Positions 1 to 64,000 of a stretch of DNA of 64,000 nt are shown here, piece by piece. Both the position numbers and the translations under genes were made by a program. Under the pieces are notes generated by a model. The model worked only from the letters and a program-made list of their open reading frames with translations. It was not told the DNA's origin and did no database searches. The stretch's first letter is position 1. Each line of letters begins with the position of its first letter. Origin of the DNA: Enteractinococcus coprophilus (lineage in GTDB: Bacteria > Actinomycetota > Actinomycetes > Actinomycetales > Micrococcaceae); NCBI RefSeq assembly GCF_006716305.1, contig NZ_VFOU01000004.1:62001-126000 (forward strand), written 5' to 3'.

Positions 1-1
1 T

Positions 2-1102
2 CTCGCGTCGACCGGTCGATCGCTTGGATTTCATTTAGTTATCGCTACCCAGCGAACGCAAGGCGCCGTGAGTGCAGATATTCGCGCAAACATCGGTTCG
101 CTGATCTGCCTGAGAACTGCGACAGAACACGACTCCTGGGAGGTTCTGGGAACTGCCGAAGCGTTTTCGATTTCCCCGACCACACCGGGGCGTGCCTATC
201 ACAAAGCGGGATCGAGTACGCCGCGATTATTTCAAACCTCACGATATCTGCTAAACGACGAGCCAATAGTCCTCCAACCTTGCGAGGCTAGCAAAGAGAC
301 CACATTGCCGGTGACGACGGACTGGCCCGCACTTATTCAAAGATTCCGGCAGCAGGCCGCGTCCCTACCTGTACCAGACCCGGTGCTATTACCAGCACTA
401 CCACAACAAATAGATAAGTCATTTCTGCACCTTTTGCCAGCCAGCATGGGTGCGAGTCCTATCGGGTTAGTCGATGACCCTACGCGATCTGCGCAATACC
501 CAGTGTACCTGGGTCATACATCTGATCCAGGTGGACACCTGGTCCTTTCGGGCTCTGTGGCCTGGATAGGGTCGGCCGGCAGCGGCATCGCAGAGACACT
601 AGCTGTTGTGGCGGAATATGTTGCGGGATCAGATGTCGAGACGGTTTTTCTCGACGGACGTCCTGTCGTTGGGGATCCGAACAGATGGGATACGTATCTT
701 CACTACTCTGAGGCTAATGCCGATATTCTGCAGCACTTCATGGCAGATATCAAAGCAAGACTTCGTAGCAATACCACGGTTGTCATGATCATTGCAGACT
801 GGGGCAGCTGGGCCAATGCCCTCGTGACAGGAAGCTTTCAGGGCTTTGATGAACAGCTGATCCACCTGTTGCGCCAGTACTCCATGAGCTTGAAAATATA
901 CGTGTTTGGCGGCCGTGAACTGGCAGGCGGACGACTTCTCGGGATGATCCCCGATCGATTTTACTTACCTAAGAACTCATCAACTGAACATCAGATGATT
1001 TGGCCCAAACTCGTGGAGATACCCTCGCTGATTTCACGGGCCGTCCTAGTGACAGCAGAGAAACCTAGCGGAGGGTGGGAAGTTCAACTAGCCGATGGTT
1101 GA
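2..1102 (+). CDS. FtsK/SpoIIIE-type ATPase, C-terminal part (5' end outside window)
   Basis: The reading frame is open to the window edge, so the gene begins upstream. A GTG at 68 looks like a start, but the residues before it (GFHLVIATQR) belong to a conserved FtsK-domain segment that continues through VSADIRANI and PGRAYHKAG, so that GTG is an internal valine codon. These motifs are typical of FtsK/SpoIIIE/EccC DNA- or protein-pumping hexameric ATPases. The visible part holds the end of one ATPase domain and a following region of about 250 residues that looks like a further, degenerate ATPase-like domain without a clear Walker A. It could belong to a type VII secretion-like EccC protein or another FtsK-domain protein; the visible part does not decide. 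Its 3' end overlaps the convergent methyltransferase gene by 19 bases. Confidence 0.8.
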   Translation, partial: LASTGRSLGFHLVIATQRTQGAVSADIRANIGSLICLRTATEHDSWEVLGTAEAFSISPTTPGRAYHKAGSSTPRLFQTSRYLLNDEPIVLQPCEASKETTLPVTTDWPALIQRFRQQAASLPVPDPVLLPALPQQIDKSFLHLLPASMGASPIGLVDDPTRSAQYPVYLGHTSDPGGHLVLSGSVAWIGSAGSGIAETLAVVAEYVAGSDVETVFLDGRPVVGDPNRWDTYLHYSEANADILQHFMADIKARLRSNTTVVMIIADWGSWANALVTGSFQGFDEQLIHLLRQYSMSLKIYVFGGRELAGGRLLGMIPDRFYLPKNSSTEHQMIWPKLVEIPSLISRAVLVTAEKPSGGWEVQLADG

Positions 1103-1965
1103 TGACGGCGCTGTGCCATTGCAGAAGAATATAGGCAAATTGTCGCCGCAGTCGAGACATTCAGTGACTCAGCTAAACCATATAGCGGGACTGCCACCCG
1201 TTGATCTGCAAGACCAAGTTCTGCCTCGTTGAGCCCTTGACCTTCATTACCGAACAGCCACGCCGTTGGTGCGTTGAGCAGAAAGGAGTCTGTTTGATCC
1301 AAGACGAGATTGCCATAGCCATCGGCAGCCCAGGTTTGTCCCTGAAAGGATCCAACAAATGATTCAAGGTCTACCCGGGTATAAACAGGTAGGTGAAACA
1401 ATGAACCAGCCGTAGACCGAACAGTTTTGGGATTATAAATATCGACTGTCCCGGGGGTTGCGAACACGTAGTCCGCACCAGACGCATCGGCGGCCCGAAT
1501 GATCGTTCCGACATTCCCAGGATCTTGAATCCTTACCATCCCTGCAACCAACGCGGCCTGCTGCGGGGGCGGTGAATTACCCGGAGGGATATTAACTACG
1601 ACCAAGATGTCCTGGTGTACCACAGCATCAGACATGGCTTGCAGTACTTCGTTGGAAGTTTCAGCAATAAAGACGTTGGAGGGTAGTTGATGCACCAGAG
1701 CAGAGAGTGCCGGCTGCGAGACCAATAGTTGGCGCGTGAAATAGACTTCGGCAACGGTCTCTCCGACAGGCCACATTTGGCGTGTCGAGTTAGACAGCTC
1801 AAGTAGGCCCAGGTGTACACGGATAGCTTCGGTCGCCGACTGTGGGCCTTCTGCAAGAAACTGCTGCCTACGGTTTCGAACAGCAGAACGCCCCGCCAAC
1901 TGAGCGACCCGCTTCACGCGATCCGCGTGGGGGTTGTCCATCAGATTGACGGGGCGTTTTGTCAT
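1084..1965 (-). CDS. TrmH/SpoU-family RNA 2'-O-ribose methyltransferase
   Basis: A 293-residue SPOUT methyltransferase that moves a methyl group from S-adenosylmethionine to a ribose 2'-OH of rRNA or tRNA. The N-terminal part carries a substrate-binding-like segment (FLAEGPQSATEA). The catalytic SPOUT half shows the family signatures RIQDPGNVGTIIRAADASG, then LFGNEGQGL, then ESLNVSTAAT, which form the knotted cofactor pocket. It follows rplT by 17 bases on the same strand, so it is probably co-transcribed with infC-rpmI-rplT. A TsnR/RlmB-like gene after rplT is common in actinobacteria, which favours rRNA as substrate, although the exact nucleotide cannot be read from sequence. The start at 1965 is the first ATG; a second ATG eight codons later is also possible. 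Confidence 0.88.
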   Translation of the reverse strand: MTKRPVNLMDNPHADRVKRVAQLAGRSAVRNRRQQFLAEGPQSATEAIRVHLGLLELSNSTRQMWPVGETVAEVYFTRQLLVSQPALSALVHQLPSNVFIAETSNEVLQAMSDAVVHQDILVVVNIPPGNSPPPQQAALVAGMVRIQDPGNVGTIIRAADASGADYVFATPGTVDIYNPKTVRSTAGSLFHLPVYTRVDLESFVGSFQGQTWAADGYGNLVLDQTDSFLLNAPTAWLFGNEGQGLNEAELGLADQRVAVPLYGLAESLNVSTAATICLYSSAMAQRRHQPSAS

Positions 1966-1982
1966 GTACTGAGTGCTAAATG

Positions 1983-2366
1983 TTACTTAGCGACTGGTGC
2001 GTTCACGTCTGCTGGCAGCGCTTCTTTTGCCATTTTGACTAGAGCGGAGAAGGTCTCTGCGTCAGACACAGCGATTTGGGCCAGCATGCGACGGTCCAAT
2101 TCGATTTCAGCCAGTTTCAGACCTTGGATGAAGCGATTATATGTCATACCGTTAGCACGTGCGGCGGCATTGATGCGGGTAATCCACAGACGACGGAAAT
2201 CGCCTTTACGTTTGCGACGGTGCTGATAGTTGTAGACAAACGAGTGCAGCAGCTGTTCATGTGCTTTACGGTACAAACGTGAGCGCTGACCGCGGTAGCC
2301 TTTAGCGCGCTGCAGTACTGTGCGACGCTTCTTTTTTGCGTTAATCGAACGTTTGACACGTGCCAT
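1983..2366 (-). CDS. rplT: 50S ribosomal protein L20
   Basis: A 127-residue basic protein beginning [18 protein letters not shown], the typical bacterial L20 N-terminus, followed by the conserved [18 protein letters not shown] and [14 protein letters not shown] segments. L20 binds 23S rRNA early in large-subunit assembly. It is third in the infC-rpmI-rplT operon. In several bacteria L20 represses its own operon by binding the leader or the infC-rpmI region. Whether that happens here is unknown, but the infC leader does hold a terminator-like hairpin. Length is normal and the start is unambiguous. Confidence 0.98.
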
Positions 2367-2438
2367 GCGTTCTACTCCTTATTTATGATTTCCCAGAGTG
2401 GGAAGAAAACTGATGGTGATGATACCTATAGCAGGGTG

Positions 2439-2633
2439 CTAAATACCCAGCATGCGACGGATACGTGCAACGTCGGCTTTAGCCAGGGCGACGTCTGGTT
2501 TCAGACGGCGCTTGTAGCGTGAAGATTTGTGCTCCAGGTAGTGACGGCGGTTTGCACGTTCGCGCATCAGCTTTCCCGACCCAGTCACGCGGAAGCGCTT
2601 ACGGGCACCGTTGTGAGTCTTCATTTTCGGCAT
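2439..2633 (-). CDS. rpmI: 50S ribosomal protein L35
   Basis: A 64-residue highly basic protein, [20 protein letters not shown], which matches L35 over its whole length. It lies between infC and rplT in the standard order, with about 70 bases to rplT and about 120 bases from infC. It is a component of the large ribosomal subunit. Nothing is odd about length or start. Confidence 0.98.
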
Positions 2634-2755
2634 AGTGGCCGTTCTCCTTATCGTTGTCGGCTGGCTTCCGCAAGAAACCAGTCTCAGTCTTGTAGCAAGA
2701 CTTAATGTCCCGGAACCGAGATCAGCTCGGGAAATTCTTCGTTAACTCGAACTGA

Positions 2756-3475
2756 CTATTGCATTGGTCCAGGCTTTGGACCATCGTTTACCTGGGTGGC
2801 TTGCTGTTTCAGTTCGTCTGGCATGGCATCAGCAATTGAGTTTTTGGGCTCAGCTTGCTGCGCATCTTCTTCGCGGGCTTGACGAGCGGCTGCTGCTGCT
2901 CGATCTCGTCGGGAGCCTCCACCCTGACGTGGCTTGTGGTCTCCGCCCTTGCCACGGCTGGCTTGAGCACCCTTCAAGGGACCAATAACCATGACCATGT
3001 TTCGTCCGTCTTGACGGGGCTTAGACTCAACCTCGCCGAATTCGGCCACGTCATCAGCGAAGCGTTCCAACAAGTGGACACCGAATTCAGGGCGTTGCTG
3101 TTCGCGGCCACGGAACTGGATCATCGCTTTGACTTTGTCGCCAGCTTTGAGGAATTTCTGCGCCTGCGAGACCTTAGTCTGATAGTCGTGGTCCTCAATC
3201 TTTAGGCGGAAGCGGACTTCCTTCAGCTGGGTGGTTGCCTGGTTTCGGCGGGACTGACGAGCTTTAACTGCCGCTTCGTACTTCCACTTACCGAAATCCA
3301 TCAGTTTCGCAACCGGTGGCTTGGCCTTCGGGGCCACTTCCACTAGATCTAAATCAGCTTCAACGGCCAACCGCAACGCATCTTCAATGCGCACGATTCC
3401 GACCTGTTCACCCTCTGGGCCAACCAACCGGACCTCGGGCACGCGAATGCGTTCGTTTACTCTTGGCTCGCTAAT
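2756..3475 (-). CDS. infC: Translation initiation factor IF-3 (ATT start)
   Basis: IF-3 binds the 30S subunit, prevents premature 50S joining and proofreads the start codon and initiator tRNA. The protein shows the N-terminal domain ([39 protein letters not shown]), the linker, and the C-terminal domain ([30 protein letters not shown]), followed by a basic, Gln/Ala-rich tail common in actinobacteria. The first ATG/GTG-type start at 3442 would cut off the conserved residues [11 protein letters not shown]. Reading 11 codons further upstream gives an ATT codon at 3475-3473, preceded seven bases earlier by AAGGAG. IF-3 genes are known for starting with AUU so that IF-3 limits its own synthesis, so ATT is taken as the start, giving 239 residues. 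Confidence 0.95.
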
Positions 3476-3482
3476 GAGATGT

Positions 3483-3488
3483 CTCCTT
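3483..3488 (-). promoter_or_regulatory. Ribosome binding site that fixes the infC ATT start
   Basis: On the minus strand AAGGAG lies at 3488-3483, with a seven-base gap to the ATT at 3475. No comparable Shine-Dalgarno sequence precedes the GTG at 3442. The spacing and the conserved IF-3 N-terminus encoded after ATT together decide the start. Confidence 0.85.
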
Positions 3489-3546
3489 GCTTAGGTGAAA
3501 TGCTGGTAGTCACCACTCCCGCTGGTGTACTTCCAGGGCAAGGCAT

Positions 3547-3578
3547 AAAAAATGCCTCCCTGTAAAGACAGTGGAGGC
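3547..3578 (-). terminator. Intrinsic terminator/attenuator in the infC leader
   Basis: On the minus strand GCCTCC, a bulged A, then CTGT, loop CTTT, ACAG and GGAGGC form a 10-bp stem, followed by A and six T residues. It sits about 70 bases upstream of the infC start. The gene further upstream (DUF1844) is on the opposite strand, so no upstream minus-strand transcript needs ending here. The likeliest role is transcription attenuation of the infC-rpmI-rplT leader. A short hairpin (TGCAC, ATTG, GTGCA) just upstream at about 3588-3601 could be part of a switch. The regulator is not visible. Confidence 0.75.
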
Positions 3579-3822
3579 CAAATCGTTGCACCAATGTGCA
3601 TTCGATTCATGGGGTGCAGTTCTCGCTTGCATCCGGTCTACCCGATAACAAGACCTAAATCCGTCGGCGGGTGGGAGGAAACCTCCACTTGTCATACGCC
3701 GGTTAACTCTATCATGATCGAACATGAACCTCAATTCGAGGTAAGCACGTCAACGCTCCTCTCTGCACGAAAAGTACGTCCAACAGAAATCTTCGCGTAG
3801 GAGATGTGCCAAGCTTAGACGT

Positions 3823-4209
3823 ATGACTGAACCACATGATCACACCGGAGACGGTGTTTATGAATTCGGCCTGGATGACGTCGAGAATCAAGTTCGCGAG
3901 ATTCACGAAGTACCGGCCGCGGAAGTAATCTCAACTACAGCTGTACACCTGATGACGGCGGCTGCAGTTAAGCTCGGCCTCGGCGATATGCCAAATGCCA
4001 GGGATCACATCGACCTTGACGAGGCGCGTAAACTGATCACTGCACTTGCCGGCTTGATTGTCGCAGGAGCCCCTGACATGGGTTCAGCCCATGCTGCACC
4101 ACTTCGCGATGGTCTGCGAACCCTCCAACTGGCGTTCCGCGAGGAGTCCATCGTACCTGACCCGCCAGGTCAAGGGCCCGGCGAAAAATACACCGGACCC
4201 GTCAACTAG
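3823..4209 (+). CDS. DUF1844 family protein
   Basis: A 128-residue soluble protein matching the DUF1844 family found beside infC in many actinobacteria. The core reads EVISTTAVHLMTAAAVKLGL, then the DLDEARKLITALAGLI segment that marks the family, with a C-terminal Pro/Gly-rich tail. Its function is not established. It is divergent from infC, with a roughly 345-base intergenic region holding both leaders. No strong Shine-Dalgarno lies within 15 bases of the ATG: GGAGA is about 20 bases upstream, so initiation could be leaderless or from a weak site. Its stop overlaps that of the convergent membrane protein gene by four bases. Confidence 0.9.
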   Translation: MTEPHDHTGDGVYEFGLDDVENQVREIHEVPAAEVISTTAVHLMTAAAVKLGLGDMPNARDHIDLDEARKLITALAGLIVAGAPDMGSAHAAPLRDGLRTLQLAFREESIVPDPPGQGPGEKYTGPVN

Positions 4210-4613
4210 CTGTCGTGACTCCGGCGCTGAACGAGATGGTTGTTCAACGCCGGAGTAAAGAGCAAAATAAGCACGACCCCACCGGAGAAGATAAGCGCGC
4301 TCCCCAGCAAGATGTCGCCGAGCTGGAAATACGTGAACGACAAGATCACGGCCAACACTTCTGCAACGATGAGTGCACCTCGTGGCCATGCTTTGCCTTT
4401 ATATACGCCAACTGCGGCAGCGATCAACCAGACCATGCCCAGCAGGTACAAGAACACTAGAAAAATTATCGCTGATACCGGCAGCTGACCTGATCCGCTC
4501 CCCACGATTGTCAAAACGGCGTTGACTAGAAGCGCGACGGCTTGACCTAAGACCACCAGAACCACGACTTTGATAAGCAAGGGTCTCTGAGTGCTCTGTG
4601 GTGTTTGTGACAT
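4206..4613 (-). CDS. Small four-helix membrane protein, function unknown
   Basis: A 135-residue hydrophobic protein with four predicted membrane segments at about residues 13-35, 45-70, 77-92 and 98-118. It has short basic or polar ends and no catalytic motif. I do not recognise a named family. GGAG lies seven bases before the ATG at 4613, and a sigma70-like promoter candidate is at 4639-4666. It is convergent with DUF1844 (four-base overlap of stops) and divergent from whiB1, with which it shares the control region. Confidence 0.75.
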   Translation of the reverse strand: MSQTPQSTQRPLLIKVVVLVVLGQAVALLVNAVLTIVGSGSGQLPVSAIIFLVFLYLLGMVWLIAAAVGVYKGKAWPRGALIVAEVLAVILSFTYFQLGDILLGSALIFSGGVVLILLFTPALNNHLVQRRSHDS

Positions 4614-4638
4614 GCCATAACTCCATGACTAAATATCG

Positions 4639-4666
4639 ATTGTAAGACGAACTCATTCTCCGTCAG
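4639..4666 (-). promoter_or_regulatory. Candidate promoter of the small membrane protein gene
   Basis: On the minus strand -35 CTGACG (4666-4661) and -10 TACAAT (4644-4639) are 16 bases apart, and the -10 is about 25 bases from the ATG. The -10 is close to consensus and the -35 matches four of six positions. Confidence 0.35.
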
Positions 4667-4691
4667 AGCGTATCTTGATTCACTCGCCGTT

Positions 4692-4738
4692 AATGTGACC
4701 GTCGCACCAACGCTATTCACATTTAGCCCCGAATGTGA
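4692..4738. promoter_or_regulatory. Cluster of three CRP-half-site-like heptamers upstream of whiB1
   Basis: AATGTGA occurs at 4692-4698 and 4732-4738, and its complement TCACATT at 4717-4723. AATGTGA is the half-site of the CRP-family operator. None of the three forms the standard palindrome with a six-base gap: the last two face outward with eight bases between. Mycobacterial whiB1 is known to be controlled by a CRP-family protein, so this is a reasonable but unproven operator cluster. Confidence 0.35.
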
Positions 4739-4919
4739 CTAATGCCTCCCGGTTTTGGAGAAGTTTCTCGAAAAAGCTCTTGAACCGATGAACACTCCAT
4801 GGAAAGCTGGTTCATAACACACTAATGGAGATCCGTAATTAGTTTGTCCTTCTGGGACAGACTACGTGTCACTGAGACTAAAGCGTTTTAAATTACCGAT
4901 CACTAGTCACTTTTATTTC

Positions 4920-4939
4920 ACGCCTACATAGGCGTTTTT
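4920..4939 (+). terminator. Hairpin with T-run in the whiB1 leader (possible attenuator)
   Basis: ACGCCT, loop ACAT, AGGCGT is followed by TTTT, ending only 15 bases before the whiB1 ATG. AGGGAG (4941-4945 region) lies immediately after it as ribosome binding site. It has the form of a short intrinsic terminator in the 5' leader, or a leader hairpin that affects mRNA stability. The stem is only six pairs, so termination may be partial. Confidence 0.5.
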
Positions 4940-4953
4940 AGGGAGCGATCATA

Positions 4954-5202
4954 ATGGATTGGCGCAGTAAAGCAGCCTGTCTTGACAAGGACCCAGAACT
5001 CTTCTTCCCAGTCGGTAATACCGGCCCTGCCTTATTGCAGATCGAAGAAGCTAAAGCAATCTGCCGTACCTGCCCAGTTCTAGAAGTATGCCTGCAATGG
5101 GCGATTGAATCCGGACAAGATTCCGGTGTGTGGGGCGGTATGAGTGAAGACGAACGTCGTGCGCTGAAACGTCGTAAGGCCCGCGCCCGCCGCGCTTCCT
5201 AA
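4954..5202 (+). CDS. whiB1: WhiB1-type iron-sulfur transcription factor
   Basis: An 82-residue WhiB-like protein that binds a 4Fe-4S cluster and acts with the primary sigma factor as a transcription regulator; in mycobacteria WhiB1 is essential and nitric-oxide responsive. Cluster ligands are Cys9, Cys37, Cys40 and Cys46, followed by the GVWGG turn (GQDSGVWGGMSEDERRALKRR) and a basic C-terminus for DNA contact. The opening MDWRSKAACLDKDPELFFPVG matches WhiB1 rather than WhiB2, 3 or 7. Gene order supports this: the next gene, convergent, is the PdtaS kinase, as in Mycobacterium (whiB1-Rv3220c). A strong inverted repeat follows the stop codon. Confidence 0.95.
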   Translation: MDWRSKAACLDKDPELFFPVGNTGPALLQIEEAKAICRTCPVLEVCLQWAIESGQDSGVWGGMSEDERRALKRRKARARRAS

Positions 5203-5216
5203 TCGCAGAAACCTCA

Positions 5217-5253
5217 CAAGGTCGGTGTTACACGCAGTGCGACACCGACCTTG
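5217..5253. terminator. Bidirectional terminator between whiB1 and pdtaS
   Basis: CAAGGTCGGTGT (5217-5228) is perfectly complementary to ACACCGACCTTG (5242-5253), giving a 12-bp stem with a 13-base loop. It lies between two convergent genes 63 bases apart and can serve both. The T-run on the plus strand is weak (TCTTCT). Confidence 0.75.
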
Positions 5254-5265
5254 TCTTCTCCAAAC

Positions 5266-6744
5266 TTAATGATCAAGTGGGACGGATACCACCGCTCGCG
5301 TACCGGCTGCTCCGTGCTTGTCGGGCAGTTGCCGTTCCCAACTAATTGAACCGTGAAGATCAGACTCCACAAGGGTCCGAACAATCTGGGTACCCAAACC
5401 GCTACCGATAGTTGCGGTTACTTCCACCCCATCGACGATACCTTCATCAATAACTTCGAGTTTCAGATAGGGGTGCGGTTGCCCCGGAGCATGAGTTCGT
5501 TTTATGACCAACGAAACCATTCCGCCGTCCGGACCCGTGCCATGTTCAACAGCATTGGTAGCTAACTCGTTGACCACAAGCGCTAACGGAGTAGCCAAGT
5601 GCCCAGGCAGCTGTCCAAAGCTTCCTTGAATTTGAGTAGATACGGATCGTGAGCCGGCGGCTATATCAACGGCCATTGTGAATTGACGATTCAGTAAGTC
5701 ATCCATGTCTACAGTTGCTTCCATGGTTTGTGACAGTGTCTCGTGGACCAAAGCAATCGCGTCTACTCTTGACATGGCTTGTAATAAGGCTTGGCGCGCG
5801 TCGTCTGATTTCATTCGACGTGACTGCATTCGTAGCAGTGAACCAACGGTTTGTAGATTGTTCTTCACCCGGTGGTGGATTTCTCGAATCGTGGCATCTT
5901 TACTGATGAGTTGTTCATCGCGACGACGGATTTCGGTGATGTCACGGAGTAACACAAGAGCAGCGAAGTGTTCTCCGTGGCTGTCCAGCAAAGGGATGGA
6001 ACGTGCGGACAACACAGTGTTACGGGTTTCTATGTCGACTCGTGCTGATTGCCGTCCGAACAGAACGGCGGGCATAATCTCATCGAGTGGCATATTTGCA
6101 TCAAGCTGATTTGTCACTAATCGCGATAGCTGTCTCCCATCGACTGCATCCCGGATGCCGAGTTTTCGAAATGCAGAGGTCGCGTTGGGAGATGCATACG
6201 TGATCAGTCCATGGGCGTCGATACGGACCAGCCCATCCCCGACCCGAGGGTTGCCGTGGCTCGTGGACGAAGCTTTGGAATCTTGAGCGGGCCATGTCCC
6301 GTTGCCGATCATCACGAAAAGATCGTTTGCGGACTGTCGGTAAACCTCTTCAAGCCTTGACGTGTGGCGCTGTGAGACCAAGTTTTGATGTACGGTCACC
6401 ACCGCAATGGTCTGTGCCTTCCAAACCACCGGCCAGGCAGAGACTCCGGGTGGGCCAGCAATGTCGTCGTTAGTCGCTGTGACTGGTTGACCCGTAGCAA
6501 ATACACGGTCCAGCACCGGACCGATACTGGCCGGTGGAACCGTCCCCGTCATGTCTTGTGGCAGCGTCGTCTGCGCCGTAACAGGTCGAGCCTGGGCTAT
6601 GGCTTGATACGACTCATTACGGGGATACCACAGGACCACATCGCAAAACGAAAGATCAGCAGCAATCTGCCACTCCGCTTTAATGAGTTCCAGATGTGGG
6701 GTGTGCTGCTGGTCAACAAAAGACCCGGGAGTCGAGGTATGCAT
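5266..6744 (-). CDS. pdtaS: PdtaS-type cytosolic sensor histidine kinase
   Basis: A 492-residue kinase without membrane segments. It has an N-terminal GAF-like domain (about 20-145), a PAS-like domain (about 165-275), a HisKA_2 dimerisation/phosphoacceptor helix (REIHHRVKNNLQTV, His290/291) and an HATPase_c domain (VVNELATNAVEHG). In mycobacteria PdtaS phosphorylates the antitermination-type regulator PdtaR. PdtaR is not in this window. Position opposite whiB1 matches the mycobacterial order. No Shine-Dalgarno precedes the ATG at 6744. TACGCT lies six bases upstream, which would fit a -10 element of a leaderless transcript. The start codon sits in the loop of a long inverted repeat. Confidence 0.88.
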   Translation of the reverse strand: MHTSTPGSFVDQQHTPHLELIKAEWQIAADLSFCDVVLWYPRNESYQAIAQARPVTAQTTLPQDMTGTVPPASIGPVLDRVFATGQPVTATNDDIAGPPGVSAWPVVWKAQTIAVVTVHQNLVSQRHTSRLEEVYRQSANDLFVMIGNGTWPAQDSKASSTSHGNPRVGDGLVRIDAHGLITYASPNATSAFRKLGIRDAVDGRQLSRLVTNQLDANMPLDEIMPAVLFGRQSARVDIETRNTVLSARSIPLLDSHGEHFAALVLLRDITEIRRRDEQLISKDATIREIHHRVKNNLQTVGSLLRMQSRRMKSDDARQALLQAMSRVDAIALVHETLSQTMEATVDMDDLLNRQFTMAVDIAAGSRSVSTQIQGSFGQLPGHLATPLALVVNELATNAVEHGTGPDGGMVSLVIKRTHAPGQPHPYLKLEVIDEGIVDGVEVTATIGSGLGTQIVRTLVESDLHGSISWERQLPDKHGAAGTRAVVSVPLDH

Positions 6745-6772
6745 AGTTGTAGCGTAGTCTCGACTCCCGGGT
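6723..6772 (-). terminator. 14-bp inverted repeat ending gdh and enclosing the pdtaS start
   Basis: ACCCGGGAGTCGAG (6723-6736) is the exact reverse complement of CTCGACTCCCGGGT (6759-6772), with a 22-base loop. On the minus strand it follows the gdh stop by about 20 bases and is followed by CTTTTGTT, as expected of an intrinsic terminator for gdh. The second arm lies within pdtaS codons 3-7 and the pdtaS ATG is in the loop. Confidence 0.65.
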
Positions 6773-6792
6773 TTCGCGAAGCTGGCGAGGAG

Positions 6793-9700
6793 TTACAGGA
6801 TCAGGCTGCGTAGTCGGCGCATGACCACCGTCAACATGGCAAGGTCCGTATCTTCATTCGTGGTGGCGTAAACATCGAATTGCTCAGTCACGTGGGCTAG
6901 GAAGCTCCGAACGCGTGCCACACGTCGTAAGTGATCCGATTCCCAGTGAGCCAGCGCCTCGGACGGCGTACGTTCCTCAATGCCTTCGGTCGTGAGAACT
7001 TCACCAGTAAGTTCGGTGAGCCAGGAGTACAACTCTTCGCGCATCGAAACTCTTGATAGCGATTCCCAACGGGTTTCTCGAGACAGGCCACTGATGAGAT
7101 CCAGCAGATAACTGACGTTGAACTCATCATGGAGTGCAAAGAAGATGCCGATGACACGCTTGGGATCTTCATCCAGACGAGCGGCCAAGTCCACGATATC
7201 CATCAACGAATAGGCTTCAAACATCCGTGACGTTCGAACAGCAAGCTGCGGCTCAAATCCGGCTTCAATCAAGCGATCCCGATCAGACTCAAACCGTCGC
7301 TTCGTATCGCCTACAAACGCACCATTGATTTCTGGCAGTAGTTCGGTGACGGGCTTCAAGTATGCCGAAATACGTTGCTGCATGGTGAGGTCCGCGCGCT
7401 GGTGTTGGATGATCCACCTGGTGATGCGATCGGTTAGACGCCGCAGGCGGAAACCGATTTCCCAACGAATATCGGGGTCTACGGTTTTAGGTAACGCATC
7501 GAGTTCTCCCCGGTATTCGTTCACCTCATAGATCCACTGCCCGGCTAGGAACGATTCAACGATGGTATGAGCATCGGCTCCGGTTTCTTCTTGTGCACGA
7601 AATACCGTGGTGATGCCCCCGGTGTCGATGACGTGGTTGGCGACCTTCATGGCAATAATTTCTTTAGCCAGAGGATGATTCAATACGGTTTTGCCGGCCC
7701 GTTGCTGCAGCGTCTTCGGAAAGTATGCGTATAACCAGTCGTTGAACCACTCGTCGTCGACCATCGGTGAGTTCAACAGATCGTGCATCAACTGGATCTT
7801 GGTATAGGACGCCAGGATTGCTAACTCCGGAGTGACGAACCCTTTGCCTTGTTCCATACGCTCTCGAAGTTCGTCTTCGGAAGGAATAGCCTCTTGTTCT
7901 CGGTCTAGCCCGGCGTGTTCTTCAAGCCAGGCGGTATGCCGAATCAGGGTTGGCGTCCACTCGGCGTCGAGACCTTCTTCTAGGCGCAACAAAGCATTCT
8001 GGGCCACGTTGGTTTCCAGCACGAGCTCTGCGACCTCATCGGTCATCGACAATAGCAACTCAGTGCGTTCTTCTGGGTTGAGGATTTCTTCTTCAAGCAT
8101 CGTATCAATCAAGATCTTGATATTGACTTCGTGATCCGATGCATCAACGCCACCTGAGTTATCGATCGCGTCCATATTGATCAACACCCCGCTGAGGGCT
8201 GCTTCAACGCGACCAGCCTGAGTAGCGCCGAGGTTCCCGCCTTCACCAACGACTCGAGCACGCACTTCAGAGCCGTTGACGCGAATTGGATCGTTGGCAC
8301 GGTCTCCGACGTCGTCGTGGGTTTCTTCCGTGGATTTGATGTAGGTCCCAATACCGCCGTTATACAGGAGGTCGACCGGCGCTTGCAGGACCGCTTTGAG
8401 CAGCTCATTTGGGGTCATTTCGGTGACCGTCGTGGGGATATCAAAGACCTTACGCATCTCATCAGTGATCTCCACGGACCGGGCGGTACGGTCAAATACG
8501 CCACCACCTGTCGATATCAGTTCCGGGTTGTAGTCACTCCACGACGAGCGCGGGAGATTGTAGAGTCGTTCGCGTTCATTGAAAGCAACTTCCGGATCAG
8601 GATTAGGGTCAATGAAGATGTGCAAGTGGTTGAATGCGGCCACAAGCTTCGTCTTGACGGACCGGCGCATCCCGTTGCCGAACACGTCCCCGGACATATC
8701 GCCGATACCGACGACGGTGAACGGTTCGGTCGCAACGTCGACGCCGAGCGTGCCGAAGTGCGATGTCACTGACTCCCAAGCCCCTCGAGCGGTGATGCCC
8801 ATCCCTTTGTGGTCGTAGCCCACAGAGCCACCGGACGCGAAGGCATCCCCCAGCCAGTGGCCGTATTCGGCTGCGATTTCGTTGGCGGTGTCCGAGAATC
8901 CTGCGGTACCTTTATCGGCCGCTACGACCAGGTAGGTGTCGGTCTCGTCGTGGCGGATGATGTTCTCTCGTGTCCAGGTGACCCGTTGTCCTTCGATGGT
9001 GCGCTGGTTATCGGTGATGTCCAGCATGGCGCGCATGAAGGTTTTATACGCTTCGCGACCCGCCTCGACCCAGGCTTCGCGATCGACAGAAGGGTCGGGC
9101 AACCGGTGGGCATAGAACCCACCTTTGGCACCTTGGGGCACGATGACTGCGTTCTTGGTTTGTTGGGTCTGCACGAGCGACAAAACCTCGGTGCGGAAGT
9201 CCTCTCGCCGGTCCGACCACCGCAGCCCGCCGCGAGCAATCGCTCCGAAACGGAAATGCACACCTGATACTTGCGGTGAGTGGACCCAGATTTCGTGGAG
9301 GGGCCGCGGGTGTGGAGCGAAGGGGATACGTTGCGGTGCGATCTTGAAGCTCAACCAGTCATGGCCGGTGTAGGCATTTGTCCTATCGGTGGCCTGCATG
9401 ACCGTCAAATAGTGCCGCAGTAACCGGTCGGCGTCCAGGGTGGGGATTTTCTCGAAGCGTTCCTGGAGGTTGGCCACGATCTCGTCGAGTTTATCGAGTC
9501 GCTCCTGCGATACTGCTCCATCATTTTCTTCACCCACCCCCGTAAGGTCTGGGTCAAAACGGGTTTGGAAATAGTCCACGAGCCCTGCGGTGACGCCGGG
9601 GTTTGCCAGGAGTACTTCTGCCATAAATTGCAACGAGTTGGGTAGTTGCAGTTGCCGCAAATAGTGGCCGTATGCGCGCAAGACTGCGACCATTTCGGGT

Positions 9701-11652
9701 GAAACGCCCTGGTGCAGCACCAGTTTGTTGAAAGCATCAGCTTCGATATGGCCGGTAATCGCCGACGCCACCGTGTCTTCAAGCAGTTGTGCAACGCTGG
9801 AAAGGTTGACGTCATCGCCCGCTAGCAATCCGACGTCGTAGAGGTAATAGTGTTCACGATTGCGCGGAGCAATGCGGAACGGATATTCATCAGTGACCTC
9901 AACACCTAATTCCCCCAAGATCGGCATCAAGGTAGTCAAGGTGATCGGCTGGGCCGAATAGATCTTCATCCGTGCACCGGTCTCGCCGGGCACCAGATAG
10001 ATAGCGGGGCGATCGTCTTCAAGCGCGGTGAAACGCGATATATCTTCCATCGCATCGTCGATTTCAAAGCGCACGCGATAGTTGGGCGGGAAGGCTTCAT
10101 CCCAGACTTGTGCTGCCTCGACCCCGGAGTTTTCGCCGAAGACGGCGACCGCTTGGATGTCGACGCCTTCTTTCCAGGACCGTACGGCCATCACGAGGTC
10201 TTCTTCGATCTGGTCGTGGTCCACCCGGTCGTAACCGTCCCAGTCCTTGGGCAGCTGGATGCGATAGAACAATCGGGCTAAGACGGACTCGTCCAGGTAG
10301 ACATTGACGTCAAGAGATGTGGCATTGAGGTGGTCCACGAGGACCTCTTGGATACGCAACCGCACGGAGGTGTTGTAACGATCGCGAGGTAAATACACCA
10401 TGGCGGTCATGAATCGGCCATAGATATCTGGTCTTAGAAACAGCCGTGTTTTCCGACGCTCCCCCAGAGACAAGATGCCAAGCATCGTGTCTAGCAGTTC
10501 CCTGGGGCTCATTTGCATCATCTCGTCCCGCGGATACCGTTCCAGCTCAAGGTTCAGCGCGGCACCTGAGTGCGACTGCGGGTCAAATCCCGCTGCAGCA
10601 CGAACTTGTTCGGCCAACTCGTGGGCATAGGGCACCTGGTCGATTGGAACCGAACTCAAGGTGGGTCGCCAGAGTCCAATGAAGCGCCGCTCCCCTACCG
10701 CTTCACCATCTGCATCGTATTTTTTGGCGCCGATGTAGTCCATGTAGGCATTGCGATACACCCTGGATCGGGAGTTTGTTTTCGTGATGATCAGCGGCTG
10801 CGGTTTGTCGATCTGTTGTTGGCCGAGAGCAGTCAGTGGTTGCGCCGTTGATTCCTGGTCACGCATAATGCCCAGCCCGGTTCCCCTCTGGGCTGCTAGG
10901 TACTGTTGCCCCTGCTCATTCGTGTCAAGGTCGTATTCGCGATACCCAAGGAACACAAAGTTATCATCGCGCATCCACTCCAGTAGTCGAGCCGCTGCCT
11001 CAATATCCTGGGCCGACTCCGGGCCTTCGGTTCGCAGCGCCTCAGCTGCATGGGTCACAGCCTGTTTGAGGGCGTCGAAATCACGATTGGCAGCGCGTAC
11101 GTCTGCCAGGGATGCTTCAACAGCCTCGACTAGGGCTTCGGCTTGGTCCGGTTGAAGTGGCATCCCAGTTTGAATTGATATCCAGGACTGCAGCTCCGCG
11201 TGATAGCCCTGAGGTGCCGGTGGCAGTTGTTCCAGGGGCATGACTTGGTCCCCGGAGATCCGCGGCGGGTGGGCGGGAAGTTCGAAAATATCGGTGAGAC
11301 GTCCATCGTCATTGGCGTGCTGGGCAACAACAATGGGGTGCACGATCACCGAGATCGGCACGTCCATTTTATTGAGCTCGGCAGACACCGAGTCAACCAG
11401 GTACCGAATGTCTGGATGCACCACCTGAATCACGGCGTGACGCGGATAATGTCGAACAGCAATTTTCGGTTCGCCGCCAGCCTCTACGGCCAATTCGAGG
11501 TGGCCTTGCACCATCTCTGCACGACCTTGCTCACCGAGAACCCGTTCATCGTCTGGGCCGACATGCCTGAAATAGGCTTGAGCCAGTTTCTCGGTCGCTT
11601 CTACGGGACTATCAGTGGACGGCGCTGTCCACAACGGTTCATTCGCGGGCAT
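6793..11652 (-). CDS. gdh: Large NAD-dependent glutamate dehydrogenase (about 180 kDa class)
   Basis: A protein of about 1620 residues of the L_180 NAD-GDH family, which oxidises glutamate to 2-oxoglutarate and ammonium and so links amino-acid catabolism to the TCA cycle. The N-terminal half holds ACT-like regulatory regions. The catalytic core shows the substrate-binding segment with lysine (PQGAKGGFYAH) and the NAD-binding region (VVGEGGNLGATQAGRVEAAL, NMDAIDNSGGVD). The C-terminal helical extension is typical. The frame is open from a GTG at 11748, but the ATG at 11652 (MPANEPLWTAPSTD) is preferred because the extra 32 residues look unlike the family; its ribosome binding site is weak. In mycobacteria this enzyme is inhibited by GarA, which is not seen here. 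A terminator hairpin follows at 6723-6772. Confidence 0.93.
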   Translation of the reverse strand: MPANEPLWTAPSTDSPVEATEKLAQAYFRHVGPDDERVLGEQGRAEMVQGHLELAVEAGGEPKIAVRHYPRHAVIQVVHPDIRYLVDSVSAELNKMDVPISVIVHPIVVAQHANDDGRLTDIFELPAHPPRISGDQVMPLEQLPPAPQGYHAELQSWISIQTGMPLQPDQAEALVEAVEASLADVRAANRDFDALKQAVTHAAEALRTEGPESAQDIEAAARLLEWMRDDNFVFLGYREYDLDTNEQGQQYLAAQRGTGLGIMRDQESTAQPLTALGQQQIDKPQPLIITKTNSRSRVYRNAYMDYIGAKKYDADGEAVGERRFIGLWRPTLSSVPIDQVPYAHELAEQVRAAAGFDPQSHSGAALNLELERYPRDEMMQMSPRELLDTMLGILSLGERRKTRLFLRPDIYGRFMTAMVYLPRDRYNTSVRLRIQEVLVDHLNATSLDVNVYLDESVLARLFYRIQLPKDWDGYDRVDHDQIEEDLVMAVRSWKEGVDIQAVAVFGENSGVEAAQVWDEAFPPNYRVRFEIDDAMEDISRFTALEDDRPAIYLVPGETGARMKIYSAQPITLTTLMPILGELGVEVTDEYPFRIAPRNREHYYLYDVGLLAGDDVNLSSVAQLLEDTVASAITGHIEADAFNKLVLHQGVSPEMVAVLRAYGHYLRQLQLPNSLQFMAEVLLANPGVTAGLVDYFQTRFDPDLTGVGEENDGAVSQERLDKLDEIVANLQERFEKIPTLDADRLLRHYLTVMQATDRTNAYTGHDWLSFKIAPQRIPFAPHPRPLHEIWVHSPQVSGVHFRFGAIARGGLRWSDRREDFRTEVLSLVQTQQTKNAVIVPQGAKGGFYAHRLPDPSVDREAWVEAGREAYKTFMRAMLDITDNQRTIEGQRVTWTRENIIRHDETDTYLVVAADKGTAGFSDTANEIAAEYGHWLGDAFASGGSVGYDHKGMGITARGAWESVTSHFGTLGVDVATEPFTVVGIGDMSGDVFGNGMRRSVKTKLVAAFNHLHIFIDPNPDPEVAFNERERLYNLPRSSWSDYNPELISTGGGVFDRTARSVEITDEMRKVFDIPTTVTEMTPNELLKAVLQAPVDLLYNGGIGTYIKSTEETHDDVGDRANDPIRVNGSEVRARVVGEGGNLGATQAGRVEAALSGVLINMDAIDNSGGVDASDHEVNIKILIDTMLEEEILNPEERTELLLSMTDEVAELVLETNVAQNALLRLEEGLDAEWTPTLIRHTAWLEEHAGLDREQEAIPSEDELRERMEQGKGFVTPELAILASYTKIQLMHDLLNSPMVDDEWFNDWLYAYFPKTLQQRAGKTVLNHPLAKEIIAMKVANHVIDTGGITTVFRAQEETGADAHTIVESFLAGQWIYEVNEYRGELDALPKTVDPDIRWEIGFRLRRLTDRITRWIIQHQRADLTMQQRISAYLKPVTELLPEINGAFVGDTKRRFESDRDRLIEAGFEPQLAVRTSRMFEAYSLMDIVDLAARLDEDPKRVIGIFFALHDEFNVSYLLDLISGLSRETRWESLSRVSMREELYSWLTELTGEVLTTEGIEERTPSEALAHWESDHLRRVARVRSFLAHVTEQFDVYATTNEDTDLAMLTVVMRRLRSLIL

Positions 11653-11794
11653 GAATGCAACTTTCTGTTGAAATCTTCTGATGACGGCGCCATTGCCGCC
11701 ACCAAACACCCTAGCTTCTGGCCAGGTGGCACAACAGGGTTGATGCACAATCTGCTTGGTGACACCAGCTCCTGAGATTGGCTGATGCTGGCGG

Positions 11795-13372
11795 TTACGA
11801 GTTGTTGATGAACTTCAAGAGCTTCGTCGGTGATTTCCGCTTGGCCGAGGCGGCGTTGGTCGTGTTCGCCAGGCTTGGGATACAAGCCTGCATGAGTCGT
11901 TGAATAGCTAGACGAATCTCTGCCTTCGGTGCGCTTTCCGCCAATGTTTTTCCGGCAAGCAGGGCACCAGCGGTAACCTCCGGTGCCCACCCAATGAATT
12001 GTTGCAACGGCACTTTCGGCCCAAAGCGCTCCCAAGCCCCGCGCAGTTGTCGTTTCGGGCTCAGACCTGATGTCATCGACGTGACCTTATTGACGATGGG
12101 TATGATATCGCCGTCGGTGGTTTCCATCAGATGCTCCAGGTCTTTCATGAACCTGACAAAACCAACCGGATCCCCGGTTCCCACCGCAATGATGTTCTCT
12201 GCGTTCGTGACGGCAGTGACGGTGGTGGCGTTTCGCTGAGGTGCTGGGATATCGAAGCTGAGCTCTTCGTCTTGCTCAAGTCCGAATCCACAGTCAATAA
12301 TGATCACGTCCCAACCCTGACGTGCCACATCTAGAACGTGTGCCCACGCCGCCGCGCGCACCTGCGGCCAGCGCTCCGAACGGGTCAAGCCCGTGATCAC
12401 CTCCACGCTGGCACCGTGAACCGTGACGCGTTGCGTAAAAGCGGCCAGACCTTCGGCATCGAGTCCTCGATGCTCAGCTGCACGGCAGGCTTGAGCAATG
12501 GCGGCGCTGTCTTCTAGTAGTCCCAGATGCACAGAGACCGCTGCTCCGTATGTATCAGCGTCGATCAATAGCGTTCGGTGCCCGGTTAGTGCTGCTTCCA
12601 TTGCTAAATTTACCGCGATGGTTGTCACTCCGGGTGAGCCGATGGGACCCCACACGGCCGTGATATGGCCGCGGTTCGTGCCTTCTGCCTCGCCAGGCTG
12701 CTCAGGATCGCCCGTGCCAGGTGCAGAAGGTGCTATGACCTCTTGGTTAGGACCGGTTACGTGACCGGTCGGACGAGGCTTGTCCCCGAACGTATCGCCG
12801 GTACTGACTTCTTCCATCTCAAAAGCGTCGTGCACGGCGCTATGATCCGCGTTTACAGCAGGCTCCATCAGGCTCTGTGGGAGATCTTTGGCAGGATCAT
12901 ACGGCGCAGCTCGGCGGCCACGACGTCGTGTAGACGCGGTATCAGGATCAAGTTCCGCTAACACCTGAAGATCGGCTGGACTCAACGACGAGTCTGCTTG
13001 CGGCTGTGGGATTACCTCGTGAATGTGGACGGTTTGCAACCAGTCGACCAGTTCAGGCCCAGAAAGCTGCGCGGAGGCGACAGGAATACCAAGCTCGGTG
13101 AGACGCTGACGATCATCGACGACGTCGCTTATGGCCGCCAGTCTCGGGCCGCGACCGTCAGCGCCTTTAAGTTGCTGCAGGGTTTCCAAACTCACCAGGT
13201 CAAAGTCATCTGCGACCAGGACGATGTCTACAAGCCCCGAGCGGGCCACCGCCATCAATTCAGCGAAGATGTGGCACCGATGGGTAATCGTGACGTCCGA
13301 GCGTGTGGATTCGATCGGCGTGACATGATCGAAACGCGGATTGATGGTGGTCGCAACATTGAGTACTGCCAT
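11795..13372 (-). CDS. CpaE/TadZ-like MinD-family ATPase with deviant P-loop
   Basis: A 525-residue protein. Residues 1-125 resemble a receiver-like N-terminal domain, 125-230 are a low-complexity linker, and 236-500 form a ParA/MinD-type ATPase fold (HITAVWGPIGSPGVTTIAVNLA, then TLLIDADTYGAAVSVHLGL, then VIIIDCGFG). CpaE/TadZ proteins localise Flp-type pilus machinery. The P-loop at 242-251 reads GPIGSPGVTT: both signature lysines of the MinD class are missing, so ATP hydrolysis is doubtful. It follows the SAF-domain gene by six bases on the same strand, so the two form an operon. No CpaF/TadA ATPase, TadB/C or pilin gene is in the window. Confidence 0.75.
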   Translation of the reverse strand: MAVLNVATTINPRFDHVTPIESTRSDVTITHRCHIFAELMAVARSGLVDIVLVADDFDLVSLETLQQLKGADGRGPRLAAISDVVDDRQRLTELGIPVASAQLSGPELVDWLQTVHIHEVIPQPQADSSLSPADLQVLAELDPDTASTRRRGRRAAPYDPAKDLPQSLMEPAVNADHSAVHDAFEMEEVSTGDTFGDKPRPTGHVTGPNQEVIAPSAPGTGDPEQPGEAEGTNRGHITAVWGPIGSPGVTTIAVNLAMEAALTGHRTLLIDADTYGAAVSVHLGLLEDSAAIAQACRAAEHRGLDAEGLAAFTQRVTVHGASVEVITGLTRSERWPQVRAAAWAHVLDVARQGWDVIIIDCGFGLEQDEELSFDIPAPQRNATTVTAVTNAENIIAVGTGDPVGFVRFMKDLEHLMETTDGDIIPIVNKVTSMTSGLSPKRQLRGAWERFGPKVPLQQFIGWAPEVTAGALLAGKTLAESAPKAEIRLAIQRLMQACIPSLANTTNAASAKRKSPTKLLKFINNS

Positions 13373-13378
13373 GTCCGA

Positions 13379-14017
13379 TCAATCCCCCGAGATGGATGGC
13401 ACCAGTGAAATTTTCGCGCCGTTGGCCTGAGCATCTAAGACTCCCGGCAATGCATCTTGAGAGAGCATGAGATATACGGTCGTGGTATCTGCTGCAGCAA
13501 AGGCCGAAGTGTTGTCGTCTATGCCCACGACCTCTGCGCTGGTGATGAGTTTGTGCGGTTCCTCAAATCCTCGACCGTTGCTATCGGCCAAAGCAACCCA
13601 CACATCAGCCCGAGACCCGGTAGTAACGGAGGCGGGCATGTCTTCTGATACCCGAATACCAACCTGCTGCCGCCCGCCTGGATCGGCTTCGTTGACTTGT
13701 CGGTGCGCTAAAAATTCGCCCTGTAGCACTGTCGAGGCCACATAGAATTCCGCGGGGAGTTCGCGTTCGGCCGGCCAGTACATGGTCGCGGCTTCAGACA
13801 TGCTGGCTTGGACGATATGAAAGTCGTCAGCTTTGACCTTCGCTCCGGGCACGATATCCACCGACGCCGCCCAATAGCCTTGCCGGGAATCCGCGGACTG
13901 CATGAGAGCAACCACACCGGCAACGGATAGAACAACAAGAATGACACCTACAATCAAGCGCGGATCGCGCCATCCAGGCGTGCGGATACGGGGAGCTTCT
14001 GCGGGTTTATCGTTCAC
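13379..14017 (-). CDS. SAF-domain membrane-anchored protein (CpaB/RcpC-like)
   Basis: A 212-residue protein with one N-terminal membrane helix (about 21-42, LIVGVILVVLSVAGVVALM) and an extracytoplasmic SAF domain (VPGAKVKADDFHIVQ, then VLQGEFLAHRQVN, then VGIRVSEDMPASV). CpaB/RcpC proteins in Flp pilus systems have this layout. It begins with GTG at 14017, preceded by GAGGAAAA. It is divergent from the HTH gene (about 200 bases between) and directly upstream of the CpaE-like gene. The trio SAF, CpaE-like and excisionase-type HTH recurs in Micrococcales without a complete pilus locus; the role is unknown. Confidence 0.75.
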   Translation of the reverse strand: MNDKPAEAPRIRTPGWRDPRLIVGVILVVLSVAGVVALMQSADSRQGYWAASVDIVPGAKVKADDFHIVQASMSEAATMYWPAERELPAEFYVASTVLQGEFLAHRQVNEADPGGRQQVGIRVSEDMPASVTTGSRADVWVALADSNGRGFEEPHKLITSAEVVGIDDNTSAFAAADTTTVYLMLSQDALPGVLDAQANGAKISLVPSISGD

Positions 14018-14221
14018 GGGTTTTCCTCAAGGGCAGGTACAGTCATCTACTGTGACGGATTGCAAGAAGGAATAATAGGGCTGGTCGCCCAACGGAAGGT
14101 AATACTGAGAGATGCGAGTCAGGGCTAGGCTAACGCATATCGCCCCACTTGTGAACACTCGACAACTCACGTAATCTAAAATCATCAAATGACCCTAAAA
14201 TGTGCGACTTTAGGAGCTGCA

Positions 14222-14443
14222 GTGCCTCGCTTTATGACTCTGACGGATGTTGCAGAAGAACTCCAAATCTCCACCGCAGCAGTCCGCAATATGGTCCTCA
14301 GAGGGGAACTTGAAGCTTTCCAAATCGGCGGCCGTGGTCAGTGGCGCGTTGATTCCCAAAAGTTCGAGGAGTTTATCGAACAGCTCCACGAAGAACAACG
14401 CCAGCGCGTGGCGGAAGAACAGCCCGCCGATCAACCTCAGTGA
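14222..14443 (+). CDS. Excisionase-type helix-turn-helix DNA-binding protein
   Basis: A 73-residue protein: PRFMTLTDVAEELQISTAAV, then the wing-like RGELEAFQIGGRGQWRV and a Glu/Gln-rich C-terminal helix. This is the MerR/excisionase-like HTH_17 fold used for winged-helix DNA binding. The GTG at 14222 is chosen because AGGAG lies five bases upstream; an ATG further up at 14189 has no ribosome binding site. It is divergent from the SAF/CpaE pair and may regulate it. No phage genes are near, so an excisionase role is unlikely. Confidence 0.8.
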   Translation: MPRFMTLTDVAEELQISTAAVRNMVLRGELEAFQIGGRGQWRVDSQKFEEFIEQLHEEQRQRVAEEQPADQPQ

Positions 14444-14452
14444 CGTCTAAAT

Positions 14453-15025
14453 TCAGGCGAGGTCATCAAGACCCATGGGCGACGCCCTCACCAGTTGGAT
14501 CACGTCCGTTGGAATAATGCGACCACCCTGCAAGGCTGACGAGCGCCGAAACTCGTCGCGCGCGTGTAACGCTACATCGATATGATCCTTGCCAACGCGA
14601 TCAATCGTCCCTTCTGCAAGTACCACCCCGCGTTTTGATACAACTTGTACTGGCTCACGGCGTCGCGCCAATGCTCTATATATAGCTAGCACACTTGGCC
14701 CAGCCTGTAAGGGTCGAGACGGCACCGCTGCTCGGTTCAAACCTGTCTCGACACCCACGATTGCATCTCGCAACACGATGAGCGAACCAGTCTCGTCGGT
14801 GCCACCAACCCAAGCTGGGCCAATAGCTTTCATCTTTAGAGTTTGAACCCGTCCGTCTGCCAAAGTCATGCGAACATCCTGGCCTAATGCCCCGCGGAGT
14901 CGGTCCATTAAGGTGAGCTCCGCCCAAATGCCTCGGGTCAGTTCGGCCGCATCTTGTTCAACAGCTTGCCACTGGCCAAACCGTAACTGCGCTTCGAGAT
15001 CGGTGAATAAATCATTCCATCGCAT
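14453..15025 (-). CDS. Conserved protein of unknown function
   Basis: A 190-residue soluble protein. The N-terminus is helical (MRWNDLFTDLEAQLRFGQWQAVEQDAAELTR). The rest is rich in beta-type segments (VRMTLADGRVQTLKM, TGSLIVLRDAIVGVETGL, PVQVVSKRGVVLAEGTIDRVG). I do not recognise a named family or catalytic motif. The two beta stretches, each with a charged turn, might be small barrel-like domains, but this is a guess. It is convergent with the HTH gene (nine bases apart) and divergent from the LysM-like gene. Confidence 0.7.
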   Translation of the reverse strand: MRWNDLFTDLEAQLRFGQWQAVEQDAAELTRGIWAELTLMDRLRGALGQDVRMTLADGRVQTLKMKAIGPAWVGGTDETGSLIVLRDAIVGVETGLNRAAVPSRPLQAGPSVLAIYRALARRREPVQVVSKRGVVLAEGTIDRVGKDHIDVALHARDEFRRSSALQGGRIIPTDVIQLVRASPMGLDDLA

Positions 15026-15233
15026 GAGTTCACTCTAAAACCATATCCGCTTGAATTCACGGGTTGGTTGCGCAGCCCAGCCCTATCTGTCAGACCCTGC
15101 CGCCTGCCTGGTTCATCTAAAATAATCAAAAGATATCAAACAGCATATACTGACCTTTACTTGAATCATTGACATCTAAATGACATTTCTGACAAGCTAC
15201 AGTCACCTTGATCCCATCGCTTCAGGAGACAGT

Positions 15234-16241
15234 ATGACAATGCATATGGCACAAGAGAAGCAGCAGGCTGGCGTGGAAGATATCTTGCTTGCCATACTCG
15301 GGGTGGTTTCTGGCCCCCTTCTCTGGTGGATGGGCCAAAGCTGGAAGTCCCAACCTGCGGCCTCCTCGCTACATACCTTGGAATACTGGATCGCCCTGAT
15401 ATGCGGCCTCGTAGGCGCGGCCCTGGCGGCAGTCTGGTTGATTTTTCTTGTCGCTGGTATGGCCTTCGTTATCGGTGTCAAAACGCGTCGTACTGCTGTG
15501 ACTTACTGGTCTGAGCTCTTCACCCCGAGGTTTCTTCGCCGCATCCTTATATCAGCATTGGGTGCTCAACTCGCATTTTCCTCCCAAGCTGTTGCGTCTC
15601 CTGAGCATGAAGAGACGTCCCGAGCAAGCCAGAGCGTGTCCAAGCCAGAAGCCTTCATGCCGTATGTAGAGGCACCAACCGAGGCACACACAGACAACCT
15701 GGAGGACGAGCTTGCGCTTGACTCACATAGCCCAGTTCCCGACGCTCTCAGCCTCTCACCAACCTCTCACGAGCTCAGCCCAAATACCGCAACGCCTACT
15801 TTGTCGCCTCAACCTCGAGCAACAAGTCACGTGGTCATCGCACCCAAAGTCACATCAACGATGAATGACTCAGCAAAACTCACTCCCATGCCGCGGCAAA
15901 CATCGACCATTTCAGAGGAAGCGGAACCGCTTCGTCAAGAGACTTCAGATGCACACGCTGAAAGCCACCGATCACAGAAGTTCCTCCCCCAGCCCGTCCC
16001 TGTTTCACCGCACGTCTACTCGCCGCCAGTGAGTGATGAGACGACGCAAAATATATTTGTTGTCAAAGCTGGTGATTGTCTATGGGACATCGCTCACTAC
16101 GAGTTGGGCGCCGACGCCACCCTGTTCCAAATCGACAACAGGTGGAGACAGTGGTGGGAGCACAACTACCACGTACTTGGCGATGACCCACACACCATTC
16201 AGCCGGGAAGCCTTCTCGAGATTCCTCCATTTACTGACTAA
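15234..16241 (+). CDS. Membrane protein with LysM-like C-terminal domain
   Basis: A 335-residue protein. It has membrane segments at about 16-34 and 51-80, a third hydrophobic stretch at about 102-121 ending in AVASPE that could be a late signal-type helix, a long Ser/Thr/Pro/Glu-rich stretch (about 120-275), and a C-terminal domain (IFVVKAGDCLWDIAHYELG and GSLLEIPPFTD) that resembles LysM peptidoglycan-binding modules. An insertion rich in Trp and His (RWRQWWEHNYHV) lies inside this domain. The ATG at 15234 has AGGAG five bases upstream; the longer reading from 15180 lacks one. It is followed 35 bases later by the Rv3235-family gene, so they are probably co-transcribed. It may tie the envelope to the cell wall; the function is unknown. 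Confidence 0.75.
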   Translation: MTMHMAQEKQQAGVEDILLAILGVVSGPLLWWMGQSWKSQPAASSLHTLEYWIALICGLVGAALAAVWLIFLVAGMAFVIGVKTRRTAVTYWSELFTPRFLRRILISALGAQLAFSSQAVASPEHEETSRASQSVSKPEAFMPYVEAPTEAHTDNLEDELALDSHSPVPDALSLSPTSHELSPNTATPTLSPQPRATSHVVIAPKVTSTMNDSAKLTPMPRQTSTISEEAEPLRQETSDAHAESHRSQKFLPQPVPVSPHVYSPPVSDETTQNIFVVKAGDCLWDIAHYELGADATLFQIDNRWRQWWEHNYHVLGDDPHTIQPGSLLEIPPFTD

Positions 16242-16276
16242 CCAGCCAGCCTATTCTCACGCCCAAGGAGAAGAAC

Positions 16277-16924
16277 ATGTCCACCGCACTTCATGAATCA
16301 TCACTCCCTGACGAACCAGATCGTACGGAGAAGACCAGACCGGCTCCCTCGCACCTGCATGCTCTTTCGGAACAACAACTACAAATAACACCCGTCTCAA
16401 CACTACGAGCAACGAACGCTCGGCTGGTGGCTCGGTTAGATGATGTCCCCAGAGATCCGGTAGATGAATATGAGCCATCAAAATCTGCCGAACCCCGACG
16501 GCTGACGCGTGCATTTTCAGCTCGCACCACTACCTCGTCGCCCATTGCTGATCGGCGCTACCGTCAACAATTAGCATCCATAAAAAAGATGACCCAGACG
16601 ATTGGGGCAGCGTTTATTGAAGCCGAACTGGGAATCCGCCCGTATATGCAGCTCAGTGCCTGGATAGAATTAGAGCTCTTTCATAAACTCCGGGCACGAG
16701 TTGAACATAGCGTCAATGAAAAGTATTTAGCAGCCCGACGCGGCGATGAAGGATCAAAAAAGGTGCCATCGATAGAAACCCTTGGTGTTCGCGCATCTCC
16801 AAAGGCCAATGGAGAATGGGAGTCATCCATGACCATTCGAGTGGGTCAACGTGCCCGAGCGATCGCGATGCGATTACAGCTGCATCGCAACCGCTGGCGA
16901 GTCATCGCTTTTGAGGTCGGTTAG
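16277..16924 (+). CDS. Rv3235 family protein
   Basis: A 215-residue protein with a disordered, charged N-terminal half (about 1-85) and a C-terminal domain ([24 protein letters not shown], then a turn, then [16 protein letters not shown] and [10 protein letters not shown]). It matches the actinobacterial Rv3235 family, whose gene lies near secA1 in Mycobacterium. The fold looks like a small alpha/beta domain of the nuclear-transport-factor type, but the role is unknown. AAGGAG is six bases before the ATG. Its stop overlaps that of the convergent secA by four bases. Confidence 0.75.
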
Positions 16925-19668
16925 GAGTCACGACGAGCCTTCTTTGCAGCTTTCCGAGCCTCGCGTTCCTCTGCTTTTCGTTCCGCACGAGACTTCTGTT
17001 CGGTCGTGACTTGTTGACCATCGGCCGCGCGCGTTTGTGTCGTGGTCGCACCCGGGGCTGCTGCAGATGGACCGGAAAATTGTAGGGGTTGCTGCTGCTT
17101 GGCACCAAAGTTTGCAATCTGAGAGAAGTCAGCAGCGACCCCTGGCATTTTCGAACCGACTTTCACTTCAGGTTTGCGAACCTTCAGGTGGAAAAGCTTG
17201 TACACGGTGTCTTCGCGAATAGCCTGCATCATGGATTGGAACATGGTGTGGCCCTCACGCTGATACTCCACGAGTGGGTCGCGTTGCGCCATGGCGCGCA
17301 AGCCCACTCCTTCGCGGAGGTAGTCCATTTCGTAGAGATGTTCTTGCCACTTTTGGCCAATAGTTTCAAGCAGCACACGACGCTCTAAATCCCGAAGGAG
17401 TTCTTCACCGAGTTCTTCTTCACGAATCCCGTAAAGGACCTGTGCATCCGAGATCAGTTCCCGTTTCAAATCAGCTGGTTTTATTGATGAGAGTGACCCT
17501 AATTCGGACTCGATGTCCTCCTGGGTCAACGACACAGGGTAGAGACCTTTGAGGTTTTGCCATAGCTGATCGCCATCCACTTCCTCATTGCTCTCTACGA
17601 GGTACGCTTCGTCAACAATGTCAGCAATGGATGCCTCGATGAACTCATAAACTCGCGACTCGAGATCTTCGCCTTCCAGAATGTGGCGTCGATCCGTGTA
17701 AATCGCCTCGCGCTGGGAATTCATAACCTGGTCGTATTTCAATAAGTCTTTGCGCTGCTGCGTGTTGCGCTCTTCCACGGTAGCCTGTGCACGCTCAATG
17801 GCTTTGGTTACCATCTTGGCTTCCAGTGGCATATCGTCAGGATAGTTACTCATACTCATCACACGCTGTGCCATGCCAGCGTTGAATAACCGCAACAGAT
17901 CATCGGTCATTGACAGGTAGAATCGGGACTCACCAGGATCACCTTGACGCCCAGAGCGACCACGAAGCTGATTATCGATGCGACGTGACTCGTGACGTTC
18001 AGTCCCCAGCACATAGAGCCCACCCGCAGTTTTAACCGCTTCACGTTCTTCTTCACTATCAGCTTGAGCCTTGGCAAAGACTTCATCCCAAACTGCTTCG
18101 TATTCTTCAGGATGTTCTTCCGGATCGAGCCCACGGCGGTGCATCTCAGCGACCGCGGTGAACTCTGCGTTACCGCCCAAAATGATGTCGGTACCGCGTC
18201 CAGCCATGTTGGTCGCCACGGTAACGGCTCCCAGTCGTCCGGCCTGTGCAATAATCGCAGCTTCACGAGCATAGTTCTTAGCGTTGAGAACCTCGTGTCG
18301 AATGCCCTCTTTGGCTAGCATTTTGGAAACGTACTCGGATTTCTCTACCGAAGTCGTACCGATCAAAATGGGCTGTTTCGTCTTGTGACGTTCCACCACG
18401 TCCTTGACGACGGCTTCAAACTTGGCTTTCTCGTGTTTGAACACGAGGTCCTGCTGATCGTGACGCTGGACCTCCCGGTGGGTTGGAATTGGTACGACGC
18501 CGAGGTTATAGGTCGACATGAACTCGCCGGCTTCAGTTTCTGCGGTACCAGTCATGCCCGACAGCTTTTTGTATTTCCGGAAGTAATTCTGCAGCGTGAC
18601 AGAAGCTAGGGTCTGGTTTTCGGCTTGGACTTTAACTTTTTCTTTGGCTTCAATGGCCTGGTGCAGCCCGTCGGAGAGTCGTCGACCTGGCAACATACGA
18701 CCGGTATGTTCATCAACGATTCGTACTTCGCCGTCGATAATTTCGTATTCACGACCACGTAGGAAGAGCTCTTTGGCCCGAATAGCGTTGTTGAGGTGGC
18801 CGATCAGCGGCGTATTGGCAGATTCGTAAAGGTTTTCGATACCAAGCCAGTCTTCAACCTTGTCGATACCTTTTTCCAGGACCGACACGGTACGTTTCTT
18901 TTCATCGATTTCGTAATCCACGTCGCGTTTGAGACGCGGAGCGAGGGAAGCAAATTGCGAGTACCAGCCAGAAACATCGCCCTGCGCTGGACCGGAAATA
19001 ATAAGTGGAGTGCGCGCCTCATCGATCAGGATCGAGTCGATCTCGTCGACGATCGCAAACCCGTGGCCACGTTGGACCATGTCGGCCATATTCATGACCA
19101 TGTTGTCACGTAGGTAGTCGAAACCAAATTCGTTGTTGGTTCCATACGTGATATCGGCGTCATATTGCGCTTTACGTTCCGAAGGTGGTAGACCGGATGA
19201 GACCACGCCCGTAGACATCCCGAGGAAACGGAAGATACGTCCCATCAGTTCGGATTGGTATTCGGCCAAATAGTCGTTGACCGTCACGATATGCACAGGA
19301 TCACCAGACAGTGCGTTCAGGTATGCCGGTGCCGTAGCCACTAGGGTTTTACCTTCACCGGTTTTCATCTCGGCAATCAAGCCTTCGTGCAACGCCGCAC
19401 CACCCATGAGCTGGACATCGAAATGACGCAACCCAACTGTTCTGGAAGCGGCTTCACGCACAGCGGCGAACGCCTCTGGCAGCAAAGTATCTAGGCTGAC
19501 GCCGTCGGCTATCTGTGCTTTGAAGGCGTCTGTTTCGGCCCGGAGTTCGGCGTCACTGAGCGATTTGAAGTCATCTTCAACAGCATTGACGGCGTCCGCA
19601 TATTGCCGCAGGCGTTTAAGGACCCGTTTCTCACCGGTTCGCAGAATCCGTTCAATAAATGATGCCAC
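16921..19668 (-). CDS. secA: Preprotein translocase ATPase SecA
   Basis: A 915-residue motor that drives unfolded preproteins through SecYEG. It shows NBD1 Walker A MKTGEGKT (101-108), Walker [15 protein letters not shown] (from 207), the preprotein cross-linking domain, NBD2 ([36 protein letters not shown]) and the helical scaffold. The C-terminus is Gln/Ala-rich then strongly basic ([10 protein letters not shown]) and lacks the Cys-rich zinc motif of proteobacterial SecA, as usual for actinobacterial SecA1. Start is GTG at 19668 with a rather distant GGGAG. Placement next to hpf, comF and lpqB-mtrBA matches the mycobacterial secA1 locus. Confidence 0.97.
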
Positions 19669-19779
19669 GTGTCTTGTACTCCCGAAATCTTTATTCTCTC
19701 AGCGGGGCTCCCGCATACTATTGACAGTCTACGTCGCCCGGGTTTGTGGACACCAAATCCACATGCTACTGACATACAT

Positions 19780-19808
19780 GATGCCCCACCGATTGCCGGT
19801 GGGGCATC
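19780..19808. terminator. Strong hairpin between hpf and secA
   Basis: GATGCCCCACCG (19780-19791) and CGGTGGGGCATC (19797-19808) form a perfect 12-bp stem with a five-base loop, 18 bases after the hpf stop on the minus strand. The minus-strand 3' side has no T-run (ATGTATG), while the plus side reads ACTTTT. It is best read as the hpf terminator or an mRNA-stabilising hairpin. Confidence 0.55.
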
Positions 19809-19825
19809 ACTTTTAGCAATCCGCT

Positions 19826-20503
19826 TTAGGCTTCAGCTTGGCGATAATCCCGAGTGGTTTCAGATTCTTCGTCTCCCATGGCGATGACACCGTAGGACCA
19901 ACCACGACGACGGTATGCAACCGATGGCAGATCTGTTTCTTCATCGATAAACAGGTAGAAGTCGTGTCCGACTAACTCCATGTTGTCGATAGCATCGTCC
20001 AGATTCATCTTATGGGTCGGAAAGACCTTACGACGAATGGTGACCGGGATGTCACCATTTTGCTCTAGACGTTCCTGTTCGGCCTGCTCTTTTGCTTCAG
20101 CAGCTTGTTGTTCAAGGACTTCTTCGACCAACGAAACGTCCGATGGCACAGGGGCAAAGTTTTGGGTGATCTCTTGAACCGAAGGACGGCGACGGCCACC
20201 TTTGGCACGTTCGCGTAGCCGGCGCAGGCGCTCTTGCAGACGAGCAAACGCGTGGTCAAACGCGATTTGTTTATCGTTGTCGTTGGCCTCCGAACGAACC
20301 ACGTTGCGAGGTGAGTGCAGGGTAAGTTCTGCAGTCACCTGCCCGGAAGCTCCGGTATGTGATTCACGAGAAACGAGTTTGACCTCCAAACGCTGTGCTT
20401 GTTCGGTCAATGACGAGATCTTGTCGAACTTCTCTTCGACGTAGGAACGGAAATCATCCGTCAGATCTGTGTCGCGGGCCAGGTAATTGATGTCAAGTGC
20501 CAT
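19826..20503 (-). CDS. hpf: Long-form ribosome hibernation promoting factor
   Basis: A 225-residue protein with the N-terminal S30AE domain (MALDINYLARDTDLTDDFRSYV, KVLSRE-type strands, FDHAFARLQERLRRLRERAKG) that binds the 30S decoding region. A linker follows, then the C-terminal dimerisation domain (RKVFPTHKMNLDDAIDNMELVG, FIDEETDLPSVAYRR) that joins two ribosomes into 100S dimers. The ATG at 20503 is preferred because GAGGAGG stands five bases before it; a TTG one codon upstream is too close. It lies between comF and secA as in other actinobacteria. Confidence 0.95.
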   Translation of the reverse strand: MALDINYLARDTDLTDDFRSYVEEKFDKISSLTEQAQRLEVKLVSRESHTGASGQVTAELTLHSPRNVVRSEANDNDKQIAFDHAFARLQERLRRLRERAKGGRRRPSVQEITQNFAPVPSDVSLVEEVLEQQAAEAKEQAEQERLEQNGDIPVTIRRKVFPTHKMNLDDAIDNMELVGHDFYLFIDEETDLPSVAYRRRGWSYGVIAMGDEESETTRDYRQAEA

Positions 20504-20686
20504 CAAATCCTCCTCGTGTACTTAGAGCAATAAAGTCAGCGACGAAACAACAAATGTTCATCCACTGCTCCGCCGCCGAGGCTGGTCTCCATTATGTTAC
20601 CCGTTGGGACGTTCTACGATAAGTTCTGGTTGGACAAATCCTGCTAGTTCCTTGAAATTCTGCCGTGCGCTAAGGCTCTTGGCCAT

Positions 20687-21454
20687 TTAACCTCTGGGCA
20701 TCACCGCCGAAAACACCACGGCTGCCACGACATCAAACCCCTGGGATTGGAGGGTACGAGTGCCCGCAGCCAGCGTGGCACCCGTCGTCAGCACGTCGTC
20801 GACCAAAATAACCGGTTCAGCTGGTTCTCGACGCCGCGTGGCGACGCGGAATTTTTTGCGCGACTGTTCTCGCCGAACCTGCACGCCTGTACCGTGGTGT
20901 GCTGCTCGAGTGAGCACATGCCAGCGCGTTTTCAACAACCCCGCATCTAAGTTCAGCGCGGGCGGGAGGTGACGAGGCAACATCGTCACCACCGGGTTAT
21001 ATCCCCGACGGCGCATACTGGCTCCCGACGCCGGAATGGGCACCAGCCGATAATACTCGTATCCCAGAGTTTCAATTGCATGCTGCAAGGTGCGGTAGAC
21101 AATGGGACGTAGGACTCCGGCAACCTTGATGCGTTGATGGTCTTTGAATTTCAGCAACACCTTGGCCATCTCTGGGGTATAAAATGACGCCGCGAATACC
21201 GGTAACGGTTGCCCGGTGACCAGATCAAGAGGAAGTGCCTCGGCAAAATCCTGTGCCTGGAAAATTTGCTTCGTCTGTTCCTTCAACAATTGCGTACACG
21301 GCTCGCACAGCTGATGGGCGATAGCATCAGACCATACGCACAAAGAACACGGGTTCGGGACCAGCAGATTGAGCATTCCCCGCCAGGCCGCGTTCCACCC
21401 GTTTGCCAGTGATGACGTCGCTACCCGGTCCAGGGCATCCAAGAATCCTGCCAT
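20687..21454 (-). CDS. ComF-family phosphoribosyltransferase-like protein
   Basis: A 255-residue protein with an N-terminal double zinc-knuckle (Cys36, Cys39, Cys50, Cys53) and a C-terminal type I phosphoribosyltransferase fold with the PRPP loop VILVDDVLTTGAT (about 216-228). ComF proteins assist single-stranded DNA passage during natural transformation in some bacteria. In actinobacteria the role is not established and no other competence gene is visible. It lies between lpqB and hpf on the same strand, with 60 bases from lpqB, as in the mycobacterial mtrAB-lpqB-Rv3242c order. Confidence 0.88.
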   Translation of the reverse strand: MAGFLDALDRVATSSLANGWNAAWRGMLNLLVPNPCSLCVWSDAIAHQLCEPCTQLLKEQTKQIFQAQDFAEALPLDLVTGQPLPVFAASFYTPEMAKVLLKFKDHQRIKVAGVLRPIVYRTLQHAIETLGYEYYRLVPIPASGASMRRRGYNPVVTMLPRHLPPALNLDAGLLKTRWHVLTRAAHHGTGVQVRREQSRKKFRVATRRREPAEPVILVDDVLTTGATLAAGTRTLQSQGFDVVAAVVFSAVMPRG

Positions 21455-21514
21455 GATAAAAGTATGCCGCGTCGCCCGCCCCTCGGCGTCGAGCTCAGAG
21501 AAAAATGTGGAGAA

Positions 21515-23206
21515 CTAGCTTGGATAGGACAATTGTGTGGGAGCACCAGATTGAGCTCGCCAGTTATTGCCGACCCGCAGGTACACGTTGTCTTGGGTTT
21601 CGGCATAAACATTGCCGGCACCCGTGGAAAAGTTCACCATGCCAAGCATAGGTTTGAAGTTGACCGACGGCCCGCTGAACCCGACGAGTTCAAGCTCGAC
21701 ACGTTCTCGTTCGGAGAGTCGTCCCGCTAAGATTTCCGCATTCGAATACCACTCCACAGCGTTTGGTGGTTCATCGGTTTGTAAGCGAAAAGCGTTGCCA
21801 AGAGCTTGTGGCTGGGAGTCGTCGTCGCGGATCACTCCGGCGACAAATAATTGGGCGGGGCCCTCGTCAACCTGCACGACGACGGCGGCGCGGGTGCCTT
21901 CCGGTGAAATGCGTAACGCCGAAATCTCAAGACCGCGGCCAGCCCACGGGTGCATGATCTCTAAGACCTGACCGGTACGGTTGGTATTGGCGGCAATAAT
22001 GGTATTTTTTTCGGTCACGGTATAGACCCACCCGTGGACGTCCATTGTGGGAGCGATCAGTTCGGTACCGGTAGCGATTTCAAACGCCGCACTGGAATCA
22101 TTGGCGACATACAACATGTCACGGTCGGCGTTGACAAATGCTGCGATATCGCCATCGCGGTTGATTGTCGGTTCGGTGGGCTCCAGCTCCGCAACATTGG
22201 GAAACCCGGGCAGTGCCGACATGGTATTGGCCTCATAGGTGACCAACTGGTTCGTCTCCGGGTGAATGCCAATCTGCGAGTTGCCCGTTATGACTGATGT
22301 CGCGGCAGGCACAAACCCACTGGGCGGTTCGTCGAATTCAATGCTGGCACGTTCACGGGTCATATTAACTTCGGAGACCCCGGGATAGCGTTGCAAGGTC
22401 AACTCCAGCTGCTGGAACATCCGGTAGCGGGCCAGATCTGACATGCCCCGAAACGTTTCGTCGGTGAAATCAACCTGCGCAATTGCGCTGGAGACCGGGA
22501 TGGTATCACGGTAGAGCTCAGCGTTCGGTGGGAAGGCCGTCACCACAGCCCCTTCCAGATAACTGGCAGGCCCGTCGAGGAGCGCGTTGACGATCGTTGA
22601 GGTCTGGTCGACAGTATTGAGCATCCAGCGCACATCAGGGACCGCATATGCATAGGTCGGATCGTAAAAATACAGGGTTTGGGTATTGAAGAGGGCTCGG
22701 AATTGTGCGGCGTCGAGATTAATGCCGTCGGGCAGTTGATCGATACGCCACTGGCCATCAACCTGACTCAGGGTGAATTCGTGGTTTCGGGTCGCCCCCT
22801 CACCGGCAAGCTGGAGCACACCGGCGTCATCGAGCGAACCGACGGTGACCAGTTCCACGGTGTATTCATTGTCCCCGGTGGCATCGATAATCGGGCGCCC
22901 GGTGTAGATCGTGGTTTGCGCGGCCGGGTTCCAATTCTGGGCTGCAGTTTCGGTCAGGAACTCTCGGGCAGTCGAAAAGTCCCCCTGAATACCGGTAGCC
23001 GCCAGGATAAACCCGTTAATGATCGATGTTGGGGTTGCATCGTTGGCGGGGCCGGCTGGATTAAACGTGTAGGCGACGTCGTGATTCGTGTCGGCTTGTT
23101 GATCGGACTCGCCGACCTGGCTGGATTGCGGAAGGCTAGCACACCCGGCCAATATGACAGCGGTAACTATGGCTACGAGGAGCTGATATAACCTCGCAGT
23201 GCTCAT
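21515..23206 (-). CDS. lpqB: LpqB-family lipoprotein, MtrAB-associated
   Basis: A 563-residue lipoprotein with a signal peptide and lipobox LAGC (Cys22), so it is membrane-anchored outside the cell. A GerMN-like domain follows (about 150-330, with TVDQTSTIVNALLDGPASYL and VDFTDETFRGM) and then a beta-propeller-like C-terminal half (NRDGDIAAFVNADRDMLYVAN, RISPEGTRAAVVV). In mycobacteria LpqB interacts with the sensor domain of MtrB and modulates MtrAB signalling and cell-wall homeostasis. Its ATG overlaps the mtrB stop by four bases, implying translational coupling. Confidence 0.95.
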   Translation of the reverse strand: MSTARLYQLLVAIVTAVILAGCASLPQSSQVGESDQQADTNHDVAYTFNPAGPANDATPTSIINGFILAATGIQGDFSTAREFLTETAAQNWNPAAQTTIYTGRPIIDATGDNEYTVELVTVGSLDDAGVLQLAGEGATRNHEFTLSQVDGQWRIDQLPDGINLDAAQFRALFNTQTLYFYDPTYAYAVPDVRWMLNTVDQTSTIVNALLDGPASYLEGAVVTAFPPNAELYRDTIPVSSAIAQVDFTDETFRGMSDLARYRMFQQLELTLQRYPGVSEVNMTRERASIEFDEPPSGFVPAATSVITGNSQIGIHPETNQLVTYEANTMSALPGFPNVAELEPTEPTINRDGDIAAFVNADRDMLYVANDSSAAFEIATGTELIAPTMDVHGWVYTVTEKNTIIAANTNRTGQVLEIMHPWAGRGLEISALRISPEGTRAAVVVQVDEGPAQLFVAGVIRDDDSQPQALGNAFRLQTDEPPNAVEWYSNAEILAGRLSERERVELELVGFSGPSVNFKPMLGMVNFSTGAGNVYAETQDNVYLRVGNNWRAQSGAPTQLSYPS

Positions 23207-24954
23207 GGCCGCTCTTTTCGGGGGTGATACAGATGCTGTTCAGTGATGCGGTTCAGCACTGACGAGGCATCCGGTTGGCTCTGGGAAACATCGACGTCGC
23301 GCGGCGAGATCCTCTGGGCCCGGTCATATTCAGGTGGCAAGCTCAACGGGGGTTCACCCGACACGACCGTGCCGGAAATGCGTGGCAGCGTCAAGCGGAA
23401 AGCCGAGCCCTGCTCGGGGCGTCCCCACGCATCGAGTGTGCCGTTGTGTAAGCGGGTATCTTCGACGGCGATCGCCAGACCCAGGCCGGAACCGCCGGTC
23501 GTGCGGGTGCGGGCAGGGTCAGCGCGCCAAAAGCGATCGAACACGTGGTCGAGTTGATCTTCGGTCATGCCCATGCCGTGGTCGCGTACGACGATCGACA
23601 CGGATGTATCATCGCCCTGAATGATGACATCTACTGGATTGGATTCGCCGTGTTCAATCGCATTATTGACCAGATTACGCAGGATACGTTCGATGCGGCG
23701 GGAGTCGACGTCGGAGGTAAAGTTCTGTCCTTTGGCCACGATGGACAGTTGGGTGTTCGTTTTATCGGCCAGCGGTTGCGCGGTGAGGGCGACGTCAGCG
23801 GCTAAGTGAAGTAGATCGGTCTTTTCGACGGCGACCTGGGCTGCCCCGGCGTCGAAGCGCGAGATTTCTAAGAGGTCTTCAAGGAGGGCTTGGAACCGTT
23901 CGACCTGGTGGTGCATCAGCTCCGTGGAGCGTCGCAGCACGGGGTCAAGCTCGCTTCGGGATTCGTACAGGACCTCCGAGGCCATGGCCACGGTGGTCAG
24001 CGGGGTGCGTAACTCGTGGGACACATCGGAAACGAAACGCTGCTGAATTTGCGACAGGTCGGCCAGCTGGGTGATCTGGTCCTGAATGTTGTCGGCCATC
24101 TTATTGAACGATTCCGACAGGGACCCGATCTCATCGGTGCGTTGGACATCCATGCGAACCGAGAGGTCGCCAGAAGATAACCACTCAGCGGTTTGAGCGG
24201 CTTGTTGGATGGGCTTGCCCACCGAACGGGTAACCCACAGTGCGATCCCAATGTTCATAAACACTAAGACCACACCGGCAACCAACAGCACATTCATCAG
24301 GTAGTCGATCGTGGCTTGGACGTCGGCCAGGTCATAGATGAAATACAGCGCATAGTAGTTCCCCGGTGGCAGCACAACCTGGGTACCAAAAGCGAGACCG
24401 GGTTGGGTCGAACCGGCATCGGGCAGAGCGATCGACTGGTAGTAAATGCCATTGCCGGAAGCCACCTGGTCGGCCAGTTCATCGGTAATGAGCTGTTCGG
24501 TTGCTCCCCCTGAGCTCATCGAGCCGACATATAAGCTGTCGTCTTCTTCGAGTGGGACGAGCAAAAAGTCGCGGGCGAATGCCGTATCGTCTGTGGTCAG
24601 TTGGCGCAGAGTGTCAGCGACTAATGAGGTCGTGGAATCCTCATCTGCGGTTGCTGCGTTTTCAAAAACCTGGCGGGTTTGCTGCAGCGCGTGGTTAGCT
24701 TCGGCCTGCACCTGATTAAAACGAGACTGAAAGAGCCCCGAAGTAATCTGCTGGGTCAGAAAGAAGGCGAGAAAGAGCGATCCGATGATCGTGGCGGCTG
24801 CGGCAATCACCGCGGTGCGCAGCGCCATCGAGGAGTCCCATTCCCGGATGAAGCGTCGTCGAGTCCGGTCAAACATCCCGACAAACCGCTTGAACCAGCC
24901 TTGTCGGGGTTCTTCGTACAGGTCCTCGGAGGGGGCAGCGGCGTCTGTGGACAT
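23203..24954 (-). CDS. mtrB: Sensor histidine kinase MtrB
   Basis: A 583-residue membrane kinase with TM1 at about 46-68, an extracytoplasmic sensor (70-218), TM2 at about 219-241, a HAMP domain, a HisKA helix (FVSDVSHELRTPLTTV, His313) and an HATPase domain (NLVNNAIEHG, DHGMGM, GGSGLGLAIA). It phosphorylates MtrA and controls cell-wall hydrolase and division genes in actinobacteria. It follows mtrA by three bases and overlaps lpqB by four, the standard order. Confidence 0.97.
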   Translation of the reverse strand: MSTDAAAPSEDLYEEPRQGWFKRFVGMFDRTRRRFIREWDSSMALRTAVIAAAATIIGSLFLAFFLTQQITSGLFQSRFNQVQAEANHALQQTRQVFENAATADEDSTTSLVADTLRQLTTDDTAFARDFLLVPLEEDDSLYVGSMSSGGATEQLITDELADQVASGNGIYYQSIALPDAGSTQPGLAFGTQVVLPPGNYYALYFIYDLADVQATIDYLMNVLLVAGVVLVFMNIGIALWVTRSVGKPIQQAAQTAEWLSSGDLSVRMDVQRTDEIGSLSESFNKMADNIQDQITQLADLSQIQQRFVSDVSHELRTPLTTVAMASEVLYESRSELDPVLRRSTELMHHQVERFQALLEDLLEISRFDAGAAQVAVEKTDLLHLAADVALTAQPLADKTNTQLSIVAKGQNFTSDVDSRRIERILRNLVNNAIEHGESNPVDVIIQGDDTSVSIVVRDHGMGMTEDQLDHVFDRFWRADPARTRTTGGSGLGLAIAVEDTRLHNGTLDAWGRPEQGSAFRLTLPRISGTVVSGEPPLSLPPEYDRAQRISPRDVDVSQSQPDASSVLNRITEQHLYHPRKERP

Positions 24955-24957
24955 AAG

Positions 24958-25629
24958 CTAGCCGGCTTTGTATCCAACTCCGCGCACGGTGAGGATCACT
25001 TCGGGTTTATCGGGATCTTTTTCCACTTTGGCCCGCAACCGCTGCACATGCACGTTGACCAACCGGGCATCGCCTTGGTGGCGGTAGCCCCAGATCTCTT
25101 CGAGTAATTCTTCACGGGTCAGCACCTGGCCCGGACGACGGGCGAGTTCAACCAGGAGGTCAAATTCCAGCGGGGTGAGGTTCAGATTGACGCCGTCGCG
25201 AGTCACTTCGTGGCCGGCAACATCGATCGTGAGGTCCGCGATGTGTAAGGTTTCGGAGTCTTTTGGGTCCGTCTCACGGAGTCGCGCGCGCACACGTGCC
25301 ACAAGCTCAGCAGGTTTAAATGGTTTTGGCACGTAGTCGTCGGCGCCGGCTTCTAGCCCGCGGACGACGTCGGCGGTTTCGGATTTCGCGGTCAGCATGA
25401 CGACGGGGGTATCGGATTCTTTGCGTAACTCACGCAGAATTTCGATACCGTCTTTACCGGGTAGCATCAGGTCCAACAACACCAAATCGGGACGAACACT
25501 GCGATACATGTCATTGGCTTGACCGCCGTCATAACAAAAATAGGTCTCAAACCCATCGTTACTCAGCACGATGCCGATCATTTCGGCTAACGCTTCGTCG
25601 TCGTCAACCACTAGAATTTTGGTTTTCAA
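24958..25629 (-). CDS. mtrA: Response regulator MtrA (TTG start)
   Basis: An OmpR/PhoB-type regulator with receiver (Asp9, Asp10, phosphoacceptor Asp53 in LLDLMLPGKDG, Thr in VVMLTAKSE, Lys in VPKPF) and a C-terminal winged helix (VNLNLTPLEFDLLVELA, VNVHVQRLRAKVE). The frame is open 70 codons further upstream, but that stretch does not resemble any regulator. The TTG at 25629 (encoding the residues KTKILVVDDDE next) gives 223 residues, close to the usual 225-228, and AAGGAAG precedes it by about six bases. It heads the mtrA-mtrB-lpqB operon. The 208-base gap to the divergent membrane protein gene holds both promoters. Confidence 0.95.
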   Translation of the reverse strand: MKTKILVVDDDEALAEMIGIVLSNDGFETYFCYDGGQANDMYRSVRPDLVLLDLMLPGKDGIEILRELRKESDTPVVMLTAKSETADVVRGLEAGADDYVPKPFKPAELVARVRARLRETDPKDSETLHIADLTIDVAGHEVTRDGVNLNLTPLEFDLLVELARRPGQVLTREELLEEIWGYRHQGDARLVNVHVQRLRAKVEKDPDKPEVILTVRGVGYKAG

Positions 25630-25837
25630 CCCGCTTCCTTCCCGCGCTCCTGGCGTATCGATTACCCGTCTAAAGCATACCGGAGAAGATCCCAGAACCT
25701 GTTTTATATTGGGGATTCGCCCAATCGCGTCAAAAATGGGCAACGTTGTCGGTCCAGCGTGGTTAGAATCTGTTGTAGTAACCGGATGACGATTACTGTA
25801 TCTGCACGCCCGGTATGTCCGACACTGCGAGGAGCCC

Positions 25838-27226
25838 ATGTCTACTAACGGCCCAACTCATCCGCACCCCGAGGAACCGGGCTCTCACCAGCCGGGATCT
25901 TACGGCTGGAGCGCTCAGGGACGACCGCCCTACCCGGGGCCATCCCAACCGTCACCGTATCCACCAGCCGGGGGCCCATCGCCATATGCTCCGGTAGCGC
26001 AGCCCGGTACCTTACCGCTGCGACCGTTGACACTCGGGGATTATTTTTCGGGCATGTTCGCCGCGATCCGCAAATCCCCGGGACTGTTTTTTGGTGCAGC
26101 GCTCATCATCGGTGCGATCGCGGCGATTGTCGCGGCCACCGGCGAATTCTTTTTTCTGCGCGCATTTGGCACGACCATAGCGGACCCGACCGCAACGTTT
26201 GATGACATCTTTTCCCGTGGGGGCCTTGGATTCGTTGGGTCTCTCATGCTCTCGCAGTTAGTCCTAATGGTAGGCCAGACCTTTAACTGGGGCATGTACT
26301 CCATCATGATGGGGCGCGGCGCGATCAACATGAAAACCTCGCTCGGTCAAGGTTTTCGTTTGTTGCGCGGCCAGTGGGGCAAGCTCGTTGGGCTGCTGGC
26401 GTTGATGGTGGTTGCCCTCATCGTCGTCTACCTGGTGATGGCACTGCTGCTGGTGTTGGTTGCTGCCATTGCGTTTGCCGGTGGGGAACCGCAAAGCGGT
26501 GGGGCCATCGCGGCGACTATTTTCGCATTCCTGTTGGCCATGGCGATCCCGGGCGTTGTTGCCGTGTTCTTTGCCATCCGCTGGCACCTGATCATCCCGG
26601 CGATGGTCGTCGAAGACATTGGAATTTTCGCGGCACTGCGCCGCTCGTGGGGTCTCACCCGTGGTTATTTCTGGCGTACCTTGGGCATCGCGCTACTATT
26701 TGCTCTCATTCTGGGTATCGTGTCGGCCGTCATCACCGCCCCGCTAAGCTTCATCAGCCAGTTCGTGCTGATGTCGGCCGGCACCGAGGGCGAACTGCTT
26801 AGCTCGATGCTCATCATCACCCTTATCATTACCGCTGTGACCTCGCTGGTGAGTTTCATCGTGACCAACATGGGCGTACTAATCTCGATTATGTTCTACT
26901 ACGACTATCGCTTCCGCAAAGAGGGTCTGGGACTGAGCTTCCAACACCTAGCCGCCCAACACGCCAGCGGTTCAGTCGCCGATCGATTCGACACCTCCGG
27001 ACAGCAGGGGCCGGCCGCTCCCGACGAGACCAACGATTTGATTCCAGGACGCTTCACCCCCGCGACCGCCACCCAAACACCACAGAACAATCCATATGGT
27101 CAGCCTCCACAATTTGGTGGCGGTTATCCACCGAGTCAATATCCACCATATTCAGGTCCCGCTGGACCGACTGATCCGTCGGGGCCACCTCAAATGCCAC
27201 CAACCCCACCGGGGCCGCGTGCATGA
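25838..27226 (+). CDS. Multi-pass membrane protein, first gene of the MoxR/DUF58 set
   Basis: A 462-residue protein with a Pro/Gly/Ser-rich N-terminus (1-65), six or so membrane segments between about 78 and 365, and a Pro/Gln/Gly-rich C-terminal tail. It starts LTLGDYFSGMFAAIRKSP after the disordered leader, a pattern of actinobacterial integral membrane proteins annotated as glycerophosphodiester phosphodiesterase membrane-domain-like. No catalytic domain accompanies it, so the function is unknown. GAGGAG lies six bases before the ATG. Its stop overlaps the next start (ATGA), and it is divergent from mtrA. Confidence 0.82.
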   Translation: MSTNGPTHPHPEEPGSHQPGSYGWSAQGRPPYPGPSQPSPYPPAGGPSPYAPVAQPGTLPLRPLTLGDYFSGMFAAIRKSPGLFFGAALIIGAIAAIVAATGEFFFLRAFGTTIADPTATFDDIFSRGGLGFVGSLMLSQLVLMVGQTFNWGMYSIMMGRGAINMKTSLGQGFRLLRGQWGKLVGLLALMVVALIVVYLVMALLLVLVAAIAFAGGEPQSGGAIAATIFAFLLAMAIPGVVAVFFAIRWHLIIPAMVVEDIGIFAALRRSWGLTRGYFWRTLGIALLFALILGIVSAVITAPLSFISQFVLMSAGTEGELLSSMLIITLIITAVTSLVSFIVTNMGVLISIMFYYDYRFRKEGLGLSFQHLAAQHASGSVADRFDTSGQQGPAAPDETNDLIPGRFTPATATQTPQNNPYGQPPQFGGGYPPSQYPPYSGPAGPTDPSGPPQMPPTPPGPRA

Positions 27227-27867
27227 CGTCCATTCCTTGGACGCCCGATGACGACGACGCCCGACGTCTACTTGATGAACGGATCGACTCCTACGACGTC
27301 GACCCCACCGGGATGAGCTGGTGGGAACGTGTGTTGCAGTGGCTCAATGATGCCTTGAAACTCAACGTCGATGTCTCCGGAACGGGCAATCTCGTCACTC
27401 TAGGTTTCCTCGTTCTCGCCGTGGTTGTCTTGGCGTTTTTGCTGTTTCGCTTTTTTCGTCCGTCGGTCTCCCCCAGCCAGGACGCCGATGAGCTGTTGGT
27501 CGACCCCAGTATTTCAGCGGCCCAGTACCTCGACCAGGCACGCCAACTCCTGGCAGCCAAGCAGCTTGACCAGGCCTATCTGCAGGCCTATCGCGCCATG
27601 GTACGCGCCGCCTCCGAACGGGAACTCACCGAGGTCACCCCGGCCACGACCGCCACCGTGTTTGGCTGGTCACTGGGCGGCGTCTTGCCTGCGTATCGCA
27701 CCGCGATCCATGAGGCTTCAGAAAAATTCAATGAGATTAGCTACGGTAGCGCCCACCCATCACAACAAGCCACTGAATCCATCGTGCATCTGGCCGCCAC
27801 GGTGGCCGTGGCTACACCGACCACGCCACACCCGCACCAGAACCCGGCCAGGTTGATGCCGCGATGA
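27223..27867 (+). CDS. DUF4129 domain protein
   Basis: A 214-residue protein with one membrane helix at about 47-70, preceded by a short SWWERVLQWLNDAL segment. A cytoplasmic C-terminal region (ARQLLAAKQLDQAYLQAYRAMVRAA, TVFGWSLGGVLPAY) matches the DUF4129 family. DUF4129 proteins are regularly encoded with MoxR ATPases and DUF58 proteins; a transglutaminase-like partner is often fused or adjacent but is absent here. It overlaps both neighbours by four bases, pointing to coupled translation. Confidence 0.85.
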   Translation: MTSIPWTPDDDDARRLLDERIDSYDVDPTGMSWWERVLQWLNDALKLNVDVSGTGNLVTLGFLVLAVVVLAFLLFRFFRPSVSPSQDADELLVDPSISAAQYLDQARQLLAAKQLDQAYLQAYRAMVRAASERELTEVTPATTATVFGWSLGGVLPAYRTAIHEASEKFNEISYGSAHPSQQATESIVHLAATVAVATPTTPHPHQNPARLMPR

Positions 27868-29060
27868 CCCAACAACGTCGCAGAACAGGGCTCGTGCTGC
27901 TCGTCTCGCTCATCATCGCCGTCTGGTTGGCGGTCATGGTGTGGATTGCACTGCAACCGCAGCGCGCCGACGGAAGTCTCGGCATCGACGATCAAACCGA
28001 CGACGGGGCAGCCGCGCTGACCAGTGTGCTTACCGATTATGGGATTGCGGTGCGGCCGGCCCAGTCGATGACGCAATTGCGTTCCGAACTCCAACGCCAC
28101 CCCGACGCCACGGTGTTATTTCACGATAAATACCAGGCCATGTCCTCCGCCTCCTACGAGCGCCTCGCCGAATTAGCGCAGCTGGTGCCCGCCGAGCAAC
28201 GAGTTTTTGCCGGGGTGACGGACTCGCAACAGCTCGACCTAGTCAGCGGGGTATACGAGACCCGAAACGTCGGTTTCGTAGAGCACCTCGAAGCTGGTCC
28301 CAGCTGCCAGCTTGGCGCAGCCCAAGAAGCCGACGCCATCGGCGGGTTCCGTCAAGGTGTCGTCATTGACGACGATGCCCTGGGGTGTTTCGCGGTCGTC
28401 GATGACTCAACCGGCCAGTCCGAGCCAGCCTACGCCTTTGCTGAAAGTACCGAAGGGTCGATCATTTTTGCCGACTGGCGGATGCTCTCTAATGCGGGGC
28501 TGTATGACAACGGCACCGCAACCCTTGCCCTGTGGACGCTAGGCCGGGCCGATACCGTGATTTGGTTTCAACCTGATTTCCAGTTTGACCCGGATACTGA
28601 CGGCAAGCTTTCGCCGGTCCAATTGCCCGACTGGGCTCGGATGGGTATCGTCTGGGCGGTCATTGTCACCGGCATCTGGTTGTTTTATCGCGGACGACGC
28701 ACCGGCCCCGTAATCGTCGAGCCCTTACCTGCCGAAGTCCCTGCGGCTGAAACCACAGTGGGCCGCGGACGGATGTATGCCAAAACTAAACAACGGCGTC
28801 ACGCCCTGGGCACCATTCAACAGGCATCGCTTGCCTGCCTGGCACGATTGCTGCGCCTGGGTGTCCAGGCATCGCCCGATGCGATTCTACACGAAACCGC
28901 ATCGCAGTTGGCCATGCCACGTACCGATGTGCAACGGCTTTATACCCCGCCCACCGATCAGCTGAGCACACACGAATTCGTGGCCTGGGCCAATCAGTTA
29001 CAAGACCTCGAACATCAGGTGCGTGACCGTCTCAGCACGCCAACAAAGGAGTCCTCGTGA
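27864..29060 (+). CDS. DUF4350 domain membrane protein
   Basis: A 398-residue protein with membrane helices at about 10-30 and 265-282 that flank an extracytoplasmic domain containing the DUF4350 features (DDGAAALTSVLTDYGIAV, VIDDDALGCFAVVDD, IIFADWRMLSN). This fold is thought to resemble a glutamine-amidotransferase-like domain and in the MoxR context may act as an accessory of the chaperone system. A helical C-terminal tail is cytoplasmic. It overlaps its neighbours by four bases on each side. Confidence 0.85.
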   Translation: MTQQRRRTGLVLLVSLIIAVWLAVMVWIALQPQRADGSLGIDDQTDDGAAALTSVLTDYGIAVRPAQSMTQLRSELQRHPDATVLFHDKYQAMSSASYERLAELAQLVPAEQRVFAGVTDSQQLDLVSGVYETRNVGFVEHLEAGPSCQLGAAQEADAIGGFRQGVVIDDDALGCFAVVDDSTGQSEPAYAFAESTEGSIIFADWRMLSNAGLYDNGTATLALWTLGRADTVIWFQPDFQFDPDTDGKLSPVQLPDWARMGIVWAVIVTGIWLFYRGRRTGPVIVEPLPAEVPAAETTVGRGRMYAKTKQRRHALGTIQQASLACLARLLRLGVQASPDAILHETASQLAMPRTDVQRLYTPPTDQLSTHEFVAWANQLQDLEHQVRDRLSTPTKESS

Positions 29061-30010
29061 ATACCACCACCCGCCCCGATCTCAACCACGTCCGAGAAGA
29101 GGTCGCCAAAGCCGTGGTCGGGCAAGACCACGCCGTCACTTCGCTGCTCATCGGATTGCTTGCCGAGGGACACGTGCTGCTAGAAGGGGTGCCCGGGGTG
29201 GCTAAAACGCTGGTAGTACGCAGCCTCTCGGAGGCCATGGACTTGCGCAACACGCGCGTGCAGTTCACCCCGGATTTGATGCCCGGTGATGTGACCGGGT
29301 CATTGATTTATGACTCCTCGACCGCTGAGTTCCGCTTCCGCGAGGGACCGGTGTTCACCAACCTCATGTTGGCCGATGAGATCAACCGAACGCCGCCGAA
29401 AACGCAGGCCGCGCTGCTCGAAGCGATGGAAGAACACCAAGTCTCAGTCGATGGCACGACCTATCCGTTACCCGAGCCGTTCATGGTGATCGCCACCCAG
29501 AACCCGATCGAATACGAGGGCACCTATCCCCTGCCTGAAGCCCAGTTGGATCGGTTTATGCTCAAGGTCAGACTCGACCTGCCCTCCCGTGAAGAAGAAC
29601 TCGAGATTCTTCATCGGCACGCGACCGGCTTCCGTCCAACCGATCTGGCACAGGCCGGGCTAAAAGCGGTTGCCGATGCCGCCACGATCGAGGCTGCTCG
29701 GGCGGAGATCGCCCAGGTGAGAACTTCCACCGAGGTGTTGCGGTATATTGTCGAACTTATTCACGCGACCCGAAATTCGCCATCCTTTCAAATAGGTGTC
29801 TCCCCGCGCGGGTCCACGGCACTGATGAAAACCGCAAAGGCCTGGGCCTGGCTGGTGGGACGAGATTTCATTACTCCCGACGACGTTCAGGCCCTGTTGT
29901 TACCTTGTTTGCGCCACCGAGTATCGTTACGACCAGAAGCCGAGATGGACGGAGTGAGCATTGACCAAGTGTTGAGCGGTCTGATAGCATCCGTTCCGGT
30001 GCCGCGGTAA
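29057..30010 (+). CDS. MoxR-family AAA+ ATPase
   Basis: A 317-residue AAA+ protein with Walker A GVPGVAKT (44-51), Walker B LMLADEINR, sensor MVIATQNPIEYEGTYPLPEAQLDRF, and the C-terminal lid. MoxR ATPases act as chaperones in maturation of metal-cofactor or envelope complexes, usually with a DUF58/VWA partner, which is the next gene. Start overlaps DUF4350 by four bases; its stop shares a base with the DUF58 start. Confidence 0.95.
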   Translation: MNTTTRPDLNHVREEVAKAVVGQDHAVTSLLIGLLAEGHVLLEGVPGVAKTLVVRSLSEAMDLRNTRVQFTPDLMPGDVTGSLIYDSSTAEFRFREGPVFTNLMLADEINRTPPKTQAALLEAMEEHQVSVDGTTYPLPEPFMVIATQNPIEYEGTYPLPEAQLDRFMLKVRLDLPSREEELEILHRHATGFRPTDLAQAGLKAVADAATIEAARAEIAQVRTSTEVLRYIVELIHATRNSPSFQIGVSPRGSTALMKTAKAWAWLVGRDFITPDDVQALLLPCLRHRVSLRPEAEMDGVSIDQVLSGLIASVPVPR

Positions 30011-31302
30011 TGTTTGTCTCGCTGCGTTTCATATGGCTGGCCGTAGCCGGGTTCATTCCCATGATCCTGTGGCCGAATTGGGGCACCGTTTTTATTCTGC
30101 TGCTGTTCTTGGGTGTACTACTTTGCCTCGACCTGTTCCTGACCCCCTCACCGCGAGCCGTTACGATCCGACGCAGTGACAATACGCCGGTGCGGTTCGA
30201 TGAGTCGCTGGAAGTGTGGGTCGAAATATCAAATCGTGCAGCTCGCACAATGCGGGGACTCATTCGTGATGGTTGGCAGCCATCAGCCCGTAATACTCAG
30301 CCCGAACATCGTCTACACGTCGAGCCCGGCGGCTCTCAACGGTTCTCGTCGGTGTTGACCCCAGGCCGACGCGGAACGCTACGTACCCGAAAATTGACGG
30401 TTCGCACATACGGACCCCTGGGTCTGGGCGGTCGACAGCATACCCATCAGCATGAGGGCGAAGTAACCGTCGTTCCGCCTTTTCGTTCGCGTCGACACCT
30501 CCCGTCTCGGATTCAGCAACTGCGTGAGATTGAGGGACGTTCAGCGGTCCACAGGCCAGGAGCTGGACATGAATTTGATGCCTTGCGGGAATATGTACTG
30601 GGTGATGACGTGCGGACGATCGATTGGCGAGCGTCCGCCCGGTCGGATACCTTAATCGTACGGACCTATTGTCCCGAACGTGACCGTCGCGTTGTGGTGG
30701 TACTGGATTCCTCACGGGCTTCTGCGGTTCGAGTGGGCGACGAGACCCGATTCGATGCAGGCATTGAAGTGGCTTTATTTATTGCGGCTTTGGCCAATGC
30801 CGGTGGAGATCGGGTGGATCTGCTAACACTAGATCAAAGTATTCGCGCTCGATCCTCTTCCGAAGACAAAGGCCATCTGCTGCATCGAATGGCGACTGCC
30901 CTTTCACAAGTCTTTCCTCGACTTTTGGCCGCAGACTGGACCATTCTTCCGCCCGAAGTTTCGAAGATTACTCGCCAGAGAGCTTTAATTGTGTTGGTTA
31001 CCCCATTAGACTCGGCGGCCATTGAAGAAGGTCTCATCCCGATTCTTCCGGTTCTCACTCGTCATCACGTAGTACTGATAGCCGCGGTAGCAGATCCAGA
31101 ACTCGAAGACATGGTCGCCCAGCGGACAACTTCTGATGATGTGTATATCGCAGCGAGTGCTGAAGCTCAGAAGCAGCGAAATCGCAAGATGATTCAGCTG
31201 CTGAATCGCTATGGTGCAGAGGTTATTGAAGCCCTGCCGGCCGCTCTTCCCCTGGCTGTAGGAGACGCTTACCTACGACTAAAGGCTGCAGGACGCCTAT
31301 AG
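30010..31302 (+). CDS. DUF58 (VWA-like) membrane protein
   Basis: A 430-residue protein with two N-terminal membrane helices (about 5-20 and 24-42), a beta-rich middle, and the DUF58 signature HEFDALREYVLGDDVRTIDWRAS region with a following VWA-like fold (RVVVVLDSSRASAV). DUF58 proteins pair with MoxR ATPases. In many actinobacteria the set continues with SpoIIM-like and RDD-family genes; here a DUF222-HNH gene on the opposite strand follows instead, 21 bases after the stop. Confidence 0.93.
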   Translation: MFVSLRFIWLAVAGFIPMILWPNWGTVFILLLFLGVLLCLDLFLTPSPRAVTIRRSDNTPVRFDESLEVWVEISNRAARTMRGLIRDGWQPSARNTQPEHRLHVEPGGSQRFSSVLTPGRRGTLRTRKLTVRTYGPLGLGGRQHTHQHEGEVTVVPPFRSRRHLPSRIQQLREIEGRSAVHRPGAGHEFDALREYVLGDDVRTIDWRASARSDTLIVRTYCPERDRRVVVVLDSSRASAVRVGDETRFDAGIEVALFIAALANAGGDRVDLLTLDQSIRARSSSEDKGHLLHRMATALSQVFPRLLAADWTILPPEVSKITRQRALIVLVTPLDSAAIEEGLIPILPVLTRHHVVLIAAVADPELEDMVAQRTTSDDVYIAASAEAQKQRNRKMIQLLNRYGAEVIEALPAALPLAVGDAYLRLKAAGRL

Positions 31303-31323
31303 CCTTCTATCACGGCAAGGTCG

Positions 31324-33456
31324 TTATATTGCCCAGTACATATTCCGTAGCAGCGGCTGGGTGGGGTCGAGCCAGGGTGCGGGTTGGAAGAAATGGGTGG
31401 CGTTGAGGGTGCGGATCGTCCATTTGCCGTTGTGCACGGCCGCATGGTGGAAGGCACACAGGCTAATCGCGTTTTCTACGTCAGTCAGCCCGCCGAGTTC
31501 CCAAGGTCGCAGGTGGTGGATCTGGCACCACGCAGCAATGATCGTGCAACCCGGGGCTTGGCACCCGCGGTCACGGGCTAAAATAGCGCGACGTTGGGCC
31601 GGAGTGAAAGTCCGATAGGTTCGCCGTTGGTTGAGCACACTGTGGTGATGATTCCAGATTTGACCGACCAGCTGGCTGTCACAGGCTAGTTTTTCGGCAT
31701 CTTTGGGATGTAACGCCCCGATGTTCAGCGCCTCCGAAATATACCCGGTCCAGGGTGGTGGGCTGCTCCCAAAAACATGGTTGGGATCTCTACACAGAGC
31801 AGCAGGATTGTCGGGGTTTGGGCGTTTAAGCACCGTCGGCACCACTCCATGAGGACCGCGGGGTCTTCGGACGTCTTCAGGGATCGCGCCAATCCCCAGC
31901 GTCTGGTAGGCAGTTTCAACATCCTGGACGATCACCAGGGTTGCATCTGCGCCGTGGGATCTTTTCAGTTGTAATTCGTCCGGCGCCATACTGAAAATGG
32001 CGTGGAACACGCCCACCAGAATGGCAGTGACCAACTGCCCTGGGGTGAGTTGCTCGATAGCATCGAGGTCTTTTCGAGCTGTGGTATTGCCCTGGTCGTC
32101 TTCAGCCACAGCCGCTGCCGGATCACGATCAGTACTCAGATCGTCCAGCGTGGCCATATTCATCGGAAGGTCCGATTCGAGATCATCAAATAAGCGTTTA
32201 TGGTCGTCGGTGCGCGTACTGTCGTCAACCGGTTCCCCTGGCTGCGTGGCGCTATGGGCGCTATCCTCTGACGTAAAGTTAGTGTCCTTATCCTCTGAGG
32301 TAGTCGAGTGATCACTGGTTGGCGTTTCCTGCTCGTCTTCACGATCATGAGCGGGGTTGTACAGCCATTCCGTGTAGGCCCCATCAGGTTTGAGGGGCGC
32401 TCCGTTGCGATTCAGCTGATTAACAACGAGATGCTTGTACTTGGCATAGATGTCCGGGGTGGCATGCATCCAAATTTTTCCAGATCCGTCAGCGTAGCCC
32501 TGATCGCGGAGTACATTGTCGGCTTTCTTGCGCAAAGTCTGGGCTATAGGCGGCCCATCGGCGTCGAGAGCGTGCGCAATCTTATCCGCCCAGCGACGTC
32601 GAGCAGCGTTGAATGCATCCGGGTTCGAAGCTTCAGATGCTTCCACTAGAGTTGATTCGAATTCACGCAGCACGGCGTCTTTGTCATCGTGGGACGCGGT
32701 GGTTTTGCGCACATACTGGGTTAGATCTTGATCGAGCCACACGATCCGGTCTACATTCTCGGCAGGAATGGTGCCATCTTTAAATGCTTGAGCAAGTTTC
32801 AATAACTTTGGCTGATGAACGCCCATTGTTGGGTCCTGACCGGGATTCCACGTGACATAGGGCATCCGGTCATGAATCTTCTTGGTTGTTTGTCCAGAAA
32901 AACGTAGAACTTCTTTGAAATACGCCGTACTGTCGCGGAAAGCTTGGACGCCTTCCGGGGTTCCCAGATATTCCGGCTGTTTGAAAAATACGGGTTGTAA
33001 GTGCCGAGCGAAGCCGGTGACCATCGCGTCATGAGCGTGCTGGATTCCACGCACCATCTGAGCGATAAAAGGAATAGCATCGTGTTGATTCTCTGGCGGA
33101 GCCGGCAGTGGCCGCGGCGCGATGATGGGGTTGCCGTCAACGTCTGTAGGATCATCCTCACCACTGGCTGCCTGACGTAGAGCGTCCATGGGGGCGGGAC
33201 TGTCTGTGGCATCAGCATCACTATTTCCGCTGCCTGCTTGTGGCTGGTGACCAGACCAGTCCGCACCGGAGGCTCGTCGATATTGGGCAAACTCATAGGC
33301 GGTGCCGGGATCCGCCATCCGCTGTGACAATTTCTGTTGCGCCACAGCCGTGAGGTAGGTCAACTGCCCAATGCTTAGGTCGTCTAGTCCCTCGAGATTA
33401 ATCTCGGCTGGCATCGGCACGGCGATTCCGAGGTCCGGAAGTGCGGTGGAAGCCAT
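31324..33456 (-). CDS. DUF222 domain HNH endonuclease (13E12-type)
   Basis: A 710-residue protein with an N-terminal DUF222-type helical region, a long acidic low-complexity stretch (about 395-440, rich in Asp, Thr, Ser), and a C-terminal HNH nuclease motif (RDRGCQAPGC, CQIHHLRPWELGGLTDVENA, LCAFHH). Such proteins occur in many copies in actinobacterial genomes (the mycobacterial 13E12 family); their biological role is uncertain. The length is large for the family because of the acidic insert. A promoter candidate lies at 33564-33592. No flanking repeats or transposase were seen. Confidence 0.9.
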   Translation of the reverse strand: MASTALPDLGIAVPMPAEINLEGLDDLSIGQLTYLTAVAQQKLSQRMADPGTAYEFAQYRRASGADWSGHQPQAGSGNSDADATDSPAPMDALRQAASGEDDPTDVDGNPIIAPRPLPAPPENQHDAIPFIAQMVRGIQHAHDAMVTGFARHLQPVFFKQPEYLGTPEGVQAFRDSTAYFKEVLRFSGQTTKKIHDRMPYVTWNPGQDPTMGVHQPKLLKLAQAFKDGTIPAENVDRIVWLDQDLTQYVRKTTASHDDKDAVLREFESTLVEASEASNPDAFNAARRRWADKIAHALDADGPPIAQTLRKKADNVLRDQGYADGSGKIWMHATPDIYAKYKHLVVNQLNRNGAPLKPDGAYTEWLYNPAHDREDEQETPTSDHSTTSEDKDTNFTSEDSAHSATQPGEPVDDSTRTDDHKRLFDDLESDLPMNMATLDDLSTDRDPAAAVAEDDQGNTTARKDLDAIEQLTPGQLVTAILVGVFHAIFSMAPDELQLKRSHGADATLVIVQDVETAYQTLGIGAIPEDVRRPRGPHGVVPTVLKRPNPDNPAALCRDPNHVFGSSPPPWTGYISEALNIGALHPKDAEKLACDSQLVGQIWNHHHSVLNQRRTYRTFTPAQRRAILARDRGCQAPGCTIIAAWCQIHHLRPWELGGLTDVENAISLCAFHHAAVHNGKWTIRTLNATHFFQPAPWLDPTQPLLRNMYWAI

Positions 33457-33825
33457 CGGCGCATCCTCTCAACGAGACATCGGAAGCAAAAAGCCTAGGA
33501 GAAAAACATCCTCGGAGATAACAAGGGAGAAATCAGAAACAGTGGTGAACGACTAGTAGCCCTATTCTACCTGTCGACCTGATGACAAGCAACGACTTAT
33601 ACTGCTTTGTTTAACACTTTAGGGCAGTTAAAGTCGTCTTATACATCGTTTTTTGTTATATCATTAGGCGTGTTGCTATTATTGTGGACAATTGTGTTCG
33701 ACACTTCGAATCATCCACAAGTCCGAGGACACGGTTGTCAGCAAACTGCAGAGTGGCTAGCAGGGGGTCGTGTGTCACAGGTCAGCAGAGCCCTAACCTC
33801 GCGGTTCATCCTCATTATGAACATG
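33457..33825. other. Gene-free stretch upstream of the HNH gene
   Basis: About 370 bases, AT-rich in the middle (33590-33690), with no ORF that resembles a protein. It holds a minus-strand promoter candidate for the HNH gene and, at its far end, abuts the terminator of the MetE-like gene. An A/G-rich stretch on the plus strand (33480-33540) lies in the HNH leader. I see no RNA gene. Confidence 0.5.
33564..33592 (-). promoter_or_regulatory. Candidate promoter of the DUF222-HNH gene
   Basis: On the minus strand -35 TTGCTT (33592-33587), a 17-base spacer, and -10 TAGAAT (33569-33564). The -10 matches five of six consensus positions. It implies a leader of about 100 bases before the ATG at 33456. 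Confidence 0.4.
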
Positions 33826-33861
33826 AAAAAGCGCTGCCCCAGTGGCTTTCCGCTGTGGCAG
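33826..33861 (-). terminator. Intrinsic terminator after the MetE-like gene
   Basis: On the minus strand CTGCCACAGCGG, loop AAAG, CCACTGGGGCAG form a 12-bp stem with one mismatch and one G-T pair, then CGC and TTTTT. It begins 30 bases after the stop at 33891 and should end the desulfurase-mnmA-aroQ-MetE-like transcript. Confidence 0.75.
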
Positions 33862-33890
33862 TGCGATCGGTCCGAAAAAATGTGCCGCAG

Positions 33891-34868
33891 CTAGAGGCTA
33901 CCCGCATATCCGGCTGCGTGATCAGCGACCGTTTGTAACGCTTCCAAACCGGATCCGACAGCGATCTCAGGTGCTGCATTGAATTTCTGCACCAACCGCA
34001 CATGCTCGAGGCAGACCGGATCTAAACCCCAGTCCAAGTACTGCTGAATCAGCTCTTCGGCGTAGCGTTCTGGGTCGCTTCGACGTTGTAGCTGTAGAGC
34101 AACCGGTCGCCCGGCTCCCACCAGCGCGTCAATAAGCTCCCAAACCTGTTCTGTGCGTTGGCTGCGTCCGACTGGCCAGCTCAGCGCAATGGAACCGACC
34201 TGCGCGGCAGAACGTAGCGTCTCGAACGGTGTTTCAAGAAAAATTTCTGCATCCAGGCCTTCGGTCAGTTGCCAATACGAGCGAATCTCACTGACGTCAA
34301 CGGCCCGTTCTACGTCTGCGCCTGAGACTGTACGAATCCTGCCATTGACGACGTCGTGCGCACGTTGTTCTTCGACGAATACGCTAACGCGTGCACCTAA
34401 CACATCGTGGATGCGACGAATCAGATCGGCTACCCCTTCGACCCAGACAGCCGCAACATCGGCGCGAGCACCAGCATCGCGTAAGATGCGCTGACCCGAT
34501 GGCAACATGGCGTCGACCAACAGAGAGACAGGGCCGAGCAAACGCACCGAGACGGCCGGGACGTCGGCGCCGGCAGCGACATCGGCCATGGCCTGGATGA
34601 TGGAGTTGCGGTGCGAGATGGCGCGTAACTGATCGGCGGCGTTGATTCGACTTCCGCGTTGCAGTTGCCACCCGTAGGGGCGCAATTCGAAGGGCAGGCT
34701 CAGATTGGCAACAACTTTACCGAGCCCGCGGGCGTGTGGACCGACGTCAGGCAGTTCAGCCAGTGCTGGGATATGGGGCGCACCAAGCTCGTTGAGCTGC
34801 AGCGCGTAGACCGCATGCGGGTCGGTGCCGGAAAATGTCCCATCGACCACGCCGATGGGGTGGGTCAC
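33891..34868 (-). CDS. MetE-barrel-like protein (Rv3015c type), probably not a methionine synthase
   Basis: A 325-residue protein resembling the actinobacterial family related to the C-terminal barrel of cobalamin-independent methionine synthase and uroporphyrinogen decarboxylase (GTFSGTDPHAVYALQLNELG, HIPALAELPDVG, RPYGWQLQRGSR). The His-x-Cys zinc site of MetE is not present: the only cysteine visible is near the C-terminus (DPVCLEHVR). The catalytic function is therefore unknown. It overlaps the chorismate mutase gene by four bases. Mycobacterium has the homolog near mnmA and the desulfurase, as here. A terminator follows. Confidence 0.78.
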   Translation of the reverse strand: MTHPIGVVDGTFSGTDPHAVYALQLNELGAPHIPALAELPDVGPHARGLGKVVANLSLPFELRPYGWQLQRGSRINAADQLRAISHRNSIIQAMADVAAGADVPAVSVRLLGPVSLLVDAMLPSGQRILRDAGARADVAAVWVEGVADLIRRIHDVLGARVSVFVEEQRAHDVVNGRIRTVSGADVERAVDVSEIRSYWQLTEGLDAEIFLETPFETLRSAAQVGSIALSWPVGRSQRTEQVWELIDALVGAGRPVALQLQRRSDPERYAEELIQQYLDWGLDPVCLEHVRLVQKFNAAPEIAVGSGLEALQTVADHAAGYAGSL

Positions 34869-35200
34869 CGCTGCTCCTGTGAAATGGCTTTATGGTGGCG
34901 GATGACTTCTTCGATGATGAAGTTCAAGAACTTTTCGGCAAAGACGGGATCCAGTTCGGCGTCGCGGCTCAGGTCGTGCAGCCGTTTGATTTGTGCCTTT
35001 TCCCGTTCCGGGTCGGACGGTGGCAGATTGTGGCGGGCTTTGAGTTGGCCAACTTTTTGGGTGCATTTGAACCGTTCGGCCAGCAGATACACCAGGGTTG
35101 CATCAATATTGTCGATGCTGGAGCGAATGGATAACAGTTCATCCAGGATGACCGGATCGGTTTTGCCCGTCAATGACGACGCCGTGGAATCATAAATCAT
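34865..35200 (-). CDS. AroQ-type chorismate mutase
   Basis: A 111-residue all-helical protein of the chorismate mutase type II fold (LDELLSIRSSIDNIDATLVYLL, RFKCTQKVGQLKARHNLPPSDPEREK, FLNFIIEEVIRHHK), which converts chorismate to prephenate for Phe/Tyr synthesis. Active-site Arg and Lys positions (IRSSID, ERF, QLKA, DPER) are in place. No other aromatic amino-acid gene is near. It lies ten bases after mnmA and overlaps the MetE-like start by four bases, so it is translated as part of the mnmA transcript. Confidence 0.88.
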   Translation of the reverse strand: MIYDSTASSLTGKTDPVILDELLSIRSSIDNIDATLVYLLAERFKCTQKVGQLKARHNLPPSDPEREKAQIKRLHDLSRDAELDPVFAEKFLNFIIEEVIRHHKAISQEQR

Positions 35201-35210
35201 GGTTCTTAGT

Positions 35211-36365
35211 CTAGACGTGTGTCAATCGCTGGGCGTTGATTGACTTGTGGATCGTCACCTGACCGAGCACGCGAGTGGCCTGATACAGGACAGCGGTCTG
35301 ACCGGGGGCAACACCCTGGATGGTCTCGTTCAGTTCGATCTGCCAGACGACGTCGGAGGCGCCGTCGACATCTGCGGTGGTCACCCGGGCACGGCCGGGT
35401 ACAGGTTCGGCGTGGGCGCGGACTTGGACGCGGCAATCAAACCAGTCTCCGGTGGCTTCTTCTGCCAGTGGGCTCCCGGCCCAGGATGGGCGGATGCCGG
35501 TGATGCGATCCACGGCCAGCATGTCGCGTGAACCGACGACGACGGTGTTTTCCTTCGGCCGGATTTCCAACACGAAGCGTGGTTTACCGTCTTCGGCGGG
35601 TTTGCCAATGGCTAGGCCGCGGCGCTGTCCGATGGTGAATGCTTGGGCTCCGGGGTGGGTGCCGACCTGTTCGCCGTCGGTGTCTACGATCGCGCCTTCG
35701 GTCATGTCGATCTTTTCTTCCAACCAGCCGCGGGTGTCGCCGTCGGGGATGAAACAAATGTCGTGCGAATCGGGCTTCTGAGCAACCGAGAGGCCACGTT
35801 CTGCGGCTTCCGCGCGCACCATGTCCTTGGACGGGGTGTCGCCCAGCGGGAACATCGAGTGTTTGAGCTGTTCGGCGGTCAGCACGCCCAACACGTAGGA
35901 CTGGTCTTTGGCGTCGTCGGCGGCACGGTGCAGTTCGAGTTCGCCCCGGTCGTTTTCAATCACCTTGGCATAGTGACCGGTAACAACGGCGTCGAAACCC
36001 AGCGCCAGTGCACGTTCGAGCAGGGCGGCGAATTTGATGCGTTCGTTACAGCGCATGCACGGGTTCGGGGTGCGGCCGGCGGCGTATTCGTCAATGAAGT
36101 CTTCGACGACTTCTTCCTGGAAGCGTTCCGAGAAGTCCCAGGTGTAGTACGGGATACCGAGCTTTTCGCACGCGCGCCAGGCATCCGAGGCGTCTTCGAT
36201 TGTGCAGCAGCCGCGCGAACCGGTGCGCAGCGTGCCGGGCATCCGGGACAGGGCTAGGTGAACACCGACGACGTCGTGGCCGGCGTCAACGGCGCGCGCT
36301 GCAGCAACTGCCGAGTCGACACCGCCCGACATTGCGGCCAAAACCTTTAACTTTTTCATAACCAT
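35211..36365 (-). CDS. mnmA: tRNA-specific 2-thiouridylase MnmA
   Basis: A 384-residue enzyme that makes 2-thiouridine at the wobble position of tRNA for Lys, Glu and Gln. It has the PP-loop SGGVDS (13-18), catalytic Cys103 in [11 protein letters not shown], the second Cys204 in [11 protein letters not shown], and GQRRGLAIG in the central domain. Sulfur comes from the upstream cysteine desulfurase, separated by 11 bases. GGAAG precedes the ATG at 36365 by four bases; a second ATG two codons later is an alternative. Confidence 0.96.
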
Positions 36366-36376
36366 TTCACTTCCGT

Positions 36377-37588
36377 TTAGCGGTGGGAGTTTGCGGTGCG
36401 AATCGAGGATGTTTCAGCGGTCATCCCGGCTTTCGCGGCCGCCTGGTACACCCCAGGCAGCGTGGCAATCACCGCGTCAATATCTGCTTGCGTCGTCGTG
36501 TAGCCCAGGGAGAACCGCTGGGTGGATCGAGCTGCGGCCTCATCTTGACCGGTAGCCAGAATCACCTGTGAGGGTCGCGAGACTCCTGCGTTACAGGCCG
36601 AACCCGTCGAGGATTCGATACCCGCCATGTCTAACCCAAATAATAACGAGTCACCCTCGGCTTGAGCAAAGGAAAAATGCACGTTCGTTGGCAGCCGATA
36701 ATTTCCGTCCGCCGGTCCCTGGAGTTTGGCCTGGGGAATGTGCTGTTGGATGGCCGCAATCAATTGGTCACGCAGTCCGGCTAGACGAGCGGATTCTTCG
36801 GCCAGGTTGGCGGTGGCTTCTTCAGCCGCGGCAGCAAAAGCAACGATCAATGCATCGGCTGTGGTGCCCGAGCGGATGTCGCGTTCCTGTCCGCCACCGT
36901 GGAGCACCGGGGTCGGTTTCGCGTCACGACGGACCAGCAGCGCACCAATGCCCACCGGTGCGCCAATTTTGTGACCTGAGATCGCCATCGTGGTAATCCC
37001 GGGAGCAAAGGTGATGGGCAGGGCGCCAAAGGCCTGGACGGCGTCGACGTGAAAGTCCACGTTTTCGGCTGCGCATAACTCAGCCACCTGCGCAATGGGC
37101 TGGATGGTCCCGATCTCGTTATTGGCCCACATCAAAGTGGCCACCGCGATGCGACCGCGGTGGGCTTCCAACGCAGCGCGCCAGGCTTCGAGGTCAACAA
37201 AACCTTCGGCGTCGACGTCGACAAAAACGAGCTGGGCGCCCTCGTGGGCTGCTAACCATTCCAACGAATCGGCCACAGCCGGGTGTTCGATGCCTGTGGC
37301 AAGAACGACATTTTTGGTTTCTTCGGCTGCCCGATGGGCCAGGTAGAGCCCCTTGATACCGAGGTTGTCGGCTTCGGTGCCACCCGAGGTAAAGATGATT
37401 TCACTGGGGTGCGCTCCCAGGGTGGCGGCGAGACGGTCCCGGGCATCGGCGACGTGGAGCTTGACTGAACGCCCGGCGGAGTGCAGGGCAGAAGCATTGC
37501 CGATGCGTTGGGCCTGGGTGACAAAAGTCTCCAGCGCGGCCGGGCGCACCGGGGTGGTTGCTGCGTGGTCAAGATAAATCCGGGACAT
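36377..37588 (-). CDS. iscS: Cysteine desulfurase (IscS/NifS family)
   Basis: A 403-residue PLP enzyme that releases sulfur from cysteine. It starts [20 protein letters not shown] and has the PLP lysine Lys207 ([10 protein letters not shown]) and catalytic Cys332 in the loop [11 protein letters not shown]. It is immediately upstream of mnmA, as in Mycobacterium (Rv3025c-Rv3024c), so tRNA thiolation is its likely main client; iron-sulfur cluster assembly is also possible. It is divergent from the J-domain gene with only 38 bases between. Confidence 0.95.
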
Positions 37589-37613
37589 GTCCTCTAGTTT
37601 AGAACAGCGCAGG

Positions 37614-37619
37614 TAGAAT
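37614..37619 (+). promoter_or_regulatory. -10 element suggesting a leaderless J-domain mRNA
   Basis: TAGAAT ends seven bases before the GTG start at 37627, the spacing expected when transcription begins at the start codon. No Shine-Dalgarno is present between them. A -35 match is poor. Confidence 0.4.
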
Positions 37620-37626
37620 ATGGCCC

Positions 37627-38496
37627 GTGCCAGATAATCACCGCCACCAATTCGACCCCTATGCCGTGCTAGGGGTCAGCCGTTCGGCATCCAAGCGCCA
37701 GCTTCGCCGGGCGTACTTGGCGTTGGCCAAACAACACCACCCGGATCGCGGGGGTGACGCGGCTCGCTTCGACGAAATCACGAAGGCGTGGAAACAACTT
37801 TCTGAACTTGATTCCACGCCCCGATCGACACCGAAACCCCAACCACGCACCCGCACCAAGCCGACACCTAAGTCCAGCCCCGATCCGGTGCGCTTCATTC
37901 CACCCCTGGCCGATGGACCGATCCGTACGGCCACAAAGCCGCCCGTATCGGTGGATTCGCTCTTGGCCCAACAGGTAGTCCACGGGGTGCTTCCGGGTGG
38001 TTTCTTGCATCGAAAGCAGCGAGCCCTCCACGCTGAACTCTCTGAGGTCCTGCAGTCACGGGTCTACGGGGCGCTACCCGCCGTCCGCATTTTCCACGGG
38101 GTCAAACTCTCACGCAAACTCGTCCTGAATACGGTGTTACTTGGTGGCTCCAAGGTCGCGGTCTTCGGGGTGCAACACGCCCCACCGGATGTCTACCAGT
38201 TCAATGGCACCCACCTGCTGGGTCGTAAGCGCATTGAGCTCCCGGATCTGACCGAGGCCGTGCTCGGTCTGCAGCAGTTGCTGCCAACCTTTGAGGTCGG
38301 TGGGTTCGCCGTCATCTTTTCCGCCAATCCACACGCCCCAACCATCCAGGCCCCGGATGCGCTCAATACCCTTGGGCTGACCGAGGCTCCAGCGTCCGTC
38401 ATGGACGCCGTCCGCAATATCAAACTCTTTATCGGCACCGGCAATCACAATGTGGTTGATCGGACCGCCATGGGACAACTCATCGCCACACTATGA
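37627..38496 (+). CDS. J-domain protein with a C-terminal nuclease-like or unknown domain
   Basis: A 289-residue protein. Residues 9-60 form a J-domain (PYAVLGVSRSASKRQLRRAY, HPD at 38-40), which stimulates DnaK-type Hsp70. A Pro/Thr-rich linker runs to about 95. The C-terminal 190 residues (FLHRKQRALHAELSEVL, VRIFHGVKL, VAVFGVQHAPPDVYQFNG) contain alternating strands that recall NERD-like nuclease-related domains, but I cannot confirm a family. There is no zinc-finger or CTD of classical DnaJ. The start is GTG with a close upstream -10. Its stop overlaps trmL by four bases. Confidence 0.8.
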   Translation: MPDNHRHQFDPYAVLGVSRSASKRQLRRAYLALAKQHHPDRGGDAARFDEITKAWKQLSELDSTPRSTPKPQPRTRTKPTPKSSPDPVRFIPPLADGPIRTATKPPVSVDSLLAQQVVHGVLPGGFLHRKQRALHAELSEVLQSRVYGALPAVRIFHGVKLSRKLVLNTVLLGGSKVAVFGVQHAPPDVYQFNGTHLLGRKRIELPDLTEAVLGLQQLLPTFEVGGFAVIFSANPHAPTIQAPDALNTLGLTEAPASVMDAVRNIKLFIGTGNHNVVDRTAMGQLIATL

Positions 38497-39017
38497 CACA
38501 CAATCCACACGACACGGCACCACGAGCCGCCGACCCAACTAACCCGGGCTTTCGGCTGCTCTTCCATACCCCAGAAATCCCAGGCAACACCGGTAATGCC
38601 ATCCGGCTGGCCGCGATCACCGGCGCGCAATTGCACCTGGTGGAACCCCTGGGCTTTAATTTCGACGACGCCCACCTGCGGCGGGCCGGCCTGGACTACC
38701 ACGACTTGGCCGTGATGACGGTGCACAAAGATCTCGCCGCTGCCTTCAAAGCGCTTGCTCCCGCGCGGGTTTTTGCCTTCACTGGCACCGGCACGGTTCG
38801 CTACGACGAAGTCTCCTATCACCCCGGCGACGTGTTGTTATTCGGACAAGAATCCACCGGTCTGCCTGATGACGTGCTCAACGACCCTGCGATCACCGAA
38901 ACCGTTTATTTGCCGATGCAAACCGGTCGGCGCTCGTTGAATCTGGCAAATTCGGCATCGATTGCGCTGTATGAAGCCTGGCGGCAGTATGAATTTGCCG
39001 GCAGTTCACCACGCTAG
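38493..39017 (+). CDS. trmL: tRNA (cytidine/uridine-34 2'-O)-methyltransferase TrmL-like
   Basis: A 174-residue SPOUT methyltransferase of the YibK/TrmL group, which methylates the ribose of the wobble base in tRNA-Leu in other bacteria. It shows LLFHTPEIPGNTGNAIRLA, LVEPLGFNFDDAHLRRAGLDY, LFGQESTGLPDDVL and the terminal knot RSLNLANSASIALYEAWRQ. Translation is coupled to the J-domain gene (four-base overlap). Confidence 0.92.
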   Translation: MTHNPHDTAPRAADPTNPGFRLLFHTPEIPGNTGNAIRLAAITGAQLHLVEPLGFNFDDAHLRRAGLDYHDLAVMTVHKDLAAAFKALAPARVFAFTGTGTVRYDEVSYHPGDVLLFGQESTGLPDDVLNDPAITETVYLPMQTGRRSLNLANSASIALYEAWRQYEFAGSSPR

Positions 39018-39063
39018 GGCGCGCCGAGCCTGCGTGAAGACAGCGCAGTTACTAAGCTAAGTC

Positions 39064-40443
39064 GTGATGGAAACACATACCCCTGGCCCAGCGCACTTAT
39101 TGTTCCAATCCGGAGAGAACGACACTGCCGCGTTCGCAGCGTTGTATGATCTCACCTCGCCGCAGGTCTTTGGCATGCTCACCGCACAGTTCCCTTCCGA
39201 AGACGATGCATTGCAGGCTACGACTGACGCCTACATCACGCTGTGGCGCCAGGCTCCACACTTTACATTCGATTTCAACGTTGACCACGCCGATGAACTA
39301 GCACGGGACCGCACCGTGGTCGCGTGGATCAATTCGATAGCCCAGCAAACTGGCCGCTACCACCGCCCCGACGCCACCACCATCGGCGATGTGGACCGCA
39401 TGCGCGCCATCGCAGCCCGCCTAGGCGAACTCGAACCACTCACCGAGGCCCAAGCCGTCGCCCTGACCACCGTGTGGTTGGGTGGGCGCACCATCGACGA
39501 GGCCGCCGATGAACTCGACGTGGCCCTACCGACCTTGAAATCTCGCCTGCGCGATGCCGCGGTGCGCCTGACCCGCCACTACCTCACCGAGATCACCGGC
39601 AGCACGTCCGCCGAATCGGACCCGCTGCTGGCCACCCGGGTCACCGGAACCCTCTCGGCGTCGGGCGGTCAAACGGCCGCGTTTTCCGATGATATTGATG
39701 TCGATCTGCACGTGGGCCTCGGCAGCGAGCTGGCGACCCTGAATGCGCTACAGGCTCTGGATGACGACGACGCGGTAGCTGTCGAAGCCTGGATCAACCG
39801 CCAAGATCGCGACGTTGCCGCCCAACTACGGGCCCGCACCGCACTCTTCCAACGCATGCTGACCTGGGCGTTTCGTCGGGTCGCCGCCCATCCCCCGGCC
39901 CATCTGTTGGATTCGGTGCTAGAACAACTGCCCGAACAAAATGTGGGCATCGGGTTTATTGAAACCGTGGACGAGTACGAAGTCGAGGAAGACCCCGACC
40001 AGCAGCGCCGCAGTCGGGCGATGTTCATCGTCGTGGGCGCCGTATTGATTATCGCTGTGATTGTGGCCGTCATCTTTTTGAATACCGGTGACCAGCGCAT
40101 CCGCAGCGCCGTCGATAATGCCCAAGACCGGACTAGTGTTTCGGCAACCATGGACGGGGCCTCGGTGACCGGCCACTTCTCCAACGACGAAGACGTCGCC
40201 TACCTGTCCTTTAGTGATGTACCTGAGCTGGCCGAAGATGAACGCTACCAGGTCTGGCTCTTTGAAGAGCCCGGTGGCTCGGTTGTTTCAGTCGGTACCT
40301 ATACGGCCCAGCAGTTGGAAAACGGTGAGGTCCAGTTCCGCGGGGTGACCAATTATGAACTGTTGTGGATCACCGTCGAACCCGAAACCGGGTCTGAAAC
40401 GCCATCCAGCACCGCTCTGGTCGAGATGTCGCTGCAGGACTAG
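39064..40443 (+). CDS. Fusion of ECF-type sigma factor with RskA-type membrane anti-sigma factor
   Basis: A 459-residue protein read in one uninterrupted frame. Residues about 20-100 resemble sigma region 2 (AAFAALYDLTSPQVFGMLT, ATTDAYITLWRQAPHF, VVAWINSIAQQTGRY). Residues 122-172 resemble region 4 with its helix-turn-helix (LTEAQAVALTTVWLGGRTID, LPTLKSRLRDAAVRL). Residues about 222-292 resemble the anti-sigma domain (ELATLNALQALDDDDAVAVEA, PAHLLDSVLEQLP). A single membrane helix lies at about 320-339, and 345-457 is an RskA-type extracytoplasmic domain (YLSFSDVPELAEDERYQVWLF, LLWITVEPETGS). Normally SigK-like and RskA-like proteins are separate genes. Start is GTG at 39064 or ATG one codon later; no clear ribosome binding site is seen. 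Region 2 contains an acidic insert (FDFNVDHADELARD), so promoter recognition may be lost. Confidence 0.72.
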   Translation: MMETHTPGPAHLLFQSGENDTAAFAALYDLTSPQVFGMLTAQFPSEDDALQATTDAYITLWRQAPHFTFDFNVDHADELARDRTVVAWINSIAQQTGRYHRPDATTIGDVDRMRAIAARLGELEPLTEAQAVALTTVWLGGRTIDEAADELDVALPTLKSRLRDAAVRLTRHYLTEITGSTSAESDPLLATRVTGTLSASGGQTAAFSDDIDVDLHVGLGSELATLNALQALDDDDAVAVEAWINRQDRDVAAQLRARTALFQRMLTWAFRRVAAHPPAHLLDSVLEQLPEQNVGIGFIETVDEYEVEEDPDQQRRSRAMFIVVGAVLIIAVIVAVIFLNTGDQRIRSAVDNAQDRTSVSATMDGASVTGHFSNDEDVAYLSFSDVPELAEDERYQVWLFEEPGGSVVSVGTYTAQQLENGEVQFRGVTNYELLWITVEPETGSETPSSTALVEMSLQD

Positions 40444-40476
40444 CGCGTCCGGGTCAGCCGCGTACGGTTTCTCGGG

Positions 40477-41235
40477 CTAGAACCCGGCGAACGTGGTCTC
40501 GTCATTGACGGCAACCACGTGAAAGACTTCGGCGGCCCGCCCAGGCGTGGGATGACACTCTTGCATTGCGGTGCGCACGCGATGGTCCATGAATGCTGGA
40601 TCCGGATGCTGCGAGGCATGCACGTGGAGCGCTTCGAGTTTGCGCTCGACATATTCGGTGACATCAATGGCGACGTTTGCTAATTCGCTGGGAGCGCCCA
40701 TCATCCACAGCTGGCCGATGCGAAATGCCGGAAGGTGTGCCAATTGTGGGTAGGCAAATGGGTTTTCCACGGCCGGGTAGATCGCTCGCACTGTCGCTTC
40801 CCCAACCGCCAGATGGTCAGGGTGCGAGGCTTGTAAGCGTTGCCAATGGCGTTGCGGGTGCTGGGTGATGACGACGTCGGGCTGGACCTCACGCATCACC
40901 TGAACTAATTGCGCCATCAGTTCGTGAGTGGGTTCTACATAACCGTCGAGGTGTTTCAGATAGCGCACTTCCGAGACTCCGACGACGGCGGCTGCGGTGC
41001 GTTGTTCCTGCTCACGCCGGGCGATCATCGCTTCGCGCGAATGGTCCAGCTCAAATCCTCCCGCGTCGCCCGAGGTGACCAGACAATAAGTGACATCTAC
41101 GCCCGCGTCGGTCAGGGCTGCGATGGTCGCGGCTGCTCCGAAGTCAATGTCATCCGGGTGCGCGGCAATGGCCAGCGCACGGGTGATGTTCGACTTTTTG
41201 ACAAGGTCAGCAGCAAAGACAGGTTGGTTGAGCAC
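40477..41235 (-). CDS. PIG-L/LmbE-family N-acetylglucosaminyl-type deacetylase
   Basis: A 252-residue zinc hydrolase with the family motif AHPDDIDFG and the downstream SHPDHLAVGEATVRAIYP. The family includes MshB and Mca of mycothiol metabolism and other sugar N-deacetylases. The motif has Asp-Ile-Asp instead of the common DDE, as in some subgroups, so the substrate cannot be fixed. It follows the HtrA-like gene by 16 bases on the same strand and is convergent with the sigma/anti-sigma fusion. Confidence 0.85.
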   Translation of the reverse strand: MLNQPVFAADLVKKSNITRALAIAAHPDDIDFGAAATIAALTDAGVDVTYCLVTSGDAGGFELDHSREAMIARREQEQRTAAAVVGVSEVRYLKHLDGYVEPTHELMAQLVQVMREVQPDVVITQHPQRHWQRLQASHPDHLAVGEATVRAIYPAVENPFAYPQLAHLPAFRIGQLWMMGAPSELANVAIDVTEYVERKLEALHVHASQHPDPAFMDHRVRTAMQECHPTPGRAAEVFHVVAVNDETTFAGF

Positions 41236-41251
41236 GCCTTATAGTGTAGCC

Positions 41252-42559
41252 CTAGTTCATCGTGCCCAGCGTGACCGTTTCATGAAACTCTTCACCGTCT
41301 CGGAGCACGGTCAACTCCACTTCGGAACCCCCCGGATATTCACGCACGGTGGCCGATAGCGAGCCGGGATCGGTAACCGGTTGACCGTCGACGGCGGTAA
41401 TCACGTCGTCGGACTGCAGCCGGGTGCCGGCGGCTGGACCGTCTTCAACGACCTCAACGACACGGGCCCCAGATGAGAGACTGCCTTGGCCCGTTGGCAC
41501 GATGGTCACGCCGAGGACACCGTGGGAGGCTTCGCCGTTCTCAATGAGTTCTTGAGCGACGCGCTGAGCGTATTCCACGGGGATTGCAAAGCCCAGGCCA
41601 ACGTTACCTTCAGTACGCGTAGCGATTGCCACATTGACGCCGATCAGCCGTCCTGCGCCGTCTACGAGAGCACCACCCGAGTTCCCGGGGTTGATTGCGG
41701 CGTCGGACTGAATGACGTTGAGATGAATCTGCCCCTGTGCTGCGGGCGGCTCGGTATTGTCGGGTAGCCGGAATTCAAAGGGGTTTTCTTCCTGCGGCGT
41801 GTCCTGTTCTTCTGGAACCGCTGACGAGGCAACCGAAATTGTGCGATCCAAATTCGAGATGATGCCCTCGGTTACGGTGCCTGATAATCCCAGCGGCGCA
41901 CCGATGGCCACCGCTTGGTCGCCGACATTCATGTCCTGGGAATTACCCATCTCGATGGGCTGGAGGCCTTCTGCATCAATCTTCACCACGGCAAGGTCAG
42001 ACATCGGATCAAGACCGACCACTTCGGCCTCGTACACTTCGCCATCGTGAGTCTGCACGAGCACACCGGCAGCAGCGGTTTGACCACCAAGGGTCACAAC
42101 GTGCGTGTTCGTGAGGATATGGCCCTGTTCATCCAGGATCACTCCGGAACCGGAGCCCTCGGCTTGATCGCCCCCGACGGCAAGTGTTACAACCGACGGC
42201 GATGCCACTGCAGCCGCTTCGGTCGTGGGCGTGACGTTATCTGTGCGGTTGAGCTGGGGGGAATCGCGGATCTCGCTGGACGCGGCAGGTGAGCCGTCGT
42301 CGAGATAATGTGCCGTCAGTCCCCCGGCACCTCCACCGAGCACCGCGGCCAGTGCGACAGAGGTCAACAGGGCGGGCCAGCCGAAACGTTGTGGTGAGCG
42401 CTGGTGGTTAGCGGACGCTTCAGGTTCAGAGTGCGGTTGGAACGAGCGTTGAAACTGCGGTGGCGGCGGTGGAGCATCATTGCCCGACGGGACGGATGAC
42501 GCGTCGCGCCGATCCGAGGGATTCGTGTGCTCAGGTTGCGGGGGCCAAGTCTCGTGCAT
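41252..42559 (-). CDS. HtrA/DegP-like membrane serine protease with PDZ domain
   Basis: A 435-residue protein with a Pro-rich cytoplasmic N-terminus, one membrane helix (about 62-84), an S1C trypsin-like domain with His153 (LTNTHVV), Asp188 (MSDLAVVKID) and Ser294 (NPGNSGGALVD), and one C-terminal PDZ domain (VEDGPAAGTRLQSDDVITAVDG). Such proteases handle damaged extracytoplasmic proteins. An acidic insert (about 246-275, EEQDTPQEENPFEFRLPDNTE) lies in the loop region. AGGA precedes the ATG. Confidence 0.94.
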   Translation of the reverse strand: MHETWPPQPEHTNPSDRRDASSVPSGNDAPPPPPQFQRSFQPHSEPEASANHQRSPQRFGWPALLTSVALAAVLGGGAGGLTAHYLDDGSPAASSEIRDSPQLNRTDNVTPTTEAAAVASPSVVTLAVGGDQAEGSGSGVILDEQGHILTNTHVVTLGGQTAAAGVLVQTHDGEVYEAEVVGLDPMSDLAVVKIDAEGLQPIEMGNSQDMNVGDQAVAIGAPLGLSGTVTEGIISNLDRTISVASSAVPEEQDTPQEENPFEFRLPDNTEPPAAQGQIHLNVIQSDAAINPGNSGGALVDGAGRLIGVNVAIATRTEGNVGLGFAIPVEYAQRVAQELIENGEASHGVLGVTIVPTGQGSLSSGARVVEVVEDGPAAGTRLQSDDVITAVDGQPVTDPGSLSATVREYPGGSEVELTVLRDGEEFHETVTLGTMN

Positions 42560-42752
42560 TATCGTCCTTTCCTGTCAGGTCCATCTTGATACAGTTTTCT
42601 GGGTGTTTCCACCATGATTTCCTGACGATAGCTGAAGATTCCCTACACTCCGGAAGACGTGCGTATTGGGCCAAGATGCTCGGGATCCCCCGGTGGCGTT
42701 TCGTCAGCGGCTCAGCCGTCCGGAGCCCTGAGGAACCGGTTTTGGGAAAAGC

Positions 42753-42782
42753 AAAGACCCCCGAGAAATCTCGGGGGTCTTT
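42753..42782 (-). terminator. Intrinsic terminator of the initiator tRNA gene
   Basis: AAAGACCCCCGAGA and TCTCGGGGGTCTTT form a perfect 14-bp stem with a two-base loop, ten bases after the tRNA 3' end on the minus strand, followed by GCTTTTCCC. Confidence 0.85.
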
Positions 42783-42792
42783 GGCTATTCAG

Positions 42793-42866
42793 TTGCGGGG
42801 GCAGGATTTGAACCTGCGGCCTTCGGGTTATGAGCCCGACGAGCTACCGAACTGCTCCACCCCGCG
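42793..42866 (-). tRNA. Initiator tRNA-Met (anticodon CAT)
   Basis: A 74-base cloverleaf without encoded CCA. Acceptor arms are CGCGGGG and CCCCGCA. The first pair is C1-A72, the mismatch characteristic of bacterial initiator tRNA. The anticodon stem has three consecutive G-C pairs (TCGGG, loop CTCATAA, CCCGA), the second initiator hallmark. D-arm is GAGC/GCTC with loop AGTTCGGTA; T-arm is GCAGG/CCTGC with loop TTCAAAT. A promoter candidate stands at 42879-42907 and a terminator follows. Confidence 0.97.
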
Positions 42867-42878
42867 GCGTCTTTCTCT

Positions 42879-42907
42879 ACTGTACACACCGCGGAAATGG
42901 AATGCAA
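42879..42907 (-). promoter_or_regulatory. Candidate promoter of the initiator tRNA
   Basis: On the minus strand -35 TTGCAT (42907-42902), a 17-base spacer and -10 TACAGT (42884-42879), 12 bases before the mature tRNA 5' end. Hexamers are moderate matches but spacing and position are right. Confidence 0.5.
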
Positions 42908-42940
42908 ATCGGACGATCAGCTCATCGACCCCTATACCCC

Positions 42941-45775
42941 CTAGTCACTTGACTCTTCGGCCCCACTGTTAGCAGCGTCACCTTCAGGCTCAGCTGGGGC
43001 GTCGCCACCTTCGAGGGCCAGTGCGCGCTCTAAAGCGTCCTGGAGGTCGGCTTGGGCTTGGCCATAAGCTGCCCAGTCTCCATCAGCCATCGCGGTGTCA
43101 GAACGTTCCATTGCGTCACGAGCATCATTGAGCGCCTCGGTGAGTTGTTCCTCTGGCGAAGAGGCCATTGGCGGTTCGGCTTGACCGTCTTGTTCCGGCG
43201 CGCCTTCTGTCTGCTGCTCCTCAGGTGTTTCAGCACCGGATTCACCTTCGAAGACCTGGTCGAGAGATTCAGCCAAGGTGTCAGCAAAGCCGACCTTGTC
43301 ACCGAATGCCACCAGAACCTTCCGCAGAACCGGATAGGAAGTCTCACCGGTCGAGCGAACGTAGACCGGCTGAACATAGAGGATACCGTTGGCCACCGGC
43401 AGCGTAATCATGTTGCCGTTGATCACATCGGAGGCACCCTGGCGCAACAGGTTCAGCTCACGGGACACCGTGTCATCAGAGTTGAAGTTGTTCTGCGCTT
43501 GTCCAGGACCAGGGGTCGTGGTCTGGCGCGGTAACTCCAGCATCTGCAACTGACCGTAAGTCTCGGCTTTCACGCCGTCCTCACCGGTTCCAGCGTCGCC
43601 GTTGGCTCCCAGGAAGCCGTAGAGCACGTTACGCGTTGCTGCACCCTCACGTTCCTGTGGAATATACGGGGTGGTCAGCTGAAAGGCCGGCTCTTCTTGA
43701 CCTGGCATTTGCATGGTCATGTAGTACGGCGGAATCTTCACGCCTGCCTCAGAACCTGAGGTCGGATCATCAGGGATCGACCAGGCGTCGTTGGCTTCGT
43801 AGAAGTCACCTGGATCTTCCACGTGATAGGTCGCCAACTGCTCGCGCTGAACCTTGAACATATCCTGTGGGTACCGGACGTGATCCATGAGTTCAGCCGA
43901 CATTTCGGAATATGGCTTGACCGTGTTGTCATAGACGTTCATCCACGCCTGCAGTAACGGGTCTTCTGGTTCCCACGCGTACAGGGTGACTTCACCGTTA
44001 TAGGCATCGACGGTAGCTTTGACCGAGTTGCGAATGTAGTTGATCTGACCGGTCAAAACCAGGTTTGGATCCACGTTGAGCGCGTCGGTGGTGGCTGATT
44101 CTAATTGTGACTGGTCGGAGTATGGGAACGCATCAGAGGTTGTGTACCCATCGACGATCCATTTGACGCGGCCATCAACGATTGCCGGGTAGGTGTTGGT
44201 GTCGACCGACAGGTATGGCGCGACTTTTTCCACCCGGTCAACCGGGTCACGGTCAAACAGGATCTGCGACTGTGAGTTGACGTCTTGAGACAGGATCAGT
44301 TCAGTCGAACCGAATTTGATCGCATACGCCAGTTGGTTGAACAGGCTACCGACTGATGGGCCACCATCTTCAGAGAAGGTGTATGCGGTGTCCTGTTCGG
44401 AACCGGTTTCTTGCGGGCGGTCACGCTCGCGATCCGGTTGGCCTTCTTCTTTACCGACTACCGAGTACTCCGGTGAGCTTCGACCAAAGTAGATACGTGG
44501 TTCGTATTCTTCTTCAGAAGCCAACGAACCAGACGTTGGAATACCGGATAGCAGGAACGCTGGGCGACCCCCGCCACCGACCTCGGACGCGTCGGCTGCC
44601 ACGATGCCGTACCCGTGGGTGTAAATGACGTGCTGGTTGACCCAGGAGTCATCGCCGGGTGGGTTGACTTCACGAGCGGCCAGAATCGTGTCACGGACTT
44701 CGCCGTCGATCTCATAACGGTCAACGTGCAGCGTTTCTGGGAAGGAATAGTACGGACGGAACTGCTGCAGCTGACCGAAGGTCTGGGACAGCAGGTTGGG
44801 GTCCATCAAACGGACATTGGCGGTGGTGGCAGAATCGCCACTGAGCGCTCCGCGTTCGGTTTCGGTTTCCCCGGCATACGGGGTGTATTCGACGTCGGCG
44901 ACATCGTACCCTTCACGAGTGAATTTGATGTTGCGCTCGATGTATGGGGCTTCCATAGTCTGCTCGGTTGGCTCCACGCGGTATTGCTGGATCAAAAACG
45001 GGTAGATCGATCCGGCGATCAGCGCGGCCACGATGAACCCGGCCACACCGATAATTGACAACCGCCAACGGCCGTTGATCATCGTAGCGATGAACAGCCC
45101 GATGATCAGGATGGCGGCAATGGCCAGGATCGTCGACGTCGGAATGACGGCGTTGACATCCGTGTATAGCGCACCAGCCCAGTTGCCGGATTGATCATGC
45201 AGAGTTTGGTAGCGGTTGAGCCAGTAGCGACCACCCTGCAAGAGCATGTAGACCGATGCGAAGATCAAAATGTGGAAACGAGCGGCACGTTCTACGGTAA
45301 TACCGGTGCCGTCTTCGATACGGATACCACCGTAGAGGTAGTGAACGATGACACCGGCAATACCGGCTACCAGCACTACTGAAGTCAAAAACGAAATGAC
45401 AGTGCTCAGCAGTGGCAGGGTTGCCATATAGAAGGTCAAATCTAGGCCAAATTCTGGATCTTCCATGCCGTAAGGCACCTGGTTGAAGAACAACAGGACT
45501 TGTTCCCAACCATTCATCGCAGCAGTTCCGGCGAAGAAACCAATCAAAATTGGCGCACCGATGAAGACCAGACGGCGGATCGGCTCGAGCTGTTTTTGAT
45601 ACTGTTCGACGTTTTGCCGAAGCTGCCCGGCGAGGTTCCTGGGCCGGTGATTATATGCCAGGTGCAATGCCAGCCAGGTGATCACGGCCATGAGTACACC
45701 GGCGACGACAATAATATGGCCTTGGTGATGTGTTCGGTCCAGAAGACTTTCTGGTACCCCAGTTGGTTGAACCAC
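42941..45775 (-). CDS. UPF0182 family membrane protein, main part (frameshifted from its N-terminus)
   Basis: About 940 residues of the UPF0182 (COG1615) family, homologous to mycobacterial Rv3193c. Several membrane segments lie near the N-terminus ([56 protein letters not shown] and others). A long extracytoplasmic region follows ([39 protein letters not shown]) and the tail is Glu/Gly/Ala-rich and acidic. Function is unknown. The first membrane helix and Gly-rich N-terminus are encoded in another frame at 45682-46026; the two frames must join near 45717. The first ~23 residues from the GTG at 45775 are out-of-frame sequence, so this is not a natural start. The gene is probably either freshly mutated or affected by a one-base sequence error. 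Confidence 0.85.
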
Positions 45776-46026
45776 AACACCTCGGTGTACACCATGGCGA
45801 ACAACACGAACAGTACCACCAGCACACCAAGAATAATCAGGGTGAGCAGTAGTGCCCCAGGACGGCGAGAACCCGCACCCCCCGGTCGTGCCCTGTCGTC
45901 GTCTCCTGAGCCTCCGCTGCCTGACGAAAAACCAAATCCGCGGCTCGACCCGCCGGAATCGTCAGAGCCACCGGAGGGATCATCCGGGCGGCCAAATATG
46001 CCGCCGAATCCTTGTCCGAAACTCAC
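45682..46026 (-). CDS. N-terminal part of the UPF0182 gene, out of frame with the rest
   Basis: This 114-codon frame starts with GTG at 46026 (AGGGAA five bases upstream). It encodes a Gly/Ser/Asp-rich leader ([14 protein letters not shown]), a membrane helix ([20 protein letters not shown]) and [20 protein letters not shown], all of which belong to the start of UPF0182. After AAG-GCC (about 45723-45718) the family sequence continues in the -1 frame ([11 protein letters not shown]) while this frame runs into a stop at 45682. Joining KA, one residue, then IIVV restores the family length in this region, so one base appears to be missing. Confidence 0.75.
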
Positions 46027-46098
46027 GGTAGTTCCCTATCTGCGGGCTATGCCCGACTCGTTTGTTTACAATTAGTGAAATTCTATCGAACTGCCAGC

Positions 46099-47151
46099 TC
46101 ACGAACAGGTGGGGTGTTCTACTTCACCTGCTGGCGCAGCCAGAATTTCAAGTGCCGTGTCCAGTGTATCGACACTGTAAACGGTCATGCCCTCTGGGAC
46201 ATGCGTTATTTCTGCACAGTTTCGTTCGGGTGCCAAAAAGATCGTGGCACCCGTCGAGCTCGCGGCGATCACTTTTTGTTGCACGCCACCAATTGGCCCA
46301 ACGGTGCCATCCGGGTCGATCGTGCCGGTACCGGCAATGTGGCGACCATCAGTGACTGATGCTTCTGTCATCAGATCGATCAGTGCCAGCGTGAAGATCA
46401 ATCCAGCCGAGGGTCCGCCCACGTCTTGTAAGTGGATCTCGACATCGATTGGGAATTCAAACTCCGAATCCAAAAACACCCCGATCTGGTAGGCCCCCTC
46501 CGCGCTTTGAGTCACCGGGATGGTGAAGGTCTGGTCTTCACCATGGCGCCGCACCCGCAGCTTGACCGGTTGTCCATTAGCTTCTTGGATCGTATTGACC
46601 AACTGCGCATGACCGGTAATCTCGGTGCCGTTGATGCTGATAATTTCGTCGTCCTGCTCTAGGAACTCTGCCGCCGGAGAATTTTCGGTGAAGTCTAAAG
46701 CGAATAAGCGTTGCTGGTAGTCCATGTCCAGATGTTCCAGGGCCGCAGCCACCGCCCAGGACTGCGAATCTGCCATCGCCTCGGCGTTCTGGGTCCGAAC
46801 CTCCTCACCGGTGGTTTCAGGAGGATACAGTAATTCGGCCGGAGTAATCGCTGGATACGGCTGGGCTGCTTGGTAGAGCACGTCTACCAGCGTGGAGTTC
46901 GACGTTGGCGGACCGGAAACCGAAATCGTTGTCAGATCTAAGCGCCCCTCGGTCGGATAGGTTGGGACGCCGTCGATTTCGATCATCTCCATCGGCTTAC
47001 CTTCAATATCGACCTGCTCTAGCGTGTCAAATGTTGGACCCGGTTTCTGGAGGGTGTAGGGAGTGGGGATGAATAATGCGGCCAACAGCAGAATGGCCAA
47101 CACCCCTCCGACGCGTCTCGCCCGAGCCCGCAGTCTTGTTTGGACGTCCAT
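46099..47151 (-). CDS. PDZ and Lon-type protease domain protein (YlbL/Rv3194c family)
   Basis: A 350-residue protein with an N-terminal membrane anchor (about 14-29), a PDZ domain (about 145-215, ENSPAAEFLEQDDEIISING) and a C-terminal S16 Lon-like domain with Ser248 (VGGPSAGLIF) and Lys293 (GGVQQKVIAA), the catalytic dyad. It has no ATPase domain. It acts outside the membrane; substrates are unknown. It stands upstream of UPF0182 (about 70 bases), the same order as Rv3194c-Rv3193c. Confidence 0.92.
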   Translation of the reverse strand: MDVQTRLRARARRVGGVLAILLLAALFIPTPYTLQKPGPTFDTLEQVDIEGKPMEMIEIDGVPTYPTEGRLDLTTISVSGPPTSNSTLVDVLYQAAQPYPAITPAELLYPPETTGEEVRTQNAEAMADSQSWAVAAALEHLDMDYQQRLFALDFTENSPAAEFLEQDDEIISINGTEITGHAQLVNTIQEANGQPVKLRVRRHGEDQTFTIPVTQSAEGAYQIGVFLDSEFEFPIDVEIHLQDVGGPSAGLIFTLALIDLMTEASVTDGRHIAGTGTIDPDGTVGPIGGVQQKVIAASSTGATIFLAPERNCAEITHVPEGMTVYSVDTLDTALEILAAPAGEVEHPTCS

Positions 47152-47249
47152 ATATCGCTTTCGTTCACAGATCGATTGAGTTTTCCTAGCCTATCTAGGG
47201 TAAGTTGAAACCAGCATTTTCTGGCATCGCGTTTCGTTAAAGGACCACA

Positions 47250-50200
47250 GTGGACTGGCTCGTCAAACTCAGCATGAAAAATCGTGCGTTCATCGCCCTG
47301 GTCACCATCGTCATCATGGTGCTGGGACTGATCTCTCTTAACATGCTACGGCGTGAGCTGATCCCACCGGTTGAATTACCTACGGTTGCCGTGACCGCGA
47401 CGAACCCGGGAGCCTCCTCTGAACAGATGGCACAGCAGGTGGCCGAACCGATCGAACGCCAGCTGACCGCCGTCGATAATGTCACCTCGACTTCCTCAAC
47501 GTCGAGCTCCAACTACTCGATGATCATGTTGGAGATGGAATACGGTTCCGATATTTTCCGTGCGGCCTCCCAAACCGACACCATTCTCAATACTCTGGAA
47601 GAACAACTGCCCGATGGCACCACGACCCGCACTTTGACCGGTGGTTCCGCCAGTATCCCTGCCATGGTCGTCAGCATGTCATCGGAGCTTTCACCCGGTG
47701 ACTTGAATCAGCGTTTCGATCAATCCGCCCGTTCCGATCTGGAAAACATTTCGGGCATCGCCCAGGTTCAGTTATTCGGAGTCGAAGAAGAAATTGTTCG
47801 CATAGACCCCGACGACGATGCCCTAGCCGAACACGGCCTTGACCGCGCCGCGATCGTAGACGGCTTAGAAGACGCCGGCGTCGTCCTACCCGGTGGCAAT
47901 ATCACCGACGATGGTCAAACCCTGGACATATCTATTGGGCAGGCCTTTGACGACGTCGACGATCTCGCTGCGACTTTACTGGCAGTCGAAGATGACCAAC
48001 CGGTCCAGCTGTCAGAAGTGGCAGACGTTGAACGTACCCAAGCCGAAGCCGAAACCGTCTCGCGGACCAACGGTAATGATTCGATCACCTTGTTGGTTCT
48101 CCCCTCACACGGCGCAAACTTCATTGAGCTTTCTGAAGCCGCCCACCGGGTTATGGACGAAGCTGCCACCCAAATGGGTTCGGGAACCGAGTTCACGGTG
48201 GTTTTCGATCAGGCCGAGTTCATCGAAGATGCCATTGCCGGTTTAGCCAATGAGGGCATGTGGGGCCTGATCTTGGCCGTACTGGTGATCTTCGTTTTCT
48301 TGCTGTCTATCCGGCCTACGATTATCACCGGTATCGCGATTCCACTGTCGGTACTGTTTGCCTTTGTGGGCATGTTAGCCACGGGTACCACTATGAATAT
48401 GATGTCGCTGGCCGGACTGATGATCACCATCGGTCGTATGGTTGATGACTCGATCGTAGTCATTGAAAATATCATGCGGCACCTTCGCCAAGCACCACCG
48501 GGTGAGCCCAAGGCCAAAACGATTGCCCGCGCCACCGCTGAAGTTTCCGCCGCTGTGATCTCCTCGACCGTTGTCACGGTGATGGTCTTCGTCCCGATTC
48601 TGTTGGTCGAAGGGGTCGCCGGAGAGCTCTTTCGACCCTTCGCACTGACTGTTGTACTGGCGATGATCGGCTCAACGCTGATCGCTTTGACCATCGTCCC
48701 GGTCCTTGCTTATTGGTTCATGCGCAACCAGCGTATTCGCGGTGACGAAGCAGTCCCGATGGCTGATACCGATATTCGCGTCACCACCAACTGGTTGGCC
48801 CGCATCTACCGCCCCATCATCACCTGGACCATTAAATCTCGCACCACCCGATGGGTCACCGCCTTGGCTGCTCTCTTCGTGTTCGCGGGGTCACTTGCTC
48901 TGGTGCCTGCGTTGAAAGTCAATCTGCTGGGCGATACCGGGATGAACATGCACCAGGTGACATACACTGCTCCCCAGGGTTCTTCTCTGCAACGCACTTC
49001 AGAACTCGCCGAGGGCCTCGAAGAAGAATTGACCCAGATCGCACACGTCGAGACCGTGCAAACCGATATCGGCGGACAGGCCATGATGGGCGGAGCTGGC
49101 CCAAATCAGGCATCATTGACCGTCATCACTGACGCTACCGCCGACCAGGCCGAAGCTGAAACCAGTATTCAATCGGCATTAGAAAACTATTTCGACAAAA
49201 ACCCCGACATCGGTGAATTCCAGATGGAAGCCGGTGGAGCACTGATGGGTTCGGATACCGTAGATGTTCGACTCGATGCACTGGATGATAACGACCTTGC
49301 TACTGCGAACGAAACCCTGACCGCCGCTTTCGAAGAGCTCGATGACGTCGCACGGGTGGAATCTGATTACGCAGCAGCTCAACCTTCCTTGGAGATTGTG
49401 CCGCTCGAAGATGAGATTGCCCAATACGGTATGACCGTGCCCGAAGCGATGGGGCTGATTGCGTCCCACACTACGGACTTCCCCGTCGCACAGGTCACCA
49501 TCGACGACGCTGAACTCAATGTCCACCTGGAGTCGGCTGCTACCGTGGAAACCGTGGAAGATATTGAGAACTTGGATCTCTTTGGTATCCCATTGACGGA
49601 TATTGCCGAAGTCAATCGTGTCAATATCGCACCTTCGGTTTCAACGATAGATGCGATCCGGACGGTCACCGTCTCGGTCACCCCGGCATCAACCGATAAT
49701 GTCGGTGCGACCACCGCCGCCTTGACACAAGCCATTGACAACGCAGAGTTGCCCGAGGGTGTACAAACTGAATTGGCGGGTGTAGCCGAAGAGATTGATA
49801 CGACATTCCAGCAGTTAGCCCTTGCCATGATAGCGGCCATCGTGTTGATCTACGTTGTATTGGTATGGCAGTTGAAATCCCTGGTGCAACCACTCATCCT
49901 GTTGGTTGCGATTCCCTTTGGTGCCACAGGTATGATCCTGGCACTATTAGTTACCGACACTCCGCTGGGCGCCACAACCCTGGTGGGTATGCTGATGCTC
50001 ATTGGTATTGTCGTGACCAACTCGATTGTATTGATGGACTTGATCAATCAATATCGACGACGGGATGCGAACCTTGATCAGGCGATCATCGGCGGTGCAC
50101 AGAACCGTGTTCGGCCGATCATTATGACGGCGGCCGCCACTATCGGTGCGATGATTCCACCCGCGCTCGGTCTAGCTGGTCAATCAAGTTTCGTATCCGC

Positions 50201-50366
50201 TCCGATGTCTATTGCGGTAATCGGTGGACTGTTCGCATCAACCCTGATTACCTTGGTCATCGTTCCGGTCTTGTATCGTATGACGGAAGGTACTGCGGAA
50301 ACGTTGGCACAACGGCAAGCAAAACGTGAACAAGAAGCGTTAGAGGTTCACTCAGCGCAACGCTAA
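47250..50366 (+). CDS. RND-family efflux transporter (AcrB/HAE1-like, YerP/SwrC type)
   Basis: A 1038-residue protein with the duplicated RND layout: N-terminal helix (KNRAFIALVTIVIMVLGLI), a large extracytoplasmic loop, membrane helices around 335-560, a second loop (about 565-850) and helices around 855-1010. The motif GLMITIGRMVDDSIVVIENI carries the Asp pair used for proton coupling. The start is GTG with AAGGA five bases before it. No membrane-fusion protein or outer-membrane channel is adjacent, as expected for a monoderm. Substrate unknown; Gram-positive relatives export lipopeptides or detergents. Confidence 0.92.
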   Translation: MDWLVKLSMKNRAFIALVTIVIMVLGLISLNMLRRELIPPVELPTVAVTATNPGASSEQMAQQVAEPIERQLTAVDNVTSTSSTSSSNYSMIMLEMEYGSDIFRAASQTDTILNTLEEQLPDGTTTRTLTGGSASIPAMVVSMSSELSPGDLNQRFDQSARSDLENISGIAQVQLFGVEEEIVRIDPDDDALAEHGLDRAAIVDGLEDAGVVLPGGNITDDGQTLDISIGQAFDDVDDLAATLLAVEDDQPVQLSEVADVERTQAEAETVSRTNGNDSITLLVLPSHGANFIELSEAAHRVMDEAATQMGSGTEFTVVFDQAEFIEDAIAGLANEGMWGLILAVLVIFVFLLSIRPTIITGIAIPLSVLFAFVGMLATGTTMNMMSLAGLMITIGRMVDDSIVVIENIMRHLRQAPPGEPKAKTIARATAEVSAAVISSTVVTVMVFVPILLVEGVAGELFRPFALTVVLAMIGSTLIALTIVPVLAYWFMRNQRIRGDEAVPMADTDIRVTTNWLARIYRPIITWTIKSRTTRWVTALAALFVFAGSLALVPALKVNLLGDTGMNMHQVTYTAPQGSSLQRTSELAEGLEEELTQIAHVETVQTDIGGQAMMGGAGPNQASLTVITDATADQAEAETSIQSALENYFDKNPDIGEFQMEAGGALMGSDTVDVRLDALDDNDLATANETLTAAFEELDDVARVESDYAAAQPSLEIVPLEDEIAQYGMTVPEAMGLIASHTTDFPVAQVTIDDAELNVHLESAATVETVEDIENLDLFGIPLTDIAEVNRVNIAPSVSTIDAIRTVTVSVTPASTDNVGATTAALTQAIDNAELPEGVQTELAGVAEEIDTTFQQLALAMIAAIVLIYVVLVWQLKSLVQPLILLVAIPFGATGMILALLVTDTPLGATTLVGMLMLIGIVVTNSIVLMDLINQYRRRDANLDQAIIGGAQNRVRPIIMTAAATIGAMIPPALGLAGQSSFVSAPMSIAVIGGLFASTLITLVIVPVLYRMTEGTAETLAQRQAKREQEALEVHSAQR

Positions 50367-50411
50367 CCGAGCCTATTTTTTCAACCCGTAGCTACAGTAA
50401 CGTGGAGTGTT

Positions 50412-51791
50412 ATGAGCAACCAAGGTCCAACAAATGGTGATGACCAAGATCCAATGGAAGAGATGTTCCGTCGTATGTTCGGCGGTAACGCTCCAGATCC
50501 AGAAGAAATCCAGCGGGCAATGCAGCAGTTCGGCGCATCCGGCATGCCCTTTGATCCATCGATGATGGATCCACAGATGATGCAAAACATCATGGCGCAG
50601 TTCCAATCCATGATGGCGTCCTCCGACGACGATGGGCCGGTGAAGTGGGATCTAGCAAAACAAACTGCCCGCCAATCTATCGCTGGGCAAGACCCCTCCG
50701 TAGGTTCGTTTGCTGCCAAGGAAATCGACGACGCCCTGCGATTAGCTGACGCTTGGCTCGATCAAACCACCACCATCGAGGCTGCTAATGTTCCGGTGGT
50801 AGCGTGGTCTCGCGCCGAGTGGGTCGAAGCGACCATGGACAACTGGCGCGAAATGACCGAACCGGTAGCTACCTCCTTATCTGAAGCCTTGACTAGATCG
50901 ATCACAGAACAGCTTCCCGGACAACTTCCCGAGGAATTCCAAGCAGCCTTTGGCCAAATGCAGCCCATGATGAAGAACCTGGGCGGTTCCATGTTTGGCC
51001 TGCAGCTGGGGCAGGCAATCGGCGAGCTGGCTCAAGAGGTGCTCTCCGGTACTGACACCGGATTCCCTATCGCTGGCCAACGTCTGGCTATGGTGCCAGT
51101 GAACATTGAAGAATTTGGCGACGGGCTCTCGGTCGAAGCTGATCAGGTGCGCATCTACCTGGCGCTACGTGAGGCCGCTCGCATGCGACTATTTGCCAAC
51201 TCGCCGTGGCTGGCTCGTGATCTTATGGCGATGGTGCAGCAATATGCAGCGGGCATCAGTATTGATGTTTCCGCAATTGAAGATGCGGTGCAAACACTTG
51301 ACCCCATGGATCCCGAGTCGATGAATCAGATGTTTTCCGGTTCGATGTTTATCCCCGAGCCGGAAGGCGCTCAAAAAGCAGCGATTGAACAACTCGAGAC
51401 ACTATTAGCACTGATTGAGGGGTGGGTCGATGTGGTTGTTACAGAAGCTGCTAAACCCCTGGAGTCTGCTGAAGCTCTGCGAGAGATGATCAACCGTCGT
51501 CGTGCAGCGGGCGGTCCGGCCGAACACGCTTTTGGTTCGCTCGTCGGTTTAGATCTCCGACCGCGTCGGCTCCATGATGCAACGAAGCTTTGGACCATCA
51601 TTCAAGAAGCCGAAGGCGTGCCATATCGAGACGCTATCTGGGAATCGCAGCTTCGCTTACCGACCGACGAAGACCTTGATGATCCCGAAGGATACATCAC
51701 ACGGCGCGAAACCGCGGATGAACAGTCTGCAAGTTTGGACGAGGATCTCAAGAAACTGCTTGAAGGCGGCTACGACGACGATCAATCGTAA
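50412..51791 (+). CDS. Zincin-like (DUF2342) family protein, metal motif not intact
   Basis: A 459-residue protein of the actinobacterial putative-hydrolase family related to zincin-type metallopeptidases (Rv3195 type). It has a Met/Gln-rich N-terminus (residues 30-70), a helical core (FGLQLGQAIGELAQEVLSG), then the segment where relatives carry a metal ligand. Here it reads LREAARMRLF (about 252-261), and no HExxH occurs anywhere in the protein. It is followed by IEGWVDVVVTEAA and a C-terminal RRLHDATKLW region. Catalysis is therefore doubtful. Its 3' end overlaps the convergent YgjP-like gene by ten bases. Confidence 0.85.
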   Translation: MSNQGPTNGDDQDPMEEMFRRMFGGNAPDPEEIQRAMQQFGASGMPFDPSMMDPQMMQNIMAQFQSMMASSDDDGPVKWDLAKQTARQSIAGQDPSVGSFAAKEIDDALRLADAWLDQTTTIEAANVPVVAWSRAEWVEATMDNWREMTEPVATSLSEALTRSITEQLPGQLPEEFQAAFGQMQPMMKNLGGSMFGLQLGQAIGELAQEVLSGTDTGFPIAGQRLAMVPVNIEEFGDGLSVEADQVRIYLALREAARMRLFANSPWLARDLMAMVQQYAAGISIDVSAIEDAVQTLDPMDPESMNQMFSGSMFIPEPEGAQKAAIEQLETLLALIEGWVDVVVTEAAKPLESAEALREMINRRRAAGGPAEHAFGSLVGLDLRPRRLHDATKLWTIIQEAEGVPYRDAIWESQLRLPTDEDLDDPEGYITRRETADEQSASLDEDLKKLLEGGYDDDQS

Positions 51792-52405
51792 GCGTTGGGG
51801 AACGACGCGCCCTCGCCGCGTTGTTGGGCAAATGCGACTCCATCCAGGAAGGCATCGGCTTCAGCCATTCTGGGGTAACGCCGGGTAAACGCCTGAAACT
51901 CTTGCCCGTGCCCGGAGTACTTTAGGTGCGCCAATTCATGGACTAGCACGCCATCGATGACCCACTGGGGCATACCGCGAAGCATAGTCGAAATGCGGAT
52001 TGCCCCGGTGGTCGCGGTACAGGAACCCCACATGGTCGTTTGTCGATCCGACCAGACCACCGAGGTAGGGTGGACTTCTGCATTGAGCCAAACCCTGGCC
52101 AAGTGCACTGCACGGTCAAAAAGCTCTGGATTCGACTGGAACCGGTTGCTTCGTCGCTGACGGGCTTTGATCTTGTCAATCAAGCTCCGGGCCGAGGTGA
52201 TAATCTCCGCGTCTTTCATGTTCATCGGCACCGACAGTTGAATCATCCCGTCGCGCACAGACGCTGAAATAGTCTTCCGCCTGCGGGACGACGCTATGAG
52301 TCGAACGGGCTCCCCGTCGATTTCCACTACTGATGCGATACGACCGCCTGACAACTGCTGGATATTTTCACGTATTAAAGTCGAAATAGTGTTCATGCCC
52401 TTCAT
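51782..52405 (-). CDS. YgjP/DUF45-type metal-dependent hydrolase
   Basis: A protein of about 207 residues with the zinc motif VLVHELAHLKYSGHGQEF and the preceding TTMWGSC signature of the YgjP-like metallopeptidase family. The frame opens at a GTG at 52435, but the first ATG at 52405 gives a start closer to family proteins; an ATG three codons further is also possible. It is divergent from the ThiF-like gene (about 145 bases) and convergent with the zincin-like gene. Confidence 0.85.
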   Translation of the reverse strand: MKGMNTISTLIRENIQQLSGGRIASVVEIDGEPVRLIASSRRRKTISASVRDGMIQLSVPMNMKDAEIITSARSLIDKIKARQRRSNRFQSNPELFDRAVHLARVWLNAEVHPTSVVWSDRQTTMWGSCTATTGAIRISTMLRGMPQWVIDGVLVHELAHLKYSGHGQEFQAFTRRYPRMAEADAFLDGVAFAQQRGEGASFPNAYD

Positions 52406-52549
52406 GCTGCCGCACTGATGCGATCGTCGAACCACAGCAGCGGTTCGCTGTGGATATCACTGGTGCTCTGGGATTATTGTGGAAAACCCGTTCGTGAAAG
52501 TCCACCGGTGGCACATCATGGTAACACCCTGCAATGCTGAGGAGTCACC

Positions 52550-53662
52550 ATGCAAATCAATCCTGGCTTATCGATCACCCATGTGTCAGAGAGCCACATT
52601 CAACTCGGTTCGGGTTTTCGCGCACTGGAGCTTACTGGGGTGACCCGGCCCGTCGCTGATTTCATTCATGAATTGCGTAGCGGAATCATCGATGGCAAAG
52701 AACTTGAGGTAGCCAAACAGTGTCAAGTTACGGAATTCGACTGCCACGTTCTGCTGACGAGGCTCCGTCCAGTCTTGGTTTCAACGCCGACGCCAGAGTT
52801 CTTTGTACGAAGCGAAGACCCAGACCATCGGGGTAGCTTGGCTCGTTTGCGATGCGTCACCCCGGTATTTGCGCGTGGGAAGCTACAAGGCTTGGCAGCA
52901 CGTGACCGCCAAGAATTTCAAACTCAACGCTATGGGGCAGCTCTTCAGATTTTTGGTCTTGGTCGCACGGGTACCGCCCTGACACAAATATTGCGCGATT
53001 CCGGCATCGGCCATCTCAACGTTTGGGATTCCTCCAGAGTGACCTCAGCTGATACCGGCACTGGACTGACAGATAAAGATATCGGGCAAGTACGTTCTCT
53101 CGCCGTGGCTACGGTGAGCAATCCAAAGTATCAGCGACCGGCAGTACATCCCACTGGTTGGTTGAAACAACCAGAACTGGCGACGCTGGCCACGGTGCAG
53201 ATCACTTTAGGGGCCGCCCATGTCGAAACGATCGACCAGGCCAAGAGGCAGCGACATCCATACCTAGCCGTCGTCATACGTGATGATGAAATCGATATTG
53301 GACCGTGGGTCCTCCCCCAGGCAACGGCTTGCCCGTTGTGTTTAGAAGATGCCAGTTCCTATGCCGTTCGTACCCAACGTGCCGCCGCGTTGCATAATAG
53401 CCGAGGCGGTATCGAGACGGTCGCTGGAGCGCACCTGGTCGCAGGACTTATTGCCACAGAGGTCCTAGCCATGGTTGATTCACAAGATTTACGTCACCAA
53501 ATATCCAAAACCAAATATGGTCGCGTACCTGGGCTCCAACTCAATACTTTCACGCGAGTGCACCTCGCCAATGGTTGGGTTCAGACGTTTACCATTGAAC
53601 CGCTACCTGGGTGTTGTATAGCGCTTCACGAACCCAGGATCGCTAATACGTCGGTGCCATAG
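52550..53662 (+). CDS. ThiF/E1-like protein with RRE-type N-terminal domain
   Basis: A 370-residue protein. The first 80 residues (PGLSITHVSESHIQLGSGF, GVTRPVADFIHELRSGI) have the look of the winged-helix leader-peptide binding (RRE) domain found in E1-like TOMM proteins. Residues about 125-330 form a ThiF-type fold with IFGLGRTGTALTQIL and DSSRVTSADT. One CPLC pair (about 264) and a CC near the C-terminus (PLPGCC) could bind zinc. The usual catalytic Arg after the SN motif is not evident, so adenylation is uncertain. No YcaO partner or precursor peptide is visible. It matches the Rv3196 position in Mycobacterium. GAGGAG lies six bases before the ATG. Its 3' end overlaps uvrD2 by 37 bases. 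Confidence 0.72.
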   Translation: MQINPGLSITHVSESHIQLGSGFRALELTGVTRPVADFIHELRSGIIDGKELEVAKQCQVTEFDCHVLLTRLRPVLVSTPTPEFFVRSEDPDHRGSLARLRCVTPVFARGKLQGLAARDRQEFQTQRYGAALQIFGLGRTGTALTQILRDSGIGHLNVWDSSRVTSADTGTGLTDKDIGQVRSLAVATVSNPKYQRPAVHPTGWLKQPELATLATVQITLGAAHVETIDQAKRQRHPYLAVVIRDDEIDIGPWVLPQATACPLCLEDASSYAVRTQRAAALHNSRGGIETVAGAHLVAGLIATEVLAMVDSQDLRHQISKTKYGRVPGLQLNTFTRVHLANGWVQTFTIEPLPGCCIALHEPRIANTSVP

Positions 53663-55719
53663 CGTTCCAGTTTTTTGGGACCAATGCCCGGTAGTTGTCG
53701 AAGCTGTTGCAGGTCCGTGGGCATTTTTTCGGCAATCGCAACCAGTGTCGCATCGGTAAATATAACAAACGCTGGTACCTTGTCAGCGGTCGAAACGGTT
53801 TTGCGCCAGCTGACTAATTTATCGAAGACTTCCGGATCATACGTTGGTGGACAGTCCTGACAGCGACCGATTTTGCGTTCTGCGCCGGTGGATAGAACCG
53901 CTCCGCAGGTCCGACACTTTGCAACCTTCGTCCCTTTGGCACGTCTACCGCGCTGGGAAGAACCTTGTGAGGACTGCTGCACGGTGGTGGCCCGAATCGC
54001 CTGGAGAAATCGTGAAGGACGACGATTTGCCCGCCCTCCAGCGGATCGCGATAACGACCATGACAAATATAACCGAGTTTTTGCCCGAGTGATACCCACA
54101 TAGAACAAGCGGCGTTCTTCATCGACGCTCTTGTCCTCCGTGGCAAAACTAATGGGCATAAGTCCCTCAGTCAGCCCGACAAGAAACACTGCGTCCCACT
54201 CCAATCCCTTGGCTGAGTGAATCGAAGCGAGCGTCACGCCATCCATGACCGGGGCATGCTGGTGGGAAGCACGTTCATCCAGTTCAGCAACCACCACATC
54301 TAACGTGACCTGGTCACCTCGTGCTTCAACAAGATCCTCGGCGAGGTTGACAATGGCATTGAGAGATTCCCACCGCTCACGCACTGCTCCAGACTGTTCT
54401 GGCGCCACGGGCGTATAGCCTAATGATGCCAGCACATCTTTAATGCGAGTGACGACATCACTTCCGGCGACCCCTTCAGCGGATTTGGCGGCCGCGCGTA
54501 GTTGCAAGATGCCGTCGCGAACTTCTCTACGGTTGAAGAACCGTTCCGCACCGCGCACCTGATACGAAACACCCGCATCGCTGAGCGCTTGTTCGAAAAT
54601 TGCAGACTGGGCATTCGTACGAAACAAAATGGCAATATCCGAGCCTTTGTGGCCAGCGGACAATAGTTGTTGGATCTGCGCAGTAACCCATTCGGCTTCC
54701 GCTTGTTCATGGGTGCATTCCGCAAAAACTGGTGCCGCTCCGGACTCCCGTTGTGATATCAATTCCAAAGGCTCTGGCCATCGCGGCATGCCAGATCGGT
54801 GTGCTTTGGTCCGTTCAAGCAGCAGCCTATTGGCAAGATCGACGATCTGCGGCGTCGAACGATAATCTCGGATCAGTTTGATCTGAGTAGCATCAGGAAA
54901 CTCTTGGCCGAAGTCCAGCAGATAGTCAGCCGTTGCCCCGGTAAACGAGTAGATGGTCTGGGAAGTATCTCCCACAACGCATAGATCATCTCGATCGCCC
55001 AGCCAGGCTTTAAGCAGCCGGTATTGTAGCGGTGAGACGTCCTGGAATTCGTCCACCAAGAAGATCCGGTACTGTTTACGGACTGTCGCGGCAATCCGAG
55101 GCTCGGATTCTAGAATGCCCACCATGATCAACAAGACATCTTCAAAATCGATCAATCCCCGATCAGATTTGAGGTCCTCGTAAGCTTGGAATAGTCGAGT
55201 CGTGGCAATGAGGTCCCAGCCAGCTGGCATTGTGCGCTGGGTAGCCTGCTGGTGATAGGTCTGCGGCGTGAGCATATTGAATTTTGCCCATTCAATTTCA
55301 CCGGCGAGATCTCGAATCGTGGCTTTATCGGTGCTCATGCGCAACCGTTGGGCCGCCTCCATGATGAGGTGGGTTTTGTGTTCCACAAGTCGTGGCATAT
55401 CCCCGCCCACAGCGTGTTGCCAGAAATACTGCAACTGACTGAGAGCGGCCGCGTGGAAGGTTCTGGCTTGAACACCGTGAGCACCGAGGTCGCGAAGTCG
55501 CGAGCGCATTTCCGCCGCAGCTCGTGCGGTAAACGTCACGGCAAGCACGTTATACGGGTTGTAGACGCCAGTGGCGACCCCATATGCAATTCGGTGAGTG
55601 ATCGCTCGCGTTTTGCCGGTTCCGGCACCGGCAAGGATTCGTACTGGTCCGCGCAACGCGGTAGCTGCCTGACGTTGCTCGGCGTCTAAGCCAGCGAGGA
55701 TTTCTTCTGGGTTCTGCAA
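53626..55719 (-). CDS. uvrD2: ATP-dependent DNA helicase UvrD2 with HRDC domain
   Basis: A 697-residue superfamily 1A helicase with Walker A GAGTGKT (31-37), motif II VDEFQDVSPLQ, motif VI region VGITRAKTRLYLSWS, a zinc-binding four-Cys segment (CRTCGAVLS, CQDCP) and a C-terminal HRDC domain (VSWRKTVSTADKVPAFVIF, LRQLPGIGPKKLERYG). This architecture is that of actinobacterial UvrD2, a DNA-repair and replication helicase. It follows nudC by one base on the same strand. Confidence 0.95.
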   Translation of the reverse strand: MQNPEEILAGLDAEQRQAATALRGPVRILAGAGTGKTRAITHRIAYGVATGVYNPYNVLAVTFTARAAAEMRSRLRDLGAHGVQARTFHAAALSQLQYFWQHAVGGDMPRLVEHKTHLIMEAAQRLRMSTDKATIRDLAGEIEWAKFNMLTPQTYHQQATQRTMPAGWDLIATTRLFQAYEDLKSDRGLIDFEDVLLIMVGILESEPRIAATVRKQYRIFLVDEFQDVSPLQYRLLKAWLGDRDDLCVVGDTSQTIYSFTGATADYLLDFGQEFPDATQIKLIRDYRSTPQIVDLANRLLLERTKAHRSGMPRWPEPLELISQRESGAAPVFAECTHEQAEAEWVTAQIQQLLSAGHKGSDIAILFRTNAQSAIFEQALSDAGVSYQVRGAERFFNRREVRDGILQLRAAAKSAEGVAGSDVVTRIKDVLASLGYTPVAPEQSGAVRERWESLNAIVNLAEDLVEARGDQVTLDVVVAELDERASHQHAPVMDGVTLASIHSAKGLEWDAVFLVGLTEGLMPISFATEDKSVDEERRLFYVGITRAKTRLYLSWSLSRSAGGRANRRPSRFLQAIRATTVQQSSQGSSQRGRRAKGTKVAKCRTCGAVLSTGAERKIGRCQDCPPTYDPEVFDKLVSWRKTVSTADKVPAFVIFTDATLVAIAEKMPTDLQQLRQLPGIGPKKLERYGTDVLAILGS

Positions 55720-55720
55720 A

Positions 55721-56725
55721 TTAATTCTCTAAAGTTCTGGGTTGTGGCAATGGTCCACCGTACCAGTGACGTAGTAAATGGTGCGCAATTGAAGACGCAC
55801 CGGGGATATACATTCGACCGTTTTCTACCTCGTCACGCAGTTCATCTCGGCTAAACCAGCGCACCTCAGCGATTTCTTCTTTATCAGCTGTGGCGTCGTC
55901 AGGTCGATCCGTGCGACCTAGGAAGCCTAACATCAGCGATTGCGGGAAGGGCCAGGGTTGTGACCCCATATATTTGACACCATCGACAACGACCTGGGAT
56001 TCTTCATAGACTTCACGTTTTACCGCAGCTTCCAATGACTCCCCAGGTTCTACAAAGCCGGCTAATGCGGAATAGCGTTTATCACCCCAGGCTTTGTTAT
56101 TGCCGAGTAAGGCCCGGTCGCTGGAGTCGGTGATGAGCATGATGACGGCTGGATCAGTTCGTGGGAAATGCTCGGAGCCATCTTGGGGGCACACCTGTAC
56201 CCAACCAGAGGATTTATGTTGCGTTTTGGTACCGCATCGTGGGCAGTATTTATTGACCTTATGCCAGTTGGCGATGGCCACTGCGGACACAAAGATACCG
56301 ACGTCGCGATCATCTAAGCCTGCTGCAATATCGAAGACTCCAAGCCAATCGATATAGTCGGGATGTTCGACACTCATGCCCCCCACCTGCGGGTCCTTCA
56401 AGCTTGGAGCCGCGGCTTTCGAGTCGGCAACCAGCAAAATAATTTCAACGTGTTCGGCAGCCGGTTCGACAAACTGACTATGTTGAGCCCGGTGATGGGC
56501 CGAACGACCCAGGTAGACCGCGCCTGCTGGTAGTTCACCTTGTGGTGCTGTCAGGACAATCTGACCTGCATAAACCGGAGCCGTCCGACCGTGCAACCAC
56601 AGAATCCTGGTGTTGGGACGTTCCCAGAGTTGAGTCAATAAGGTTTCATCATCTCTCAGTTCAGTGCCGCGGTCGACATCGTCGCGGGCCAGGGGCAATC
56701 GTCCAAGATCGGGCAGCATATCCAT
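55721..56725 (-). CDS. nudC: NAD(+) diphosphatase / NAD-decapping Nudix hydrolase
   Basis: A 334-residue enzyme that cleaves NADH to NMNH and AMP and removes NAD caps from RNA. It has an N-terminal domain, a zinc ribbon with Cys161, Cys164 and Cys179 (the fourth position is Asp182, so zinc coordination may differ), the Nudix box GFVEPGESLEAAVKREVYEE, and the NudC signature SQPWPFPQS. It lies directly upstream of uvrD2, the order of Rv3199c-Rv3198c. Confidence 0.94.
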   Translation of the reverse strand: MDMLPDLGRLPLARDDVDRGTELRDDETLLTQLWERPNTRILWLHGRTAPVYAGQIVLTAPQGELPAGAVYLGRSAHHRAQHSQFVEPAAEHVEIILLVADSKAAAPSLKDPQVGGMSVEHPDYIDWLGVFDIAAGLDDRDVGIFVSAVAIANWHKVNKYCPRCGTKTQHKSSGWVQVCPQDGSEHFPRTDPAVIMLITDSSDRALLGNNKAWGDKRYSALAGFVEPGESLEAAVKREVYEESQVVVDGVKYMGSQPWPFPQSLMLGFLGRTDRPDDATADKEEIAEVRWFSRDELRDEVENGRMYIPGASSIAHHLLRHWYGGPLPQPRTLEN

Positions 56726-56813
56726 AAAATCCAGCTTAGTCTGTGACCCGAGTTTTTCGACTCACCATTGCTGTGCTCACCAACCGGTTGCGATCACGCG
56801 TAAGGTAGATGTG

Positions 56814-58193
56814 ATGAAACGTACCGCCATGGAACTTGCTGCACTGGCCTCGGCCGCCATGCCGGGGCTTGATATTGTCCAAGCCGCCGCGTCGCCTGAC
56901 GATCCGCGTGCCTTTGACTCGGCCATAGTGACTGACACCGACAATAATCACTGGCGTGTGCGTGCACCACGGAACTCTCAGGCTGCCTTCCGCTTAGAAA
57001 CTGAGATCCAAGTGTTGTCGGGTTTTACCCCGGCGATCAGAGCTCACCTACCATTTCGCGTTCCGTCCGTCGCTGGCGCTGTGCAAATTGATGGGCTACG
57101 AACCTTCATCTATCACCAGATGCCGGGCGAGCCCGTCGATCTCGGCACCATCACGCATGCAGAGACCCAAACCATTGATGATATTGGCAGAATCATTGCT
57201 GCGATTCACAAACTGCCCAGCGCAGTGGTCGAAACCGCAGATCTGCCCGCCTATGGTGCTGAGCAATCCCGAGCCCGGCTGCTATCTGAGCTCGACCAAA
57301 TGGCACTGACTGGTAAAGTGCCAGCCGATCTGTTGCGTCGTTGGGAAAATGCTTTTGAAGAACGCCAGATGTGGACCTTTATCCCTCGGGTGGTCCACGG
57401 GGATTTTGATGAAACCTCACTGCTGATCGATCGCAACCGGGCGGTAGGAGTGACAGCATGGACCGACCTGCACATCGGTGATCCAGCACGAGATTTCATG
57501 TGGCTAGCCTCTACAGGATCCATCGAATTTCGGGATGCCGTCATTTCGGCCTATCACCGACACATGGACTTGCCCGCAGATCAGGTAGATCTGCACCTGA
57601 TGCGCCGCGCCGCGCTAGCTGCTGAGTTCTCGTTGGGTAAATACCTCATGTCTGGTATTCATGCTTCCGATAAAGACGTCATTGCCGAAGCCCAGTCAAT
57701 GCTGCGGGATTTGTCTGCGGACGTTGACTACACGGGTGGGCACGATATTGGTCAGCAGTTCTGGGAGCCTGTGGCCCCACCCGAACCACTCGTCGGTAAT
57801 GATGAGCGTGACGCTGAGGCTGAGGCCGAACCAGCTGTCTGGTCTGAGTACGAGCCAGCCGAAAATGCAACGCAAAAAGACTTTGACGATGACACCGAAA
57901 CGGCTCAGGCTCAGCTCACCGTCGAGCCAGATGCAACGCAAGACACAGAGTCTGCTAGCACGGAAATTCCAGAAGAATCCGCAGAGACTGTCTCGGGACC
58001 CGATCAGCCGGACGATGCTGTCGAACACACGCCACAGACGGCGCGCGAGGATAGTGGTGCAGAACTGATTGTGCATTCACTATCAGAAGATGACCAAATC
58101 ATCCGTCACGATGTTCCCCAGCCAGCAGCCGAAGATGAAGACACCCAACCTATATCGTGGAAAGTGGTGCAAGAAAACCTGCGCCGGGACTAG
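56814..58193 (+). CDS. Aminoglycoside-phosphotransferase-fold protein, likely pseudokinase, with acidic tail
   Basis: A 459-residue protein. Residues 1-300 have the APH/choline-kinase fold (RTFIYHQMPGEPVDL, RVVHGDFDETSLLID, IGDPARDFMWLAS). His195-Gly196-Asp197 keeps the catalytic Asp, but the following Asn is Ser202, and the metal-binding Asp normally just before the conserved Trp is Ala215 (GVTAWTD). The C-terminal 140 residues are strongly acidic and of low complexity (Asp, Glu, Thr, Gln). Homology would prompt the name macrolide phosphotransferase, but enzyme activity is doubtful. The ATG at 56814 is preceded by AAGG. Its stop overlaps the adnB stop by four bases. Confidence 0.8.
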   Translation: MKRTAMELAALASAAMPGLDIVQAAASPDDPRAFDSAIVTDTDNNHWRVRAPRNSQAAFRLETEIQVLSGFTPAIRAHLPFRVPSVAGAVQIDGLRTFIYHQMPGEPVDLGTITHAETQTIDDIGRIIAAIHKLPSAVVETADLPAYGAEQSRARLLSELDQMALTGKVPADLLRRWENAFEERQMWTFIPRVVHGDFDETSLLIDRNRAVGVTAWTDLHIGDPARDFMWLASTGSIEFRDAVISAYHRHMDLPADQVDLHLMRRAALAAEFSLGKYLMSGIHASDKDVIAEAQSMLRDLSADVDYTGGHDIGQQFWEPVAPPEPLVGNDERDAEAEAEPAVWSEYEPAENATQKDFDDDTETAQAQLTVEPDATQDTESASTEIPEESAETVSGPDQPDDAVEHTPQTAREDSGAELIVHSLSEDDQIIRHDVPQPAAEDEDTQPISWKVVQENLRRD

Positions 58194-61100
58194 TTCCCAG
58201 AGGACTCGTCGCCAAATGCTGCGGCCAGCAGTTTTTCGAGTTGTTGTGCGGTAGCGAAATCTTGCGGGGTTTTTTCAATCCCGTGAGCTAAGTACACGAA
58301 TTTTCCGGTGATGTTCTCCAACGGGATACCGTGAAGACGTGACCAGGCGAGACGGTAGATCGCTAGCTGCAGACTCCGATGTGGCATCTCTGCATCGCTG
58401 GGGACTCGACCGGTTTTCCAATCCACCAGTTCCCATCTAGCTTCGGGATCAAACGCTATATTCGGGTCTCCCCCGCTACGAAACACCGCGTCAATACGAC
58501 CGCGAAGCGTGAGCCCCGCAACCGAAGTTTCTACTGCGGCTTCGATCATGACCGGAGTTTTCTCAGCCCAATCCGAGGCTTCGAATTTTTCTCGAAGCTC
58601 CGCTAGCCCGGTGACTTCATCCCACTCGGCATCCACTAAGACTTCGGTGTCTTCAATATCTAGCATCGGGGTCATCCCGGGCCGGTTTTTGGTGTAGAAG
58701 TGTTCGATCCACTCGTGAACTAGTGTGCCTTCGCGTGCTGCTGCTGTGGGACGCTGTGGCATCGGTCGCCGGATCTGACGTGCGACGGCATCCGGGTTCT
58801 GTGCTAGCTCTACAAAACGGCTCGTGGAGATGTGTTCGGGCATCGGTACGTCATGGTTGACTGGCATATTGGCTCGATCCAATACCCAGTCGATGCGTTG
58901 AGCGAGGTCGGCGTCGAGCTCAATCGGTGTGGTTGAGGCGCGACGAACGCGCCGGGCCGCACCTGTCAGCGCTTCCCTACGCGGATGACTCCGACGCACC
59001 TGTACAGAGTCTGGGCGTGGTTCGGGCAGTCTGCCATCGCTGCGGGCTTCGACCTGATAATGCACCGGTCCATCCAGCGGATCATACGGCCACTGTGCGA
59101 CAAGTGCCTTCGCCCGGCGCGGGTTTTCTTCAGGGAACTCCTCGGCCCAATGAGCTTTCTGATCGAGCCCGTAATGCTCATCGTAGGCGACCATTTCTTC
59201 CAAGAAGATCGACTTTGCTTGTGGTCGACTCGAGGTGCCTTCCCAATAAGAACCTGAGACCCACAGCAGGTCTTTGGCGCGAGTGAAGGCCACATACGCA
59301 AGACGGCGGGCCTCTTCCAATTCATGGAGCTGAACCTTTTGTTTAAGGCTCAGTACCTCACGCCCGTGCGTCTCCGACAGTTCTTCAGCCATCTTGGCTG
59401 TGAGCGTGTCGACCCCCGACAGTCCCGCCCACTCGCGGCGGTCAGCTGCCATCTCGTGATCCCACGACGGCAGGGTCGCACAGTCGCCCCGCAGAGGCCA
59501 CGGTAGATCCCCGCGGCTAGTGCTGGTCCATAAATCGACTTTCGTCCCGGGGAACGTATTTTGTGTCAGCCCCGGCACGAAGACCGCATCCCACTCCAGG
59601 CCTTTTGAAGCGTGCATGGTCATGATCTGAACTGCACCGGGTTTAGGTTGTTCCGGTGGCATGTCAAGACCGTCCTCCTCATCAGCGGCAGTTTCAAGCC
59701 ACGTCAGAAATGTGATGAGGTCCAGGGTACGAGTCTGATCTGCAGAAGCTTGGAAGCTTTCGGCGATGCGCAGGAATTCATCAAGGTATCGGCGTGCATC
59801 TACCGAATGGTTTCCGGGGCGCACACCGACTTCAACTCCCAGCCCGGTGATGTTTTCGATGTGCCGGATGAGCGTCGGGATTGGCAAATGGATTTGACGC
59901 ATCAGGTCGCTGATGAAGTCTCGGAGAGCATGAAGTCGTTGGAATCCGGCGTCGCTGAAAGTCTGGCCTTTGCTACTGACCCAATTTTCTTTCGGCAAGC
60001 GCAAGAGTGCACTGACCATGGAGGGGTGATCGATATCTTCCAGTGCCGAGGTGTCGGCGTCCAGCGGGTCGTTGCGCGTTTGGTATTCCAAAGTGCGAGC
60101 GAACTGGTTGAGGCCCCAGAGATCCTCGGGGCCGATGCGCCAGCGAGCATTGGTTAGCAAGCGCAGCAAACCATCTGATTCCTGTGGTTCAGCTAAGACT
60201 TTGAGAATCGCAACAATTTCGATGACTTCAGGAATCGTCAACAGCCCCGCTAGACCCACCACTTCATAGGAAATGCCGCGGGCTTCGAGTGCTTCGATCA
60301 GAGGATCGAACTGTTTCTTTGTCCGGCATAAGATTGCTGCCGTGGTGGTGCCATCTGCCACACCGAGGTCTTGGATGCGTTCGGCTAGGTGGCTGGCTTC
60401 TTCATCTGCTGAGTCGAACCAGTTCAGTTCTACTGTGCCAGACCCTGCGCCGGGCCGGGCCTGCAGTTCGGGAATTACATGCCCGGAATCGGCTTGGTCA
60501 CGCAACGGTTGGGCTACGTGGTTGGCCATGTCCAGGATGCCGCGACTATTACGCCACGCCGTGGTCAACACCAGTTGTTGGGCACCAAATTCTTCAACGA
60601 ATGAAAAAAGCTGTCCGGCGGATGCTCCCCGGAAGCCGTATATCGACTGGTTGGGGTCGCCGACCGCCGTTACCGAGTGTGGCGACTGTGTTCCGTCGCC
60701 ACGACCATAGAGATAGGAGAACAACTTCAGTTGGGCGTGCGAGGTGTCTTGGAACTCATCGAGCAGCACGATTTTATATTTTTCACGCTCGATGGCTCGC
60801 ACTTCGGGAAGCTGCGTGGCGATCAGGGCGGCATAGCGCACTAGGTCGCCATAGTCCATGACGTTGTTAGCCTTTTTGAGCTCGAGGTAATCCGCGACCA
60901 TATCAGCGATTTTGCTTCGGAGTTTCAGACTCGTGAAGATCGAGTTGGTGTTCGCCGTGGGTTTACCTTCGGGGAGGCCCTGCCCGAAGGTAAACATTTC
61001 AGCCAGTGCATCTTTCACTCGGGCTGGTTCTACCAGATGTTCGGCACAGTCACCGGCAAGTTTGGACACAGCTTTAATTGTCGAGGACAGCGGCCTATCG

Positions 61101-61669
61101 CGCACGCCGTCGGCGATACTGGCGGCTAGATCTTCCGACTCGACATCGGAGACGTCGATATCGGCATCGTGTTCGCGCACCACTTCGGTGATGAACTGGT
61201 GGGTCTCTGCTCCGCCGATCAACCGCGAATCTGGTTCGACCCCGATGCGCAGTCCGTGATCAGCGACCAACATATTGGCATAGGAGTGATACGTGGTGAC
61301 GGTGGCCTGACCGATATCGGTGGTGTCGAAGTCCAGTTCGATATCTTCGCGAGCAGCAAGCCGCTCAATGGCTGTGTTGATTCGGGTTTCAAGTTCCCCC
61401 GCAGCTTTACGGGTGAAGGTCACGCCCAAAACTTCTTCGGGCCGGACATAACCATTGGCGATGAGCCAGATGACCCGGTCGGTCATGGTGTGGGTCTTGC
61501 CCGAACCAGCGCCAGCGACCACCAGGAGAGGATCAGGTCCCGCTTCGATAATCGCGGTTTGTTCATCCGTTGGGTACAGGCGAGTGGCCGCGGGCTTGTG
61601 GTCTTCGAGCAGGTCGGTCAGCTCGCGTGCGGTATAGCGCGGTGCATGTCCCCACGTTAGATCAGCCAT
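58190..61669 (-). CDS. adnB: AdnB-like helicase-nuclease subunit
   Basis: A 1159-residue UvrD-type helicase with a C-terminal RecB-family nuclease. Walker A is GAGSGKT (53-59), motif II LLDEFQDTSHAQL, motif III GDPNQSIYGFRGAS, motif VI VAFTRAKDLLWVSG. The nuclease motif is WELVDWKTG near the C-terminus. It corresponds to mycobacterial Rv3201c, the active motor of AdnAB, which resects DNA double-strand breaks for recombination. It overlaps the adnA gene by 13 bases, so the two are translated together. Confidence 0.93.
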   Translation of the reverse strand: MADLTWGHAPRYTARELTDLLEDHKPAATRLYPTDEQTAIIEAGPDPLLVVAGAGSGKTHTMTDRVIWLIANGYVRPEEVLGVTFTRKAAGELETRINTAIERLAAREDIELDFDTTDIGQATVTTYHSYANMLVADHGLRIGVEPDSRLIGGAETHQFITEVVREHDADIDVSDVESEDLAASIADGVRDRPLSSTIKAVSKLAGDCAEHLVEPARVKDALAEMFTFGQGLPEGKPTANTNSIFTSLKLRSKIADMVADYLELKKANNVMDYGDLVRYAALIATQLPEVRAIEREKYKIVLLDEFQDTSHAQLKLFSYLYGRGDGTQSPHSVTAVGDPNQSIYGFRGASAGQLFSFVEEFGAQQLVLTTAWRNSRGILDMANHVAQPLRDQADSGHVIPELQARPGAGSGTVELNWFDSADEEASHLAERIQDLGVADGTTTAAILCRTKKQFDPLIEALEARGISYEVVGLAGLLTIPEVIEIVAILKVLAEPQESDGLLRLLTNARWRIGPEDLWGLNQFARTLEYQTRNDPLDADTSALEDIDHPSMVSALLRLPKENWVSSKGQTFSDAGFQRLHALRDFISDLMRQIHLPIPTLIRHIENITGLGVEVGVRPGNHSVDARRYLDEFLRIAESFQASADQTRTLDLITFLTWLETAADEEDGLDMPPEQPKPGAVQIMTMHASKGLEWDAVFVPGLTQNTFPGTKVDLWTSTSRGDLPWPLRGDCATLPSWDHEMAADRREWAGLSGVDTLTAKMAEELSETHGREVLSLKQKVQLHELEEARRLAYVAFTRAKDLLWVSGSYWEGTSSRPQAKSIFLEEMVAYDEHYGLDQKAHWAEEFPEENPRRAKALVAQWPYDPLDGPVHYQVEARSDGRLPEPRPDSVQVRRSHPRREALTGAARRVRRASTTPIELDADLAQRIDWVLDRANMPVNHDVPMPEHISTSRFVELAQNPDAVARQIRRPMPQRPTAAAREGTLVHEWIEHFYTKNRPGMTPMLDIEDTEVLVDAEWDEVTGLAELREKFEASDWAEKTPVMIEAAVETSVAGLTLRGRIDAVFRSGGDPNIAFDPEARWELVDWKTGRVPSDAEMPHRSLQLAIYRLAWSRLHGIPLENITGKFVYLAHGIEKTPQDFATAQQLEKLLAAAFGDESSGN

Positions 61670-63999
61670 TCGGTTACCTGTTGTCCTTCCTTACAGATGG
61701 GGCACAGTGCGGTCAGGTTGCATTCGTCAGCATCATGCACGGTGTAAAAATACGGGCCTTGGACCCAGCGGGCCGCATCGGCGATGTCTTGCTCTGCCCA
61801 GGTTATGCCCTCATCAAGCGGAGCCTGAGGTTGGATGTTTACTGACTTATTCGTCGTTCCGAGTTGCACCAACGCCGCACCAGCTGGTTGGCGGCTTGGC
61901 ACAAGATCTTTAAGAGCGCCGGCTTTCACCATGGCCTGATAGACGCCCAACTGTGGCAGTCGGGCCAAGCGAGCACCGGTGACCTGGGTGGCACCGGTTT
62001 TGAGGTCCACCACATAGGCCCGCCCGTCGGCATCCATTTCGACTCGGTCCATAATACCGTTGAGTTGCACTTTTACTTCGTCAAAATCCAGCTCAACCGT
62101 CACCCGGTATTCAGTCGCAACGAGCTGGCGTGGGCCGAATGTTTCAGCGGTCTTACCCCGACCGGTCTGATAGCCTGCCCGCATACCTGAGACGTACTCG
62201 TAGTAATACTCCAGGGTACGTTTGGCCTTGGCATAAAGGGCATCATATTCCCACCCGGGTTCGATACCGGCCTCGGCGGCCAGCACCGGAAACTTTTCTT
62301 TGAGCTCTGTGAACATCTCCCCCACGTCGGCGTCGGGGAATTTTTCAGCAATCGCGTGGATAAAGGTTCCAGTTGCAGCGGCTGGGTGGGTTCCGGCCGT
62401 CGAGATTTGATAAATGAACCACTGCAGTGGTGATTCAACGGCTGTTTCCACCGTCGATGGGGATAACCGGACTCGATTGGGTACCCCGTGTTCATCGATC
62501 CCGTGGATCGGAGACGTCGTTGATAAATCAACTAATCCCCACCAGTGGTCTGGTTCCGCAGGCGCGATCCCCCCGTCGGCGAGTACTGCGAGCGCACTGG
62601 CGGCTTGGTTGGCTTGGGTGTGTAAAGCTTCGACTTCGGTAGAGTCAGCGGCTTGTAGAAGTTTTCGTTCGGTTTCTTCTAGCGTGCGGCGCAGGTGGAT
62701 GACTAGGCCATCGGCCGTCAGTGGCGTAGCGACCGTTGTGTAGGGGCGTGCGGGTTCGTCATCCGTGGGTTTCCAGGGAGCAAGGCGTTCGATAAACATT
62801 GAGGGTTGATGATCTGCGTCAGCCACGGCGGTACCGATCAGACGACGGCGAGCCCGCGAAATCGCGGCGGCAAAGGTGCGCAATTCATCGTGGCGCACCT
62901 GAGCGATGCGTTCGTTGATGGGTTGTTGTCCGGCAGTGCCGGTGACTTCTTCGACGAGTTCTTGGGTGTGTAACAGCTGACCGCGCAATCGGGTGTTTGG
63001 CCAGACGCCTTCTTGAACTCCCACCACAAAAACCGTGTCCCAGTCGCGTCCGGCGGCGGTCGTGGGGGTCAGGACCGAGACTCCGGCCTGTCCTGCACGT
63101 GCCGAGAGAGTATCCATCGGCAGGTCTTGTTCTGCTAGGTATTGGGTGAAACCAAGTGCTGTTTGGCCGGGGAATTGCACAACGTAGCGTTCTGCCGCTT
63201 CAAAAAGCGCAACCACAGTATCGAGGTCACGGTTGGCACGAACCGATGCATTTGGATCATCGGATAAGGCCTGTTGTTCCCACACGTTGCCGACGTCTGG
63301 CAAGGCAATTTCCCAGCCTGCCCACAACACCATTTCAGCCGAAGCCTGTTCTTCGATGGTGGCTTTCACCATCGCGGCGAGCATGCGCCCGATCCGTATA
63401 GCCCCTGCAGCATATCGAGGCAGCCGCCGATCCGTATCCAAGCCCAGGAGTTCAGGTGCCCCACCAGGGTTCGACACCAAGAGGTCAAGTAGATGTGTGG
63501 AGTCTCGAGTGCCAGAAGCATCGCGTTCTACTGCCAATAGCCGACGGCGCAGATTGCGAAGCTCTAATGGTGTGGAGTTTCCGTAGCGTCCGGTGATCAA
63601 CCAGTGTAAGTCCGCTGGGTCTAAGCCGGTGGCTGTTTCGGCTCCGCCATGGGCAACCGCATCGGCCGCAGCGGTCAGCACCAGCAATGGTGCAGCGGCC
63701 GGCTGCTGATTGAGCATCACTTCTGAAATAGACCGCACAACCGGGATCGTTTCTGTCTCTAGTGCGGTAGCAACTTCAGCAACTTTGGCCGAGGTACGCG
63801 CCAAAACTGCCATGTCTTCGAATTCGACCCCGTGTCGGTGATGCAGTTCGAGTATTTGCTGGACGATAAATAGGTGCTCTTGGACCGGTGAGGCCAATCG
63901 GTGCACGGCCACCACGTCGTCATGGTCTGCGGCACTGAGATTGGAGCGCGCATCTGGCAGACCACCGATGGCCGGAATACGTCCCACTGTCCGCTGATA
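61657..63999 (-). CDS. adnA: AdnA-like helicase-nuclease subunit, C-terminal part (5' end outside window)
   Basis: About 780 residues are visible and the frame runs off the window end, so the N-terminal motor domain is missing. The GTG at 63987 is only an internal codon of the open frame. Visible features are late helicase motifs (DMAVLARTSAKVAEVA, SVLTPTTAAGRDWDTVFVVGVQEG, DELRTFAAAISRARRRLIG) and a C-terminal nuclease domain (YVVDLKTGATQVTGARLA, QLGVYQAMVK). The only cysteines seen are three in ECNLTALCPIC close to the C-terminus, which could bind an iron-sulfur cluster with a ligand outside the window or zinc. It pairs with adnB downstream. Confidence 0.9.
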   Translation of the reverse strand, partial: YQRTVGRIPAIGGLPDARSNLSAADHDDVVAVHRLASPVQEHLFIVQQILELHHRHGVEFEDMAVLARTSAKVAEVATALETETIPVVRSISEVMLNQQPAAAPLLVLTAAADAVAHGGAETATGLDPADLHWLITGRYGNSTPLELRNLRRRLLAVERDASGTRDSTHLLDLLVSNPGGAPELLGLDTDRRLPRYAAGAIRIGRMLAAMVKATIEEQASAEMVLWAGWEIALPDVGNVWEQQALSDDPNASVRANRDLDTVVALFEAAERYVVQFPGQTALGFTQYLAEQDLPMDTLSARAGQAGVSVLTPTTAAGRDWDTVFVVGVQEGVWPNTRLRGQLLHTQELVEEVTGTAGQQPINERIAQVRHDELRTFAAAISRARRRLIGTAVADADHQPSMFIERLAPWKPTDDEPARPYTTVATPLTADGLVIHLRRTLEETERKLLQAADSTEVEALHTQANQAASALAVLADGGIAPAEPDHWWGLVDLSTTSPIHGIDEHGVPNRVRLSPSTVETAVESPLQWFIYQISTAGTHPAAATGTFIHAIAEKFPDADVGEMFTELKEKFPVLAAEAGIEPGWEYDALYAKAKRTLEYYYEYVSGMRAGYQTGRGKTAETFGPRQLVATEYRVTVELDFDEVKVQLNGIMDRVEMDADGRAYVVDLKTGATQVTGARLARLPQLGVYQAMVKAGALKDLVPSRQPAGAALVQLGTTNKSVNIQPQAPLDEGITWAEQDIADAARWVQGPYFYTVHDADECNLTALCPICKEGQQVTEWLI

Positions 64000-64000
64000 G

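Follow-up and report, generated by a model that had tools for sequence, protein, structure and literature searches.

The fusion gene at the trmL/PIG-L locus

The window analysed here is a stretch of 64,000 nucleotides from Enteractinococcus coprophilus, in which a single open frame on the forward strand runs from GTG 39064 or ATG 39067, the latter probably being the start, to a stop at 40443; counted from the ATG, it encodes 458 amino acids. The gene stands between trmL and a PIG-L deacetylase gene, with an HtrA-type protease gene beyond, and this arrangement recurs in nearly all genomes that carry the fusion (Table 1). The window also encodes, a few kilobases downstream and close to the HtrA gene, a protein with Lon_C and PDZ domains (46099-47151), a putative membrane-associated protease.

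Table 1. Genes, domains and motifs at the locus, in window positions (residues are those of the fusion protein).
Feature	Positions	Strand	Remarks
trmL (SpoU methylase), upstream neighbour	38493..39017	+	conserved locus partner
putative -10 element TAAGCT	39053..39058	+	invariant in 7 Yaniella/Enteractinococcus genomes; rest of the intergenic stretch variable
fusion gene (SigK-like sigma + RskA-like anti-sigma), 458 aa	39067..40443	+	one open frame, conserved as such in 43 family genomes
sigma2-like domain, residues 8-99	39088..39363	+	SigK match 8-169; pLDDT mostly >88; structural matches to ECF sigma2
region 2.2 equivalent, residues 43-66	39193..39264	+	without the invariant Gln and Glu of SigK
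insert, loop between regions 2.2 and 2.3, residues ~66-84, VDHADELARDRT	39262..39318	+	Trp to Trp 27 vs 16 residues
region 2.4 equivalent, residues 88-100, INSIAQQTGRYHR	39328..39366	+	SigK counterpart is HRRAVDKVR
sigma4-like domain with helix-turn-helix, residues 109-177	39391..39597	+	Pfam Sigma70_r4_2 0.0023; KSRLRD retained
interdomain linker, residues 178-208, DPLL...VT	39598..39690	+	conserved motif; pLDDT low at 191-201
anti-sigma domain, RskA_N type, residues 209-290	39691..39936	+	Pfam 0.0049; 4nqw_B TM 0.85, rmsd 1.2
cytoplasmic juxtamembrane motif EQNVGIGFIE, residues 290-299	39934..39963	+	alignment with short TM+RskA_C proteins
transmembrane helix, single, residues 310-339	39994..40083	+	AlphaFold helix; hydrophobic sequence
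extracytoplasmic RskA_C domain, residues 341-456	40087..40434	+	Pfam RskA_C 4.6e-15
PIG-L deacetylase, downstream neighbour	40477..41235	-	conserved locus partner
HtrA-type serine protease with PDZ, neighbour	41252..42559	-	conserved neighbour; putative site-1 protease (speculative)

The invariant TAAGCT lies 7-8 nt upstream of ATG 39067 and suggests a leaderless message from a housekeeping-type promoter, and a consensus scan of the + strand upstream of the fusion gene gave no complete sigma-70 site. That the anti-sigma half is also translated on its own was rejected for the window's genus, in which none of the internal starts that have a Shine-Dalgarno-like stretch is conserved; Citricoccus and Micrococcus terreus do have an ATG at such an internal position.

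The initial annotation had read the frame, by comparison with the SigK/RskA pair, as sigma-2-like and sigma-4-like regions followed by an anti-sigma domain, a single helix in the membrane and an extracytoplasmic RskA domain, and profile searches and the AlphaFold model agree on this order. Searched by itself, the sigma half matched the NCBIfam SigK model over residues 8-169 (E 9e-20; 71 bits, below the model cut-off of 226) and the ectodomain, past the one membrane helix, matched RskA_C (56.5 bits against a cut-off of 29.4), while Sigma70_r4_2 and RskA_N (anti-sigma half searched alone, below the Pfam cut-off) gave weak Pfam matches and Sigma70_r2 none in the fusion protein. Among solved structures, phmmer found M. 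tuberculosis SigK (4nqw_A, residues 14-170, 6.7e-08) and R. sphaeroides SigE (residues 17-171), together with a weak match to RskA (4nqw_B), so that the lack of any relation to sigma domains can be excluded. AlphaFold places sigma2 at residues 8-99, sigma4 at 109-177 and the anti-sigma domain at 210-287; a lone helix (310-339) and an ectodomain of beta structure (355-456) follow.

The RskA_C domain of the fusion is the only one in the genome. A free second SigK as partner was considered and rejected, as the SigK model gave just two matches apart from the fusion, one of a general ECF-like kind (G000:C4:43020) and one that is weak (C1:541030, E 0.002). The linker between the two halves is missing from the two-gene form; its DPLL...VT motif (39619-39645) is found across genera, and among 13 fused proteins D185 is invariant, and P186 and T193 nearly so. 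This motif is a possible cleavage or docking site.

Distribution, origin and the three forms of the locus

A first survey, of 59 genomes (the window's own and its relatives), found the one-piece frame both in the genus and in other genera of the family. A scan of genome contigs identified the carriers as Enteractinococcus, Yaniella, Auritidibacter, Citricoccus, Micrococcus, Nesterenkonia and Garicola, which include soil, skin and salt-loving bacteria, and a script verified the single frame in each. Over the whole family, the one-piece frame is present without stops in 43 of 245 genomes and in six genera, among which are Yaniella/Enteractinococcus, Auritidibacter, Citricoccus/Micrococcus terreus, Micrococcus and Nesterenkonia/Garicola; the initial annotation's call to look for the same fusion elsewhere is thereby answered. 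Seven of the eight other genomes of the window's genus carry it, and the eighth is only 71% complete. Because this frame is intact in 43 genomes, a frameshift between two ancestral genes, which the annotation had itself considered, or an assembly artefact is rejected. Fused proteins share 78-92% identity within the genus and about 30-47% between genera. Other genera of the family have sigK and rskA as two adjacent genes. In a tree built from 35 fused proteins and 32 two-gene ones, a single branch (support 100/100) separates all the fused ones from the rest, which is consistent with one fusion event behind all of them.

Several variants were seen along the way. In the Micrococcus group, one fragmented assembly with 6% contamination has a TAA inside the fusion frame (G210:C222:13800-15206), and in another genome (G163, L133:5000-6046) the fusion is truncated past the membrane helix, with the sigma part, anti-sigma part and helix kept and the ectodomain lost. 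In many Nesterenkonia/Garicola fusions (L043, L072 and others), the open frame is extended at the N-terminus by a long, apparently acidic stretch of up to about 160 residues ahead of sigma2, the start codons being putative. Enteractinococcus helveticum has an extra SigK-like ECF match (L134, G005:C22:281709-282194, E 2e-22) that reads across one TAG and is not seen at that score in other genomes of the genus.

The trmL/PIG-L locus occurs in two further forms in other Micrococcaceae. An intact two-gene sigK-rskA is found there in L122-L126 and L128, and on the trmL side only in L127. In eight genomes (L114-L121, that is G025, G029, G028, G030, G034, G075, G098 and G059), the locus holds a short protein of 182-244 aa that consists of the juxtamembrane motif, the membrane helix and RskA_C, with neither a sigma nor an anti-sigma domain. 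In L114, the gap between trmL and the short gene is only about 85 bp, and therefore no sigma part is hidden there. At least five of the short-form genomes carry another sigK-rskA pair elsewhere.

In a tree of helix plus ectodomain, the fused proteins form one clade and the short proteins another, and jointly they stand apart from every two-gene RskA (100/96). By alignment, both share the juxtamembrane motif (EQNVGIGFIE in the window, DLGLDLVDE in the short forms), which is not found in two-gene RskA and which, among the matches listed in a search of 347 genomes of the order, is confined to the Micrococcaceae. The neighbour-gene tree, unlike the RskA_C tree, groups the short forms with the two-gene genomes; the sigma part may have been lost by the short form or gained by the fused one. 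Whichever form came first, the module of helix and ectodomain is kept without a sigma part in sister lineages.

The sigma half: signature residues, selection and predicted structure

The sigma half was compared residue by residue between 35 fused proteins and 42 two-gene SigKs, with the L014 two-gene protein as the reference for numbering. Two positions, Gln-59 in region 2.2 and Asp-93 in region 2.4, are each present in 42/42 two-gene SigKs and in 0/35 fused proteins; Arg-90 is found in 40/42 and 0/35, and Glu-60 of region 2.2 is mostly replaced in the fused proteins. Gln-59 aligns with Q51 of E. coli RpoE, whose sequence served for numbering only. This residue is among the region-2.2 contacts that co-evolve with anti-sigma helix 4, and regions 2.1/2.2 bind mainly the beta' clamp helices (PMC7406223). 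In the window's genus, the equivalent of region 2.4 retains 0/9 of the SigK consensus positions. The divergence of region 2 that the initial annotation had suspected is thus borne out, this being the most altered part of the protein, and so is its acidic insert: the loop between regions 2.2 and 2.3, counted between the conserved Trp of each, has 23-57 residues in all 35 fused proteins, while it has exactly 16 in all 42 SigKs. In ECF sigma factors, this loop (L3) reads the flipped -10 base (PMC8103513). Additionally, regions 2.4 and 4.1 are 30-39 residues apart in fused proteins and 48-50 in two-gene SigK; the sigma2-sigma4 linker of ECF holoenzymes threads through the active-site cleft and the RNA exit channel (PMC6372665), and its deletion in SigH abolishes transcription (PMC6411747). 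As a SigK-type protein, the fusion has the sigma2 and sigma4 homology and the region 4.2 helix-turn-helix, and lacks both region 2 signatures and the standard length of the -10 loop.

These losses bear on the main rival to our reading, that a working sigma factor is stored at the membrane and freed by regulated intramembrane proteolysis, which was also the first reading of the initial annotation and which we consider unlikely. A site-1 cut would be followed by a Rip1-type site-2 cut and degradation of the anti-sigma part, as happens with IutY of P. putida and is proposed for ECF48/52/53 (PMC5411451; PMC8999054). Beside these precedents, the genome has a gene for an M50 (Rip1-type) site-2 protease (checked by gene presence alone), the conserved neighbourhood includes a gene for an HtrA-type protease, and the sigma4 motif is retained. 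However, a freed sigma factor would have to act without the region 2.2 and 2.4 invariants, absent in 35/35, and with a larger -10 loop and a shorter sigma2-sigma4 linker, and a membrane cut would leave the anti-sigma domain still covalently joined to it; the upstream element resembles a housekeeping -10 and gives no hint that the gene regulates itself.

The KSRLRD helix-turn-helix motif of region 4.2 is retained in fused proteins except in Micrococcus sensu stricto, and its key positions K/R/R/D are kept in 31/30/35/34 of the 35. That about 30/35 proteins keep this motif while region 2 is rewritten would suit a regulator tethered to the membrane in the manner of ToxR/CadC, with sigma4 as its sole remaining DNA-binding part and sigma2 as a lid, but we hold this to be very improbable, given that anti-sigma helix 1, the part that in class I complexes lies over the -35 contact surface (PMC7406223), persists, and that the motif is lost in Micrococcus.

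Two-gene pairs have a ratio of sigma to anti-sigma evolutionary rates of 0.27-0.59, fused proteins one of 0.78-0.96; the sigma half of the latter no longer shows its additional constraint. Within Yaniella/Enteractinococcus, conservation along the protein peaks in regions 2.2-2.4 together with the insert (93% identity; 96% for the insert). The pN/pS of this stretch is 0.05; it is 0.15 for the protein as a whole and 0.21 for RskA_C. These values are comparative only, because synonymous sites are near saturation. Because of this conservation, the sigma half is not drifting and not junk within the genus. The same results weigh on another alternative, that only the membrane helix and ectodomain matter and that the sigma and anti-sigma parts are a passenger eroding since the fusion. 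The sped-up sigma half, the lost signature residues, the degradation of the sigma4 motif as well in Micrococcus and the short orthologues that lack both parts entirely would all fit such erosion. We nevertheless regard it as quite unlikely, as constraint in the window's genus is strongest on region 2 and the insert, neutral dN/dS is not seen in the sigma half, the frame is intact in 43 genomes, the predicted fold stays confidently closed, and the truncated protein of G163 lost its ectodomain and kept the rest.

AlphaFold models the whole protein with a mean pLDDT of 82.7 and cytosolic residues 1-292 with a pTM of 0.85, in a closed form in which sigma2 and sigma4 clasp a class I anti-sigma domain (4nqw_B TM 0.85). 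The best solved match to the predicted cytosolic half is SigK of the SigK-RskA crystal (4nqw_A, Z 12.5, 2.3 Å), superposed over 141 of 148 residues with both sigma domains covered, whereas polymerase-bound ECFs superpose domain by domain only (rmsd about 26 Å over both domains). From this, the predicted state is the inhibited one. The closed form may be AlphaFold recall, since 4nqw was in its training, and the model counts as support rather than proof.

A probably repurposed sigma/anti-sigma pair

It is directly established or strongly supported by the above that the frame is in one piece and arose once, that its locus is conserved and that the signature residues for RNA polymerase and the -10 are lost. 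On balance, we think it probable that the fusion is an ancestral SigK/RskA pair, anchored in the membrane, in which the sigma half has ceased to function as a sigma factor. In favour of this are the loss of Gln-59 and Asp-93 in 35/35 proteins and of Arg-90, which occurs in 0/35; the enlarged 2.2-2.3 loop and shortened 2.4-4.1 distance; the raised rate ratio; the strong conservation of regions 2.2-2.4 and the insert within the genus; the fit of the AlphaFold form to SigK in the SigK-RskA complex, with holoenzyme ECFs fitting only one domain at a time; the orthologues at trmL/PIG-L that keep only juxtamembrane motif, helix and ectodomain; and the fusion having the sole RskA_C in its genome. Of the two readings in the initial annotation, the second, lost promoter binding and service as a membrane sensor module, is therefore the better fit; release by cleavage, with a Rip1-type gene and the IutY precedent on its side and the signatures, loop and linker against it, is possible and less likely.

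To hypothesize, the protein would act at the membrane, where the RskA_C ectodomain would sense the envelope and pass a signal through the one helix and the juxtamembrane motif to a rigid, sigma-shaped head. The cytosolic part is predicted to be permanently closed, with sigma2 and sigma4 gripping the anti-sigma domain to which they are covalently linked, in the manner of the SigK-RskA crystal, and the output of the head would be contact with a partner, or with DNA via the retained sigma4 helix-turn-helix, and no new RNA polymerase holoenzyme. ECF sigma factors vary widely, and loss of signature sites in sequence does not prove that sigma activity is lost. As a counterpoint, the sigma4 motif, kept in most lineages, hints at DNA binding. 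The full proposal, of a "pseudo-sigma" family that was fused once in Micrococcaceae and is the permanently closed, non-transcribing head of a membrane sensor, with sisters that dropped or never had the sigma part, we hold to be about evenly balanced between right and wrong.

The closest known system is SigK/RskA (ECF19/ECF18; M. tuberculosis, PDB 4nqw), which has the same domains in the same order, the same predicted sigma2-ASD-sigma4 sandwich and a two-gene form at the trmL/PIG-L locus of sister genera; the fusion differs by its one chain, lost region 2.2/2.4 invariants, enlarged loop and shortened linker. RskA can activate as well as inhibit SigK, and two SigK cysteines matter for this (PMC7509140), while the sigma half of the window protein has no cysteine and hence none of those of the M. 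tuberculosis protein. With sigma, anti-sigma and helix in one conserved frame, the protein belongs with the membrane sigma/anti-sigma fusions. Among these, IutY of Pseudomonas putida (ECF243) likewise joins sigma, anti-sigma and one membrane helix, but it is of FecI/FecR type with an outer-membrane receptor and a sigma domain whose release by Prc and RseP is proven (PMC5411451), whereas the window fusion is of RskA type, with no receptor and its sigma signature lost. Membrane fusions are also known from ECF48, ECF52 and ECF53 and from part of the ECF36 members (PMC8999054); ECF48/ECF52/ECF53 of Actinobacteria (e.g., SCO4117) are sigma factors with a C-terminal membrane anti-sigma extension, with zinc-finger anti-sigma and other extracellular domains, unlike the RskA_N/RskA_C extension inside the SigK family found here. 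The short TM+RskA_C proteins of other Micrococcaceae share locus, juxtamembrane motif and sister position in the RskA_C tree (100/96), and differ from the fusion in having neither cytosolic domain. Such fusions are thus already known as a class (IutY, ECF48/52/53), and the SigK-RskA fusion is conserved and new as a variant; literature searches returned no report of it, which is weak evidence of novelty.

A sigma fold is usually taken to mean a transcription factor, and in this family, found in at least six genera and strongly conserved inside a genus, the fold is kept with the polymerase- and -10-binding residues stripped. Such genes should be counted neither as ECF sigma factors nor as plain anti-sigma factors in annotation. 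If confirmed, this would document how a sigma/anti-sigma pair turned into a fixed structural sensor in one instance, and a pseudo-sigma of this kind, if true, would be comparable to pseudokinases. For the family, a single locus offers a natural series, of two genes, one piece and a short remnant, in which the rewiring of a switch can be studied.
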